Part shown: in pieces, positions 1 to 48,599 of the stretch
How positions within the stretch are numbered: position 1 is the first letter of the stretch
Layout: each line of letters starts with the position of its first letter
From: Fimbriimonadaceae bacterium
GTDB taxonomy: Bacteria; Armatimonadota; Fimbriimonadia; Fimbriimonadales; Fimbriimonadaceae
Direction: 5' to 3'
Assembly: GCA_024710805.1 (NCBI GenBank)
Contig: JANJUB010000181.1
Span: forward strand, 1-48,599
DNA length: 48,599 bases
Notes under the pieces: model-generated
Told to the model about the DNA's origin: nothing
The model's input: only the letters and a program-made list of their open reading frames with translations
Database searches by the model: none
Translations under genes and position numbers: made by a program

Positions 1-8
1 AGAAGCCG

Positions 9-881
9 GTGACGTTGGCTAACGACCTCGTCGGCGACCCGGCCGCAGTCGGTAGCGGCGCTCACATTGCGTTGGTCTACCCGTCGACGGGGGGTGTGCG
101 GTGGCACCTGGTGACCCCGTCTGGCAAGCCGACGGGCAAGCCGATCATTCTCGATCCGAATCCGAAGGTGGTGCCCACCGTGGGGCAGATCGGGGATCGG
201 TCGTTTGTCTTCCTGTGGAATCCGGACACGCTTGAAGTGGTGTACCGCGTGTGGCGGCCCGGGCAGTTGCCCGGCCCGGAGCGGCGGCTCTATGCGCGCA
301 GCACCGTGCCCGTCGGCATGGCCGTGGACACCGTGCGCAAGGAGGTCGTGATCGCCCTTGCCCAAGATCAAGACGCCGCACGGCCCAGCCGCTGGCAGAT
401 TCGGCGCTTCCGCGAGTCCGACGGCCATCTGGCAGAACTGGGCATGGAGTGGGTCGACGGTGAGGCCGGCCAAAGCCGAGGTCGCGGGCGGCTACGGGCG
501 TTATTCAAGGTCGATAAGGACACCGGTCCCGCGGGGCGACTGTACATCTACGGCCGCGGTTATCACGGGGACGAGTCGCCTTGGGCGTGCACCTACGTAG
601 CGGAGACGATCGCCGACAAGTCGATCCGTGGCGGATGGTTGGTGAAGCGGTTCTACGATGAGTGGACGCAGAGCCGATCGGCTCCGGCGGCGACGTGGTG
701 GAACGGCGACATCCTGTGGGCGTATCGCTGGATCGACGGCGGCAACCCCGACCGAGACAATCTGCTTCATGTCGGCTACCGCGCGCTGGGAATCGACGAG
801 GAGCCGATGGGCGACCACGACGACCTGACGTACATGCGCGACTTCGGCATCCGCCACTCGATTCTGTTTTTGAGTCGGTGA
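9..881 (+). CDS. Hypothetical protein, possibly 5'-truncated by the window edge
   Basis: Not recognised. A 290-residue reading frame from a GTG at position 9. No in-frame stop lies between base 1 and this GTG, so the true start may be outside the window. The protein is rich in Trp, Tyr and Gly-Asp turns, with alternating short beta-type segments such as GAHIALVYP, RSFVFLWNP and AGRLYIYGRGYHG. This is the texture of a beta-propeller or sialidase-like fold, but I cannot point to a defining repeat or active site. There is no signal peptide at the visible start. It converges on the minus-strand gene ending at 888, six bases away. The reading frame is real on codon composition; function is unknown. 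Confidence 0.75.
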   Translation: MTLANDLVGDPAAVGSGAHIALVYPSTGGVRWHLVTPSGKPTGKPIILDPNPKVVPTVGQIGDRSFVFLWNPDTLEVVYRVWRPGQLPGPERRLYARSTVPVGMAVDTVRKEVVIALAQDQDAARPSRWQIRRFRESDGHLAELGMEWVDGEAGQSRGRGRLRALFKVDKDTGPAGRLYIYGRGYHGDESPWACTYVAETIADKSIRGGWLVKRFYDEWTQSRSAPAATWWNGDILWAYRWIDGGNPDRDNLLHVGYRALGIDEEPMGDHDDLTYMRDFGIRHSILFLSR

Positions 882-887
882 TCGCGA

Positions 888-1718
888 CTACTCCCCTGGC
901 TGCCAGTGTCTCGTTAGCTGCCCCTCTTTCCACGCAAAACACGCGGGCGAGATGGAGCCGGGGCCTTCGGAGTACCACTGACCCGCGATGTAGGCCAACT
1001 GCCCGAGGTCGTCCTCGGATTTGGCCTCCTCGCGGAGCAGCACCATCATCTGGTGGCGGGTGGGCAGAAAGATGTAGGCGTCTTGCTCGCCAATCAGTTC
1101 GCCCAAACGGAGGACGTGGCTCGCGACCAAGATCGATTCCCCAGAGTACAGCCGCACCGTGGTGCCACTCGGCATAGTCAGCGACTCGACGTCAAAGGGC
1201 TCCCGTCGCAGATTCTGAAGCCCGATCTCCCAGGCCCCTTCTTGGGTCAGGCCAGCCTCCGCCATCTTATCCGACGAGGTGGTGACGACCGCTTCGGGCA
1301 AGTCTATCGCGATCATGCCCACGAGCCCGTCGCAGACGGGATAGATCCAGGTCTGGAACTTCTCGTGCACCACAATGTCGTCGGGCTGGACCCGTGCCCG
1401 GATCGCTTGGCGCATCTCCTCGGGCGAGAGATCGGAGCCGGGTGGCGAGCTCGAGCGCCGAATCCAATCCGCGATCAGGTCCCGTCGGTCTTCGGGGACC
1501 ACCTGGCGATAGGTTTGCGACAGGTTCATCAGCCCCATCATCATCTCGTCGGGAAGATGGGCTATGCCCTGATTCCAGTCCACTTCGATGGCGATGCCAA
1601 GACTTCGAGCCGCCGCCGCGAGGTCGCTTTGGAAAGCTTCGTAGTCGCTTATGCTCATGTGTTCCGCCCAACCGGGGACCTGCGAACCCTTACCCAAAAG
1701 GCGCTTCAAGAAAGACAT
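888..1718 (-). CDS. DUF1444 (YtpQ)-like hypothetical protein
   Basis: A 276-residue soluble protein with no signal peptide or membrane segment. The middle has the sequence PVCDGLVGMIAIDLPEAV, followed by a helix with GLTQEGAWEIGLQNLRR. This pattern of a conserved strand and then 'alpha-turn-A-x-x-N-L' resembles the DUF1444/YtpQ family of unknown function. The assignment is by eye and moderate. The ATG at 1718 lies only three bases after the stop of the XdhC-like gene (1722), so the two are probably co-transcribed. YtpQ-type proteins have no established biochemical role, and nothing here ties it to molybdenum enzymes beyond position. Confidence 0.7.
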   Translation of the reverse strand: MSFLKRLLGKGSQVPGWAEHMSISDYEAFQSDLAAAARSLGIAIEVDWNQGIAHLPDEMMMGLMNLSQTYRQVVPEDRRDLIADWIRRSSSPPGSDLSPEEMRQAIRARVQPDDIVVHEKFQTWIYPVCDGLVGMIAIDLPEAVVTTSSDKMAEAGLTQEGAWEIGLQNLRREPFDVESLTMPSGTTVRLYSGESILVASHVLRLGELIGEQDAYIFLPTRHQMMVLLREEAKSEDDLGQLAYIAGQWYSEGPGSISPACFAWKEGQLTRHWQPGE

Positions 1719-1721
1719 GCA

Positions 1722-2714
1722 TTACGTTAACACTTCGTACGGCAAAAATCTAGGCTTTCGGCGAACTTGTATGATTTCGGCCATGATCGCGAGTGCAATC
1801 TCCTCCGGCGAGCGGGCTCCGATGTTCAGCCCGACCGGGCCGTGGATGCGGTCGATTTCGGCTTCGCTGAATCCTTGTTCAAGAAGGAACGCGCGTCGCT
1901 TCCGCTGGGTCGCTCGGCTGCCAAGCGCTCCGATGTACGCCACGGGCGAGCGCAGCAAATGAACCAGCGCCACATCGTCGATCTTCGGATCGTGGGTCAG
2001 CACAACCGCATAGGTCGAAGCATCCAAACCCAACGAAGGCAGGGCATCGTCGGGCCAAGCGACGACCATCCGATCAGGAGCATCAGGAAAGCGCTCCGCC
2101 GTCGCCAGCGCCGAGCGCGGATCCACGACCACGACCTCGAAGTCAAGCGACTTCGCGAAGCGAACCAAGGGCACCGCGATATGCACCGCGCCGATGACGA
2201 GCAGGCGGTCGGGAGGGGAGACCACGTGATAAAACCACCCGTCGCTCTCGGCGCTGGTCCGAGCGGAAATCGCTTCCGTGGCTCCGGTTCTCTGCGGCTC
2301 GGGGAGGTCATCTTCGGGCCACAACCATCGCTGACCCGTGTCGAGGTGGGTGGCCAGGACCACCGTCGAGGACGGCAAGACACCCCATCCCCGCCGAGCT
2401 GTCGGCTGAGGATCGACCCACACGCGGATTCGCCCTCCGCACGAGAGTCCGACCTCCCACACCTGCTCGTCGGTCAAGGCGCCAAAGTCGAGCACCTGGG
2501 GCAGCCCCGACGAGAGAGCCTCTATCGCGGCTTGAATGACCGCCGACTCGACGCATCCGCCGCTCACCGAGCCGACCACGACGCCATCCTCCCGAATGCC
2601 CATCATGGCTCCGACCGGCCGCGGGGAGGAACCCCAGGTGTGGATGACGACCGCGGTCGCAAACGCGTACCCGTCGCGGTGCCAGTTTAGAAGGGTCGGT
2701 AGGACGTCACGCAT
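1722..2714 (-). CDS. XdhC/CoxI family protein (molybdenum-enzyme maturation type)
   Basis: A 330-residue two-domain protein. The N-terminal part carries the XdhC_CoxI signature: the TWGSSPRPVGAMM segment at about residues 27-39, then GSVSGGCVE, which contains the conserved Cys. The C-terminal part is a Rossmann-type XdhC_C domain: LLVIGAVHIAVPLVRFA near 170, VVVDPRS, and GALGSRATQRKRR near 265. Family members bind molybdenum cofactor and help sulfurate or insert it into xanthine dehydrogenase or CO-dehydrogenase type enzymes. No such hydroxylase is in the window, so the partner must be elsewhere. The nucleotide-binding motif here is GAVHIA, not the usual GxGHxG. Probably heads a two-gene unit with the DUF1444-like gene. 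Confidence 0.88.
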   Translation of the reverse strand: MRDVLPTLLNWHRDGYAFATAVVIHTWGSSPRPVGAMMGIREDGVVVGSVSGGCVESAVIQAAIEALSSGLPQVLDFGALTDEQVWEVGLSCGGRIRVWVDPQPTARRGWGVLPSSTVVLATHLDTGQRWLWPEDDLPEPQRTGATEAISARTSAESDGWFYHVVSPPDRLLVIGAVHIAVPLVRFAKSLDFEVVVVDPRSALATAERFPDAPDRMVVAWPDDALPSLGLDASTYAVVLTHDPKIDDVALVHLLRSPVAYIGALGSRATQRKRRAFLLEQGFSEAEIDRIHGPVGLNIGARSPEEIALAIMAEIIQVRRKPRFLPYEVLT

Positions 2715-2740
2715 TCAACTCGGCGGCCCCTCACCCCCCG

Positions 2741-2772
2741 ACCCCCTCTCCCCGCAAGCGAAGAGAGGGGGT
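2741..2772. repeat. G/C-rich palindromic repeat (REP-like), copy 1
   Basis: A perfect 10-bp inverted repeat, ACCCCCTCTC at 2741-2750 and GAGAGGGGGT at 2763-2772, encloses a 12-base loop containing CCGCAAGCG. It is preceded by a C-run (CCCCTCACCCCCCG, 2727-2740). It lies in the 69-base gap between the metalloprotease stop and the XdhC-like start. No U-tract follows on either strand, so it looks like a dispersed repeat more than a classical terminator. Related elements are at 21926-22050 and, inside a gene, at 47925-47985. Confidence 0.7.
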
Positions 2773-2783
2773 GCACGGAAGGA

Positions 2784-5255
2784 TCATCCCTTCACGCAGA
2801 CCGGACACTTGGGCTCGACGATCAGCTCATCAGCTCCGAAGGGGAACGCGGTTCCGGCGGTTGGACCAGCGCCCATCTTGTCGGGGTTGGCCAGCCCAAA
2901 CTCGATCGACGTGCGCAGTTCCATAAGGTGGCCCCGCGTAACCGTGTCCGTCGTCTTGGCGATGGCGCGGCGCAGCATGCCGAGTTCAAGCTCAAGCTCA
3001 ACCATCGCCAGCGCGCGAATGTCGGAGGTGTTGCCGAGCTTGCGGGTGAGGCCGGCAACCCACTCTCGCTGGAGGCCTCGGCGGAAGAAGTCCACCTTGG
3101 GGCTCGCGCTGCCAAGTTCCGACCAGACCGAGTTCCGCAGCGTGGCGAGCATCTCGCTGACGCTGTAGGGGGCGATCTGGTGCGACTCGGCCTGCAACAT
3201 GCGATTGAGGCGGGCCTCGCTGAGCAGCGTGTTCACGGCGGAGCGTTGGATGCCGCGCAGGCGGTTTGCGCCCATATCCGCCGAGAACTTGTCCAGGATG
3301 TCCTTCGGGAACAGCCAAGTCGGCGTCGTGAAGGCCTGATCGATGATGTAGCGCACGGCCGAGCGCTGGTAGTCGCGGCTCACCGGGTTGTACACCGCGC
3401 CGCCGCGTCCGCCGCGGTAGTCGATCTGCTCGATGCCGCCTACGACCGCCGCCACATGTCCCAAGTAGGTCTGGAACTGGCCGACGATCTGGCCGTGCAT
3501 GCGCTGAAGCTCGCTGTAGTCCTCGCCGATGCGGACGGTGGCCGGGGCCACGTAGCCCATCACGCGCATTAGGTTCAAAATGCCCAGGCGAGAGGCCTCG
3601 ACCGCGTTATCGCCCAGAGCCTCGGCTTGCGCGGTGGGGTCGGCCGAGCTGAAGTTGTCATAGAACCGAAGCTGCGGATCGGAGACCTGGGCGGCCGCCC
3701 ATGCGTCGAGAACCTGGCGCTCGCCCCACGGATCGCGAACCGACGAGATCGGTGCGTAGCCCCACTTGATGGAGAACTTGTCGTACTTGCCGATCTTCGG
3801 CACCAAGTCCTCGGGCGCGACCTTGTCGCTCGGTTGAGCGACGTAGTTGAACCGCGCATAGTCCATGATCGTCGTGGCGGTGCCGTTTTCTTTGCACCAC
3901 TGCGGATTGCGCAGCGAGGCGATCGGCACCATCGCCGATGACTTGCCGTTATGGGGTAGGCCCAGCGTGTGGCCCACTTCGTGAGCGACCACGAACCGCA
4001 GCAACTCGCCCTGAAGCTCGTCCGAGAACGGGAGCCGGCGCGCGCGCGGATCGTTGGGCGAGGCTTGGGTGAAGTACCAGTCAGTCTGGAGCTTCAGAAT
4101 GTCGTGCCACATGATGATGTGGGCGTTGATGATCTCGCCGCTGCGGGGATCGGCCGTGCTCGGACCCATGGCGTTCGCGATCGGAAGCGGGGCCCAACGG
4201 ATCACGTTGTAGCGGGCGTCCTCGGGGCTCCAGTTGGGATCCTCTTTCTCGGTGGGGGCGTCCTTGGCGATGATCGCGTTCTTGAAGCCGGCGGCTTGGA
4301 AGGCAATGTTCCAGTCCTCGACCCCCTTCTTGCAGTACTCGCGCCACTTCTCCGGCACTTCGCGGCTGATGTAGTAGACGATGGGCTGAACCGGCTCGCT
4401 TAACTCAGCGCTCGGGTCCTTCTTTTCCAGCCGGTGCCGGTTGATGAACGCGTATTCCTTGACGCCGTGGTAGTCGGTGCCGTAGTCCGTGACCCGCGTG
4501 CTGAAGTAGCCCACCCGCGAATCGGCGATGCGACCCATCATCGGCTTCTCAGGAAGCACAACCATGCTGTGGCTCACCACCGCCGTTCGCGGCGCATTGC
4601 CGCTGGCACCACCGAAGAACGAGGCGAGCGGGTTCGAGGCACCCGGGGTGAACGTTTGGGTCACCTCGATATTAATGTTGGTGGGAAAGACGGCAACGCG
4701 ATCGAGGAACGTGCGGCTGCCGTCGAGCATTTGGCCCGCGACCGCCGACCGAATGCTGAACTCGGGGATGTCGCTCTTGTAGAACTGGCCGACGTCGATC
4801 ACGGGGTCGCCGGACTTGGTCCGAGCCTTGATGTCGAACGCGCGGATAATCGGGGCGACGTTGGACTGCTCGACCGCCGCTTGGATCGCGCCGCCTTCGG
4901 TAGCGCGGACCCGGTAGCTGATGATGCGCAGCAGGACCTTCTCGTCGCGGACTTCCCAGCGGACGACCTGCTCGGCCACGCTGGAGCCGTTGTACATGCC
5001 AGCGGGCGTCTTCTTAAGCTCCGTAACCCAAAGGAAATCTCGACCCAGCATTCCGGTCGGGATTTCATAGAGGATCGATTCCTTGTTTCGCCACACCTTA
5101 AACACCCCGTCCTGAGCGGTGTGGTCTTTGGTGGCTTTGGCGTACGAATCATCGGCCTGGGCGGTCGTGGTTGAGGCCGCTCCTCCCTGCGGCTGCTGCA
5201 AGGGCAGCTGGGCGGCCCCGGTAATTGACAATGCGGCGAGCATGGATAACGTCAT
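2784..5255 (-). CDS. Secreted zinc metalloprotease, DUF5117/DUF4953-type metzincin
   Basis: An 823-residue protein with an N-terminal signal peptide (hydrophobic MTLSMLAALSITGAAQ) and a clear extended zinc motif HEVGHTLGLPH at about residues 425-435. This gives three His ligands and a catalytic Glu, the metzincin consensus HExxHxxGxxH. Family members of this length are exported, zinc-dependent, and have DUF5118/DUF5117-type regions before and around the catalytic domain. Substrates are not known. The final residues include CPVCVKG, a C-terminal CxxC that could bind metal or form a disulfide. The start is supported by AGGAG five bases before the ATG. The upstream neighbour is a lipoprotein gene 39 bases away on the same strand, so an envelope operon with the SPFH protein is likely. 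Confidence 0.9.
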   Translation of the reverse strand: MTLSMLAALSITGAAQLPLQQPQGGAASTTTAQADDSYAKATKDHTAQDGVFKVWRNKESILYEIPTGMLGRDFLWVTELKKTPAGMYNGSSVAEQVVRWEVRDEKVLLRIISYRVRATEGGAIQAAVEQSNVAPIIRAFDIKARTKSGDPVIDVGQFYKSDIPEFSIRSAVAGQMLDGSRTFLDRVAVFPTNINIEVTQTFTPGASNPLASFFGGASGNAPRTAVVSHSMVVLPEKPMMGRIADSRVGYFSTRVTDYGTDYHGVKEYAFINRHRLEKKDPSAELSEPVQPIVYYISREVPEKWREYCKKGVEDWNIAFQAAGFKNAIIAKDAPTEKEDPNWSPEDARYNVIRWAPLPIANAMGPSTADPRSGEIINAHIIMWHDILKLQTDWYFTQASPNDPRARRLPFSDELQGELLRFVVAHEVGHTLGLPHNGKSSAMVPIASLRNPQWCKENGTATTIMDYARFNYVAQPSDKVAPEDLVPKIGKYDKFSIKWGYAPISSVRDPWGERQVLDAWAAAQVSDPQLRFYDNFSSADPTAQAEALGDNAVEASRLGILNLMRVMGYVAPATVRIGEDYSELQRMHGQIVGQFQTYLGHVAAVVGGIEQIDYRGGRGGAVYNPVSRDYQRSAVRYIIDQAFTTPTWLFPKDILDKFSADMGANRLRGIQRSAVNTLLSEARLNRMLQAESHQIAPYSVSEMLATLRNSVWSELGSASPKVDFFRRGLQREWVAGLTRKLGNTSDIRALAMVELELELGMLRRAIAKTTDTVTRGHLMELRTSIEFGLANPDKMGAGPTAGTAFPFGADELIVEPKCPVCVKG

Positions 5256-5294
5256 ATCAACTCCTGATCGAATCGTAACTACGAGGACTGCCGA

Positions 5295-5957
5295 TTACGG
5301 CGTTCCGGGTTGGGGAGGATCGTAGGCGAAGGTCTTGACAACCTGCTCGATGATCTTCTCGGTTTCGGCCTGAGCCTCGGGTGCGCTTCCGAAACTGAGC
5401 GTGATCTGCTCTTGGCCTCGGACGAACATGTGAATCTGGGCGATGTACTTCACGGGCGCGCCCGATGTGGTCGGCTGCTCCATCTCTGCGACAAGCACCG
5501 CCCGGGTCGGGTTGTTCACAATCCCCGATTCGATCACGGTGCCCGCCGTCTTCAGCTGATTGAGGTTCTCTTTGAGAATCACGTTGATGTCTGCCGTGGG
5601 GACGGGCATCACGTTGACGTTGACGTTCGTTTGGAACACGCCGGGCTTAACGGGCGCGAATCCGACGATGCGGAACACACCCGTGCTCGCGAACATTCGA
5701 ATCTGCTGCTTGAGCTGCTCGCCTTCGGCTCCGGTTACCCCGAGGTGTTCGACGGCCTGGGTGACGTCAGGCTTGCTGACATCCACCGCAACCCAGTCGG
5801 AGGGCAGCGCCATCGAGACACCGCCCCCTTTCGCAACTTTCCACCCTTGCGGGATAGCCGACTCATTAACCTTCGTTGGCGGAGGCGTGGCGGCCTTGTC
5901 CTTTGAACAACCGCAAATCGCCAACACCAGGATGGCTAGTCCTAAACTCTGCTTCAT
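5295..5957 (-). CDS. Lipoprotein of unknown function
   Basis: A 220-residue protein from the ATG at 5957. An in-frame ATG at 5990 exists but would overlap the upstream gene by 20 bases. The N-terminus MKQSLGLAILVLAICGCSK has a lipobox (LAIC or ICGC, with Cys near residue 15-17), predicting lipidation and membrane anchoring after Lgt/Lsp processing. The body has a KVAKGGGVSMALPSDWVAV segment followed by alternating strands and a C-terminal helix EKIIEQVVKTFAYDPP. This is the layout of PsbP/LpqN-like domains, which open with a 'hydrophobic-LPxxW' strand. That resemblance is an inference. It lies between the SPFH gene and the secreted protease on the same strand. Confidence 0.8.
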   Translation of the reverse strand: MKQSLGLAILVLAICGCSKDKAATPPPTKVNESAIPQGWKVAKGGGVSMALPSDWVAVDVSKPDVTQAVEHLGVTGAEGEQLKQQIRMFASTGVFRIVGFAPVKPGVFQTNVNVNVMPVPTADINVILKENLNQLKTAGTVIESGIVNNPTRAVLVAEMEQPTTSGAPVKYIAQIHMFVRGQEQITLSFGSAPEAQAETEKIIEQVVKTFAYDPPQPGTP

Positions 5958-5970
5958 CTTCGCTAGGATA

Positions 5971-6876
5971 TCACCGATTGACATTTGCATCCTTCATGAT
6001 GCTGCTCAGATCGATCATGAACTGGCTGCCACCCGAAGCTACGCTCGGCAGTTTGCCGTCCCATTTCTCGATCCACTCGCGGGCGATAACGAGTCCACCG
6101 CCGTTCACCTTCAGGGCTTCCGCGTTCAGCTTCGCCGCTTCCGCCGTACCCTTGGCACGGGCGACTTCGGTTTGCTTTTGAAGTTCGGCCTGTTGGAGCA
6201 CGTACTTCTGCTTCTCGGCTTCCTGCTGAGCGACCTGCTTGGCTTCGATCGCCTTGTTGAACTCTGGCGAGAAGTCGAAGTTCACGATCGAAAGGCCGGA
6301 AGGATCGACAATGATGTTGTACGAGCCCAGCCGTCGGATGATCTCGGTTTCGACTTCGGTCTTGACCTGCGCTCGGCTGCGGATCAGCTCCTCCGCGGTA
6401 TAGCGTGCGGTGACGACCTTGAGCGACTCCTGCACGGTCGGATCGATGACTCGTTGCTTGTACAGCAAGCCGACGGATCCATAGACCTCGTCGACCTTTC
6501 CGGGCGCAAGCCGGAAATTGAGGGCAAGCGTGGTCGTGACAATCTGAAGGTCGCGACTTGCAGCGGTCGCCTGCGACTCTTCCTTTTGCGTTCGTGTTTC
6601 CATCAGCTCGACGCGATGAACACCTGGAATGACGATATGGATCCCCGGGTTCATCGTGCCGTCCAAGGCACCGAAGCGCAAGCGGACTCCCTCGTATCCC
6701 GCAGGAACTTGCACGACCCCGCTCCAGAGCACTCCGCCGACGACCATGAAAACGCCCAGCATTCGGGCGGCCCAGGCCATCGGCTTTAGATTCACCGTCT
6801 CGCTCGTTTGCTTGTTCAGACCCGAGAGCATGAACGACAAGACAATGATGACAACCCCAAGAAAAACCGCTAACAT
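5971..6876 (-). CDS. Prohibitin-family SPFH/Band 7 membrane protein
   Basis: A 301-residue protein with two N-terminal hydrophobic segments (about residues 1-18 and 35-55). An SPFH domain follows, opening with VPAGYEGVRLRFGALDGTMNPGIH and including the diagnostic GIHIVIPGVHRVELMETRTQ. The C-terminal third is a long Ala/Glu/Lys/Gln coiled coil (about 205-265: KAIEAKQVAQQEAEKQKY and onward). Prohibitins form large membrane rings and often partner FtsH-type or other membrane proteases. Its same-strand neighbours, a lipoprotein and a secreted metalloprotease, fit an envelope quality-control context, though co-function is inferred. The start ATG at 6876 has GGAGG about 13 bases upstream, rather far. 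Another start cannot be excluded. Confidence 0.92.
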   Translation of the reverse strand: MLAVFLGVVIIVLSFMLSGLNKQTSETVNLKPMAWAARMLGVFMVVGGVLWSGVVQVPAGYEGVRLRFGALDGTMNPGIHIVIPGVHRVELMETRTQKEESQATAASRDLQIVTTTLALNFRLAPGKVDEVYGSVGLLYKQRVIDPTVQESLKVVTARYTAEELIRSRAQVKTEVETEIIRRLGSYNIIVDPSGLSIVNFDFSPEFNKAIEAKQVAQQEAEKQKYVLQQAELQKQTEVARAKGTAEAAKLNAEALKVNGGGLVIAREWIEKWDGKLPSVASGGSQFMIDLSSIMKDANVNR

Positions 6877-6950
6877 CGTTTGGCCAACCTCCGAAGAGAG
6901 TACGAATCAGGGTGGACCGGGGATGCGAACCCGGTATCCTTGTGGGGCTT

Positions 6951-8516
6951 ATGAGCTTTGCCGTCCGCTTGGCTGCCGACAATATTGCCACTGAGGCAGG
7001 CTCGACAACGCCCCTCGATCTGGAGGTCGCAAACCAAAGCGATCAAACCGATCAGTACGAGTTGTCGATCGAAGGGCTTGATCCGGAGTGGACGGCGGTC
7101 CCCGTTCCCGTCTTCGCCGTGTCGGCTCACGACCTGCAGGGGCAGAAGGTGTTCTTCAAGCCGCCGCGCACCAGCGAGAGCCTGGCGGGCAACTATCCGT
7201 TCGTCATCCGGGTGCGAAGCTTGGAGTCGGGTGAAGTTCGGCTGACTCAGGGCGTGCTGGAAATCCGGCCCTATCACAGCGTCAGCATGGAGATCCTGCC
7301 CAAGAAGGGGATCTTTGGACCGTGGCGCAAGACCAACATCTTCCGCGCCACGATCATCAACCTAGGGAACTGCGAGGAGACGTTGCAGCTGTTCGGGAGC
7401 GATCCCGAGGATGCGTTGGCCTATGATCTTCCCGCCGATCAGATCACGATTGCGCCGGGACAGCAGCGCGAGGTGGCGATTACCGTCAACCCGGTTCAGC
7501 GGCGTGCGCTCTCGAATCCTCGCCTGCACGGCTTTCAAATCAGCGCGCGAAGCGTGGAAACACCCAGCGTTTACTGTGCCGCTCAAGCCCAGCTCGAGCA
7601 TCGTCCGGTGGTCTCTCCCGGCAACTTCATGTTGTTCCTGATCGCAGTTGGGCTCATGGTGGGCTGGTGGGCTTTCCGCCCGATGCCGCCGGTGCTCGAT
7701 GCTTTCCAGATCGACCCTGCGGTCGTGCCTCCGGGAGGAGCCGTACGCTTGACCTGGCAGAGCTCGCACGCAAAGAGCGTCAAGGTGCTTTTCAACGACA
7801 GCGTGATTGTCTCGCAGGGTGCCCCGCGGGGCACCACGACGATCAACGTGGATCGCTCGGGCACGTTTACCGCTTACGCCGTCCGTGAAACGCGCACTTC
7901 GGACCCGAGCGTCGTGAGTGTGACGGTCAAAGTGCCCGAAGTATTGCCGCCACCTGAGGTCACCTCATTTGATATCAAGACTCGGGAAGTGGCCCCTGGC
8001 GAGTCCTTCTTCGTGAGTTATCGGGTCAAGGATGCGATCAAAGCGACGTTGTCACCGTCCGGCCAGATTCTCGATCCCAAGCTGGAGAGCATTCAGGTCG
8101 AGGCCCCAAGCCAGCCCGGAGTCGTGCGGTACTTCATCGTGGCGGAGAACGCGGCCGGCCAGACGGCAAAGAGCCGCACGATCAATGTGAATGTCGCGGC
8201 CAAGCCGGAGGCCAACATCGTCGTGTTCCGGGCAGATCCTATGGAGGTCGATCCGGAGGTCGGCAAGTGCAAGATCACCTGGCAGGTTACCGGGGCGGCC
8301 CGGGCTGAACTTGTGGTCGACGGCCAGACCATCGCACTGGAGTCAACGGAAGGTGAAATGACGCTCGACATCACGAAGACCGTTCCGATTGTGTTGATCG
8401 GCTACGACGCAAACGGCCTGACCGTCAAGAAGTCGGCGACGATTACGCTAAAGGCTCCAGTCGTCCGGCCGGATGATTCCACGACCGGCAATCCCGGTAC
8501 GGGAGGGCTCCGATAA
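6951..8516 (+). CDS. Ig-like repeat protein with one central membrane segment
   Basis: A 521-residue protein from the ATG at 6951. A GTG 39 bases earlier is in frame but less likely. The N-terminal 220 residues look like two beta-sandwich domains related to the NPCBM-associated/COG1470 type (VANQSDQTDQYELSIEGLDP; a second with NLGNCEETLQLFGSDPEDA). A transmembrane helix follows at about 225-243 (MLFLIAVGLMVGWWAF). Then come at least three Ig-like domains of about 85 residues with the repeated pattern 'P-G-x-V-x-L-T-W-x-x' and 'A-x-x-A-x-S'. The mature topology would put one half on each side of the cytoplasmic membrane. Its stop codon overlaps the purH start as TAATG, which predicts translational coupling. 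No catalytic motif is visible. Confidence 0.8.
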   Translation: MSFAVRLAADNIATEAGSTTPLDLEVANQSDQTDQYELSIEGLDPEWTAVPVPVFAVSAHDLQGQKVFFKPPRTSESLAGNYPFVIRVRSLESGEVRLTQGVLEIRPYHSVSMEILPKKGIFGPWRKTNIFRATIINLGNCEETLQLFGSDPEDALAYDLPADQITIAPGQQREVAITVNPVQRRALSNPRLHGFQISARSVETPSVYCAAQAQLEHRPVVSPGNFMLFLIAVGLMVGWWAFRPMPPVLDAFQIDPAVVPPGGAVRLTWQSSHAKSVKVLFNDSVIVSQGAPRGTTTINVDRSGTFTAYAVRETRTSDPSVVSVTVKVPEVLPPPEVTSFDIKTREVAPGESFFVSYRVKDAIKATLSPSGQILDPKLESIQVEAPSQPGVVRYFIVAENAAGQTAKSRTINVNVAAKPEANIVVFRADPMEVDPEVGKCKITWQVTGAARAELVVDGQTIALESTEGEMTLDITKTVPIVLIGYDANGLTVKKSATITLKAPVVRPDDSTTGNPGTGGLR

Positions 8517-10045
8517 TGCGGGCATTGCTGAGTGTCACCGACAAGACCGGCATCGCCGACTTTGGCCGAGCGCTGGCGGACCGCGGCTTTGAACTGGTCA
8601 GCACGGGGGGCACCGCAAAGGCGCTCCGTGAAGCGGGTCGGGACGTGCGAGACGTGAGCGACGTCACCGGGTTCCCAGAGATGCTGGATGGGCGGGTAAA
8701 GACCCTTCACCCGATGGTTCACGGAGGTTTGCTGGGGGATGTTCGGCTGACCGATCATGTCCAGCAGATGGTCGCGGCGGGGATCGTTCCGATTCGGCTG
8801 CTCGTCGTCAACCTCTATGCGTTCGAGAAGACGGTGACCGGCCCCCACACCTTCGACGAGGCGATCGAGTCCATCGACATCGGGGGCCCCGCGATGATCC
8901 GCGCGGCCGCCAAGAACCACGCCAATGTTGCCGTGGTCGTCGATCCCACTGACTATGGGCGGGTGCTTGCGGCGCTGGACGAGGGCCACTTATCGGAGCT
9001 GCAGACCTCGCTTGCCGCTAAGGCATTCCGACACACGGCTTACTACGATTCCATGATCGCCCGCTGGCTGACGGGCCAGTCAGGTGATGCGCCCTTGACC
9101 GACACTTACACGTTGGGCCTCCGCCGGCGGCAGGAGTTTCGCTACGGCGAGAATCCCCACCAGGCCGGGGCGCTCTATCTGGACCCGCTCGACCACGCGG
9201 GAATCGCACAATCTGCGCAACTGTGGGGCAAGGAACTTAGTTACAACAACATCAATGACGCCCAAGGAGCCTGGGAACTTGTGGCCGATCTGCCGTCCGG
9301 CAGCTGCGCGATCATCAAGCACGGCAACCCGTGCGGTGCCGCGAACACCGGCGACCTCGCGGAGAGCTACCGCCAGGCTCGCGCGTCTGATCCCGTCTCG
9401 GCGTTCGGCGGCATTGCGGCCTTTCACGGAACGGTCGATGAGGCGGCGGCTCTTGCGATGACTGAGAAGGGCAACTTCCTCGAAGTCGTCATCGCCGAGG
9501 AGTTCACCGAGGATGCCCGTCGCATCTTCGCCGAGCGATCGGGTTGGGGCCAAGACGTGCGGTTGCTCGCCGCGCCAATGCCCGCGGCCGCCCACAGTAT
9601 CCAGGTCAAGTCGGTGCGGGGTGGGGCCATTCTCCAGACCTCCGACGAGGAGCCCACGACGAGCTGGACGATTGCGACGGACCGGGCACCGACCGACGAA
9701 CAGATGGCCGCCCTCCAGTTCCTGTGGCGGATCGTTCCCCATGTGAAGTCCAATGCGATCGTCGTCGGGTCTCGTTCACGCCTCTTGGGCGTTGGCGCGG
9801 GACAGATGAATCGCGTCCAATCGGTGCGGCTTGCCCTCGAGCAGGCTGGAGAGGGAGCCCGCGGGGCCGCCCTTGCCAGCGATGCGTTCTTTCCGTTCCC
9901 GGACAGCATCCATACCGCCGCCGACGCGGGAATTGCCGCCGTCATTCAGCCAGGAGGAAGCAAGAAGGACCCGGATGTGATCGCCGCCGCGAACGAAAGA
10001 GGCGTGGCGATGGTCTTTACCGGTGTACGTCACTTCTTGCATTGA
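8516..10045 (+). CDS. purH: Bifunctional AICAR formyltransferase / IMP cyclohydrolase
   Basis: A 509-residue protein catalysing the last two steps of purine synthesis: formyl transfer from 10-formyl-THF to AICAR, then closure to IMP. The N-terminal cyclohydrolase (MGS-like) domain opens with ALLSVTDKTGIADFGRAL and continues with STGGTAKALREAG and GRVKTLHP. The C-terminal transformylase domain has RYGENPHQ and the catalytic KHGNPCGAA at about residue 268. The family's C-terminal sequences DAFFPFPDSI and GGSKKDPDVI are present. Length is normal. The start ATG overlaps the stop of the Ig-like gene by one base, and no other purine gene is adjacent. Confidence 0.97.
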   Translation: MRALLSVTDKTGIADFGRALADRGFELVSTGGTAKALREAGRDVRDVSDVTGFPEMLDGRVKTLHPMVHGGLLGDVRLTDHVQQMVAAGIVPIRLLVVNLYAFEKTVTGPHTFDEAIESIDIGGPAMIRAAAKNHANVAVVVDPTDYGRVLAALDEGHLSELQTSLAAKAFRHTAYYDSMIARWLTGQSGDAPLTDTYTLGLRRRQEFRYGENPHQAGALYLDPLDHAGIAQSAQLWGKELSYNNINDAQGAWELVADLPSGSCAIIKHGNPCGAANTGDLAESYRQARASDPVSAFGGIAAFHGTVDEAAALAMTEKGNFLEVVIAEEFTEDARRIFAERSGWGQDVRLLAAPMPAAAHSIQVKSVRGGAILQTSDEEPTTSWTIATDRAPTDEQMAALQFLWRIVPHVKSNAIVVGSRSRLLGVGAGQMNRVQSVRLALEQAGEGARGAALASDAFFPFPDSIHTAADAGIAAVIQPGGSKKDPDVIAAANERGVAMVFTGVRHFLH

Positions 10046-10049
10046 TCGC

Positions 10050-10078
10050 TTGGGTAACGTTTGACGTTCAGGTATCGT
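10050..10078 (+). promoter_or_regulatory. Candidate promoter for the Gly-rich membrane protein
   Basis: TTGGGT at 10050-10055 and TATCGT at 10073-10078 are separated by 17 bases, a fair match to -35/-10 spacing. The element lies just after the purH stop (10045) and 25 bases before the GTG start at 10103. Unlike the leaderless-type sites elsewhere, a ribosome site (AGAGG, 10091-10095) follows. Confidence 0.4.
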
Positions 10079-10102
10079 CAAAAGACAGTTAGAGGTTCAC
10101 TC

Positions 10103-10465
10103 GTGAAAAATCAGAACGATATGATCATCTCAATCGTCGCGATCGTGCTTGGCCTGATTGGCTTCGCGGTCGCCTTCTTCACGCAGCGCGACGTCAATCC
10201 CGTCCCTGCGCCGGAGGCGGTCGTCACAAGCGAGCCCCAACTTCAAGGAGCGGATGTTCGCGTCGCAAACAGCCTTCCGGCGGCGGCCAACCAGAACGAT
10301 CCCTACACCGGTGGAAGCACGGGTGGCAGTCAGGCTGGCGGCGGAGCTGGCATGGGTGCTGCGGGTGGCGGAAACGTGCCGACGGCGGCTGGCGCTGGTG
10401 GTGCCGGCGGTGGCGGCGGCGTCAGCAACGACCGGCCGATGGCAGCCGGTGCTGGTGGCGGCTAG
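10103..10465 (+). CDS. Small single-pass membrane protein with Gly/Ala-rich tail
   Basis: A 120-residue protein starting at GTG 10103, chosen because AGAGG lies seven bases upstream. An earlier in-frame start at 10061 has no ribosome site. It begins VKNQNDMIISIVAIVLGLI and has one transmembrane helix at about residues 6-25, with the rest predicted outside. The last 50 residues are almost entirely Gly, Ala and Ser (GGSQAGGGAGMG, AGGAGGGGGVS), a disordered low-complexity tail. I do not recognise a family. The gene ends four bases inside the convergent trpF stop region. A structural or surface role is a guess. Confidence 0.6.
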   Translation: MKNQNDMIISIVAIVLGLIGFAVAFFTQRDVNPVPAPEAVVTSEPQLQGADVRVANSLPAAANQNDPYTGGSTGGSQAGGGAGMGAAGGGNVPTAAGAGGAGGGGGVSNDRPMAAGAGGG

Positions 10466-11034
10466 AAAGCAGACTTCGCATTCTCGATGAATGCTCTCAG
10501 GCGCTCTGGGTCTTTGACCCCGGGCGCCTTTTCAATTCCCGAGCTGACGTCGACCCCAGCGGGACGTACGCGTCGAATCGCTTCGGCGACGTTGTCCGGG
10601 GTGAGGCCGCCCGCGAGGATCACAGGAATCGCCGAATAGGCCACGACGCGCGCAGCCTCGTCCCAATCGACTTTCTGTCCGGAGCCCCCATGCTGGTGGG
10701 GATGATAGGCGTCCAACACGCGATACGCCCCCTCTGTCGGCGGCTCTCCCGCGGGGTCACCGACCCGCCACACGCTGAGCCGGGGGCGAGGATCGTCCCA
10801 GTCCACGGGCCAGGTGTGCGCCTGAACATGGGTGTACCCATCCGGAGTCTGGCGAGCCACGCCGTACACCGCAACCCGCGGAACGGGCAACTCGAACAGC
10901 CACTCTGGCCCCCAACCCTCCCCCACAAAGCGGGGACTGCTGGGCTCGCCTACGAATCCCAGCAAATCGGCTCCCAGGGCCACCGCAAGTTCGGCATCCT
11001 CTTGTCGGCGCAGGCCACAGATCTTGACGATCAC
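10462..11034 (-). CDS. trpF: Phosphoribosylanthranilate isomerase
   Basis: A 190-residue TIM-barrel enzyme for the third step of tryptophan synthesis, N-(5-phosphoribosyl)anthranilate to CdRP. The N-terminal MIVKICGLRRQEDAELA carries the catalytic Cys of the KICG motif. The later strand ILAGGLTPDNV and the C-terminal VDVSSGIE bind phosphate, with Asp in VDVSSG as the usual general acid. It is a little shorter than the common 200-210 residues. Its start overlaps the trpC stop by four bases (ATGA), so it is translationally coupled as the third gene of trpDCF. Confidence 0.95.
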   Translation of the reverse strand: MIVKICGLRRQEDAELAVALGADLLGFVGEPSSPRFVGEGWGPEWLFELPVPRVAVYGVARQTPDGYTHVQAHTWPVDWDDPRPRLSVWRVGDPAGEPPTEGAYRVLDAYHPHQHGGSGQKVDWDEAARVVAYSAIPVILAGGLTPDNVAEAIRRVRPAGVDVSSGIEKAPGVKDPERLRAFIENAKSAF

Positions 11035-11834
11035 CAGCCCATCACCTCGCGCACTTTGGCTTCGACATCCGATGATCCGCAGAACGTCGTTCCAATGAGC
11101 ACCGCGCGTGCTCCGGCTCGGGCAACCCGGCGCAAATCGTCAGATGTGGCCAGTGCGCTCTCGCTGACCGCCAAGCAGTGCGGCGCGATCAGGGGGATCA
11201 ACCGCTCTGATGTCGCGAGGTCGGTCTCAAAGGTGGCCAGATTCCGGTTGTTCACGCCGATGACGGTCTGCGCAGATCCGCTGTGAGGCAGGAGTTGGAG
11301 CGCCCGTTCAGTCTCGTCAACGTCATGCACTTCGATGAGCACGTCGAGCCCCAAAGCGTGGGCTTCAGATTGGAAATCGGTGACTGCCGCGTCGGAAAGC
11401 GCGGCCACGATCAGTAAGACGGCATCGGCTCCCCAAGCCCGGGCCTCGGCGATCTGGTACGAGTCGATGGTGAAGTCCTTGCGAAGGATGGGTAGCGACA
11501 CGGCTCCCCGCACCCGCCGAAGATTCTCCGGCGAGCCCTGAAAAAACCGCTCGTCGGTCAACACGCTCAGACACGATGCCCCCGCCCGCGCATAGGATTC
11601 GGCGATCGCGACCGGATCGAAGTCGGCTCGGATCAGACCCTGCGAGGGGCTCGCCTTCTTCACCTCGGCGATCAGAGACAGCGGTTGTGGTCCGTGCGCC
11701 AGAGCTTGGATGAACCCGCGACACGGCGCCGCGTCGCGAATCTGGGCATCGAGCTCCGCACGGGGGATGCGGTCTCGGGCTGCCTTGACCTCAATCTGCT
11801 TGTGCGCGAGAATCTCGGCGAGCCGATCAGCCAT
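11031..11834 (-). CDS. trpC: Indole-3-glycerol phosphate synthase
   Basis: A 267-residue TIM barrel that decarboxylates and closes CdRP to indole-3-glycerol phosphate. The family blocks are intact: SLIAEVKKASPSQGLI (catalytic Lys), SCLSVLTDERFFQGS, PILRKDFTIDSYQIAEARAWGADAVLLI, VIGVNNRNLATFETDL and AVSESAL. The start at ATG 11834 (MADRLAEILAHKQIEVKAAR) overlaps the end of trpD by eight bases. The frame stays open upstream inside trpD, but that extension is out-of-frame shadow of trpD. It sits between trpD and trpF in a tight operon. Confidence 0.96.
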   Translation of the reverse strand: MADRLAEILAHKQIEVKAARDRIPRAELDAQIRDAAPCRGFIQALAHGPQPLSLIAEVKKASPSQGLIRADFDPVAIAESYARAGASCLSVLTDERFFQGSPENLRRVRGAVSLPILRKDFTIDSYQIAEARAWGADAVLLIVAALSDAAVTDFQSEAHALGLDVLIEVHDVDETERALQLLPHSGSAQTVIGVNNRNLATFETDLATSERLIPLIAPHCLAVSESALATSDDLRRVARAGARAVLIGTTFCGSSDVEAKVREVMGW

Positions 11835-12840
11835 TTGTCGCCTCGCGAAGGGCATCGAGCTGGCGCACGGCGGCACCCGAGGCAATCGTGGCTCGAGCCT
11901 GCTTGAGCGCGTCAGTGAGCGACTCCGCATGGCCGCTGATGTAAAGCGCGGCGGCCGCGCTGGGCAGGATCGCGGCGGATCGGGCTGATTCGGGCTGGGA
12001 GATCGCTTCAAGCAAGATGGCGGCGTTGTCGTCGACGGTGTCACCTGGCTGGAGCGCGTCATCGGCCACGGGGTGCATCCCGAACTCGGCGGGGTTGACC
12101 GTAAACTCCTTGACTCCGTGCGGCCCGACCTCGGCCACCTTGGTCGGTGCACAAGGGGATACCTCGTCGAGGCCGTCCTGGCCCCGCACAATCCACGCCC
12201 GCTCGATTCCCAAAGCGTGCGCGGCCTCGGCCATCGGCTGCAAAAGCGCGTCGTCGTATACGCCGATGATCTGCCTCGAAGCGCGGGCGGGGTTGGCAAG
12301 CGGACCGAGCTGATTAAAGACCGTACGGATGCCGAGAGCCTTCCGAACCGAGCCCACGTGTCGCATTGCCGGGTGGTGTTGGGGCGCAAACAGGAAAGCC
12401 AGGCCGAGGTCCCCCAGCGCGCGATCCCACACGTCGAGCGGGGCGGAGATGTTGACGCCCAGCGCCTCGAGAACGTCCGCAGACCCGCAGCGGCTCGTCA
12501 TTGCGCGGTTGCCGTGCTTGGCGACTTTGGCCCCGGCCGCAGACGCCACGATCGCCGCCGCGGTCGAGAGATTGAACGATGGTGAGCCCCCACCGGTTCC
12601 ACAGGTATCGAGCACATTGGGTAGCGGGTGCTCGATGCGAACCGCGTGCTCCTGCATCACCCGTGCGAAAACCGCGAGTTCGGCTCCGCTGGCGCCCTTG
12701 GCGCGTAGCGCGATGAGGAACGCCGTGGTTTCGATATCGGATGCCGCCCCCTGCATCAGCGCGGTCATCGCGGTCTCGGCCTCTTCGGACGTCAAGTCTT
12801 GTCCGGACACCAGCCGTTCGAGCAACTCGCGCCATTCCAT
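11827..12840 (-). CDS. trpD: Anthranilate phosphoribosyltransferase
   Basis: A 337-residue enzyme transferring phosphoribosyl from PRPP to anthranilate. It has the CGTGGGSPSFNLSTAAA glycine-rich PRPP loop near residue 80, then VAKHGNRAMTSRCGSADVLEALG, NQLGPLANPA and VRGQDGLDEVS. All are diagnostic. The start is ATG 12840 (MEWRELLERL). A longer frame to 12936 would run through the promoter region and into the divergent gene. A TACACT -10-like hexamer lies eight bases before the ATG. It heads trpDCF; trpE, trpG, trpB and trpA are not in the window. Confidence 0.96.
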   Translation of the reverse strand: MEWRELLERLVSGQDLTSEEAETAMTALMQGAASDIETTAFLIALRAKGASGAELAVFARVMQEHAVRIEHPLPNVLDTCGTGGGSPSFNLSTAAAIVASAAGAKVAKHGNRAMTSRCGSADVLEALGVNISAPLDVWDRALGDLGLAFLFAPQHHPAMRHVGSVRKALGIRTVFNQLGPLANPARASRQIIGVYDDALLQPMAEAAHALGIERAWIVRGQDGLDEVSPCAPTKVAEVGPHGVKEFTVNPAEFGMHPVADDALQPGDTVDDNAAILLEAISQPESARSAAILPSAAAALYISGHAESLTDALKQARATIASGAAVRQLDALREATNG

Positions 12841-12848
12841 GAACGGGG

Positions 12849-12854
12849 AGTGTA
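12849..12854 (-). promoter_or_regulatory. -10-like hexamer before trpD
   Basis: TACACT on the minus strand ends eight bases before the trpD ATG. No convincing -35 is visible, and no Shine-Dalgarno sequence fits between, so the trp mRNA may be leaderless or nearly so. No leader peptide rich in Trp codons and no attenuator hairpin is visible here. Confidence 0.4.
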
Positions 12855-12944
12855 CAAGATCGGGACCGTTCGAACCGGGGCGACACGACCCTGAGCCACG
12901 CGCATAAGAACTCCGACAATTGCGTGAGAGAGGCATCTAAGGGC

Positions 12945-14648
12945 ATGACTGGCTGGGCTCGAATAGCGATGGCGCTTGCGCCACAGGATCCCCGTGCGGG
13001 TTGGTACCGCGAGTGCCTCGCGCACGCCGGGGTTCGGGCCGAGATCCTGCATGAGTGGGTGCCTTACGAACTCTCGCGAACTCACGTCTGTCTGCTCGCA
13101 GGGGTCGGCAAACTCACGCCCGCGCAGAAAGAGGGCCTCCGCTCATGGGTCGATCAGGGTGGCCACTTGGTGGTGGCCGGATCCCCGATGGAACTCGAAG
13201 AGATTCTTGGGCTCGTGCAGGAGGGTTCGCGGCGTCGTTCTGTCGGTTACGTGACGCCGACGAAAGCCGATCGACTTTGGCCCGACGACACTCCGCGCAT
13301 CAAGGCGCTCGGCATCACAACCGTTACGCCGCGGACGGCGGAAGTTGTCGCTGAATGCTCCGGCCGGGCGGCCATCACTCGCTTTCGATATGGCCACGGC
13401 ACGGCCACCTACGTCGGCATCGATCTTGGACTCACTTCGCAACTGATCGCGATGGGCCGAAGCGTCGAGTGCGACGCGATTGGACCCGATGAGGACCGCG
13501 TGAGCTTTGATGACGACGTGCTTCGCGCCGAAGATGGCATTGCGCTCAGCTTTGAATCCGACCGAACGCCCGCCAAGGGCGATGAGCCCGGCCACTTCGG
13601 CCATGCTTGGGTCGATCTCGCGCGCGAAGTCTGGCTGAGAGCGGTGTTTGAGGCCATCGAGCGCTCCGGCAAAACGACGCCGGTCACGTGGTACTGGCCA
13701 AACGCGGCGATCGGCGCGGCAACCCTCACGCTCGACGTGCGCGATAACGAGGTCGATCGGATCGTCGCGATGCAGCGCATGCTCTCGATGTTCGGCTGCA
13801 CAGCGACGTGGCTCGTACCCATGCCCGGTTACTCCGCCGACGTGTATCGAGCGATGCGCGGGATGGAGCATGAAGTGGGTCTCTTGTTTTCGGTTGACGA
13901 GCCGAATGGATGGCACGATGATCGGCTTCGTATCCAGTTCACGAACCTGATCCGCCTCGCTTCTTGGCCCGCAATGGGCACCGTGCGAGTTCAGCATGGC
14001 CAGTGGAAGGGCTGGACCCAGTTCTATGATGCGTGCGAAGCGGCTGGCGCGCGAGTCTCCGTCAACAAGGGCGGGCGACAAGCGGCAACGGCGGGATTTG
14101 CCTTTGGCACCTGCCACCCCTTCTTCCCGATCCGCAAGGATGGGAAGGACCGACATGTGCTCGAGCTTCCGTACCAGTTGTGGGAGCCCGGTCGGGTGAC
14201 CTCCGAGAACACTGCGATCAGCATCATCGAGGCCGTCGCCGCTCGGAACGGCTGTCTCGGCTTCTCGCTGCACCCCGACGACATGAGCGATCCGGCGATC
14301 TCGGCGGCGGTTCGGAGGGTGCTGATGACCTGCAAAGAGCGCAAGATGGTGTTCATGAAGGCGGACGACGTCGGACGATTCGAGCGCGCCCGCCGCCACC
14401 TCCGAGTGACCACCAAACTCCTCGGCGAAGCCGGGTGGATTCAGGTCTCTTCAGAGAACGAGATCAACGGATTGACCTTGATGCTTCCCGGGACGGGCTA
14501 CCAGATCTTCGAGCGACGCAAACCACTTGAGTCGCAGGTGATCGAGGCGTTTGGCACGGCGTTCACCGGCATCACCCTCGACATCCCCGCGATGACACTC
14601 GTCGATCTCGAGTGGACCCAGGGCTCGATGGGTCGTCAGGTTGCCTGA
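12945..14648 (+). CDS. Unrecognised two-domain protein, deacetylase-like C-terminal half
   Basis: A 567-residue protein from ATG 12945, with AAGGG just upstream. The N-terminal 190 residues look like a Rossmann/flavodoxin-like glutamine-amidotransferase fold of the BPL_N or beta-galactosidase A4 type: THVCLLAGVGKLTPAQKEGL, then WVDQGGHLVVAG, then RYGHGTATYVGIDLG. From about 240 a second domain begins with ATLTLDVRDNEVDRIVAM and FGCTATWLVP, which matches the first strand and helix of polysaccharide deacetylase-like (NodB) barrels. It ends with ISAAVRRVLMTCKERKMVFMKADDV. The NodB metal-binding D-D/H-H set is not clearly complete, so activity is uncertain. There is no signal peptide. It converges with the PIG-L deacetylase gene, overlapping by 13 bases. 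Confidence 0.72.
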   Translation: MTGWARIAMALAPQDPRAGWYRECLAHAGVRAEILHEWVPYELSRTHVCLLAGVGKLTPAQKEGLRSWVDQGGHLVVAGSPMELEEILGLVQEGSRRRSVGYVTPTKADRLWPDDTPRIKALGITTVTPRTAEVVAECSGRAAITRFRYGHGTATYVGIDLGLTSQLIAMGRSVECDAIGPDEDRVSFDDDVLRAEDGIALSFESDRTPAKGDEPGHFGHAWVDLAREVWLRAVFEAIERSGKTTPVTWYWPNAAIGAATLTLDVRDNEVDRIVAMQRMLSMFGCTATWLVPMPGYSADVYRAMRGMEHEVGLLFSVDEPNGWHDDRLRIQFTNLIRLASWPAMGTVRVQHGQWKGWTQFYDACEAAGARVSVNKGGRQAATAGFAFGTCHPFFPIRKDGKDRHVLELPYQLWEPGRVTSENTAISIIEAVAARNGCLGFSLHPDDMSDPAISAAVRRVLMTCKERKMVFMKADDVGRFERARRHLRVTTKLLGEAGWIQVSSENEINGLTLMLPGTGYQIFERRKPLESQVIEAFGTAFTGITLDIPAMTLVDLEWTQGSMGRQVA

Positions 14649-15355
14649 AGCGCCCTCAGCCAGCGTTGCCACCGTTCGCTCTTCGCGACCCTTGAGGCTA
14701 AGGGTTCGGGCAGCGCGACCTTGGTGAAGTCGGTCGCCTTCTGCCGCCGCATCCGCTCGGTTTTGACAAGCGAGCCCTCGCCCATGAGCCGCGCCCGCAG
14801 CTCGGCGAACAGCAAGTTCTTCCAGATGGCCTGGCTTGGGTAACTCTTGGCGATCGCCAGCTTTATGGCTTGCTCATCAGGAGGTACCTCGCGCACGGCC
14901 TGTCCAGTTGGATCGGCGAAGCGATTGATGCGCGGAATGCGGGTCAGGTAGCTGTAGTACAGCGGGACTTCGAAGATCGGCCCGCCGTAGGTGTGGTTGA
15001 CGAGCCAGTTGGTCGAGTCGTGATCCAGATGACCTTGTTCAAAGGCAGTGGTGACCACACGGTCCGGCTTGACCGAGTCAATCATCCGAGCGAAGGGATC
15101 CCGCAAGCGATTCAGCTCGTCGCACACGTTGCCGTCCTCGGCCCCGTGAAAGAAAAGCCGATCCTGGGGAATCCCGAGTCGCTCCGCGACCCGGCGGCCT
15201 TCCGCTTCGCGGACCTCGGTATGGTGCGTCCAACTCACCCATACTTCGCTGTTGTGCTGGACAAGGTGGTGCATCCATGCGACGATCGCAATCTCGTCGT
15301 CGGGATGGGTCATCGCGAACAGCCAGCGGCGCGGCGTGGGATCGAAGGGCTCCAT
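14636..15355 (-). CDS. PIG-L / LmbE family N-acetylglucosamine deacetylase-like protein
   Basis: A 239-residue zinc hydrolase family member. The metal site motif is MTHPDDEIAIVAW, equivalent to the canonical PHPDDE, near residue 15. The downstream GHLDHDSTNW segment near residue 112 supplies the His ligand. PIG-L proteins deacetylate GlcNAc-linked substrates such as GlcNAc-malate, GlcNAc-inositol or glycan intermediates; which one applies here cannot be told. Its ATG overlaps the last base of the cytidylyltransferase stop, so it is part of the minus-strand sugar/LPS cluster, which favours an envelope glycan substrate. Confidence 0.88.
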   Translation of the reverse strand: MEPFDPTPRRWLFAMTHPDDEIAIVAWMHHLVQHNSEVWVSWTHHTEVREAEGRRVAERLGIPQDRLFFHGAEDGNVCDELNRLRDPFARMIDSVKPDRVVTTAFEQGHLDHDSTNWLVNHTYGGPIFEVPLYYSYLTRIPRINRFADPTGQAVREVPPDEQAIKLAIAKSYPSQAIWKNLLFAELRARLMGEGSLVKTERMRRQKATDFTKVALPEPLASRVAKSERWQRWLRALQAT

Positions 15356-15801
15356 CAGCTTGGCTTCATGCGGCGAACGAGATCGGTGGTCGAGCGTCCG
15401 GTAAGGAAGGGCAGGATCACCACCTGCCCGCCGTATGCTTCGACGACCTCGGTTTCTGGAAGTTGTTCCTTCTGGTAGTCCCCACCCTTGACATGGATCT
15501 CAGGCTTCAGCCGGCCGATAAGCTCGATCGGTGTATCTTCCGCGAAGACGACCGCTCCATCGACCGCGCGGAGGGCTTCGAGGACGGCGACTCGATCTTC
15601 CGCGGAGTTGAGCGGGCGCTCAGGGCCTTTGTTAAGCCTCCGCACCGAGTCATCGCTGTTCACTCCTACGATGAGCAGATCTCCGAGTGCCCGCGCTTCG
15701 GCGAGATACTGGACATGGCCGGCGTGGAGTAAGTCGAACACCCCGTTGGTAAGCACCAGTCGCTTGCCGTTACGGAGTTCGAGAGCCTCTTCGAGAGTCA
15801 A
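15355..15801 (-). CDS. rfaE2: D-glycero-beta-D-manno-heptose 1-phosphate adenylyltransferase type nucleotidyltransferase
   Basis: A 148-residue single-domain cytidylyltransferase-fold enzyme. LTNGVFDLLHAGHVQYL carries the HxGH signature, followed by LLIVGVNSDDSVRRL, RPLNSAEDRVAVL, VKGGDY and a C-terminal GRSTTDLVRRM. This matches the HldE C-terminal half (RfaE2), which makes ADP-heptose for LPS core. I place the start at TTG 15801, where GAGG sits eight bases upstream. The ATG at 15858 would overlap the response regulator gene by 47 bases. Its kinase partner RfaE1 is about 0.8 kb upstream, separated by two unrelated small genes. Most enterobacteria fuse the two. Confidence 0.88.
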   Translation of the reverse strand: MTLEEALELRNGKRLVLTNGVFDLLHAGHVQYLAEARALGDLLIVGVNSDDSVRRLNKGPERPLNSAEDRVAVLEALRAVDGAVVFAEDTPIELIGRLKPEIHVKGGDYQKEQLPETEVVEAYGGQVVILPFLTGRSTTDLVRRMKPS

Positions 15802-15811
15802 GGATGAAACC

Positions 15812-16258
15812 TCAGGGCATTCTTTCTTTCGATCGAGCGGCCCGTTCCCACATCGCAATCGTCTGCACGTTGCGTCGCCGTTGATCCATAGCGGTATTCA
15901 CCTTGATCGCGAGCAGGTCGTACACGTCGATGCCTGGGGCGTTCTTTTCGATGTAGTCGTGGGCTCCCCGGCGCATACACTCGACCGCATTCGCCACGTT
16001 TCCGTAGGCGGTCATCACCACAACCTCCGCGAAAAGATCGCGGGCAAAAGCGGCCTGAAGGACATGGAGGCCCGAATCCGGATTCTCCATGCTCATGTCG
16101 GTCACGATGACGTCAAACGGGGTCTCGGCTTCGCCAATCATCTGAATGCCCGCCTGCGAGTTTTCGGCGGTCGTCACCACGTAGCCCTCGCGCTGCAATC
16201 TGCGCGCGACGGCGGCGGCCACACTCTCTTCGTCATCGATGACTAATACACGGCTCAT
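15812..16258 (-). CDS. Stand-alone response regulator receiver protein
   Basis: A 148-residue protein with a single REC domain and no DNA-binding output domain. VLVIDDEESVAAAVARRLQ gives the acidic pair. VIVTDMSM near residue 53 carries the phospho-acceptor Asp. VVVMTAYG gives the conserved Thr, and GAHDYIEKNAPG gives the conserved Lys. A 25-residue basic tail follows. There is no histidine kinase in the window. It lies between a rho-independent terminator (16298-16323) and the cytidylyltransferase gene, so it likely heads a RR-rfaE2-PIG-L transcript. A phosphorelay or protein-protein output role is expected. Confidence 0.93.
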   Translation of the reverse strand: MSRVLVIDDEESVAAAVARRLQREGYVVTTAENSQAGIQMIGEAETPFDVIVTDMSMENPDSGLHVLQAAFARDLFAEVVVMTAYGNVANAVECMRRGAHDYIEKNAPGIDVYDLLAIKVNTAMDQRRRNVQTIAMWERAARSKERMP

Positions 16259-16297
16259 TTCTATTCGTAGTATGGCAGGGAGTGAAGCACAAGAAAA

Positions 16298-16323
16298 GAG
16301 AACCAGACTGAAGTCTGATTCTC
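16298..16323 (-). terminator. Rho-independent terminator after the lgt-rfaE1-Lys-rich unit
   Basis: A 12-base inverted repeat with one mismatch (GAGAACCAGACT at 16298-16309, AGTCTGATTCTC at 16312-16323). On the minus strand it is followed by TTTTCTTGT. It lies 25 bases past the stop of the Lys-rich gene and separates that transcript from the response regulator gene. Confidence 0.75.
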
Positions 16324-16347
16324 TCTCAATGCGAACTTACGACCGGA

Positions 16348-16593
16348 TTACTCCGCCGCTTCTTCGGACTTCTTCTTGGGCGCGCGCTTCGGCTTGTCGG
16401 CAGCGTCGGCGGCCTTTGCGGCCTTGGGCGCAGCCACCTTCTTCGGGGCCGGAGCCTTCTTCTCGGGCTTCTCGGCGGCTACCTTTGCCTTCGGCGTATC
16501 GCCCTTCTGCTTCTTCGCTTCGGCGATCAACTCTTTGATCCGCTGATCCTTACGATGCCAACGTTGGCGCAACTCTTTGTTTCGAACTCGCAT
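16348..16593 (-). CDS. Small Lys/Ala-rich basic protein
   Basis: An 81-residue, highly basic protein. The N-terminal MRVRNKELRQRWHRKDQRIK forms an amphipathic, Arg/Lys-dense helix. The C-terminal two thirds consist of Lys, Ala, Pro and Glu (KKAPAPKKVAAPKAAKAA, then KRAPKKKSEEAAE). This composition is typical of nucleic-acid-binding tails, such as histone-H1-like or ribosome-associated proteins. No family is recognised. The start has GAGGAA six bases before the ATG. It sits 21 bases after rfaE1, last in that transcript before the terminator. Confidence 0.75.
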   Translation of the reverse strand: MRVRNKELRQRWHRKDQRIKELIAEAKKQKGDTPKAKVAAEKPEKKAPAPKKVAAPKAAKAADAADKPKRAPKKKSEEAAE

Positions 16594-16614
16594 TCAGATT
16601 CCTCGACTGAACGC

Positions 16615-17580
16615 TTAGGATACCTGATGGCGTAGGCTCGCGAGATCACTTTCCGAGGGGGCGACCACGCCCACATGCTGCACGACGCGAGCAGCGGCCG
16701 CCGCGGCCAACTCGAAAATCTCCGGTCCAAAACCGATCGCCCCGATCCCCATGGCGATCGTCGCGATCACGGTGTCCCCGGCTCCAGCGGGATCGGCGAC
16801 CTCGACCCGCGGGGCCGCGATGCGGAATGAACTGGGCCCTGCGACCTCCATGCCCGCATCGCCGAGCGTAATCACCAGCGCGTCGGCGCGGTGCCGCTCG
16901 CGCAACTTGCGGGCGTGTTCTCCCGCGCTCTCGGACGTGATCTCCACGCCCGCCGCCGCCGAAGCCTCGCTTCGGTTCAAGCTGATCACGGTGGCACCTC
17001 GGTAGCTATCCAAGCTTGAGGGCTTCGCGTTGACAACCACCGGCTTCCATGCGGCCTTGGCGGCTTGCAGCAGCGACCGCACGACCTCCGCCGAGAGGCA
17101 CCCTTTCGTGTAGTCACTGAGGAGCACCACGTCGCATCTGTCGATCTCGGGCCGCGCGGCTTCGATGATCTGATCGTGAATTGGCCCAGCGGCCGGCACA
17201 TCATCCTCATGGTCGATGCGGACGACTTGGTGCCGCCCATCGGCGATGATCCTCGTTTTGCAGGAGGTCACCCGGCCCGCGTCGCGGATGAGGCTGCAGG
17301 TCAGCGACTCCGCGGCCAGGCCCTGCTCGAGCCGATCCGACGTCGCGTCGTCGCCAACCAAGCCAACCAAGTGGGCGGATGCACCAAACGCAGCGACGTT
17401 GCGGGCAACGTTCGCTGCACCTCCCGGGACTGCCGAGGTGCGCTCTTGGCGAAGGACCATCACCGGGGCCTCTGGCGAAATCCGCGTCGCGCGTCCGAAG
17501 ATGTACTCATCGAGCATCACATCGCCGATGACGAGCACCCGAACCCCGCGGATCTTGTCGAGCAGCTCGGCTCTAGTCAA
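16615..17580 (-). CDS. rfaE1: D-glycero-beta-D-manno-heptose-7-phosphate kinase
   Basis: A 321-residue PfkB/ribokinase-fold kinase, equivalent to the N-terminal half of HldE. VLVIGDVMLDEYIFGRATRI, then ISPEAPVMVL and PGGAANVARNVAAFG, are the HldE kinase signatures. DPAGAGDTVIATIA near residue 270 is the PfkB ATP/Asp catalytic motif. It phosphorylates heptose 7-phosphate at O-1 for ADP-heptose synthesis. I chose TTG 17580, with GAGG six bases upstream and an eight-base overlap with the lgt stop. A second TTG at 17619 would add 13 residues but has no better ribosome site. The motif reads VVVNAKPSS where DPK is usual, a substitution worth noting. Confidence 0.92.
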   Translation of the reverse strand: MTRAELLDKIRGVRVLVIGDVMLDEYIFGRATRISPEAPVMVLRQERTSAVPGGAANVARNVAAFGASAHLVGLVGDDATSDRLEQGLAAESLTCSLIRDAGRVTSCKTRIIADGRHQVVRIDHEDDVPAAGPIHDQIIEAARPEIDRCDVVLLSDYTKGCLSAEVVRSLLQAAKAAWKPVVVNAKPSSLDSYRGATVISLNRSEASAAAGVEITSESAGEHARKLRERHRADALVITLGDAGMEVAGPSSFRIAAPRVEVADPAGAGDTVIATIAMGIGAIGFGPEIFELAAAAAARVVQHVGVVAPSESDLASLRHQVS

Positions 17581-18334
17581 GCGCGACCTCGGCTCTCTGG
17601 CGTCGATTGCCCGTGACAAAAACCACGATGCCCGCGATCGAGATCAGCGCGGCAGCAACCTGAGCTTCGGTAATCGGGAGCCCTGAGATGGTTGTGCTGG
17701 AGGTTCCTGCGCGCCACAGCTCATAGATCACGCGGGTGATCCCGTGGAGGAACAGCATCGCGCCAAAGGTCTGGCCCGCTGCCAATCCGCGTCGCTCAAA
17801 CCGTAGCAGCACGAACAGCATCAAGAGGTTCATGAGGCTGTCGTAGGCTTGAGCAGGGTGATATCGTCCCGGCAGACCCTGAATCGGGATCGCCCAAGGC
17901 AGGTCGCACGCGAATCCGTGGCAGCAGCCGTTGAGAAGGCATCCGATGCGTCCAATCGCGTGGGCAAGCAAGAACGAGGGCGCGACGGTGTCCAGCACCG
18001 GCCACAGCCGTTGCTTGGCCCGCTTGGCGTAGATCAGCACGCCGAGAAAGCCGCCGAGCAGGCCGCCAAAGCTGGTCAGCCCGCTGAACTGGGTGAAGAT
18101 TTCGCGTGGGTTCTTCGCGTAGTGCGGAAGATCCTGAAGAATGAACAAGCCCCTCGCGCCGAGGATGCCGAGCAGGATCGCCCAAAACGCCAAGTCGTAA
18201 ATCGAGTCCGGCTCGAGCCCGAACCGCTTGGCCCGCTTCCTCGCTAGGAAAATGCCGGCGATGAAGCCCAGGAACAGCAAGAAGCCATAACTGTAAACCG
18301 TGAACGGACCGATGCTGATCAGCTTGGGAATCAT
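17573..18334 (-). CDS. lgt: Prolipoprotein diacylglyceryl transferase
   Basis: A 253-residue polytopic membrane enzyme that moves diacylglyceryl from phosphatidylglycerol to the lipobox Cys of prolipoproteins. It has the essential HAIGRIGCLLNGCCHG block near residue 135, with the Lgt Arg/Asn/Gly residues, and the later RYHPAQAYDSLMNL, matching the family H-P-x-Q-x-Y/E motif. About seven hydrophobic segments are visible. The start is ATG 18334 (MIPKLISIGPFTVYSYGFLL), typical for Lgt; the open frame further upstream overlaps the previous gene. It feeds into rfaE1 with an eight-base overlap. Confidence 0.95.
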   Translation of the reverse strand: MIPKLISIGPFTVYSYGFLLFLGFIAGIFLARKRAKRFGLEPDSIYDLAFWAILLGILGARGLFILQDLPHYAKNPREIFTQFSGLTSFGGLLGGFLGVLIYAKRAKQRLWPVLDTVAPSFLLAHAIGRIGCLLNGCCHGFACDLPWAIPIQGLPGRYHPAQAYDSLMNLLMLFVLLRFERRGLAAGQTFGAMLFLHGITRVIYELWRAGTSSTTISGLPITEAQVAAALISIAGIVVFVTGNRRQRAEVALD

Positions 18335-18348
18335 CTCGCCTCGTGAGT

Positions 18349-18879
18349 TTACTGGCCCGAGGGCGGATCGGGAAGGTACTTGATCGGAATCTGCCGCCCC
18401 GGCCCCTCGGCTTGCCAGTACACGGTGAGGATCCACCACCGAGATCCGTCGTTCCAAAGCTGGATGCTGTTGATCCCGCGAGCGAGCGGCTTCTCATCGC
18501 TCTCTGCCCGCTTCGTCTCGTAGGTGCTGAACACGTGGGCGATTTCGGCGAACTGCTCGGTGCGTCGGTTCAGCTCCTTCTCGAAAAAGCCGTCGCGCTC
18601 GACTTGCGGTCCAATCCGGGTGACGTAGTCCTCAGGCGTCAGGCTGATTCGGACCAGCTTGCCCGTCGCGTTAAGGGCCGAGACGGTCATCCGCGATTCG
18701 GGAACGAACATCGCGCGGAACCGGTCCCAGTCGCGCTTTTTGCCCGCGGGGCCCGAGATCACTTCGTAAAGGGCCTTGACCAGAGAGTCGACGGTCTTGG
18801 AGTCATTCACATAAGGGGCGGGCGTCGGTCCCTGAGCACAAAGCACCAACGTCAGCGCGACGAGAGGCAGGGTAGTCAT
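18349..18879 (-). CDS. Secreted NTF2-like protein of unknown function
   Basis: A 176-residue protein from ATG 18879, with a signal peptide (MTTLPLVALTLVLCAQGPTP). The mature part, with VDSLVKALYEVISGPAGKKRDWDRFRAMF split across an opening helix and the segment DWDRFRAMFVPESRMT, then EQFAEIAHVFSTYETKRA and NSIQLWNDGSRWWILTVYW, has the helix-helix-sheet pattern of SnoaL/NTF2-like (DUF4440-type) domains. No catalytic residues can be assigned. A TACAAT hexamer five bases before the ATG suggests a leaderless transcript. It precedes lgt by 14 bases, so the whole lgt-rfaE1 unit may start here. Confidence 0.8.
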   Translation of the reverse strand: MTTLPLVALTLVLCAQGPTPAPYVNDSKTVDSLVKALYEVISGPAGKKRDWDRFRAMFVPESRMTVSALNATGKLVRISLTPEDYVTRIGPQVERDGFFEKELNRRTEQFAEIAHVFSTYETKRAESDEKPLARGINSIQLWNDGSRWWILTVYWQAEGPGRQIPIKYLPDPPSGQ

Positions 18880-18884
18880 GCCGC

Positions 18885-18890
18885 ATTGTA
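18885..18890 (-). promoter_or_regulatory. -10 hexamer, leaderless-type promoter
   Basis: TACAAT on the minus strand ends five bases before the ATG of the NTF2-like gene. With normal -10 to start-site spacing, transcription would begin at or next to the A of ATG. Confidence 0.55.
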
Positions 18891-18947
18891 GCCGAGAGGA
18901 ACGCCCCTCGCGGTCCATCCGTCATCATTAGCATCGGAGACCCATTC

Positions 18948-20027
18948 ATGAAACGACTGAGACTGATTCCGCTCGCCCTGCTTGCGCTGGGCACCCTTGC
19001 TCAAGCACAAACCCTAAAGGTGGGCGATGCGCCCCCCGCCATGAAGGTGGCGAAGTGGGTCAAAGGCAAGCCCGTCGAGAAGTTCGATGCCACCAAGACC
19101 TACGTGGTTGAGTTTTGGGCGACTTGGTGCGGACCCTGCATCCAGACGATTCCGCACTTGACCGAGCTGGCCAAGAAGCACAAAGACATCCCGTTCGCCG
19201 GGATCAGCGTGTGGGAGAACCGCCCCGGTGACACCTCGACCGAGTACCAGCAGAAGGTCGTGAAGTTCGTCGCCGACATGGGCGCGAAGATGGACTACAA
19301 CGTCGGCTACGACGATACGGCGGGCACCATGGCCAAGACCTGGATGGACGCCGCGGGGCAGGACGGCATTCCCTCGGCGTTTGTCGTTCATGAAGGCAAG
19401 CTGGCGTGGATCGGCCATCCAACGGAGCTTGATGCGGTATTAGATAAGATTAAGGCCGGAAACTTTGACGCTAAAAAGGAAGCCGCCGACCGAGAGGCCC
19501 GTGAAGCGGAGAACAAGAAGCTGCAGGCGGCCGTTCAGCCAGTCTTTAAAGCGGCGGGCGAAGGTAACTACGCTGCCGCCGTTGCCGAGATCGACAAGAT
19601 TCTGAAGGAGAATCCCAAGTGGGAGACGATGTTGGCTGCACTCAAGCTCGATTTACTCCGCAACAAAAGCGAGGACGAGTTCTACGCTTACGGCAAGCAG
19701 CTTTCCGAAGGCCTCTACAAGGACGACGCCATGATGCTGAACCAGATTGCTTGGGGCATCGTCGATGACGAGGCGGGACTCAAGAAGCCGGACACGGAGC
19801 TGGCCATCAAGGTCGCGACCCGCGCATGCGAGTTGACGAAGAACGAGAATGCCCTCATCCTCGACACGCTTGCTTACGCGTACTTCAAGAGCGGAAAGAT
19901 CGATGACGCGATCAAGACCCAGGAGAAAGCCATTGCCATGATGGACAAGACTGAGGGCATGACCGATGAAATCCGCGCCGAACTGAAGGATCGACTGGCG
20001 AAGTTCAAGAAAGCCAAAGGCGGTTAG
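18948..20027 (+). CDS. Exported TlpA/ResA-like thioredoxin with TPR-like C-terminal region
   Basis: A 359-residue protein with a signal peptide (LIPLALLALGTLAQAQT) and a TlpA-type thioredoxin domain. VEFWATWCGPCIQTIPHL places the redox pair at Cys61 and Cys64, and GIPSAFVVHEGK supplies the cis-Pro loop. From about residue 165 the sequence becomes helical: a Lys/Glu/Ala-rich stretch (KKEAADREAREAENKKLQAA) and then TPR-like helices (LILDTLAYAYFKSGKIDDAIKTQ). It probably acts as a periplasmic thiol-disulfide reductase or docking protein. A long C-terminal TPR extension is beyond the usual 150-200 residue TlpA. GGAG is about ten bases before the ATG. A strong terminator follows. Confidence 0.9.
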   Translation: MKRLRLIPLALLALGTLAQAQTLKVGDAPPAMKVAKWVKGKPVEKFDATKTYVVEFWATWCGPCIQTIPHLTELAKKHKDIPFAGISVWENRPGDTSTEYQQKVVKFVADMGAKMDYNVGYDDTAGTMAKTWMDAAGQDGIPSAFVVHEGKLAWIGHPTELDAVLDKIKAGNFDAKKEAADREAREAENKKLQAAVQPVFKAAGEGNYAAAVAEIDKILKENPKWETMLAALKLDLLRNKSEDEFYAYGKQLSEGLYKDDAMMLNQIAWGIVDDEAGLKKPDTELAIKVATRACELTKNENALILDTLAYAYFKSGKIDDAIKTQEKAIAMMDKTEGMTDEIRAELKDRLAKFKKAKGG

Positions 20028-20046
20028 AGCCTTCTCGCGGTTCCCC

Positions 20047-20081
20047 AACATCCTCCTCGGGAGTTTTCCGAGGAGGATGTT
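20047..20081 (+). terminator. Rho-independent terminator after the TlpA-like gene
   Basis: A perfect 14-bp stem (AACATCCTCCTCGG at 20047-20060, CCGAGGAGGATGTT at 20068-20081) with a 7-base loop, followed by TTCGTTTTG. It lies 20 bases beyond the stop codon. Confidence 0.9.
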
Positions 20082-20135
20082 TTCGTTTTGGACCCCTAAA
20101 ATACGCGAGATTCGCAATTTTATCGAGACATTCAG

Positions 20136-20187
20136 TAAAATGGCGCCTGGCTCACGGATTGAGCAGGGCTCGGTCCGAATACGGAGG
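20136..20187 (+). promoter_or_regulatory. Candidate promoter and ribosome site of the outer-membrane barrel gene
   Basis: TAAAAT at 20136-20141 in an AT-rich stretch is the best -10; no good -35 is seen. GGAGG at 20183-20187, ten bases before the GTG at 20198, is a clear ribosome site. The predicted 5' leader of about 50 bases contrasts with the leaderless-type genes nearby. Confidence 0.4.
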
Positions 20188-20197
20188 TCTAAACATA

Positions 20198-20719
20198 GTG
20201 AAGAAACTCGTTGCAATCGCCGCCGCTTCGATCGGATTTTCGGCGATCTCCATGGCGCAGGCGGATCTCGCCGCCGGCTCCTTCTCGCTTCGGGCGGGCA
20301 TTGCCTGGCCGACCACGTCCAACCTGAACGGAACGTTCATCGGTGCTGGCTTCGACTACGACTTCGGTAAGTCGTTGTTCGGTGGCGGCATGGGTTCGTC
20401 CACGTTCTTCTCGTTCGACTGGCTCTCGAAGAGCACGTCGGGCCGCCGTGGGAACATCATCCCCCTCATGCTGAACCAGCGATTCTCGCTGTCGACGGGT
20501 GAGACCGAGGGTTCGCTCCCGCTCTACGGCTTCCTTGGCCTGGGCGCGGCGATCTTGGACTTCAGCCCGACGAGCACGCAGCTCGCCGGTCGCTTCGGCA
20601 TTGGTGCCAACTTGAATACCAACGTGTTCTTCGAGAGCGCGTTCGTGTTGACGGGTCGCGCCAAGACCAGCGGCATCCAGGGTAACCACATCGCCGTTTA
20701 CGTCGGCTACAAGTTCTAA
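20198..20719 (+). CDS. Outer-membrane beta-barrel protein
   Basis: A 173-residue protein starting at GTG 20198, with GGAGG ten bases upstream. The signal peptide is [20 protein letters not shown], ending in the cleavable AQA. The mature protein alternates amphipathic strands and Gly-rich turns ([49 protein letters not shown]) and ends in VGYKF. A terminal Phe is the classical BAM recognition signal. It is sized for an 8-strand barrel of the OmpA/OmpW type. The ligand is unknown. Its own promoter region and terminator make it a single-gene unit. Confidence 0.82.
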
Positions 20720-20739
20720 GTCAACAGCATCGAGCCCAC

Positions 20740-20775
20740 AAGCCGCCTCATCCTTTCGGGTGGGGCGGCTTTTCT
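20740..20775 (+). terminator. Rho-independent terminator after the barrel gene
   Basis: AAGCCGCC (20740-20747) pairs with GGCGGCTT (20764-20771). The stem continues imperfectly inward around the loop TTTC, and TTCTTTG follows. It lies 20 bases after the stop codon. Confidence 0.8.
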
Positions 20776-20807
20776 TTGTCGGGTTGCACGGAACCGAGCG
20801 TGCCGCG

Positions 20808-20813
20808 TACAAT
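20808..20813 (+). promoter_or_regulatory. -10 hexamer before the aldolase gene
   Basis: TACAAT ends seven bases before the aldolase ATG at 20821, preceded by GCG as at 23551. No Shine-Dalgarno sequence fits in the gap, consistent with a leaderless mRNA. Confidence 0.55.
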
Positions 20814-20820
20814 CCTTGTC

Positions 20821-21900
20821 ATGGCGGCAGGGCATTCTTTCGATGAGCTTTCGGCGTTGTTAGGTGGGCAGGCGGAGTCTCTGCTTGGGTTCTCCAACCC
20901 GAAGATTTCCAAGGACTCGCTTCATGTCCCAGGCCCCGACTTCGTCGATCGGGTGTTTTCGGCCAGCGATCGCAACATCCAAACGCTTCGATCGCTCCAA
21001 GCCCTGTACGGCACGGGTCGCCTCGCGAACACGGGTTACCTCAGCATCCTGCCCGTGGATCAAGGCATCGAGCACGCCGCTGGTGCGAGCTTCGCCAAGA
21101 ACCCCATCTACTTCGATCCCGAAAACATCGTCAAACTGGCGATCGAAGGGGGCTGCAACGCGGTTGCTTCGACGTTTGGCGTCTTGGGCTCAGTGGCGCG
21201 CAAGTACGCCCACAAGATTCCGTTCATCGTCAAGATCAACCACAACGAACTGCTGACCTACCCGAACAAGTTCGATCAGATCATGTTTGGCACCATCGAG
21301 CAGGCCTGGAACATGGGTGCGGTCGCCGTTGGCGCAACCATCTACTTTGGTAGCGACGAAGCCAGCCGACAAATCGTCGAGGTCGCCCAGGCCTTCGAGA
21401 TGGCCCACGAACTCGGCATGGCGACGATCCTCTGGTGCTACCTGCGCAACCCCGCATTCAAGCAAGACAAGGACTACCACGTCAGCGCAGACCTCACCGG
21501 ACAAGCCAACCACCTGGGCGTGACCATCGAGGCAGACATTATCAAGCAAAAACTCCCTGAGAATAACGGGGGTTACCTCGCGCTGAACATGGAAGGTTCG
21601 AGCTATGGAAAAACCGATCAGCGGATCTACCGCGATCTTAACTCTGACCACCCCATCGACCTCTGTCGATACCAGGTCGCAAACTGCTACATGGGACGAG
21701 CGGGCCTCATCAACAGCGGCGGTGCTTCGGGCTCGTCAGACCTGGCTGAAGCGGTTGGAACAGCTGTCATCAACAAGCGAGCAGGCGGAAGCGGCCTAAT
21801 CTCGGGGCGAAAGGCGTTTCAACGGCCGATGGCCGAGGGTGTGGAGATTCTCAACGCGATTCAAGACGTGTACCTCTGCGAGCAGATTACGATCGCTTAG
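20821..21900 (+). CDS. fbaB: Class I fructose-bisphosphate aldolase (FbaB/DhnA type)
   Basis: A 359-residue Schiff-base aldolase cleaving fructose 1,6-bisphosphate to DHAP and glyceraldehyde 3-phosphate. [20 protein letters not shown] opens the barrel. [15 protein letters not shown] carries a conserved Lys-containing strand, and [27 protein letters not shown] and [15 protein letters not shown] form the C-terminal phosphate-binding part. The alignment by eye is to the FbaB/DhnA (COG1830) family, not the class II zinc enzymes. Start ATG 20821 is preferred over a frame opening at 20776 inside the terminator. It is transcribed alone. Confidence 0.92.
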
Positions 21901-21925
21901 GTGCCGCTTTTGGCTGCCCGAATCA

Positions 21926-21975
21926 CCTTCCCCCTGCAGGGGAAGGCCAGTGAGCGATAGCGAACTGGGATGGGG
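21926..21975 (+). repeat. Palindromic repeat, copy 2a
   Basis: Two hairpins in series. CCTTCCCC (21926-21933) pairs with GGGGAAGG (21939-21946) around CTGCA. Then CCAGT (21947-21951) pairs with ACTGG (21964-21968) around GAGCGATAGCGA. A G-rich tail TGGGGTGG follows. It lies just after the aldolase stop. Confidence 0.75.
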
Positions 21976-22000
21976 TGGTCTCGCAATGCGGCACTTCTTC

Positions 22001-22050
22001 ACCCCACCTCTTCGCGCGGGAGCGCGAAGGTCCTCCCCTGCAAAGGGAGG
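22001..22050 (-). repeat. Palindromic repeat, copy 2b, inverted relative to 2a
   Basis: Read on the minus strand it has the same order as copy 2a: CCTCCC/GGGAGG hairpin (22032-22037 with 22045-22050) around a CTGCA-containing loop, then TTCGCGC/GCGCGAA hairpin (22011-22017 with 22022-22028), then a GGTGGGGTG tail. With 2a it forms a head-to-head pair. The adjacent 12-base AATCACGTGATT at 22051-22062 is a perfect palindrome. Confidence 0.75.
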
Positions 22051-22100
22051 AATCACGTGATTCCCATCCACTTCGCCGCTCCGAGCCGTTGAACAGGTAG

Positions 22101-23075
22101 ATGGCGCGGCGGTGGTTGATCGGACTTGGGCTCGTCTCATGCTCGTGTGTTGGCATCAGCTTCGCGTTCATCCGTGGCTGTGCGACCCAGCACTCGCGTC
22201 CCGTGGGGCATGGGAATCTGACCTTCGATGTCTCCGCCGACGGCTCCAAGATCGTCCTTGCCGCTCAGGGCCGAGGCGGACGCGATCTCTTTCTGCTCGA
22301 TCGGAAGTCCGGGCAGATTCGAGCCCTGACCAACAGCCTCGATTACGAACTCTCGCCCGCGTTTTCGCCTGACGGGCGGCGGATCGTCTTCACCCTTGGC
22401 AAACCAGGCGTCCGGGCTGATCAGCTCTGCATCATGGAGCTTGTCCCCCCACGCAGCATCGATCAGGTGACCGACGCCGACGAGAACATCACCTCGCCGA
22501 CCTTCACCCCCGACGGACAAAGCGTGATCTTCTCTCTAGAAACGCAGTACGGGTGGGGAGGTCTGGCATCGAACTGGAACGAGTCAGGAGCCTTGGTTCT
22601 CATGAACCTCCAGACCAAGGAGCGCAAGTTCCTCATCAGCGAGGACAAGTTGGCCTACGATGCCGCCGTCTCTCCTGACGGCAAGTTGTTGGCTTGGCGC
22701 GACTTACGGGGGCTCTGCCTCGCCGAACTCGACCACGTAGACGCCCCTCGGGTGGTTTCAAAGTCGGGCCATAGCCCCACCTTCAGCTCCGATGGCCGAC
22801 AACTGGCGATGGTGGCGGGGACTTACATCCCGGATTTTCATGTCGAGATCGTCCCGGTCGGGGGTGGTCCGGCGAAGAAAGTTCCAGACACCGACGGTGC
22901 GATGCAGGTTCGTTTCTTGCCGGATGGGCGGCTGCTCGTTCTGCGCGAGTTCTGGCGGGACGGCGGCTTTGGCGAGCCCACCCGCGGGCTTTGGGAGATC
23001 GAACAGGACGGCAAGACCGCACGGGAAGTGATCTCGGAAGCGACGTTCAAAGACCCGATGAGGGCATCCAAATGA
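22101..23075 (+). CDS. TolB-like PD40 beta-propeller protein, membrane-anchored
   Basis: A 324-residue protein. An N-terminal hydrophobic helix (RWLIGLGLVSCSCVGISFAF) anchors or exports it. The body has repeated PD40/WD40-like blades: FDVSADGSKIVLAA, SPAFSPDGRRIVFTL, SPTFTPDGQSVIFSL, DAAVSPDGKLLAW, SPTFSSDGRQLAMV and VRFLPDGRLLVL, which is six recognisable 'SPDG' blades. These propellers are used by TolB-type periplasmic proteins and peptidase accessory domains. There is no peptidase domain. Its stop overlaps the next start as ATGA, so the two are coupled. Confidence 0.85.
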   Translation: MARRWLIGLGLVSCSCVGISFAFIRGCATQHSRPVGHGNLTFDVSADGSKIVLAAQGRGGRDLFLLDRKSGQIRALTNSLDYELSPAFSPDGRRIVFTLGKPGVRADQLCIMELVPPRSIDQVTDADENITSPTFTPDGQSVIFSLETQYGWGGLASNWNESGALVLMNLQTKERKFLISEDKLAYDAAVSPDGKLLAWRDLRGLCLAELDHVDAPRVVSKSGHSPTFSSDGRQLAMVAGTYIPDFHVEIVPVGGGPAKKVPDTDGAMQVRFLPDGRLLVLREFWRDGGFGEPTRGLWEIEQDGKTAREVISEATFKDPMRASK

Positions 23076-23497
23076 AGAAGTCCAGATGGTTGATCGGTCT
23101 AGGTCTCGTCGTCCTCATCGCTTTCCTTTGGGCCTGGGGTCCTAGCCGTAAGGAAGTCATCATTCAAGACGCCGCGGTGCGCACGTGGACGGCGTGGGGC
23201 TACCGCTACGCCGAGATCGAGAACCTCTCGGAGCGTCCCATGGTCGTGCCCAATCGCGAGGGGTTCTTCCTCTACTTTCGGGATCCGGTGATTGCGGAAG
23301 CGGGGACAAAGCTCGCGATGATCGCTTTTCCAGATGCGACGCTGCTTCCCCCCGGTGGCGCGCTGAGGATTCAGATCATGGACTCCTACGAGCCGATCTT
23401 CATCAAATGCGAGGGGCGGTATCTGAAGGAAGTCGAGGACTACGCCCTGCGGACGAAGGCCGTCTTGTGGACGACGCCTACGACGCCGTTCCCCTAA
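23072..23497 (+). CDS. Small membrane-anchored protein, unrecognised
   Basis: A 141-residue protein from ATG 23072, overlapping the propeller gene by four bases. The N-terminus KKSRWLIGLGLVVLIAFLW is a transmembrane anchor sharing nine identical residues (RWLIGLGLV) with the upstream protein. The extracytoplasmic part (YRYAEIENLSERPMVVPN, then GFFLYFRDPVIAEAGTKLA) is beta-rich and resembles a small beta-sandwich. No motif is recognised. It may be a partner of the propeller protein. Confidence 0.75.
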   Translation: MKKSRWLIGLGLVVLIAFLWAWGPSRKEVIIQDAAVRTWTAWGYRYAEIENLSERPMVVPNREGFFLYFRDPVIAEAGTKLAMIAFPDATLLPPGGALRIQIMDSYEPIFIKCEGRYLKEVEDYALRTKAVLWTTPTTPFP

Positions 23498-23553
23498 GGC
23501 ACGGCACCGCGGGGACGATGCAACCCGCGGCGTCAGGGTTACATTGTGGGGCG

Positions 23554-23559
23554 TACAAT
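23554..23559 (+). promoter_or_regulatory. -10 hexamer, leaderless-type promoter
   Basis: TACAAT is followed by six bases (GAGCTC) and the ATG at 23566. The block TACAATGAGC-C-ATGAAG recurs almost exactly at 24547. Confidence 0.6.
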
Positions 23560-23565
23560 GAGCTC

Positions 23566-24510
23566 ATGAAGCCAGTCGTTGGGTGCTTGTTCATCGGGAC
23601 TCAACTCTCGCTGGGTTGGTCGCAGTCCTTCGAGAGCGACCTTTCCATCGCCTTGCGAGGATCGCCGCTGTCGGGGACTGAGTTTCACAGGACCGTGCTA
23701 ACCGTGATGGCGGAGCACAAACTCGTGGTGGGTTACATGGGAAAGCGTTATCTGCAGCGCACCCTCGGTGATTCGCGAGGCCGTCTGCTGTGGGTTAACC
23801 GAGGTGGTTTTATCATGGACGACCTCTACCTGATATGGAAAGTGGGTCAGGACACTCGGGTTCAGATGCTGGCCCGCCCGAAGGATCAGGGTTGGCAAGT
23901 GTTTCGCCCCGGGTACCTGCGAGGGAGCGAGCTAGTCTTCTGCGACAACGCGTACTCAGGAGCCAACTGGCTCCAACCGTGTGTTCGCGTATACGAGAAG
24001 CGAAACCAATCGTGGAAGCTCAAGCAGAATCTCTATGCTGCCAAGGGCAAAGAGGCTCGGGGCGAACTGAACTTCGCACAACGCGATGGCCAGATCGATC
24101 TCTCAAGAGCGGACGGAACGGTCCGCGCGTATCCGACCTATTTGAGAGCGCCGCATGTCGGCCCGTTGCTCGTCTACGACATCCGGTTCGAGCGCATTCG
24201 CGGCGTGTATCGCCAGACTCGGGATCGTCGCATCGAAACGCCGCTTGCCGCCCTTGAGGATCTCGCGCATATCCGAGCAAAGGGCAAGAGGGAAATTTTC
24301 GACGAGCGTGTTCCCAAAGCCCTTCGCGGTCCTCTGTGGGACCTGCTTTCCCCCGGCCACAACCTGCTTGTCTCGACAGGCAGCAACATCGTCGACGACG
24401 AGTCTCCCGTCCTGAGGATTGCTGGCTGTGAGATCAGGTTTGTCAAGAGAGCCAAAGGGTGGACGCCGCTGACTGTAGTCGAACTGCGACGTGAACCTCA
24501 GTCCGGGTAG
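23566..24510 (+). CDS. Exported protein of unknown function
   Basis: A 314-residue protein from ATG 23566; the frame is open back to 23185 but that part overlaps the preceding gene. The N-terminus MKPVVGCLFIGTQLSLGWSQ is a signal peptide. The rest is beta-rich, with WVNRGGFIMDDLYLIWKV, YDIRFERIRGVYRQTRD and NLLVSTGSNIVDDESPVLRI. I see no family motif. Codon use is somewhat less GC-rich than the housekeeping genes: bases 24001-24060 count as 32 G/C of 60. With its own -10 and no close neighbours it is probably a single-gene accessory unit. Confidence 0.75.
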   Translation: MKPVVGCLFIGTQLSLGWSQSFESDLSIALRGSPLSGTEFHRTVLTVMAEHKLVVGYMGKRYLQRTLGDSRGRLLWVNRGGFIMDDLYLIWKVGQDTRVQMLARPKDQGWQVFRPGYLRGSELVFCDNAYSGANWLQPCVRVYEKRNQSWKLKQNLYAAKGKEARGELNFAQRDGQIDLSRADGTVRAYPTYLRAPHVGPLLVYDIRFERIRGVYRQTRDRRIETPLAALEDLAHIRAKGKREIFDERVPKALRGPLWDLLSPGHNLLVSTGSNIVDDESPVLRIAGCEIRFVKRAKGWTPLTVVELRREPQSG

Positions 24511-24546
24511 AACCCATGGTCAACCCTCGGCTTGGGAAATCCGCAC

Positions 24547-24552
24547 TACAAT
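24547..24552 (+). promoter_or_regulatory. -10 hexamer, leaderless-type promoter
   Basis: TACAAT is followed by six bases (GAGCCC) and ATG at 24559. It is a near-copy of the site at 23554-23568. Confidence 0.6.
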
Positions 24553-24558
24553 GAGCCC

Positions 24559-24990
24559 ATGAAGCGCGCCAGGTGGTGGGTCGTCGGCTCGGTTTGCGTG
24601 GCCGTTGCGGCACTCGCTGTGCTTTGGCTCCCTGATCGCCCTTTTAGCTTCTTGGGAGGCGCACCGTTGGACAGCATCTGGATTCGAGAGGATTTCGGAC
24701 CCGACACGGCGGTTCGAACCTACTTGATCAACCGACCCGTCGCTGAGGTGGTTGATTCGGCGCGCAAGGAGTTGGAGCCCAAAGGTTGGAAGCGCTACGA
24801 CTACGAGGGAGACGTGATCTTCTCGCCCCACACCGACATCGATCGACAGCTCGTGGAGTCGGTCAGCATTTCCGAGAAGGATGAGGGCGCGAGTGTCTTG
24901 GTCGATATCGCCAGCCCTGCCACCCTGCGAGACCGCGTCGGCGTTTGGCTACGTCCGAAGAGTCGATTGAAGGGGTCGCCCCCGCAATAG
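24559..24990 (+). CDS. Small membrane-anchored protein, unrecognised
   Basis: A 143-residue protein from ATG 24559. KRARWWVVGSVCVAVAALAV is a single N-terminal membrane anchor, similar in layout to the two genes upstream. The remainder (NRPVAEVVDSARKELEPKGW, then a strand KRYDYEGDVIFS and ESVSISEKDEGASVLVDI) resembles one half of a compact alpha-beta domain. No known family is identified. The stop codon lies within the hairpin at 24978-24997. Confidence 0.72.
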   Translation: MKRARWWVVGSVCVAVAALAVLWLPDRPFSFLGGAPLDSIWIREDFGPDTAVRTYLINRPVAEVVDSARKELEPKGWKRYDYEGDVIFSPHTDIDRQLVESVSISEKDEGASVLVDIASPATLRDRVGVWLRPKSRLKGSPPQ

Positions 24991-25028
24991 CGGGGGCTGG
25001 ACGGCGAGGGCACGACGCATCCCTCGCC
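24978..25028. repeat. Two tandem G/C hairpins between a small membrane protein gene and typA
   Basis: GCCCCCGC/GCGGGGGC (24978-24985 with 24990-24997, loop AATA) and GGCGAGGG/CCCTCGCC (25003-25010 with 25021-25028, 10-base loop). Neither is followed by a T-run. They lie between convergent genes and could slow or stop polymerase from both sides. Confidence 0.6.
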
Positions 25029-25079
25029 CACAACATCGATTACCGAGGCGCTTACGGAGCGGCGCCCTCCCAAAACCCC

Positions 25080-26903
25080 TTAGACCGGTAGATCGCTGCG
25101 TCGCTCGGAAACTCGTCGCTCGCTGTGATCGAGGATCTTCTTGCGGAAGCGAAGCTGTTTCGGCGTGACTTCGAGCAACTCGTCATCGCGAAGCCAAGCA
25201 AGGGCCTGCTCTAGCGAGAAATCCTTGTGGGCGTCGAGCACGGTCGTCGAGTCCGCATTGGCGGATCGCATGTTCGTGGCCGCCTTTTCCTTGGTGGCGT
25301 TGACGACCATATCCTCGTCGCGGGCGCACGCACCAACGATCATGCCACCGTAGAGGTCGGTTCCGACCGGATAGAACAGGGTTCCGCGCTCTTGCACGTC
25401 TTCGTAGGCGTACCGGGTCAGCTTGCCCGGATCCTTCACAATCAGTGATCCCACCGAACGCGCAATGACCTCGCCCTTGTACTCGCGGTAGCCGTCGAAC
25501 AGCGAACCCATGATGCCAAGGCCGCGCGTCATCGTCAGATAGTTGGAGCGGAAACCGATGAGCCCGCGCGTGGGGATCGAATACTCGAGCGTGGTCGTGC
25601 CGTTCGCGCTCGCCATGTTGATCATATCGCCCTTTCGGCGGGCAAGCTCCTCCATGACGAACCCTACCGACTCGTCAGGGAGTTCGAGGACCAAGTTCTC
25701 GTAGGGTTCGAGGACCTTGCCCTCCTCGCGGCGGTAGATGACCTGCGGGCGCGAGATCTGCATCTCGTAACCTTCGCGACGCATCGTTTCGATGAGGATG
25801 GCGAGCTGGAGTTCGCCGCGCGCGGCGACTTTGATTGCGTCTGAAGGCGAGTCCTTGTCGATCTTCACCGAGACGCTGACCGCTTCTTCCTTCTCGATAC
25901 GCTCACGGATCTTGTGGATGGTGAGGAACTTGCCGCCGTCCTTGCCCGCCAGCGGCGAGTTGTTCGGATAGAAGTTCATCGTGAGGGTGCTCGGCTCGAT
26001 CTGAACTGCAGGGAGTGCTTCGGTCGTGTCCGTGTGAGCAATGGTGTCGAACAGGTGAACCCCGTCGAGGCCCGCCAGCATAATGATCTCGCCCGCCGAG
26101 CCGCTCTCCACTTCCTTGAGCTGGATGCCCTCGTAGGTCCAAATCTTGGTGACGTTGAAGCCCTGCGTCTTGCCCTCGGGACTGAGGTGGTTCAGGCGAT
26201 CGCCGACCTTGACGGTGCCGCGAAGGACCTTTCCACCGAACATGCGGCCGACATAGTCGTTGTAGTCCAGGTTGTTGATCTGCAGCAGGAACGAACCTTC
26301 GGCATCGACGCTGGGCGGCGGCACTGCGTTCACGATCATCTCGAACAGCTCGCGCATGTCCTGCTCGCTGCCATCGGGGCTGACTCGGGCGAAACCTCCG
26401 GAACCGCTGGTGTAGAGGTGGGGGAAGAAGAGATCGTCTTCACTCGCGCCTAGGTCGATGAACAGGTCGATCGTCTTGTCGTACGCCTCCATCGGTCGGG
26501 CACCCTCGCGGTCGATCTTATTGATGCACACGATCGGCTTCAGCTTGTTGGCAAACGCCTTCTTGAGCACGAAGCGGGTCTGGGGCATGGGGCCTTCATT
26601 GGCGTCGACGATGAGCAGAACACCGTCGACCATGCTGAGCACGCGCTCGACCTCGCCGCCGAAGTCAGCGTGGCCGGGCGTATCGACGATGTTGATCTTG
26701 GTGTCCTTGTAGCGGACGCTCGCAACCTTGGAAAGGATCGTAATGCCCTTTTCACGCTCGAGATCATTGCTGTCCATGACGCGGTCGGCCATGTGCTGAT
26801 TCTCGCGGAAGATTCCGGCCTGTCGGAAGATTGCGTCGACCAAAGTGGTCTTGCCGTGGTCGACGTGCGCAATGATGCCGACGTTTCGGATGGCTTGGGG
26901 CAT
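25080..26903 (-). CDS. typA: Translational GTPase TypA/BipA
   Basis: A 607-residue ribosome-binding GTPase, the standard length. [20 protein letters not shown] is the P-loop (G1). ERERGITI-type switch I is seen as [13 protein letters not shown]3 as [15 protein letters not shown], and G4 as [13 protein letters not shown]. The C-terminal part, [20 protein letters not shown], is characteristic of BipA. It is implicated in ribosome assembly and stress adaptation. Start ATG 26903 gives the canonical length; the frame upstream to 26972 is unlikely coding. A TACAAT hexamer lies six bases before the ATG. Confidence 0.97.
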
Positions 26904-26909
26904 TCTATC

Positions 26910-26915
26910 ATTGTA
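26910..26915 (-). promoter_or_regulatory. -10 hexamer before typA, leaderless-type
   Basis: TACAAT on the minus strand, then GATAGA, then ATG. No purine-rich ribosome site is available between them. Confidence 0.6.
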
Positions 26916-26926
26916 CCGGGCGGGGG

Positions 26927-26987
26927 TATCTGCCCCTTGGGACCATGGATTGCTCGAACTCGCGAGAACCACAAGGGGGCACAGATA
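26927..26987. repeat. Imperfect inverted repeat between typA and pyrD
   Basis: TATCTGCCCCTTG at 26927-26939 and CAAGGGGGCACAGATA at 26972-26987 are inverted copies with a three-base bulge. They enclose about 32 bases. It sits between two divergent genes, upstream of the typA -10. It may be a small palindromic insertion or an operator. Confidence 0.5.
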
Positions 26988-27025
26988 GGTAGGGCAAGAT
27001 CAACACGCCCTCACCCCATCGCCCG

Positions 27026-27031
27026 CATAAT
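27026..27031 (+). promoter_or_regulatory. -10-like hexamer before pyrD, leaderless-type
   Basis: CATAAT ends six bases before the GTG start of pyrD at 27038. The spacing equals that at 23554, 24547 and 26910. Confidence 0.5.
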
Positions 27032-27037
27032 CAATCC

Positions 27038-28030
27038 GTGAGCTGGTACGACCTCGCTAAGCCCTTCCTCTTCGCTCTCGACGCCGAGACCGCCCACGAG
27101 CGTGGGCTCGAGGCGATCGCCCAGGGATGGGTGTCGGGGCGTCGATACAACGATCCAGCTCTCCGCACGCGCGCCTTTGGGCGCATCCTCGATAATCCGG
27201 TCGGCCTTGCCGCTGGCTTCGACAAGAACGCGGTTGCCGTGGATCGCTGGGCGGAGTTCGGCTTCGGATTCGTCGAGATCGGTACCGTCACCCGGCATCC
27301 GCAGCCGGGCAACCCGCGTCCGCGGCTGTTCCGATTGCCCCAGGACCTCGCGATCATCAACCGCATGGGCTTCAACAACGATGGGGCCGACGCGGTGGCC
27401 GATCGGCTGAGCCGTAGGAAATCCGATATCCCGCTCGGCATCAACCTCGGCAAATCGAAGATTACGCCGCTGGAAGAAGCCCCGGTCGATTACGCCTACA
27501 GCTTCGTCCGGCTGCGACCCTATGCCGATTATGCGGTGGTCAACGTCTCCTCTCCGAACACCCCGGGCCTGCGCTCGCTTCAAGACAAAGACCCCCTTCG
27601 GAGGATCGTGTTGGGGCTGCGCGACCTCGACGCGACCTGCCCATTGTATGTGAAGGTTGCCCCGGACCTCAGCGAATCGGCCCTCGATGACGTTGTCGCG
27701 GTGGCTAGCGAAGCGGGCTTGGAAGGCATCATCGCGACCAACACCACCCTCTCTCGGGTTGGGCTCACCAAGGAGAGTCCTGAGGCTGGCGGATTGTCGG
27801 GGGTTCCCCTGCGTCCGTTGGCGCTCTCGGCACTCCAGCACCTACGCCGCCAAGCGCCGCCCGAGATGCAGCTGATTGGCGTCGGGGGCATCATGACCGG
27901 CGAGGACGCCCACGAGCGGATGAACGCGGGCGCGAATCTGGTTCAGGTGTACACCGGCTGGGTGTACCGTGGGCCCGATTTCGTGGCCGAACTCCTCGAA
28001 GACCTCGCAAGACTTCGAGCAGATCGGTAG
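27038..28030 (+). CDS. pyrD: Dihydroorotate dehydrogenase, class 2 (quinone-linked)
   Basis: A 330-residue FMN enzyme oxidising dihydroorotate to orotate in pyrimidine synthesis. NPVGLAAGFDKNAVAVDRW, GFVEIGTVTRHPQPGNPRPR and INRMGFNNDGAD are the class 2 N-terminal signatures. NVSSPNTPGLRSLQ contains the catalytic Ser of the class 2 enzymes. IIATNTTLSR and GVGGIMTGEDA close the barrel. The N-terminal WYDLAKPFLFALDAETAHE helix pair is the membrane/quinone-docking region, peripherally attached in class 2 enzymes. GTG start. No other pyr genes are adjacent. Confidence 0.96.
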   Translation: MSWYDLAKPFLFALDAETAHERGLEAIAQGWVSGRRYNDPALRTRAFGRILDNPVGLAAGFDKNAVAVDRWAEFGFGFVEIGTVTRHPQPGNPRPRLFRLPQDLAIINRMGFNNDGADAVADRLSRRKSDIPLGINLGKSKITPLEEAPVDYAYSFVRLRPYADYAVVNVSSPNTPGLRSLQDKDPLRRIVLGLRDLDATCPLYVKVAPDLSESALDDVVAVASEAGLEGIIATNTTLSRVGLTKESPEAGGLSGVPLRPLALSALQHLRRQAPPEMQLIGVGGIMTGEDAHERMNAGANLVQVYTGWVYRGPDFVAELLEDLARLRADR

Positions 28031-28186
28031 CCTTTTGCGCATTCTCGGCCGATCGCACACCCGTGGCACGGTTCTTGGTGCTCTTGCGCATTGGTCGAAC
28101 GTCCGATCGAGAGAACTGGTAATCCTGACGGTTCCATTCCGATCAGGGCAGAGTAGAGTAGGAGAGGGAGGGGCACGAAGCAACGA

Positions 28187-29413
28187 ATGAACACACTGCA
28201 GCAGCTGCGAATCGTGCCTTATTGGGTGAATCCCGCTCATCTTGTCTCGACGGCCGCCCACATCATGCGAGGGCATCGGGTCCGTGCTTTGGGCGTTCTC
28301 GAGGGTGACGTCCTGATCGGCACTGTCGCGCTTGAGGACCTCGCCGGGGTGCCCGAGTCAACCGTGGTCCGCGCGGTGATGCGTCCGATCAATGCCGTGG
28401 CGTATCTGGGCGACAGCGTCAGAGATATCGCGCAACGATTTGTCCAAGAACACCTAGAGTTTCTTCCTGTGATCGATGGTGAACGGTTCGCGGGCATGGT
28501 CACGCCGAACATGCTTCTGCGCGAACTCGGCCGCTCATTCGACCCGATGTCCACCCTCTCGTGGAGCGACCAGCTGCGCGACTGGGGACTCGAGCACCTG
28601 AAGCGGGGCGACGAGGTGACGATCCTCTTCATCGACCTGAATGATTTCGGCCAGTACAACAAGAAGTTCGGCCATATCGTGGGCGACAAGGTGATTCGCG
28701 AGTTTGCCGCCGCCCTTCAGGGCCTGATCGATCCCTCGCGCGATGTGCTCGTTCGCTACGGTGGTGACGAGTTCGCGATCGGCACGCTACGCCTCCGTGA
28801 TGAAGCCGAGACGCTCGCCGAGTTGATCCGCACCCGGGTGTCGGGCCTGATCGTGGATGAAGGCGTCGATCCCGTCCATTTCAGCGTCGGAGTCTTCGGT
28901 GGCCGCCGTTCCAAAGAGCGTGAAAACACCCACTACGCGGCTACGCTGGACAACCTGATCAACATGGCAAGCCGGGCGTGTCTCGCCGCCAAGGGCGCGG
29001 CCAAACGCGACCCCGTTCGTGCCGTGGTCTCGATGGGCGATCGCCCAGCCGAGGACAACTCCCCCACATACCGCATCGTCGGCGTCTACGCAGATGACCA
29101 GGGCACCAAGCCCGTCACCACGGTGATCCTCAGCCACCACGACTCCGTGGTCAGTGGTGCGGCTCCCCATCGCGATGCCAACCCCCTCGAAGCGGTGGCG
29201 CTGGCGACCGCGAAGGCGATCGAGCGCACCTTGCCCGACGTCGCGTTGCGGGTCGATGAAGTCAGCGTCGCCGACGGCGAAGTGCGCCTGGTAGGCAAGC
29301 TGCTCCGCGGCGATCAGGCGACGTCAGTGTCGGTCACACGGCGAGTGATCGGAGATCCTCTCCTGGCCGCGGCCGAGGTGACGTTGGACGCGATTGTCGG
29401 CGCGCGGACGTAG
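28187..29413 (+). CDS. CBS-pair / GGDEF protein with an additional C-terminal domain
   Basis: A 408-residue cytoplasmic protein. Residues about 5-115 form two CBS motifs (AAHIMRGHRVRALGVLEGD, then VQEHLEFLPVIDGERFAGMV), which usually sense adenine nucleotides or similar. Residues about 125-275 form a GGDEF domain with an intact RYGGDEFAIG active loop at 191-195, so c-di-GMP synthesis is plausible. The inhibitory RxxD site is missing its Arg (PSRD at that place). The last 100 residues (VTTVILSHHDSVVSGAAPHR and onward) form an alpha-beta domain I do not recognise by name. It resembles C-terminal domains seen in some actinobacterial sensory proteins, which is memory, not a search. GGAGAGGGAGGGG is a strong ribosome site about 13 bases before the ATG. 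Confidence 0.9.
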   Translation: MNTLQQLRIVPYWVNPAHLVSTAAHIMRGHRVRALGVLEGDVLIGTVALEDLAGVPESTVVRAVMRPINAVAYLGDSVRDIAQRFVQEHLEFLPVIDGERFAGMVTPNMLLRELGRSFDPMSTLSWSDQLRDWGLEHLKRGDEVTILFIDLNDFGQYNKKFGHIVGDKVIREFAAALQGLIDPSRDVLVRYGGDEFAIGTLRLRDEAETLAELIRTRVSGLIVDEGVDPVHFSVGVFGGRRSKERENTHYAATLDNLINMASRACLAAKGAAKRDPVRAVVSMGDRPAEDNSPTYRIVGVYADDQGTKPVTTVILSHHDSVVSGAAPHRDANPLEAVALATAKAIERTLPDVALRVDEVSVADGEVRLVGKLLRGDQATSVSVTRRVIGDPLLAAAEVTLDAIVGART

Positions 29414-29427
29414 GACTCGAAGGTTTT

Positions 29428-29446
29428 CGCTACATCGACGTCGCTG
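29428..29446. repeat. Direct repeat, left copy, flanking the HEAT-repeat gene
   Basis: CGCTACATCGACGTCGCTG, matching 18 of 19 bases at 30191-30209. The right copy forms the 3' end of the neighbouring minus-strand gene (ATSM and stop). The left copy could encode the same ATSM and stop on the minus strand. Confidence 0.6.
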
Positions 29447-29454
29447 ACAGGCGT

Positions 29455-29460
29455 TATAGT
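29455..29460 (+). promoter_or_regulatory. -10 hexamer before the HEAT-repeat gene, leaderless-type
   Basis: TATAGT, then five bases (GAGCA), then GTG at 29466. GAGC follows the hexamer here as it does at 23560 and 24553. Confidence 0.55.
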
Positions 29461-29465
29461 GAGCA

Positions 29466-30155
29466 GTGGGTCGGCGGAAGTGGACTTGGGTTCTATTGGG
29501 AATCGTGGCCTTCGTTGGCGCTACCGTTTGGCTACGGAGCCAGATCACCCTACCACCAGAGTTCGACGATCCTGAGGCCGGGATGGGCGTCGTCATTTGG
29601 AGGCACGACAGCGGGTGGTTTCGTAGGTGGTTGGTAGAGCGCGACTTTCAACGTCGTCCCGATGCATATGTTAACCTCTTCGTCCGCTACGCGAAAGTAA
29701 ACGACAGTGTTGTAGCGGTTCAACTTCTACCCGAACCCCCAGTTGAGTTCTATCACGGTTTGATGAACTACACCCAACACCCTAGTCCAAGGGTTCGGGA
29801 GCACGTTGTCTATGCCTTCGCGTACGGTCGCACCAGCCGCGGTGAACTCAAAGCATCCCTGCTGCCGGTGATGGCTGAGTGGCTGCAAGACGCCGATAAG
29901 GCGGTCGTGGACGGAGCTGTCACGCTTGTCGGAGTGCTTGGCTCACCCGCCGGGCATCCCGTGCGTCAATTGGTCTACTCACCGAATCCCAGAACCCGAC
30001 TCGCCGCCGCGAGGGCTCTTACGCGGGTGCTTTCGTCTTCTGAGCAAGACCGCGATGACCTTCGCGCGATCGAACACCTCATCAACGACGAGAATGAGCG
30101 TGTCCGAATGCAAGCCCAATATGCGCTGCGAGTATCAAAGGGCGTAGCTCCCTGA
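29466..30155 (+). CDS. Membrane-anchored HEAT-repeat protein, low-GC and probably acquired
   Basis: A 229-residue protein with a GTG start. GRRKWTWVLLGIVAFVGATV is an N-terminal membrane anchor. The rest holds HEAT/armadillo-like helical pairs (HPSPRVREHVVYAFAYGR, DKAVVDGAVTLVGVLGS, NPRTRLAAARALTRVLSS, NERVRMQAQYALRVS), about four repeats, a protein-binding scaffold. Base composition is clearly different: 29641-29700 and 29701-29760 each count 30 G/C in 60, against 44 of 60 at 29161-29220. It is flanked by an 18/19 direct repeat that duplicates the end of the next gene, which points to insertion. The function is unknown. Confidence 0.8.
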   Translation: MGRRKWTWVLLGIVAFVGATVWLRSQITLPPEFDDPEAGMGVVIWRHDSGWFRRWLVERDFQRRPDAYVNLFVRYAKVNDSVVAVQLLPEPPVEFYHGLMNYTQHPSPRVREHVVYAFAYGRTSRGELKASLLPVMAEWLQDADKAVVDGAVTLVGVLGSPAGHPVRQLVYSPNPRTRLAAARALTRVLSSSEQDRDDLRAIEHLINDENERVRMQAQYALRVSKGVAP

Positions 30156-30190
30156 ACCTAACCTCGGACGCTGACCCGATCACAACCCTG

Positions 30191-30209
30191 CGCTACATCG
30201 ATGTCGCTG
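30191..30209. repeat. Direct repeat, right copy, flanking the HEAT-repeat gene
   Basis: CGCTACATCGATGTCGCTG. It overlaps the last codons and stop of the minus-strand gene at 30193. See the left copy at 29428-29446; the unit between and including one copy is about 763 bases. Confidence 0.6.
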
Positions 30210-31086
30210 CCCACGCCAACAGCGCTTCATCCACCGTTCGTCCAGAGGGCGGGATCAGTTCGTAGCACTCGATGCCCTCCCACATGCCCCGATCGAGCCC
30301 GCCGGGAGCGACCTGCAACATGCATGTGGAGTCCCCGACCCGGTCTCCCAGGTCGATCATCCGGCCAAGCAGCGCCGACTGAGCAAGGGAGAACAAGAAC
30401 CGGGTCGCCAAGTCTTGGGTTGCCGAGGACAGTCCCGGCATTTCCATCTCGGCCATCCCGAACTTCTGCATCCCCAGCGTGTACGAAGTGAGCACCGAAG
30501 GCTCGTCCCGGCGGGGGCGGATGAACACCTGCACCACATCGCGCGCATCGATCCGCGCGTCGGCGGCTTTGGCGGTGAACACCTGGTCGGGCAGTCGATA
30601 GGTTTGGGCGATGGGGTCGGCGACGACACCGTCGTGAAGCTCGGCCAATCGCCGGCAGCACTCAAGCATAAACCGGACGCCCTCGTAGACCATCGGGTCG
30701 TAACTCTCGAAGGTCAGCTGCATCAGCGTCCAAGTCGCGCTGATCCGCGCCAGGAGCTCCTTGTCGAGGCCGGCGGCCATCGGGCTGCGCAGAAATGGCG
30801 CCGGATCGAACCCCGCCTCTTCTTTGCTCACCACCCGGAGCTTTAAGACGGTCTTGCGGTCGGGCGAACTCAAGGCGTAGATGCCCCGGGTCATCGGGCG
30901 GGCGAGGTCCTCTTTCGTAGAGTCGCTGGCCAACGGCACGCCGAACCCGGCCACCGCTCCTCCCTCGCCTTTGGGATTAACGACGGCGAGCAGAGGACTC
31001 AGGGCGGGCTTGCTCGAAAGCACGGTCATGTAGTAGCCCGGTTGAATCCCGAACCCCGGCGTCTTATGCTTGAACTTCCAGAGCAC
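30193..31086 (-). CDS. Hypothetical protein, cytosolic
   Basis: A 297-residue protein with no signal peptide, starting at GTG 31086. CACAAT sits five bases upstream, the same geometry as the other leaderless-type sites. Segments such as ATWTLMQLTFESYDPMVYEG and EGVRFMLECCRRLAELHDG are helical. DVVQVFIRPRRDEPSVLTSY and LQVAPGGLDRGMWEGIE are sheet-like. The 'A-T-W-T-L-M-Q-L-T' helix followed by a long helix and R/D strands recalls DUF4261-type proteins, but I do not claim it. Its end is duplicated at 29428-29446. Confidence 0.75.
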   Translation of the reverse strand: MLWKFKHKTPGFGIQPGYYMTVLSSKPALSPLLAVVNPKGEGGAVAGFGVPLASDSTKEDLARPMTRGIYALSSPDRKTVLKLRVVSKEEAGFDPAPFLRSPMAAGLDKELLARISATWTLMQLTFESYDPMVYEGVRFMLECCRRLAELHDGVVADPIAQTYRLPDQVFTAKAADARIDARDVVQVFIRPRRDEPSVLTSYTLGMQKFGMAEMEMPGLSSATQDLATRFLFSLAQSALLGRMIDLGDRVGDSTCMLQVAPGGLDRGMWEGIECYELIPPSGRTVDEALLAWAATSM

Positions 31087-31091
31087 GCTCT

Positions 31092-31097
31092 ATTGTG
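31092..31097 (-). promoter_or_regulatory. -10-like hexamer, leaderless-type
   Basis: CACAAT on the minus strand, then AGAGC, then the GTG start at 31086. The first base differs from consensus TACAAT. Confidence 0.45.
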
Positions 31098-31107
31098 GCA
31101 GTAGGTT

Positions 31108-31136
31108 GTTGGTGTGTTAGCACGTTGGCGCGTTAG
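31108..31136. repeat. Short tandem repeat in a divergent intergenic region
   Basis: GTTGGTGTGTTAG (31108-31120) and GTTGGCGCGTTAG (31124-31136) match at 11 of 13 bases, period 16. A related inverted string CCAACACACC lies at about 31184-31193. The pair sits between the divergent starts at 31086 and 31241, where an operator would be expected. The repeat could also be a passive microsatellite. Confidence 0.5.
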
Positions 31137-31240
31137 GACGTACGCTCCGGTTTCCAGCATGCTTACCTTCCAACCAGCCAACACACCCCGCAAACTTACT
31201 GGTACAGCGAGATTGCGGGGCATGGAACACCCCCGGTGGG

Positions 31241-31750
31241 ATGTGGAGTCGTGGGAAGCCTATTGATCCGGGCCAGGCCGAAGCGTTGCTCCGGGCGATC
31301 GCGCCGGCGCTGTTCGAGCTGGGCATGCGCATCGGCGGATTGACCCTGGGGGCGTGCTCGCTGACGGATCGGAGCCTCGGCAAGCTGGCGATGGAGCTGG
31401 CGACCGACGAGCGACCCGCGTTTGGACTGCTGGGCGACCTGGTGGGAGGGTTGCCCGGCTCCTTTGCGCTGATCATGGAGGATCCGATCCCGCCGGGCAA
31501 GCTCGAAGTCGAGTTGACAGAGACGCTGGGCGGGCTATGCGAAGGGGAAGTGCTGCTTTCGGGCGGCGTGGCGGACATGAGGGCGACGATCGGCGAAGCG
31601 ATCGCAACGCGATTTGCGACGCAAGAGCGGGCTTGGGTCCTGCGGGCGGACTGGAGCAACTCCAAGTCGACTGCGCAACTCTTACTCCTGCTGGATGAAG
31701 AAGTGTGGGACGAACGGTTCCACTTGGCCCTCGATCGGGAGGCGGCATAA
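31241..31750 (+). CDS. CheC/CheX-like protein, tentative
   Basis: A 169-residue soluble protein immediately before CheD. KLEVELTETLGGLCEGEVLL and GVADMRATIGEAIATRFATQ form two helical blocks separated by strands. This is the pseudo-twofold layout of CheC/CheX/FliY phosphatases, though the D/S-x3-E-x2-N motif of active CheY-P phosphatases is not clearly present. In many bacteria CheC binds CheD, and the gene order here (this gene, two-base gap, cheD) favours that identification. Without the phosphatase residues the role could be only structural. ATG 31241 with GGTGGG adjacent is the best start. Confidence 0.55.
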   Translation: MWSRGKPIDPGQAEALLRAIAPALFELGMRIGGLTLGACSLTDRSLGKLAMELATDERPAFGLLGDLVGGLPGSFALIMEDPIPPGKLEVELTETLGGLCEGEVLLSGGVADMRATIGEAIATRFATQERAWVLRADWSNSKSTAQLLLLLDEEVWDERFHLALDREAA

Positions 31751-31752
31751 CG

Positions 31753-32250
31753 ATGACGACGACGCAAGTGTTGGTGAGGTTGGCGGATGTTCAGGTGCTC
31801 GAAGGGCACGCGGTTTTGGCCTGCGTGGGGCTGGGGAGTTGCGTCGGAGTGGCCATGTACGACCCCGTCGCCAAGGTCAATGGCATGGCGCACATCATGC
31901 TGCCCGACTCGGTGATCGCCAAACCGGAGCGTCCCGGTAAGTACGCGACGACCGCAATCAGTTTTCTGATCGAAACCATGGAGCGAATGGGCGCCCAACG
32001 CAGCCGTCTGGTGGCCGCGGTCGGCGGTGGCGCGCAGGTGTGTTTCGGGCCGACGGTTCCGGCGATGCTCGCGCTCGGATCACGCAACGTTCAGGCCGTC
32101 CAAGAGCAGCTGAAGCAGCATAAAGTGAAGTGCGTTGGCGAAGATGTCGGCGGCAATGTCGGCCGCACGCTTACGTTTGATTCGTCCACCGGCAAAGTCA
32201 CGGTTCGCACCGCGACATCGCCCGATCGCTTGCTCTGCACGTTGAGGTAA
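31753..32250 (+). CDS. cheD: Chemoreceptor glutamine deamidase CheD
   Basis: A 165-residue protein. ACVGLGSCVGVAMYDPVAKV carries the catalytic Cys of the family's LGSCVAV motif. MAHIMLPDS gives the catalytic His, and VGGGAQV matches the later conserved loop. CheD deamidates Gln residues on methyl-accepting chemotaxis proteins, and CheC modulates it. No receptor, CheA, CheW or CheY is in the window, so the substrate is encoded elsewhere. Start ATG 31753 lies two bases after the previous stop, preceded by GGAGGCGGC. The HDOD gene follows after another two-base gap. Confidence 0.9.
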   Translation: MTTTQVLVRLADVQVLEGHAVLACVGLGSCVGVAMYDPVAKVNGMAHIMLPDSVIAKPERPGKYATTAISFLIETMERMGAQRSRLVAAVGGGAQVCFGPTVPAMLALGSRNVQAVQEQLKQHKVKCVGEDVGGNVGRTLTFDSSTGKVTVRTATSPDRLLCTLR

Positions 32251-32252
32251 CC

Positions 32253-33119
32253 ATGATTTCTTCGACTCTGAAACTAGAAGACATCGTCCGCAAGACAAGC
32301 GATCTGCCGACGCTGCCCAAGGCGGCCCTCAACGTCATTCGCGAGACCGAATCGCCGACGTCCTCGGCGGCGACCGTCGCCCATCACATCGGTATGGATC
32401 AGGCGTTGACGGCGCGCGTACTGCGCCTGGCGAACAGCGCCTACTTCGGCCTTGCTCGTCAAGTGTCCGACGTCCAAGAGGCGGTCGTGATCCTGGGTAT
32501 GCGCAATGTGCGGAATCTGGCGATCGTCGCATCGACGTTCCCGTGGATGTCCAAGCCGCTCAAAGGCTATCGCTTGGGTCCGCGGCAGATGTGGACGCAC
32601 TCGTTCTGCGTGGCGGTCGCGGCCAAGGAACTTGCGCTGAAGACGCGCAAGGCCGATCCCGATCTCGCGTTCACCGCGGGACTGCTGCACAACATCGGCA
32701 AGGTCGCGCTCAGCGTTTGGCTGGAGAACAAGATCGAGGCGATGATGAATGTCGCGGTCCGCGAGAACCTGACGTTCGACCAGATGGAGCGCAAGCTACT
32801 CGGACTTAGCCATGCTGAGGTGGGCGCCTACCTCGCCGATCAGTGGAGCTTGCCGAAGGTTTTTGTCGAGGCGATCTTGTATCACCATTCGCCCAACGAA
32901 TCACCGCAGCCGAACCCGGTGGCGGATTACGTGCATATCGGTGACTACATCACGATGAGCGTGGGTCTGGGTCTCGGCGCCGATGGGCTCCGCTATGAGT
33001 TCTATCCTGAGGCGCTGGAGCGCGTGGCGATCGACCACGCCGACATCGATGAGGTGCTGGATTCGTTCTTGGAAGCCCAAGAGTCGTACGAGCGAATGTT
33101 CGACGATTTCACCGCCTAA
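32253..33119 (+). CDS. HDOD-domain signalling protein
   Basis: A 288-residue protein made of a single HDOD domain. LPTLPKAALNVIRETESPTS, LTARVLRLANSAYFGLARQV and AVVILGMRNVRNLAI are the typical blocks. FTAGLLHNIGKVALSVW holds the degenerate HD site (HNIGK in place of HDxGK), so phosphodiesterase activity is not expected, as usual for HDOD. These proteins act as regulators in chemotaxis and c-di-GMP networks. Directly downstream of cheD in one operon. Confidence 0.93.
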   Translation: MISSTLKLEDIVRKTSDLPTLPKAALNVIRETESPTSSAATVAHHIGMDQALTARVLRLANSAYFGLARQVSDVQEAVVILGMRNVRNLAIVASTFPWMSKPLKGYRLGPRQMWTHSFCVAVAAKELALKTRKADPDLAFTAGLLHNIGKVALSVWLENKIEAMMNVAVRENLTFDQMERKLLGLSHAEVGAYLADQWSLPKVFVEAILYHHSPNESPQPNPVADYVHIGDYITMSVGLGLGADGLRYEFYPEALERVAIDHADIDEVLDSFLEAQESYERMFDDFTA

Positions 33120-33158
33120 CGCATCCTCGAAACGCTGCTCGGCGTACTCTTGGAGATC

Positions 33159-34022
33159 ATGGAACGAAAGCGACTCGACGGAATTGCCGCCCGCGCGTTC
33201 ATCGCCGATACCGACCGGTTGGCGCTGCAGACGCTGAAGCGCGTGCCGCTGCTTCCCATCATCGTGCAGAAGTTCCACGAGGTGGGTCTCGACCGCTGGA
33301 TGTACTGTTACAACATGTCGATGTCGGTGCGCTGCGGACCACGGCAGTATCCCACGCTCTACCGAATCCTGCGCGAATCGTGCGAAGTGCTCGACATGCC
33401 CGAACCCGAGCTCTACGTTTCGAGCAATCCGTTCCCGAACGCCTTCGCCGGCGGAGTCGAGCGCCCGTACATTACGCTGCGGTCGAGCATGGTTGATGCG
33501 CTCGACGATGAGCAGCTTTATCACTTAATCGGCCACGAACTAGGTCACATTAAGGCAAACCATGTCCTCTATAAGTCGGTGGCGAGAGTTCTGCTGCCTC
33601 TCCTCGAAATGGTGGGCCGACGGACGTTTGGCCTCGGCGATGTGGCAAGCATCGGTCTAGTCTTGGCGTTTTACGAGTGGTCCCGTCAGGCGGAGATCAC
33701 CGCCGACCGAGCGGGGCTCCTGGTATCGCAGTCACTGAATACCTCGGTAGACGCTAATATCTGTTTGACGGCGGGCCCCCACCGCCTGCGCCACGAGATG
33801 AATCGAGAGGCGTTTATGGAGCAGGCGCGGTCGTATCAGGATTCCGGACCGCTCGAGCTGCTCGGCAAGGTCGTCCTGTTCTTAACGATGACTTCAACCT
33901 ATACGCACCCGATGCCGGTGCATCGAACGCAGGAGCTTGAACGATGGGTGCTTTCCGGAGCGTTTGATCGAATCATGGCGGGGGACTACGAGAGAGAGAC
34001 GGATCAGGTGAAATCTGCCTGA
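33159..34022 (+). CDS. M48-family zinc metallopeptidase
   Basis: A 287-residue protein from ATG 33159, with TTGGAGATC upstream supplying GGAG. LYHLIGHELGHIKANHVLYK contains HELGH at 126-130, with the third ligand Glu in EITADRAGLLVSQ, as in Ste24/HtpX-like M48 peptidases. LPLLEMVGRRTFGLG and VASIGLVLAFYEWS are only weakly hydrophobic, so it may be soluble or peripheral, unlike classical HtpX. The N-terminal NMSMSVRCGPRQYPTLYRIL and ELYVSSNPFPNAFAGGVERP are family blocks. It ends the CheC-like/cheD/HDOD run. Confidence 0.9.
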   Translation: MERKRLDGIAARAFIADTDRLALQTLKRVPLLPIIVQKFHEVGLDRWMYCYNMSMSVRCGPRQYPTLYRILRESCEVLDMPEPELYVSSNPFPNAFAGGVERPYITLRSSMVDALDDEQLYHLIGHELGHIKANHVLYKSVARVLLPLLEMVGRRTFGLGDVASIGLVLAFYEWSRQAEITADRAGLLVSQSLNTSVDANICLTAGPHRLRHEMNREAFMEQARSYQDSGPLELLGKVVLFLTMTSTYTHPMPVHRTQELERWVLSGAFDRIMAGDYERETDQVKSA

Positions 34023-34052
34023 TTCCGCGGGTCAGAAGGCACGCCAAACATG

Positions 34053-34058
34053 TAAAAT
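34053..34058 (+). promoter_or_regulatory. -10 hexamer before the baeRF gene, leaderless-type
   Basis: TAAAAT, then AGAAC, then ATG at 34064. It separates the baeRF gene from the operon ending at 34022. Confidence 0.6.
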
Positions 34059-34063
34059 AGAAC

Positions 34064-35158
34064 ATGGATTGGCAGCAGACCTTAATTGAACTCAGAAAGG
34101 AACTCTCGACGCATGCCGGTTACCCCTGCATCAGCCTGACGGTCCCAACCGGGCGGAACATGCCCGATAACGCCGCGGATCCGATCCGTGTGAAGAACCT
34201 GGTTTCGGAGGCGGCAAGTCGACTCGAAGAGGAGATCGGAAAGCGTCCCGCCGCCGCTGCCCTCAAGAACCTGCAGACCGCGGCTGACTCGGTCGATCAC
34301 GATCTAAATCTCGACGGATTGGCCATCTTTGCCAACGAGAACATCGAGATTGTTCTGAAGACCCGCTTCCCCCTTCCCGAGCGGCTCGTCATCGATGAGC
34401 GGTTCTCGCTTCGGGCTCTGCTCCGGGCCGAGCGGCGTGCCGAACCCTTCACGGTTGTCGTGTTGTCGCTCGACGAAGCGCGGGTGTTTACAGGAGTCCG
34501 CGAGGATCTCTTCGAGGTGCGTGGCGAAGGCCTGCCGGCCAAGAACAGCGGCGTAGGTGCCGGCGCCAAGGTTCCAAGTGGGCCGGGCGTCAACGCCACC
34601 GCCGCGGTCGACGACTCGCGGAGCCAGTTTGTGCGCCACGTGATGAACCAGCTAGGTGAGCACGCCGACCTACCGACGCGGTTGGTCGTGGCGGGCACTC
34701 CCGAAGTTCTTGCTGACGCTGAACAACAAGTCAGTGCGCCGTTCGAGATCATCGCCACTTTGGCAGGCAACTACATAGGCGACAACGTCAGCGAACTCGG
34801 TACCAGAGCCTGGGAAGCGGTTCGCGAGGCTCGGCAGGCGATGGCCCATGGTTTGCTTGACCAACTCGATGCGGCGCGATCGGCGCAGAAGTGCGAGGTG
34901 GGAATTCAAGCGCTTGCGCCACTAGCCGCCCAAGGGCGGATCGATACCCTGATCTGCGGTTTCGACGTCGAGGCTCCCGGACGGTATGACCCCGAAACAG
35001 GTCTGTTCACCGAGATCGAGGCGGTGGAAAGCTGGACCGACTTGGACGACGGCGTCGAGTGGCTGATTCACCAAGTGTTGGATCACGGCGGTTCCGTGCG
35101 CTTTGCCGAAGATGAGTTGCTCGGCGACCAGCCCCTCGCGGCAATCTTGCGCTACTAG
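34064..35158 (+). CDS. baeRF (bacterial eRF1-like, Vms1/Balon-related) protein
   Basis: A 364-residue soluble protein. The opening TPYPC-type block is present as GYPCISLTVPTGRNMPDNA, followed by DPIRVKNLVSEAASRLEEEI. This is the pattern of the bacterial archaeo-eukaryotic release factor (baeRF3) family. The middle has FTVVVLSLDEARVFTGVRED (the eRF1 domain-2 like strand set), and LPTRLVVAGTPEVLADAEQQ plus a last domain with LAPLAAQGRIDTLICGFDV (L30e-like). No GGQ tripeptide is seen, as expected for most of these families. Some relatives bind stalled or hibernating ribosomes. The role here is inferred from the family. Confidence 0.82.
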   Translation: MDWQQTLIELRKELSTHAGYPCISLTVPTGRNMPDNAADPIRVKNLVSEAASRLEEEIGKRPAAAALKNLQTAADSVDHDLNLDGLAIFANENIEIVLKTRFPLPERLVIDERFSLRALLRAERRAEPFTVVVLSLDEARVFTGVREDLFEVRGEGLPAKNSGVGAGAKVPSGPGVNATAAVDDSRSQFVRHVMNQLGEHADLPTRLVVAGTPEVLADAEQQVSAPFEIIATLAGNYIGDNVSELGTRAWEAVREARQAMAHGLLDQLDAARSAQKCEVGIQALAPLAAQGRIDTLICGFDVEAPGRYDPETGLFTEIEAVESWTDLDDGVEWLIHQVLDHGGSVRFAEDELLGDQPLAAILRY

Positions 35159-35175
35159 AACGTTACGTACAAACA

Positions 35176-35209
35176 ACGAAGCCATCCCTCAACCGAGGGA
35201 TGGCTTCGT
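35176..35209. terminator. Bidirectional terminator between baeRF and anti-sigma genes
   Basis: A perfect 15-bp stem, ACGAAGCCATCCCTC (35176-35190) and GAGGGATGGCTTCGT (35195-35209), loop AACC. A T-rich tail follows on the plus strand (ACTTTGTTCG) and TTGTTTGT on the minus strand. It separates convergent genes ending at 35158 and 35222. Confidence 0.88.
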
Positions 35210-35221
35210 ACTTTGTTCGCG

Positions 35222-35959
35222 TTAGTTTCGACCGCGGATAGCTGTGGCGACGATCTCAAGATCGTCGATCGGGCGCTCGCCAATGAGCAGGAAGGATCGG
35301 TTGCCTTCCGACCATCCGACTGCGTTCGTGCCATTCAGCTTGCAGATCGAGAAGCCGCGCTTCGTTGTGGACTCGGCATCGGTAATGCGCTGCACATCTT
35401 CCATAAGGAAGAAGGCCATGGTGCCGATCGAGTCGACAAGGTTGACACGGACCATCTTATGGCCGTTGATCATGCCCGAAGCACCGCCAATGACCTGGAC
35501 CGACTCCGGCTGCGCGGGCATGGGGCCGTTCATCACGCCCTCCAGCCACTTGCGCTGGTCGTCCGGTGCCTGAGAGCGCGGGGCCGCGAACGGAATGAGG
35601 GTGCTCGATGCCCGGGCCACATCGCCCGTGGACATGCTGGCTCCGCCCATGCGGTTCATCGAGGCCGCCATCATGATGGTAACGACGAAGACGGAGCAAA
35701 GGCCCCAGGCGTAACGCCCCACGAACGACTCGACCCGGCGGGTGCGCTCGATCTCTTTAAGTCGTCCTTGGCAGCGTCGCCACGTGTCTTCGCAGGTGAT
35801 CGGGGCGCACTTCGACTGAAGGGTTTCGCGCAGCCCCTGCACGGCTCGGAACTCAGCTTGTGACCGCTCGCACTCACGAAGCCGCGCCTCGGCGGCGGTG
35901 CGATCTTCGCCATCGAGCTGCCCATCGGCAAGTGCGTGGATGTCTAGATAGTCGCTCAT
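35222..35959 (-). CDS. Membrane-anchored anti-sigma factor
   Basis: A 245-residue protein. The cytoplasmic N-terminal part (MSDYLDIHALADGQLDGEDR, then AEARLRECERSQAEFRAV) matches the first helices of RseA/ChrR-type anti-sigma domains: 'ALADGQLD' followed by 'A-x-R-L-x-x-C'. The zinc-binding HxxxCxxC motif is not present. A transmembrane helix at about 84-101 follows. The external part of about 140 residues contains IGGASGMINGHKMVRVNL and GFSICKLNGTNAVGWSEG, a small sensory domain. Its ATG overlaps the sigma stop by four bases (ATGA), and the pair is co-translated. Confidence 0.9.
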   Translation of the reverse strand: MSDYLDIHALADGQLDGEDRTAAEARLRECERSQAEFRAVQGLRETLQSKCAPITCEDTWRRCQGRLKEIERTRRVESFVGRYAWGLCSVFVVTIMMAASMNRMGGASMSTGDVARASSTLIPFAAPRSQAPDDQRKWLEGVMNGPMPAQPESVQVIGGASGMINGHKMVRVNLVDSIGTMAFFLMEDVQRITDAESTTKRGFSICKLNGTNAVGWSEGNRSFLLIGERPIDDLEIVATAIRGRN

Positions 35960-36522
35960 TCGTCGACCTCGGCGGCAGATACGTAACCTTCTCGCATAGC
36001 GTATTCCTTCAGCATTCGGCGCAGAAGTGCTCGTCCCCGAGCGAGCCGCGAACGAACCGTGCCGATCGGCACGCCCGTCGCATCGGCGATTTCCTGATAG
36101 CTCATGCCTTCGAGGTCGCTGAGAACCACGGCGATTCGGAAGTCGTCAGGCACTTTGCCCAAAGCTTCTTCCACTTCGCCGCCCAACAGACCGTCGAACA
36201 GCAAGCGGTCAGGAACGTCGCCCTCGTCGGCCACGGGTTCCGCCATGCCTTCCTCGTCGATCGAGGAGAGCGATGGCCCCCGTTGCCGTTGCCGATAGCG
36301 GTTGATGTAGAGGTTCGTGACGATCCTCAAGATCCACGCCTTGAAGTTCGCGCCATCGAACCGATCAAACGCCTCGTACGCTCGGACAATCGCTTCTTGC
36401 GCTAGATCTTCAGCCTCTTCTCGCGACCTCGTGAGTCGCAAGGCGGTGCCGAAGACCGAGGGAAACACTTTCTCCGCTTGCTTTTCGAACGCGTCTTTGG
36501 AGGTGCGTTTCCCGAAGAGCAT
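35956..36522 (-). CDS. ECF-type RNA polymerase sigma-70 factor
   Basis: A 188-residue sigma factor with only regions 2 and 4. VFGTALRLTRSREEAEDLAQ (2.1/2.2), AIVRAYEAFDRF and AWILRIVTNLYINRYRQRQR (2.4) are typical of SigE/RpoE-like factors. LSDLEGMSYQEIADATGVPI with IGTVRSRLARGRALLRRML (4.2 helix-turn-helix) is typical too. It directs a stress regulon and is held at the membrane by the next gene. A TACACT hexamer lies nine bases before the ATG, which may be its own recognised promoter. A divergent 379-base region leads to the pilus operon. Confidence 0.95.
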   Translation of the reverse strand: MLFGKRTSKDAFEKQAEKVFPSVFGTALRLTRSREEAEDLAQEAIVRAYEAFDRFDGANFKAWILRIVTNLYINRYRQRQRGPSLSSIDEEGMAEPVADEGDVPDRLLFDGLLGGEVEEALGKVPDDFRIAVVLSDLEGMSYQEIADATGVPIGTVRSRLARGRALLRRMLKEYAMREGYVSAAEVDE

Positions 36523-36901
36523 GGCGGGGGCAGTGTACCCCTCGCTAGGTTCAACCTCTCCCGATTCGCCGAAGTTCCCAGGGGTTACCAGGTTTTGCTG
36601 GCGCTAGGATTTGCTCGGATGGCACGGTTGGCTCGGGTTCGATCCGACTGGTTCGGCTGAGCTCGGGCACCGTCGCTGCGGGATTGACCGCCGCCGAGGA
36701 AGGATTCCCCCATCGTCGGCTGTCGACCTACGGGCGTCTGCCGCTGGTGCCGCTCCCCCGTAAATCCCTATGGGAGGTGGCGCGAAGGGCATGGCATAGG
36801 GCTAACCGGGTTGCGCCGCGCCGAACATTGAAGGATCACCTGAGGTTTTGGCCCGATTTGCCCGAAAACATACCAGGGCTTGACCCGAGGAACGAAACGC
36901 A
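36523..36901. other. 379-base intergenic region between the sigma gene and the pilus operon
   Basis: No convincing gene. Short open frames here are not supported by codon bias or ribosome sites. It must hold the promoters of both divergent operons. On the minus strand TACACT (36532-36537) is the sigma -10 candidate. On the plus strand no good -35/-10 pair is visible. GAGGAACG at 36886-36893 is the ribosome site of the first pilus gene. I see no known riboswitch; the GC-rich 5' leader could fold, but I cannot name a structure. Confidence 0.6.
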
Positions 36902-37738
36902 ATGCATGAGGCCTATTGGGGACTAAATGAACCGCCATTCAGTTTAACGCCAGATCCGCGCTTTCTTTTTATGAGCCGGTCGCACGAGGATGCACTCATG
37001 ATGTTGCACTACGCGATCACGCGCAACAAGGGTGCGGCGATGCTGAGCGGCGACATCGGGCTGGGCAAAACGACGATCAGCCGAAAGCTCCTAGAGTTGC
37101 TCGATCCCATTCGGTTCCGGGTCGTGTTGATCGTAAATCCGATCCTCACTCCGGTCCAGATGCTTCAGGAGATTCTGGCGCAGCTCGACGTGCACGTCGC
37201 CTCCCGAAACCGGCAGGTGCTCGTGCAAGAGCTCCACAACGCGCTGGTTCACTACTATGAGCGTGGGCAGCGAGTGGTGCTTGTCGTCGATGAAGCCCAT
37301 TTGATCCGATCGGCCAACACGCTCGAGGAACTGCGGTTGCTGCTGAACTGCCAGATGAATGACCAGTTCCTCATCAGCCTGCTGCTGCTCGGCCAGAAGG
37401 AACTCAAGCCCAAGATTGCTAAGGTCCCGGCGTTGGAGCAGCGTATGGCGGTTCGGCACACGCTTCAGCCGCTCGATTCGGCCGACGTAACGGCCATGAT
37501 CCTCCACCGGCTTCGCGTGGCTGGATTCACGGGCGAGAGCCATCCGTTCACGCCCGACGCCCTGCACGAGATTCACAAGTTCAGCCACGGCTACCCTCGC
37601 GTGATCTGCCAAGTCGCCGATAACGCGCTTCTGATCGGCATGGCGAAGAAGGTGAAGATGATCGACGGCTATCTGATGCACGACGTGCTTTGTGAATACT
37701 CCGGGGTCGAGGAACTGACTCCGAGGAAGGCAGCATGA
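36902..37738 (+). CDS. ExeA/GspA-like AAA+ ATPase
   Basis: A 278-residue AAA+ protein of the general secretion ExeA type. MHEAYWGLNEPPFSLTPDPR is the typical N-terminus ('Y-W-G-L-x-x-x-P-F-x-x-x-P-D-P'). SGDIGLGKTTISRKL near residue 50 is the Walker A loop. RVVLVVDEAHLI near 125 is Walker B, and VPALEQRMAVRHTLQPL gives the sensor/Arg-finger region. In Gram-negatives ExeA with ExeB helps insert secretin through peptidoglycan. Here no ExeB-like or peptidoglycan-binding domain follows, so it may place PilQ alone. First gene of the pilus operon; overlaps the HTH gene by four bases. Confidence 0.92.
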   Translation: MHEAYWGLNEPPFSLTPDPRFLFMSRSHEDALMMLHYAITRNKGAAMLSGDIGLGKTTISRKLLELLDPIRFRVVLIVNPILTPVQMLQEILAQLDVHVASRNRQVLVQELHNALVHYYERGQRVVLVVDEAHLIRSANTLEELRLLLNCQMNDQFLISLLLLGQKELKPKIAKVPALEQRMAVRHTLQPLDSADVTAMILHRLRVAGFTGESHPFTPDALHEIHKFSHGYPRVICQVADNALLIGMAKKVKMIDGYLMHDVLCEYSGVEELTPRKAA

Positions 37739-38214
37739 ACCTCGCCGATGCCATCCGCCGCGCCAGCATGGCTCCGACCCCAATGGCGACGCCACTGCCG
37801 AGCGCCTTGGCCTGGGATGAACAAGCGTTCCCAGAGGCCCAAGCACCTCAGCCGGTCGGCGTGCCCGAGAACTTTGTTCCCCAATCAACCTACACCGAAG
37901 AGGCAATCATGTCGAACGATCCGACCCCCGATCTCACCGAGGCTCCGGCGCAAGCCGGTACCGCCGTCCGGCTGGAGATGTTCTTGACGCCTGAGCAGCT
38001 CAGCTCGCTCTTCCGGGCGGTCGCCGCGAATCAACACACGCTGCTTACCGCACGCGAAGCGGCCAGCTACCTGCGCGTGACGGCGGCGACCCTCGAGACC
38101 ATGGCAACCGAGGGCGAGGTTCCTGGATTTCTCGTCGACGGTCGCTGGCGCTTTAGCAAGCAGGCGATCGACGAGTGGCTTGTCCAACAAACGCACGTGA
38201 AGGAGGCGGCATAA
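37735..38214 (+). CDS. Excisionase-type helix-turn-helix protein inside the pilus operon
   Basis: A 159-residue protein. The first 90 residues are Pro/Ala-rich and likely disordered (SMAPTPMATPLPSALAWDEQ). The C-terminal 60 form an excisionase/MerR-like HTH of the 'HTH_17' kind: LLTAREAASYLRVTAATLET, then EGEVPGFLVDGRWRFSKQAI and DEWLVQQ. Such domains bind DNA, but the gene sits between ExeA-like and pilM with four-base overlap on one side and two bases on the other. It could autoregulate pili, or have lost DNA binding. Its position inside a structural pilus operon is odd. Confidence 0.82.
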   Translation: MNLADAIRRASMAPTPMATPLPSALAWDEQAFPEAQAPQPVGVPENFVPQSTYTEEAIMSNDPTPDLTEAPAQAGTAVRLEMFLTPEQLSSLFRAVAANQHTLLTAREAASYLRVTAATLETMATEGEVPGFLVDGRWRFSKQAIDEWLVQQTHVKEAA

Positions 38215-38216
38215 CG

Positions 38217-39305
38217 ATGGGACTCAATCCATTTAAGAAACCGAGCTATGTCGGCATCGACATTGGCCACCACGCCATCAAGGCGGTTCAGATCGACCGA
38301 GCCGGTCAAGGCTGGAAGATCTCGCGGGTCGGCTGGGTCCGCACCCCCGAAGACTCCGTCAAGGAAGGCGTCGTCGTCGACGCGCCGGCGGTTGCGGCCG
38401 CGATTCGCCAGGTGATGCGTGAGTCGCACATGGCCGCCACAGCAGCTTGCATCGCGGTTGCCGGCGGTTCCGTGGTGGTGCGCAACGTGCGCATCCCCAA
38501 GATGCCGGAAGCCACACTGCGGAAGTCGATCAAGTACGAAGCGGGACGCTACGTTCCCAGCTCGGTCGAGGACAGCTACATCGAGTTCGAGATCGTGGGC
38601 GAAGCCGACGACAATCAGATGGACGTTCTGATTGTGGCGGCGCCCAAGGAGATCGTCGAGAGCCGGATCAAGGCCTGTGAATCCGCCGGGCTCGAAGTCG
38701 AAGTGGTCGACGTCGAGGCCTTTGCGTCGTATCGATGCCTCCTCGAAAGTGATCCGTCGAACGCCTACCAGGGCCAGACGATCGCGATCGTCGACATCGG
38801 CGGATCGACGACCAGCATGAGCGTGATCAGCCAGGGCACTTTTGCCATGGCGCGTTCGTTGTCTCAAGGCGGCCAAACGTGGACCGATGCGCTGAAGAAC
38901 TACTTCCGATTGAGCGAAGACGATGCCGAGTCGGGGAAAGCCCAACTCGACTTGTCGGAGCTGGCGGCTGATGGAGCTCCGAAGGAGAATCCGCCGCTGC
39001 GGGTGGTTCAGCCGCTGATCGATGACCTCATCCGCGAGGTTCGCCGATCGCTCAACTACTTCCAGTCGCAGGCGCAGGAAGGCACCGGTGGCCGAGCGGT
39101 CGATACGGTCGTGCTATCCGGTGGAGCCGCAAAGCTGCCCGGACTGGCCGAGTACTTCGCCCACAAGCTTGGGATTCCCACAGTCAGCTTGGGCGCCCTC
39201 GATAACGTTCGATTCTCATTTGCCGGGCCTGGCGAGGCCGGCCATGGCCTTGACTTGGCGGTCGCATCCGGTTTGGCGATGCGCCCGTCGGTGAAGGCCG
39301 CCTAG
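38217..39305 (+). CDS. pilM: Type IV pilus assembly protein PilM
   Basis: A 362-residue actin-like ATPase from ATG 38217, with AAGGAGGCGGC upstream. YVGIDIGHHAIKAVQIDR and IAIVDIGGSTTSMSVISQ are the two phosphate loops. VVRNVRIPKMPEATLRKSIK and YEAGRYVPSSVEDSYIEFEI are the PilM blocks. VLSGGAAKLPGLAEYFAHKL is the adenosine loop. PilM sits on the inner face of the cytoplasmic membrane and binds the PilN tail. Downstream of it lie pilN, pilO, pilP-like and pilQ in order. Confidence 0.96.
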   Translation: MGLNPFKKPSYVGIDIGHHAIKAVQIDRAGQGWKISRVGWVRTPEDSVKEGVVVDAPAVAAAIRQVMRESHMAATAACIAVAGGSVVVRNVRIPKMPEATLRKSIKYEAGRYVPSSVEDSYIEFEIVGEADDNQMDVLIVAAPKEIVESRIKACESAGLEVEVVDVEAFASYRCLLESDPSNAYQGQTIAIVDIGGSTTSMSVISQGTFAMARSLSQGGQTWTDALKNYFRLSEDDAESGKAQLDLSELAADGAPKENPPLRVVQPLIDDLIREVRRSLNYFQSQAQEGTGGRAVDTVVLSGGAAKLPGLAEYFAHKLGIPTVSLGALDNVRFSFAGPGEAGHGLDLAVASGLAMRPSVKAA

Positions 39306-39318
39306 GGAGAAAGATGTC

Positions 39319-39924
39319 ATGCCGTTGATCAACTTAATTCAAGACCAACGCCTGGCCGCCAAGAAGAGCGAGCGAGCTGCTCGGGTGTTCTTCATGTCGT
39401 TCGCGGCAGTGTCCACCCTTTCGGTTCTCTCGTTCGGCTTCCTGCTGGTGCTTAAGGAGACCGCCGAAAACGAAGCGTCGGATCTCCGAGTGAAAGCCCA
39501 ACAGGTTCAGCCGATCTTGGATGAGGTCGAGGCTACCAACAGCGAGTACAGCAAGCTGGCTCCGCGGGTGACGACCCTGACTGGCGCGCAGGAAACCAGC
39601 ACCCGCTGGAACCGCGTTCTGGCTCACCTCGCCGTTCACACCCCAACCGAGACTTGGCTGACGACGATGCGGGCCATGCAGACCGACGTCAAGAAGCCGG
39701 TTGCGCTCACCTTCTTGGGCTTGAGCAAGCGGCAGGAGCTCGTCGGCGAGTTCATCCTGCGGCTCCAAGGTTCGACCGACCTTGCGAACGTGGGCTTGAA
39801 GTACACCCAAGAAAAGCCTGCTCAAGCCGGCAGCCAGATCGAGTTTGAAGTGAATGCCGAACTCGAAGGAACGGTCGAGGAGCAAGATCGCAATGAGACC
39901 AAGAAGGAGGGGACATCGGCATGA
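39319..39924 (+). CDS. pilN: Type IV pilus assembly protein PilN
   Basis: A 201-residue bitopic inner-membrane protein. MPLINLIQDQRLAAKKSERA is the PilM-binding cytoplasmic tail, with the conserved INL motif. One membrane helix follows at about 24-46. A coiled-coil region and then a ferredoxin-like periplasmic domain follow (HTPTETWLTTMRAMQTD; FLGLSKRQELVGEFILRLQ). PilN and PilO form the alignment subcomplex that links PilM to PilP and PilQ. The start of pilO overlaps its stop by four bases. Confidence 0.92.
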   Translation: MPLINLIQDQRLAAKKSERAARVFFMSFAAVSTLSVLSFGFLLVLKETAENEASDLRVKAQQVQPILDEVEATNSEYSKLAPRVTTLTGAQETSTRWNRVLAHLAVHTPTETWLTTMRAMQTDVKKPVALTFLGLSKRQELVGEFILRLQGSTDLANVGLKYTQEKPAQAGSQIEFEVNAELEGTVEEQDRNETKKEGTSA

Positions 39925-40604
39925 AAGGCCCAAATCCTAAGATCTTTCTCGTGCTGACGATTCTGACCCTGGTTGCGGGGTCGGGTCTGTCGTACATGCA
40001 GTACACGGGATACAACGACGCTAAGGCGGACATCGAGAAGCTCAAGGCGGAAGCAAAGGACCAGGGAGAAGTCGAGCGCGAGCTTCAAGAAGCCATCGAT
40101 CGCTTGAACGACACCCGGGGCAAACTGGTCCACCTGGAGCAGAGCGTTGCCGAGATGGCGTACGTGCCTACCCTCCTAAAGGAGTTGGAAAACCTGGGCA
40201 CTCAGTGCGGCATCAAGGTGACCGGCGTTCGGCCTGTGCCGAAGCAGGCGACCGCGCCGGCAGCGGCGAAAGACGAAAATGGCGAGACGGCCAAGAAAGC
40301 GCGAAAGCCCTACAATGAGCTCGACATCGAGGTCAAGGGCCGCGGCAACTATCAGGCGGTCACCAAGTTCATCACCGGCCTGACGACGTTCCCCAAGATC
40401 GTCGCGGCCCGAACGGTCTCGCTTCAGCCGAAGCTGGACCCCCGAAATCCTGCGGCTAAGCCAGCCCTCGATGTGACCATCGAACTGCGCAGCTTCTTGT
40501 TCCCGGCCGATGGCTCGACGCCAAAGGTCAGCGACGACGGCGAGAAGGTAGCACCCAAGTCCATCAACCTGAGCGGCCGCACTCCCAAGCTGGAGGGCAA
40601 CTAA
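39921..40604 (+). CDS. pilO: Type IV pilus assembly protein PilO
   Basis: A 227-residue bitopic protein: short cytoplasmic tail, one membrane helix (FLVLTILTLVAGSGLSYM), a coiled coil (AKADIEKLKAEAKDQGEV, LQEAIDRLNDTRGKLVHLEQ) and a periplasmic domain containing VPTLLKELENLGTQCGIKVT. Then follow the typical PilO strand-helix GRGNYQAVTKFITGLTTFPK. It pairs with PilN. The next start overlaps its stop by one base (TAATG). Confidence 0.92.
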   Translation: MKGPNPKIFLVLTILTLVAGSGLSYMQYTGYNDAKADIEKLKAEAKDQGEVERELQEAIDRLNDTRGKLVHLEQSVAEMAYVPTLLKELENLGTQCGIKVTGVRPVPKQATAPAAAKDENGETAKKARKPYNELDIEVKGRGNYQAVTKFITGLTTFPKIVAARTVSLQPKLDPRNPAAKPALDVTIELRSFLFPADGSTPKVSDDGEKVAPKSINLSGRTPKLEGN

Positions 40605-41302
40605 TGGACGACAAGAAGAAGTTGGTCATTCTCGGCAGCCTGTTCCTGGTCATCATCGCGGTTGGCGCATTTCAGTTCTCCAAGGGCGGTGGGTCAGAGG
40701 TTCCGGCCGAGCCGGTGGCTAAGTCGAAGGAAGCGAGTACAGACACCGAATCCACCGTCGCTTCGAAGACCGAGGATGCTGAATCGGAGAACACCGAGGA
40801 AGGACAGACCGGAGAGGGCGTCGATCCGGCGTTGATCGCCGCGGCTCGCCTCAACCCGCGTGACCCGTTTGATGGCGCGGCTTGGGATGCCAATCGCGTG
40901 CCCGCTCAAGTGACTCCAGTCGCACCGCCTCAGCCGCGAGTAGCGCCGCCGATGCGCCCGACCTCGATGGGTGGATCAGGCTTCAAACCCATCCCGATCG
41001 GTGAGGGTGCGCTGCCGACTCCCGAGGGAAGTTCGACGCCAATTACAGGTGGGAAACTGCCCAGTATCGAAGACTTCCCGTACACTGTAGCAGGAACCAT
41101 GGTGGGAGACCGCCCTTGTGTGCTGCTTACGGATTCAACTGGTAAACAGAAACTGGTAAATGTAGGGGGCTCCATCGACGGCGACAGCCAGGTGGTTTCA
41201 GTTTCGAAGGGCGCGGTCACCGTGAGACATCGCGGCAAGACCAAGACCTTCCGAGTGAGTGGGATGAATCCCAGCAATAACAAGTACGAGGACAAGCAAT
41301 GA
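40604..41302 (+). CDS. PilP-like pilus assembly protein
   Basis: A 232-residue protein in the pilP position. It has an N-terminal membrane helix (KLVILGSLFLVIIAVGAFQF) in place of the usual PilP lipobox. A Glu/Ser/Thr-rich linker follows (about 30-75), then a Pro-rich stretch. The C-terminal domain has DFPYTVAGTMVGDRPCVLLT and VNVGGSIDGDSQVVSVSKGA, the beta-sandwich HR domain of PilP/GspC. ARLNPRDPFDGAAWD is the conserved 'R-D-P-F' block just before it. It should bridge PilNO to the PilQ N-domains. The bitopic membrane anchor makes it intermediate between PilP and GspC. Confidence 0.85.
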   Translation: MDDKKKLVILGSLFLVIIAVGAFQFSKGGGSEVPAEPVAKSKEASTDTESTVASKTEDAESENTEEGQTGEGVDPALIAAARLNPRDPFDGAAWDANRVPAQVTPVAPPQPRVAPPMRPTSMGGSGFKPIPIGEGALPTPEGSSTPITGGKLPSIEDFPYTVAGTMVGDRPCVLLTDSTGKQKLVNVGGSIDGDSQVVSVSKGAVTVRHRGKTKTFRVSGMNPSNNKYEDKQ

Positions 41303-44019
41303 AGAAAGCTTTACTCGGCAGCTCGCTGATGGTGCTTGCGGCCTTAGCGACTGCCCAAGGAAAGCTGACCGACGTCCAATGGACGAAGGGCAGCAACGGA
41401 CTGAAGGTCGAGGTTTCGGGCGAGAACCTGACCCAGCCCAAGATTATCCGCGCAATGGGCGGAAAGTCTTACATGCTGGAGTTCTCCGCTCACCTCATGG
41501 GCAAGGCGAAGCGCGAAGTCGTCAACACCGCTGGTGTCGACTACGTGCACACCGTCTGGTTCACTGCGAAACCGCCGAAAGTGCGGGTTCATGTGAAACT
41601 GAACGATCCTCTGGCCGACGTACGACTCGCAAAGTCGGCGGGCGGTTGGACGGTCTCAGTCGCCCAAGCTGTGTCGGCGGCCTCGAAAGCGGCAGCCAAG
41701 TCTGACTCGGACGCTGCGCTTTGGGAGTTGCCCAAGCTCGTTCCGCTAAAGAAGCCAGAGACGGACGATACTAAGTCCGCCACAACCGGGCCGAAGAGCG
41801 CATCGGACGATCCAGCTTCGACGATCGGCAAGATTGAGCTCCCGGGCGAGACGACAGTCGCGTCGTTGCTCGGTCCCAAGCCGCTCGCGGATGGCGACCC
41901 CTACGAGAAGAAACAGACGCCTAAGACGGCTCCGAAGGCGGCCCCCAAGCCGCTGCGGATTCACGAGCCAGCCAAGACAACGCCGCTTCCGACCGGAGGC
42001 ACGCAGCGTCAGCGTACGGTCACGCTCGACATGGTGAATGCCGATGTCGTGCAGATCCTCAAGGCTCTGGCGATGCAGGCGGGCGTCAATATCGTGACGT
42101 CGCCCGAAGTCAAGGGCACGCTTACGGTGTCGCTGACCAACGTCTCCGTCGAGGAAGCGTTGAATCTGGTGACCACGTTGGCGGGCGTCAAGTACGCCAA
42201 GAGTGGCTCGACCTACGTCGTCGCCGCTAGTGCCGAGCGACTGAAGAGCTTCCCGAAGATCGAGGATGGCGCGGAAACCCGCGTCGTGCCGATCTACTCG
42301 GGCGAAGGAACCCAGATCAAAGCCGCGGTGCTTAAGGTTGTCCCGATGGACGGCTCGCGTGGCAGCTTCGAAGTGGTTCTGCCCTCGGAGGAGATCAGCG
42401 TCGAGCAGACGAGCGCCGTTGGTGCCTCGGGCGGCGATGCCAAGACCGGTGGCGCCACTGGCGAGACCACGACCGTCGAACAGCGAACCGGAGCCAAAGG
42501 TGCGAAGGACTCGTATCTCGTGCTGATCGGACCGAAGTCGCAACTCGACATCCTCGAGAAGACGGTCAAGACGATCGATGCTCAGATCTGCGGCGCGCTT
42601 GGTATCGACGTTCCGACGTCGAGCGCAATCGTGCGCAGTGTGTACAACCCACGCGGCACGTCGGCAGTCCAGTTGCTGCAAACGGTCGCCGGGTCGAAGT
42701 ACGACAAGAGCTCGCCCTACTCGGCAAAGGTCGGCAGCGTCGAGATCATCGCCACTCCCGAGCGCACGATTGGTGAGCAGACGCTGACCATGCGCGGTCG
42801 AGAGCACGAAGTCGCGGACCTGATTCTCACGCTGCAGGCGCTTGATTCAGTAGCTGGCGGCGAGGGCGAGTATGTCCTTTACGAGGTCAAGTATCTGGAT
42901 CCGCGCGCTGTCCGTGATGATCTGATCAATCAGTTCCCTGGGCTCCAGGTGACGATTCTGCCGGGAGCGGTAGCCAATCCTGGTCTGACACCAGACGCCG
43001 GTCAGCAAGCTGCTCAGGCGGCGAATGGCCAGGGCGCAAATGCGGGAGCGGGTGCGGCTGGCGTCGTTGGACAGCAAGGCGGCCAAACGGGCGGATCTGG
43101 TGAACTGCTCGAGCCTGACAAGGGCGAAGTCGCGGGCATCGCGCTTCCGTTCCGGAAGTTCGAACCGTTCGCGTATCCGATGAAGATCATGCTGCGTGGC
43201 AGCAAGTCGAAGATCGAAGGGGCCAAGCAGTACCTTCAAACGATCGACGTTGCCCCGAAGCAGGTGGCGATCGAGCTCCGCGTCATGGATCTCCGCAAGG
43301 AAGATGCCCAGAAGGTCGGACTTGATTGGAACATCCTCACCGGTGGAACGGTGCGGACGATTCGGGTCAACCAGGGAGTTGGCGGCTCTGCCGGCGCGCC
43401 TGGGAACATCAGCGGATCGCTCGGTTTTGCGGGCGGTGCGGTGGCGAACATCCTTGGCACCCTCGATGACATTGCCAACGACACGAACCTGATCGCCCGT
43501 CCCAACCTCATGGGTGTGGATGGACGTCAGAGTGAGATCTTCGTCGGCGACATCATCCGATACATCGAAAGCATCCAGGCGTCGCAGAACGGTACGACCA
43601 TCACCTCGAAAGAGCTACCGGTCGGCGTCCGTCTCGCGATCCTGCCTCGCATCGGCGGCGACGGTCAGATCACTCTCGACCTTCGACCGGTCGTGAGCAC
43701 GCTCACCGGCTTTACCACGGTACCGGGTGGCGGAAACCTTCCGCAAACCAGTCTGCGGGTTGCCCAGAGCACGATGAGCATCAAGAGTGGCGAGACGATC
43801 GCCATCGGCGGTCTGATTCAAGACTCGGACACGATCACGAACAGCGGAATCCCGATCCTCAAGGATCTGCCGATCATCGGCAAGTTGTTCTCGCGATCGG
43901 AGAAGACGAAGAGGCGCAGCGAGATTGTCCTGTTCCTCACGGCGAGAGTCGTGGACGAGAACCGCAAGGGCGATGAAGCCCAGCCGAAGCGCGAGGATCC
44001 GAAGCGTATCGGCGGCTAG
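41299..44019 (+). CDS. pilQ: Type IV pilus secretin PilQ
   Basis: A 906-residue outer-membrane secretin. Signal peptide at the N-terminus (LLGSSLMVLAALATAQG). An AMIN domain follows (about 22-130; KSYMLEFSAHLMGKAKREVV). An STN/N0 domain comes at about 230-310 (VTLDMVNADVVQILKALAMQ), with N-type repeats around 390-540. Then the secretin core (ELRVMDLRKEDAQKVGLDWN to SGETIAIGGLIQDS and GIPILKDLPIIGKLFSR). A Gly/Ala/Gln-rich insertion (GQGANAGAGAAGVVGQQGG) lies near 575-605, before the core. It forms the pilus exit pore. Its ATG overlaps the PilP-like stop by four bases. A terminator follows. Confidence 0.96.
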   Translation: MKKALLGSSLMVLAALATAQGKLTDVQWTKGSNGLKVEVSGENLTQPKIIRAMGGKSYMLEFSAHLMGKAKREVVNTAGVDYVHTVWFTAKPPKVRVHVKLNDPLADVRLAKSAGGWTVSVAQAVSAASKAAAKSDSDAALWELPKLVPLKKPETDDTKSATTGPKSASDDPASTIGKIELPGETTVASLLGPKPLADGDPYEKKQTPKTAPKAAPKPLRIHEPAKTTPLPTGGTQRQRTVTLDMVNADVVQILKALAMQAGVNIVTSPEVKGTLTVSLTNVSVEEALNLVTTLAGVKYAKSGSTYVVAASAERLKSFPKIEDGAETRVVPIYSGEGTQIKAAVLKVVPMDGSRGSFEVVLPSEEISVEQTSAVGASGGDAKTGGATGETTTVEQRTGAKGAKDSYLVLIGPKSQLDILEKTVKTIDAQICGALGIDVPTSSAIVRSVYNPRGTSAVQLLQTVAGSKYDKSSPYSAKVGSVEIIATPERTIGEQTLTMRGREHEVADLILTLQALDSVAGGEGEYVLYEVKYLDPRAVRDDLINQFPGLQVTILPGAVANPGLTPDAGQQAAQAANGQGANAGAGAAGVVGQQGGQTGGSGELLEPDKGEVAGIALPFRKFEPFAYPMKIMLRGSKSKIEGAKQYLQTIDVAPKQVAIELRVMDLRKEDAQKVGLDWNILTGGTVRTIRVNQGVGGSAGAPGNISGSLGFAGGAVANILGTLDDIANDTNLIARPNLMGVDGRQSEIFVGDIIRYIESIQASQNGTTITSKELPVGVRLAILPRIGGDGQITLDLRPVVSTLTGFTTVPGGGNLPQTSLRVAQSTMSIKSGETIAIGGLIQDSDTITNSGIPILKDLPIIGKLFSRSEKTKRRSEIVLFLTARVVDENRKGDEAQPKREDPKRIGG

Positions 44020-44037
44020 TTCAACCTAGCCATCAAC

Positions 44038-44072
44038 AAGAAAGCCCCACCGAGATTCGGTGGGGCTTTCTT
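44038..44072. terminator. Rho-independent terminator closing the pilus operon
   Basis: A perfect 15-bp stem AAGAAAGCCCCACCG (44038-44052) and CGGTGGGGCTTTCTT (44058-44072), then TTGG. It lies 18 bases after the pilQ stop and 17 before the end of the convergent PEP-CTERM gene, so it can serve both. Confidence 0.92.
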
Positions 44073-44088
44073 TTGGATTGTTGGTGGC

Positions 44089-44643
44089 TTACCGGCGATT
44101 TCGTCGTCGAGCCAAGGCCGCGACGCCGAGGCCAAGAGCCGCGAGGGTCGCGGGCTCAGGAACCGGGGCGGCGGAGAAGTTGTCCCAGACCACCGAGTTC
44201 GGATTCGAAGTGGCAGTTGTCGTTCCGATGACGTAAGCGATGTTTGCCCCCGTCACGGTCAACGAAGCAAAGCCCGAACTCATGCCGTAGTTGTATGACT
44301 GAGTGTCAACCAGAGCATCGGCTGCGTTGTACGCACGAAGGATGACGAAGCCGTCGTCATCGACACCGTTGTCACCGAACATTGCGGATACCGAGGTCAT
44401 CGGAGCCGAAAAGTCCACGCGGGTCGGAAGCCAAGCTCCACTCGCGCCACCGGCGACGACCGGCGAACCCTGCCAAGCAAGAACGGTGATGTTGCCGCCC
44501 ACACCCGTGGCCGTCGCGGTATAGCCGCTGACCGTCTGGGAGACGGACGAATACGAGCCGTTCGAGGCATTGTTGAAATCAAACAGCACAGCCATCGAAG
44601 CTGCCGGAACCAAGCCCAATCCTAATAGTAGTAGTTTCTTCAC
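44089..44643 (-). CDS. PEP-CTERM sorting-signal protein
   Basis: A 184-residue exported protein. GTG 44643 is chosen as the start because AGGAG lies eight bases upstream; it gives a signal peptide KKLLLLGLGLVPAASMA. The body is Ser/Thr/Gly-rich and beta-type (NNASNGSYSSVSQTVSGYTA), with LRAYNAADALVDTQSYNYG resembling a small lectin-like or Ig-type fold. The C-terminus VPEPATLAALGLGVAALARR plus the final RNRR is a textbook PEP-CTERM tripartite signal. It is recognised by an exosortase (EpsH family), which is not in the window. It is a probable surface or biofilm matrix protein. Confidence 0.92.
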   Translation of the reverse strand: MKKLLLLGLGLVPAASMAVLFDFNNASNGSYSSVSQTVSGYTATATGVGGNITVLAWQGSPVVAGGASGAWLPTRVDFSAPMTSVSAMFGDNGVDDDGFVILRAYNAADALVDTQSYNYGMSSGFASLTVTGANIAYVIGTTTATSNPNSVVWDNFSAAPVPEPATLAALGLGVAALARRRNRR

Positions 44644-44663
44644 CTGTCCACTCCTCAAGCCCC

Positions 44664-44669
44664 AGTATA
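44664..44669 (-). promoter_or_regulatory. -10 hexamer of the PEP-CTERM gene
   Basis: TATACT on the minus strand, about 20 bases before the GTG start, with AGGAG between. The perfect 11-base palindrome AGAGATTCTCT (44673-44683) just upstream could be an operator. Confidence 0.5.
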
Positions 44670-44751
44670 CAGAGAGATTCTCTAAATCTCACCCGTAAAA
44701 ATACCTGTTGGGAAAAAAGATTCAAGTTTCTCCGGGTAAAAACACGGGCTC

Positions 44752-45984
44752 GTGGCCCGACTTCCCGCGCTCCGATATCCCAACTACCGAAGATATCTCG
44801 CGGGCAACTTCCTCTCGAACACCGGGACCCAGGTTCAGAGTGCTGCCCTCGCCTATCATATCTACCTCTTGACCGGCAGTTCGTACGCGGTTGGTCTGCT
44901 CGGTCTCGTGAGAGTCGTGCCTCTGCTCACCTTTACGCTGTTTGGCGGGGTTCTAGCCGACCAAGCGGATCGTCGGCGGGTCATGCTGGTGACCCAAACG
45001 GTCATGGCGCTCTGCTCGCTTGTCCTTGCCTATGCCGAATGGGGAGGGCACGCGACTCCGAAGTTGATCTTCGCCATCGTCGGGTTCTCGTTCATTGCCG
45101 TGGCCTTTGATGGTCCTGCACGGCAGTCGCTCGTCGTGAGCCTGGTGCCTGCCCAGCACTTCCCCAATGCCGCCAGCGTCAACGGAATCGCCTGGCGGCT
45201 GAGTGACGTCATCGGCCCGGTTGCGGCGGGGCTTCTGATCGCGAGCGGGGAGAACGGCTTGGCGATCTGCTACGGACTCAACGCGGTGAGTTTCATCGCG
45301 GTCATTTACGCGGTGTGGCGGCTTCCTCCGACGCCTCCCGTGGGTGGGGACGACGACCGGCCCAAGTCGGTCCGCGACGTCTTCCGCCAGATTGGCGATG
45401 GGTGGCGCTTCGTCAACCGCACACCACTGATCCGCCACGCCATGTGGATCGACTTCTGGGCAACCTTCTTCTCGGCCGCGGACGCCCTGTTGCCGGCGCT
45501 CTCGAAGATGTTGAATCTGGGCCCCCAGGGTTACGGGCTCCTGTCGGCTTCAGCCGCGGTGGGTGCGTTTCTCGCCGCGGGGGTTCTGGCGTATCGCCCT
45601 ACCATTCAACACCAAGGTCGCTGGGTGGTCGCGATGGTCGGAGTGTACGGAGTCGCCACCGTGGGGCTCGCGTTTAGCCCGACTCTCGCGATTGCCGCCC
45701 TCTGCCTGGCGGTGACCGGTGCCGCGGATATGGTCAGCACCGTCATGCGGCAGACCATTCGCCAGCTCGCCACGCCCGATTCCATGCGCGGACGGATGAC
45801 GTCGATCTCTTCGCTCTTCTTCATCTCCGGCCCCCGGCTCGGCGACTACGAGGCGGGTACCGTCGCCCGATTCACCGGCGAGCGAGCCTCGATTGCCATC
45901 GGCGGGATCGCCTGCATGGGGGTTTCCGCACTCTGGAGCCGAGCCCGAGCGCTTCGCGACTACGAGCACAAATCAACAGATTGA
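44752..45984 (+). CDS. MFS transporter, EntS/MFS_3-type exporter
   Basis: A 410-residue polytopic membrane protein with about 11-12 hydrophobic segments. LRYPNYRRYLAGNFLSNTGT is the typical N-terminus of the MFS_3/enterobactin-exporter group. GGVLADQADRRRVMLVTQ is the loop 2-3 'G-x-x-x-D-x-x-x-R-R' signature. Substrates in this group include siderophores and small drugs; which applies here is unknown. GTG start; TAAAAA about ten bases upstream could be part of a -10. It stands alone, 24 bases before the M24 peptidase gene. Confidence 0.9.
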   Translation: MARLPALRYPNYRRYLAGNFLSNTGTQVQSAALAYHIYLLTGSSYAVGLLGLVRVVPLLTFTLFGGVLADQADRRRVMLVTQTVMALCSLVLAYAEWGGHATPKLIFAIVGFSFIAVAFDGPARQSLVVSLVPAQHFPNAASVNGIAWRLSDVIGPVAAGLLIASGENGLAICYGLNAVSFIAVIYAVWRLPPTPPVGGDDDRPKSVRDVFRQIGDGWRFVNRTPLIRHAMWIDFWATFFSAADALLPALSKMLNLGPQGYGLLSASAAVGAFLAAGVLAYRPTIQHQGRWVVAMVGVYGVATVGLAFSPTLAIAALCLAVTGAADMVSTVMRQTIRQLATPDSMRGRMTSISSLFFISGPRLGDYEAGTVARFTGERASIAIGGIACMGVSALWSRARALRDYEHKSTD

Positions 45985-45996
45985 GCGGAGACTCGG

Positions 45997-46002
45997 TAAA
46001 GT
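45997..46002 (+). promoter_or_regulatory. -10 hexamer before the M24 peptidase gene, leaderless-type
   Basis: TAAAGT, then CACCTC, then ATG at 46009. The intervening bases are pyrimidine-rich and cannot act as a ribosome site. Confidence 0.5.
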
Positions 46003-46008
46003 CACCTC

Positions 46009-47199
46009 ATGGGATCGATCACTCGAGCCAAGTTGGAGCAGGCCGCGCGCCTTGTGCAGAAATCGGGTTTGGATATCTGGCTGACCTTTGTGCGGGAGAC
46101 CGTGGAGGGATGCGATCCCGTCCTGCCCCTCATTCTTGAAGGGGGGCTGACTTGGCAGAGCGCGCTGATCGTCACGTCGACCGGTAAGAAAATCGCCATC
46201 GTGGGCAACTACGACGCCGACGCGCTCATCGCGAGCGGCGACTGGGACGAGGTCATCCCTTACGTTCAGGGAATCCAAAGCGACTTGATTCAGGTGCTGG
46301 AGCGCGAGGTACCGAGCGACATCCCTCGGATCGGCGTGAACTACTCGACCGATGACTGCAAAGCCGACGGGCTCTCGCACGGCATGTTCATGTTGCTGCG
46401 GAGCTACCTTCAGGGAACGCGATTCAGTGACTCGCTGGAGAGCGCTGAGTCGGTGGTCACTCGGCTGCGGGCTCACAAGACCGATGAGGAGATCGTCCGG
46501 ATGAAGCAAGCGATCGCCGAGACGAACCGGCTGTTCGACGAGATCCCCGAGCTCTGCCGCCTTGGCATCTCCGAACTGGAAATCCAGCAGCACGTGCATC
46601 GGCAAATGACTCAGCGTGGGCTGGGGTTCGCATGGGACCGAGTCGGCAATCCGATCGTGAACTTCGGCCCCGACTCGATGATCGGCCACGGTATCCCATC
46701 AGCGCACCTCAAGCTTGAGCCGGGCATGATCGTCCACCTCGACTTGGGGGTCATCGCGAACGGATACGCGTCCGATATTCAGCGCTGCTGGTTTGTCGGC
46801 GATCAGTTGCCCGAGGATGTCGAACGTGGGTTGCGAGCCGTCGTCGGTGCCATCCGTGCCGGGGCGGAAGTTCTCCGTCCGGGCGTCCAAGGCTGGCAAG
46901 TCGATGAGGCGGCGAGAACTTTCCTCGTTGCTCAGGGCTATCCCGAATATCTTCATGCTTTCGGCCATCAAGTTGGACGTATCGCGCATGACGGCGGGGC
47001 CGTTCTAGGTCCGCGATGGGAGCGATACGGACGAACGCCCTGCATTCCGATCGAAGCGGACGAGGTCTACACCCTGGAGCTTGGCGTAACGCTGCCTGGA
47101 CGGGGCTACCTTGGGCTTGAAGAAATGGTGCGGGTCACGAACGACGGTCTCGAGTGGTTGACCGAACCTCAGACCACCATGCCCTTGATTACCGGTTAG
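46009..47199 (+). CDS. M24 family Xaa-Pro aminopeptidase-like protein
   Basis: A 396-residue cytosolic protein. The N-terminal 160 residues are a creatinase-N type domain (RLVQKSGLDIWLTFVRETVE). The C-terminal 'pita-bread' domain has the two-metal ligand set: Asp in MIVHLDLGVIANG, Asp in GYASDIQRCWF, His in LHAFGHQVGRIAHDG, Glu in YTLELGVTLPG and Glu in GLEEMVRVT. It is thus expected to be an active metallopeptidase that trims N-terminal residues before Pro. Length is normal. Confidence 0.93.
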   Translation: MGSITRAKLEQAARLVQKSGLDIWLTFVRETVEGCDPVLPLILEGGLTWQSALIVTSTGKKIAIVGNYDADALIASGDWDEVIPYVQGIQSDLIQVLEREVPSDIPRIGVNYSTDDCKADGLSHGMFMLLRSYLQGTRFSDSLESAESVVTRLRAHKTDEEIVRMKQAIAETNRLFDEIPELCRLGISELEIQQHVHRQMTQRGLGFAWDRVGNPIVNFGPDSMIGHGIPSAHLKLEPGMIVHLDLGVIANGYASDIQRCWFVGDQLPEDVERGLRAVVGAIRAGAEVLRPGVQGWQVDEAARTFLVAQGYPEYLHAFGHQVGRIAHDGGAVLGPRWERYGRTPCIPIEADEVYTLELGVTLPGRGYLGLEEMVRVTNDGLEWLTEPQTTMPLITG

Positions 47200-47587
47200 G
47201 TTCGCCGTCGCCCACGGGTACGGTTTCTTGGCCGTCTGAAGGCGGCGAGATGACCGGGGAAGTTGGGGCCGTCGGGGCGGGAGGAGCTTCCTCGGGTTTC
47301 GGCTTTGGTTTCGGCCGCGGCTGACGGATGACCATATCGCGCTCTCGAATGGTCTGGCCGCGCTTGACTTCGACTTCGATCGCCGGCGGCACGTAGTTCC
47401 GAACGGTCTTGGGCTCCGACGGACCGTCTTCTTCCTCGTCTTGGATTTCTTCCCGAGGCTCGGCCTGAGGGGCTTCGTGCGAACCAAGTTGAGGGCCAAT
47501 CACGTAGTAGCCGATGGCCGCGAGGCCAGCGGGAACCAGCATCCACAGCAGCGTAAATCGAATCGCTTTCTGCAGCTTTGTCGCCAT
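47189..47587 (-). CDS. Small membrane protein with acidic/Pro-rich extracytoplasmic tail
   Basis: A 132-residue protein from ATG 47587; a TTG 39 bases upstream (47626) is an alternative start. MATKLQKAIRFTLLWMLVPA is followed by the rest of one membrane helix (GLAAIGYYVIGP). A Glu-rich linker (REEIQDEEEDGPSEPKTVRN) follows, then a short VPPAIEVEVKRGQTIRERD segment and a Pro/Lys/Ala tail. That segment resembles the beginning of an SAF/LysM-like 'V-x-V-x-x-G-x-x-I' strand, too short for a full domain. Function unknown. It overlaps the convergent M24 peptidase gene by 11 bases. Confidence 0.65.
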   Translation of the reverse strand: MATKLQKAIRFTLLWMLVPAGLAAIGYYVIGPQLGSHEAPQAEPREEIQDEEEDGPSEPKTVRNYVPPAIEVEVKRGQTIRERDMVIRQPRPKPKPKPEEAPPAPTAPTSPVISPPSDGQETVPVGDGEPNR

Positions 47588-47634
47588 GGTCGGTTGGGGC
47601 GCGGCTGGGTAACCTTGCCGCTCCAAGTTGTATT

Positions 47635-48599
47635 ATGGCGATCCGCGCGTTCGAAGAGAGGATTCAGGTTGAAATCGACGCCGTGGAGGCGTTGCCTACG
47701 GCTCCTGGAGACGGCGACGATGCCCGTGCGGCCTACCCGTTGCCCCGGCTTCGAAAGTTGGGCCGCCGCGAACGGCACGACTTCATCGCGATCGTCTTGG
47801 AGAACGACTGGGTTCGAGCCACCCTCGTTCCGGCCCTCGGCGGCCGCGTGCTGTCGCTCCGGCTCAACGGCACCGAGTGCTTGGGCGTGGAGAGAGACGC
47901 GGACGGCGCGTTTCTGCTGAATCTGACTCCCCCTCTCCGCGAAGGGTCATCGTCTTCGGGGGGAAGGGGCTGGGGAGTTGGGAGTCTAGAGCTGCTTGCC
48001 GGCCTGGAGATCACGCTCCACGGACGAGCGCGGCGGCAGTCCCTTGCCCCCCTCGACGTCCAGCTCATCGAGCCCGAGCACGACGAGGATGAGGCCGTGG
48101 TCATCCTTGGCGAACTCAATCCCGGTTCGCCGCTTTCGTGGCATGCGCGGATATCGCTCGCAGCCGGTGAAGCGGCGCTGCGGATCGGGGTCAAAGTCTT
48201 CAATCGTGAGCTAACCGAAACGCCGTACTCCAGCGGATTGCGCTGGACAGGGAACCTCGGGGTCTATGCAGTGCCCGGTGTGCTTCCGAGCATGGGAGCA
48301 CAGTTCGCCGATCGTGCGGGAGTGACGCTCGGTCCCCGGCTCGTGGACAACTGGGAAGCCATCGTGATTCCGGTTCCCGAGTCTCCGCGCGGGACGTCGG
48401 CCGAGGGCGCGGTATTAGACCGGTCGTTCCTCCCCATCGTCGCCGTGCCGGGGGCGCGGATTCTGATTCAGGATGCGGCGGGCGAGACCTTGGACGCCAC
48501 GTTCGATCTCGAACCCGGCCATGCCATCGATCTGCCTGAGTTTCAAGCGCTGCAAGTTCGCGATGCGCACAAGCAGGTGGTCGCCGAATGGCCTGCACC
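47635..48599 (+). CDS. DUF5107-like protein, 3' end beyond the window, with an in-frame repeat
   Basis: An uninterrupted frame of 321 codons from ATG 47635 to the window end, checked codon by codon, with no stop. IVLENDWVRATLVPALGGRV and LSLRLNGTECLGVE are the opening strands of DUF5107-type beta-sandwich domains ('N-D-x-x-x-x-x-x-x-P-x-x-G-G-R-x-x-S-L'), found with TPR repeats in carbohydrate-linked proteins. ESPRGTSAEGAVLDRSF and a strand-rich region follow. There is no signal peptide. Residues about 98-116 (TPPLREGSSSSGGRGWGVG) are encoded by a G/C-rich palindromic repeat like those between other genes. The product is partial. Confidence 0.75.
   Translation, partial: MAIRAFEERIQVEIDAVEALPTAPGDGDDARAAYPLPRLRKLGRRERHDFIAIVLENDWVRATLVPALGGRVLSLRLNGTECLGVERDADGAFLLNLTPPLREGSSSSGGRGWGVGSLELLAGLEITLHGRARRQSLAPLDVQLIEPEHDEDEAVVILGELNPGSPLSWHARISLAAGEAALRIGVKVFNRELTETPYSSGLRWTGNLGVYAVPGVLPSMGAQFADRAGVTLGPRLVDNWEAIVIPVPESPRGTSAEGAVLDRSFLPIVAVPGARILIQDAAGETLDATFDLEPGHAIDLPEFQALQVRDAHKQVVAEWPA
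47925..47985 (+). repeat. Palindromic repeat, copy 3, in frame inside the DUF5107-like gene
   Basis: CCCCCTCTCCGCGAAG (about 47929-47944) pairs imperfectly (12 of 16) with CTTCGGGGGGAAGGGG (about 47954-47969), followed by CTGGGGAGTTGGG. The order C-rich arm, GC core, G-rich arm, 'CTGGGG-GTTGGG' tail matches copy 1 read on the minus strand (CCCCCTCTC...GAGAGGGGGT, then CGGGGGGTGAGGGG). It adds about 20 low-complexity residues and keeps the frame. Confidence 0.65.

Follow-up and report, generated by a model that had tools for sequence, protein, structure and literature searches.

A helix-turn-helix protein gene linked to an ExeA-type ATPase gene at the head of a type IV pilus alignment operon in Fimbriimonadaceae

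The pilus operon and its leading ATPase

The window analysed here is a stretch of 48,599 nucleotides (contig JANJUB010000181.1, assembly GCA_024710805.1) from a Fimbriimonadaceae bacterium (order Fimbriimonadales, phylum Armatimonadota), a member of a group that has been little studied. It carries seven genes in the order ExeA-like ATPase, helix-turn-helix (HTH) protein, pilM, pilN, pilO, PilP-like and pilQ (Table 1); position and profile matches recovered all seven, as a first reading of the sequence alone had proposed. Of the alignment complex pilMNOPQ of type IV pili, PilM, PilN, PilO and the secretin are thus all present in order. The secretin scored under the cut-offs of the GspD, PilQ and MshL profile models alike. 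For the PilP-like protein the GspC match (1.1e-4) was below cut-off and a Pfam scan gave none; its best 19-residue mean hydropathy, like those of the pilN and pilO products, lay in the range 2.0-2.5. For pilM, the ATG at 38217 is the better start codon. The same reading had described nearly all junctions as overlapping, which held for four of the six (1-4 bases), the HTH/pilM and pilM/pilN junctions being gaps of 2 and 13 bases. A PEP-CTERM protein is encoded at 44089-44658.

Table 1. Features of the operon and its upstream region (window coordinates)
Feature	Position	Strand	Basis
Conserved promoter block	36841..36878	+	Word enrichment, FliA-consensus scoring, weight-matrix scan, sequence read
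ExeA/MshM-type AAA+ ATPase	36902..37738	+	278 aa; Pfam/NCBIfam profiles, alignment, model, hydropathy
HTH protein	37735..38214	+	159 aa; Pfam/NCBIfam profiles, alignment, model, Foldseek
pilM	38217..39305	+	PF11104 (PilM_2) 4.2e-62; TIGR01175 above cut-off
pilN	39319..39924	+	PF05137 (PilN); N-terminal hydrophobic span by hydropathy
pilO	39921..40604	+	PF04350 (PilO); N-terminal hydrophobic span by hydropathy
PilP/GspC-like protein	40604..41302	+	Weak NF041515 GspC match, N-terminal hydrophobic span, position
Secretin pilQ (PilQ/MshL/GspD-type)	41299..44019	+	906 aa; PF00263 (Secretin) 3.5e-38

The ATPase carries an AAA_22 domain (PF13401, 2.1e-21) with the Walker A motif GDIGLGKTT and the Walker B motif VVDEAH; in an alignment of 45 rows the G, K and T of Walker A and D130 were invariant. 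Hydropathy revealed no clear membrane span (best 19-residue mean 1.55), and neither a Pfam scan nor the predicted model, which is AAA+ only, contained a peptidoglycan-binding domain. Since the protein (278 aa) is AAA+ only, without a clear span or a periplasmic peptidoglycan-binding domain, it is MshM-like rather than GspA proper. A BLASTP comparison with K-12 GspA was insignificant, and a PDB profile search with ExeA as query returned no match. The nearest folds are those of the DNA-handling AAA+ proteins Orc/Cdc6, MuB and TnsC. The only NCBIfam match, nearly full length, was to the XrtA/PEP-CTERM ATPase family TIGR03015; we rejected this identity, as the score of 200.5 bits is under the cut-off of 324.5. 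The genomic setting here is a pilus operon.

The association of ExeA with type IV pili is already known. In Vibrio cholerae, the operon for the MSHA type IV pilus encodes an ExeA homologue, MshM, with 43/57 percent identity/similarity to ExeA (PMC4624765), so that it was too strong to call ExeA non-standard with a pilus secretin operon. In both systems an ExeA-family ATPase is encoded with PilN/PilO-type proteins and a type IV pilus secretin; however, mshM lies after the secretin gene mshL and before the TPR gene mshN, whereas here the ATPase gene leads, the HTH gene follows and there is no MshN-like gene. GspA-GspB (ExeA-ExeB) likewise couples an AAA+ ATPase to a small partner gene in the service of a secretin, but the present ATPase has no clear membrane span and no peptidoglycan-binding domain, and its partner, a cytosolic protein, carries an HTH where GspB has a periplasmic HR domain. 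A GspA without a periplasmic part does occur in Alteromonas (PMC9239104). The HTH protein gave no Pfam match to the T2SSB (HR) domain of GspB/ExeB; a genome search for T2SSB also gave no match, but neither did its controls. What is new here is the ATPase-HTH pair as a module, together with possible sigma-28 control.

Linkage of the HTH gene to ExeA across the family

We surveyed 85 family genomes, 61 with ExeA and nine with pilM and no ExeA. The HTH gene was found in 58 of the 85, spread across the order, and a strain-specific excisionase insertion was rejected on that ground. In 56 of the 58 it has ExeA on one side and pilM on the other, a position that the sequence-only reading had proposed to check in relatives; the gene is thus neither confined to this strain nor generally placed outside the operon. 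In the other two genomes (G039 and G042) the HTH and ExeA genes lie together, apart from pilM; as these belong to one genus, the displacement may have been a single event. The HTH gene never occurred without ExeA (58/58) and accompanied it in 58 of 61 genomes; it was missing from all nine pilM genomes without ExeA, where profile searches added none. On a PilM tree, ExeA presence yields three independent contrasts, and the HTH gene follows ExeA in all of them; with so few contrasts, p is 0.25. In 55 of the 56 loci the end of ExeA overlaps by 4 bases with an ATG, GTG or TTG start, as it does with the HTH start codon in the window, and the conserved N-terminal motif of the HTH protein begins at that overlapping start in 55 of 56, the exception beginning two codons later.

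In three genomes (G022, G051 and G052) ExeA immediately precedes pilM and the HTH gene is missing; consequently, ExeA is not strictly dependent on the HTH protein. A search for ExeA residues specific to HTH-bearing genomes returned seven columns, where the null averaged 0.3 and reached at most 6; these columns were not used, since the three ExeA proteins from genomes without the HTH gene are more divergent anyway.

HTH_17 proteins commonly bind DNA, and the product could in principle regulate genes at other loci and have no more than its transcript in common with ExeA. The conserved 4-base coupling, the joint absence and the joint displacement, as well as the low charge of the contact face described below, make this very unlikely.

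The HTH protein and the upstream promoter block

The HTH protein matches HTH_17 (1.2e-10, 42 bits against a curated cut-off of 27) and TIGR01764 excise. Its predicted model contains a winged-HTH fold, nearest by Foldseek (best E 0.01) to excisionase and BldC-type DNA-binding proteins. The N-terminal 90 residues had been read as disordered, which is right only for a variable linker of low model confidence at about residues 13-75; residues 1-12 form a conserved helix (motif MNLADAIRRA), and 76-102 a conserved stretch containing a helix, followed by the winged HTH_17 domain (103-159). No clear membrane span was found by hydropathy (best 19-residue mean 0.71). The N-terminal motif is absent from E. 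coli K-12 GspB, and on that comparison its identity with a GspB cytosolic motif was dismissed.

While the fold and core motif are shared with excisionase/HTH_17 and BldC proteins, the long linker and N-terminal helix are not, and the protein lacks most of the net positive charge that a DNA-binding excisionase or regulator carries on its recognition helix and wing. The net charge of these elements averaged -0.60 in 47 family rows, against +4.68 in the 40 further HTH_17 domains taken from the phylum (p 1.6e-15). At wing column 120 all 40 of the latter have lysine or arginine, whereas the five commonest residues there in the 47 family rows are L (16), Q (6), E (6), K (5) and V (4); columns 122-123 are mostly DG in the family versus GR or GK elsewhere. 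In family f3, the wing K/R was present in five of the six proteins read. The family domain does retain arginines or lysines at columns 101, 124, 126 and 129, often with another at 94, and with these basic residues the protein may still bind DNA.

A conserved block, TGAGGTTT-N12-CCCGAAAA followed by TACCAGGG, lies 24-61 bases ahead of the ATPase start codon; the sequence-only reading had not noticed it. The word AAAACCT occurred in 23 of 42 upstream regions against 1.8 expected. The sigma-28 (FliA) promoter consensus is TAAAGTTT-N11-GCCGATAA. When 55 regions were scored against this consensus, the best site per region matched 11.8 of 16 positions on average, compared with 9.3 for shuffled sequence; 30 regions beat all 40 shuffles and 25 did not, and the spacing was mostly 12. 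The block resembles a sigma-28 promoter, and a FliA-type sigma factor may drive transcription of the operon. A FliA/WhiG-type sigma factor was above cut-off in 80 of the 85 genomes; that it is kept without flagella was rejected, as FHIPEP/FlhA was found in 68, the source genome included. No sigma-70 promoter was found in 36400-37000, and a search for known RNA elements upstream returned only microRNA-family matches under gathering scores, taken as chance.

A weight-matrix scan found the block upstream of pilM in six of the nine genomes without the ExeA-HTH pair (all 60 shuffles beaten); in the three misses shuffles were as good in 1/60 (G040), 2/60 (G011) and 11/60 (G025). It was also present upstream of pilM in both genomes with the pair elsewhere and, in the three genomes where ExeA stands without the HTH gene, ahead of ExeA. 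Ahead of the displaced ExeA it was not found in G039 (34/60 shuffles as good) and was hardly there in G042 (score -3.2, 1/60 shuffles).

These results bear on whether the HTH protein simply regulates transcription of its own operon by binding upstream of ExeA. Its nearest folds, its retained basic residues and the strong conservation of the upstream element would all suit such a role. However, a block kept in six of nine genomes that lack both the ExeA and HTH genes is unlikely to be the operator of the HTH protein; the block also stays with ExeA where the HTH gene is missing, is missing or nearly so ahead of the displaced ExeA, and resembles a sigma-28 promoter, and the DNA-contact face has no net positive charge. 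We therefore consider it unlikely that the protein regulates its own operon.

A proposed ATPase-adaptor module

The sequence-only reading had left open whether the HTH protein is a DNA-linked regulator or has an HTH turned to contact with other proteins. Protein contact is favoured by the low charge of the contact face, by the persistence of the promoter block without the gene, and by a pattern of occurrence that follows ExeA and not pilM; the HTH protein is probably a functional component of the machine, an adaptor for ExeA, and not a switch of the operon. We put at about even the chance that the two proteins make up a single cytosolic module within the type IV pilus alignment machinery, with the HTH protein as the dedicated adaptor. 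The contacts and the assembly role that we infer are as follows. To judge by its family, the ATPase would act like MshM or the ATPase domain of GspA, aiding assembly of the secretin-alignment complex. The conserved N-terminal helix of the HTH protein would probably dock on ExeA and the flexible linker would provide reach, while the conserved stretch and the winged HTH, whose contact face lacks the usual basic residues, would dock on a pilus-platform protein, the simplest candidate being PilM, which is encoded next and cytosolic. In the type II secretion system, ExeA needs its ATPase domain to form a complex with ExeB, its partner (PMC4098917). In V. cholerae, production of the MSHA pilus was not reduced when mshM was deleted (PMC4624765); thus, even the ATPase may be dispensable.

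A dedicated adaptor that co-occurs with its ExeA/MshM-type ATPase throughout an order, is displaced with it and is naturally missing in some relatives would offer a small two-protein system for direct partner tests. If true, the turn of a winged HTH from DNA to protein contact within a machine operon would make an instructive example, and a sigma-28-type promoter would link pilus assembly to the flagellar regulon.

The fold of the ATPase could point to a further role, in which a DNA-associated AAA+/adaptor cassette was recruited to the operon and the pair couples DNA to the pilus machine or to its ATPase, for nucleoid anchoring or DNA uptake. MuB/TnsC-TniQ systems pair an AAA+ protein with an HTH partner; the ATPase fold is shared, but the pilus operon has no transposase. 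In other classes of the phylum an ExeA-like ATPase is also trailed by a short protein or by a ParA-like gene; the short protein ends in HTH_17 at locus L225, and a possible ribbon-helix-helix C-terminal domain was seen by eye in the partners at 13 of 19 loci. Against the tether stand the low DNA-contact charge of the HTH family and the weak support for these partners: the Pfam scan, which covered 11 of the 13 (all except L214 and L216), supported only L219, L220 and L222, with E of 0.001-0.057, below curated cut-offs, and PDB profile searches gave no ribbon-helix-helix match. An N-terminal motif common to all Armatimonadota ExeA partners was likewise set aside, being significant against shuffles in one of 14 (G170, p 0.005). 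A DNA tether is quite unlikely on this evidence. We rate as similarly doubtful the broader idea that Armatimonadota ExeA-type ATPases belong to a general AAA+/adaptor cassette with a swapped adaptor C-terminal domain (winged HTH or ribbon-helix-helix) and a logic like that of MuB/TnsC or ParG-type systems, which in Fimbriimonadales would have been recruited to head the pilus operon under a flagellar-type sigma factor, its HTH converted from DNA to pilus-protein contact.

The ExeA-HTH pair and its distribution

The seven-gene pilus operon described by the sequence-only reading is present in the window, which is contig C102 of a 3.25-Mb genome assembled in 207 contigs. Its products match the ExeA-type AAA+, HTH_17, PilM, PilN, PilO and secretin families; the PilP-like protein, which carries an N-terminal span, resembles GspC only weakly, and no clear membrane span was found in either ExeA or the HTH protein. 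Overlaps of 1-4 bases occur at four of the six gene junctions. Apart from the window, L036, from the nearest relative, was the only locus compared in which the neighboring ECF-type sigma factor gene adjoins the pilus operon. Two more loci of the window's own genome (L107 and L108, on contigs C182 and C186 of G000) carry diverged PilM and secretin relatives with T2SSE (PilB/GspE-type) ATPases.

Features of the pilus operon and its flanks (window coordinates)
Feature	Position	Strand	Remark
Gene without Pfam match	35222-35959	minus	overlaps the ECF sigma gene; by position, may encode an anti-sigma factor
ECF-type sigma factor gene	35956-36522	minus	divergent from the pilus operon
Sigma-28-like promoter block	36841-36878		precedes the pilus operon; kept in much of the family
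Inverted repeat	36873-36901		as seen in many relatives; overlaps the likely ribosome-binding site
ExeA	36902-37738		
HTH protein	37735-38214		
pilM	from 38217		ATG start preferred over a GTG within the HTH gene
Secretin (pilQ)	to 44019		
PEP-CTERM sorting-signal protein	44089-44658	minus	directly after the secretin gene, opposite strand

The window proteins were used as queries against all 85 genomes of the family (E up to 0.001 for the HTH protein, 1e-40 for PilM and 1e-25 for ExeA). The HTH gene was found in 58 genomes, ExeA in 61 and pilM of the operon's type in 70. ExeA accompanies the HTH gene in all 58, and the placement of the latter between ExeA and pilM, whose conservation had been in question, is kept in 56 of them (the order in G036 being taken from coordinates and not from BLAST of fetched loci). 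G039 and G042, two genomes of a single genus, are the exceptions: there ExeA and HTH lie together at another site than pilM. Three ExeA-bearing genomes (G022, G051 and G052) lack the HTH gene; there ExeA overlaps pilM or is separated from it by at most 66 bases. Nine genomes have pilM without ExeA (G011, G012, G014, G017, G019, G024, G025, G040 and G041), and the HTH gene was detected in none of them, either by the query or by a profile of 47 proteins (10 of 57 available rows were dropped as close relatives or N-containing); single-genome absences are weak, since the 85 include incomplete drafts (G041, for example, is 78 percent complete). In a quick-method tree of PilM from 69 genomes, G050 being omitted for lack of its full-length pilM, ExeA presence changes at least three times and HTH presence at least five times, gain and loss being indistinguishable. 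The HTH gene tracks ExeA in all three independent contrasts (p 0.25), a number that puts significance out of reach.

Across the order the HTH profile matched 82 of 113 genomes. Outside the family 24 order genomes match, and all 14 loci read from them have the arrangement ExeA-HTH-pilM. Beyond the order there was one full-length profile match adjoining ExeA, in G170, with pilM farther downstream on the same strand; an HTH_17 protein adjoining ExeA in G168 (locus L225) was missed by the profile and found by its neighborhood. By record titles, 50 named loci with relatives of the HTH protein comprise 22 Fimbriimonas/Fimbriimonad-, 16 Armatimonad-, 7 Chthonomonas/Chthonomonadaceae, 4 'bacterium' and 1 archaeon; they were collected with an N-terminal pattern so strict that they are no proof of absence elsewhere. 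From these titles the order is read as Fimbriimonadales. The archaeal title, 'Methanoregulaceae archaeon isolate SJ84' (L139, JADZEW010000018.1), belongs to a contig with this bacterial pilus operon and looks wrong. The ATPase-HTH module, kept across the order and heading a type IV pilus operon, is real.

Among the papers listed by our search for ExeA, HTH and type IV pili or for Armatimonadota, with subscription literature mostly outside its coverage, none concerned the pair. MshM, an ExeA homologue, is encoded in the MSHA pilus operon and its deletion is described as not reducing surface pili (PMC4624765), and Alteromonas GspA is described as having no periplasmic region (PMC9239104).

The HTH protein: partner of ExeA or operon regulator

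Is the HTH protein a partner of the ATPase or a local regulator of the operon? In 55 of 56 loci its start codon (ATG in 46, GTG in 7, TTG in 2) overlaps the ExeA stop by 4 bases, and in 55 of 56 an N-terminal motif, M-N-[LF]-A-D-A-I-R with variations, begins at that very start; in the one exceptional locus the motif comes two codons later. Identities with the nearest relative are 11/12 over residues 1-12, 46/63 over 13-75, 27/27 over 76-102 and 52/57 over 103-159. The predicted structure has helices at 3-12 and 86-98, a low-confidence linker and, at 103-158, a winged HTH predicted with confidence. No Foldseek match had E < 0.001; the RdfS excisionase (E 0.01) and BldC ranked best. The ExeA model (mean pLDDT 91.5) is nearest in fold to Orc/Cdc6, MuB and TnsC.

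The DNA-contact face was compared between 47 family rows and 40 other HTH_17 domains, drawn from the 66 other profile matches listed in the phylum. The mean net charge of the recognition helix and wing is -0.60 in the family against +4.68 in the others, a contrast that should be conservative because the comparison set favors family-like matches, with a Mann-Whitney p of 1.6e-15 that is optimistic because the rows are related; over the whole HTH core the means are -0.74 and +3.38. Wing column 120 is K/R in 40/40 of the others, whereas the five commonest family residues are L (16), Q (6), E (6), K (5) and V (4). Columns 122-123 read D (37) and G (43) in the family versus G (37), then R (25) or K (7), in the others, and column 108 is E in 26 family rows versus Y (16) or R (11). 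Speaking against a full loss of DNA contact are the retained R101 (47/47), R126 (47/47) and K/R129 (46/47), the frequent K/R124 (40/47) and R94, a gain in 37 of 47 rows. Of six proteins read from family f3, five retain the wing K/R (charge sum -1 to +3); in family f2 it is absent from 6/6 (sums -3 to 0). G170 has the wing K and a charge of +1, and the G168 protein, at +6, is strongly basic. A role as candidate partner or adaptor of ExeA, with putative contacts, explains the HTH protein better than one as regulator of the operon.

Small partners of ExeA-like ATPases in other classes

Outside the order, G170 aside, 25 ExeA-like matches were obtained (E up to 1e-30), of which 21 were read. In 19 of these a short ORF (115-199 aa) starts -59 to +73 bases from the ExeA stop; L229 ends at a contig edge and L226 has only a 60-aa ORF after ExeA. 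One partner, in L225, passes the HTH_17 cut-off, and for three (L219, L220 and L222) there is weak support of Arc, ParD or RelB type. Ten resemble ribbon-helix-helix proteins on visual inspection alone, and no domain was recognized in five, the Pfam scan having covered L224 and L227 of these. This pattern is a lead, not a result, for Armatimonadota ExeA-type ATPases forming AAA+/adaptor cassettes in which the adaptor's C-terminal DNA-binding-type domain is swapped.

A ParA-like gene, Pfam-tested in L224 only, comes next in four of the five loci without a recognized partner domain: in L191 (in G145), L223, L224 and L228, of another class, the gene of the ExeA-like ATPase is followed by that of a small protein whose N-terminus is of the KLDELFADEPYLS type and by the ParA-like gene. 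L191 also has a nearby HTH_17-type protein (5415-6077) with a similar N-terminus. In L218, L219 and L222 the ExeA-like and small partner genes lie beside phage replication protein O-like genes, the likeness being over the Pfam cut-off in L219, at E 0.1 in L218 and by eye in L222.

A sigma-28-like block upstream of the operon

Upstream 7-mers such as AAAACCT recur in 23 of 42 regions, against an expectation of 1.8; in 60 shuffled sets no word went above 10. Read in place, the block is about TNAGGTTT, 11-12 bases, CCCGATAA, then TACYGGG just before the ribosome-binding site. Scored against the FliA consensus, the top sites of the regions match it at a mean of 11.8 of 16 positions, compared with 9.3 for shuffled sequence, and their spacing is usually 12, not 11. 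By hand count, 30 of the 55 regions score above every one of their 40 shuffles and the remaining 25 fail to; a few of the top sites (e.g. in L090) fall outside the conserved block. In many relatives ACCGGGTC followed by GACCGGAG forms an inverted repeat, possibly a hairpin or operator.

The anchor pattern caught 36 of the 49 HTH-bearing regions, missing 13, and a matrix made from these 36 was scanned over genomes lacking the HTH gene. Upstream of pilM it beat all 60 shuffles in six of the nine pair-less genomes (G012, G014, G017, G019, G024 and G041), while G040, G011 and G025 were equaled by 1, 2 and 11 of 60; in g6 genomes the -10-like part differs from CCGATA. Upstream of ExeA all three HTH-less genomes beat all shuffles, the G051 match being out of register. 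In both genomes with a displaced pair the matrix upstream of pilM beat all 60 shuffles; upstream of the displaced ExeA the block was not found in G039 (34/60 shuffles) and hardly in G042 (score -3.2, 1/60). The block therefore follows the pil operon and not the HTH gene.

This block suggests that the pilus operon may be in a flagellar-type sigma regulon. Of the 85 family genomes, 80, the window's among them, have a FliA/WhiG-type sigma factor scoring above the curated cut-off, and FHIPEP/FlhA occurs in 68. The Fimbriimonas ginsengisoli genome is described as having PilB, C, D, Q and M and one fliA, its pili likely serving attachment (PMC4072686), and control of pili by a group 3 sigma factor has a precedent in a cyanobacterium, whose pilA depends on SigF (PMC6495340). 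In genus g6 (G007-G026), FlhA is found in the 11 genomes with the pilM operon, and FHIPEP/FlhA is missing from the nine without it, as if flagellum and pilus operon had been lost jointly. Six genomes outside g6 (G059, G060, G066-G068 and G074) have FlhA without operon-type pilM.
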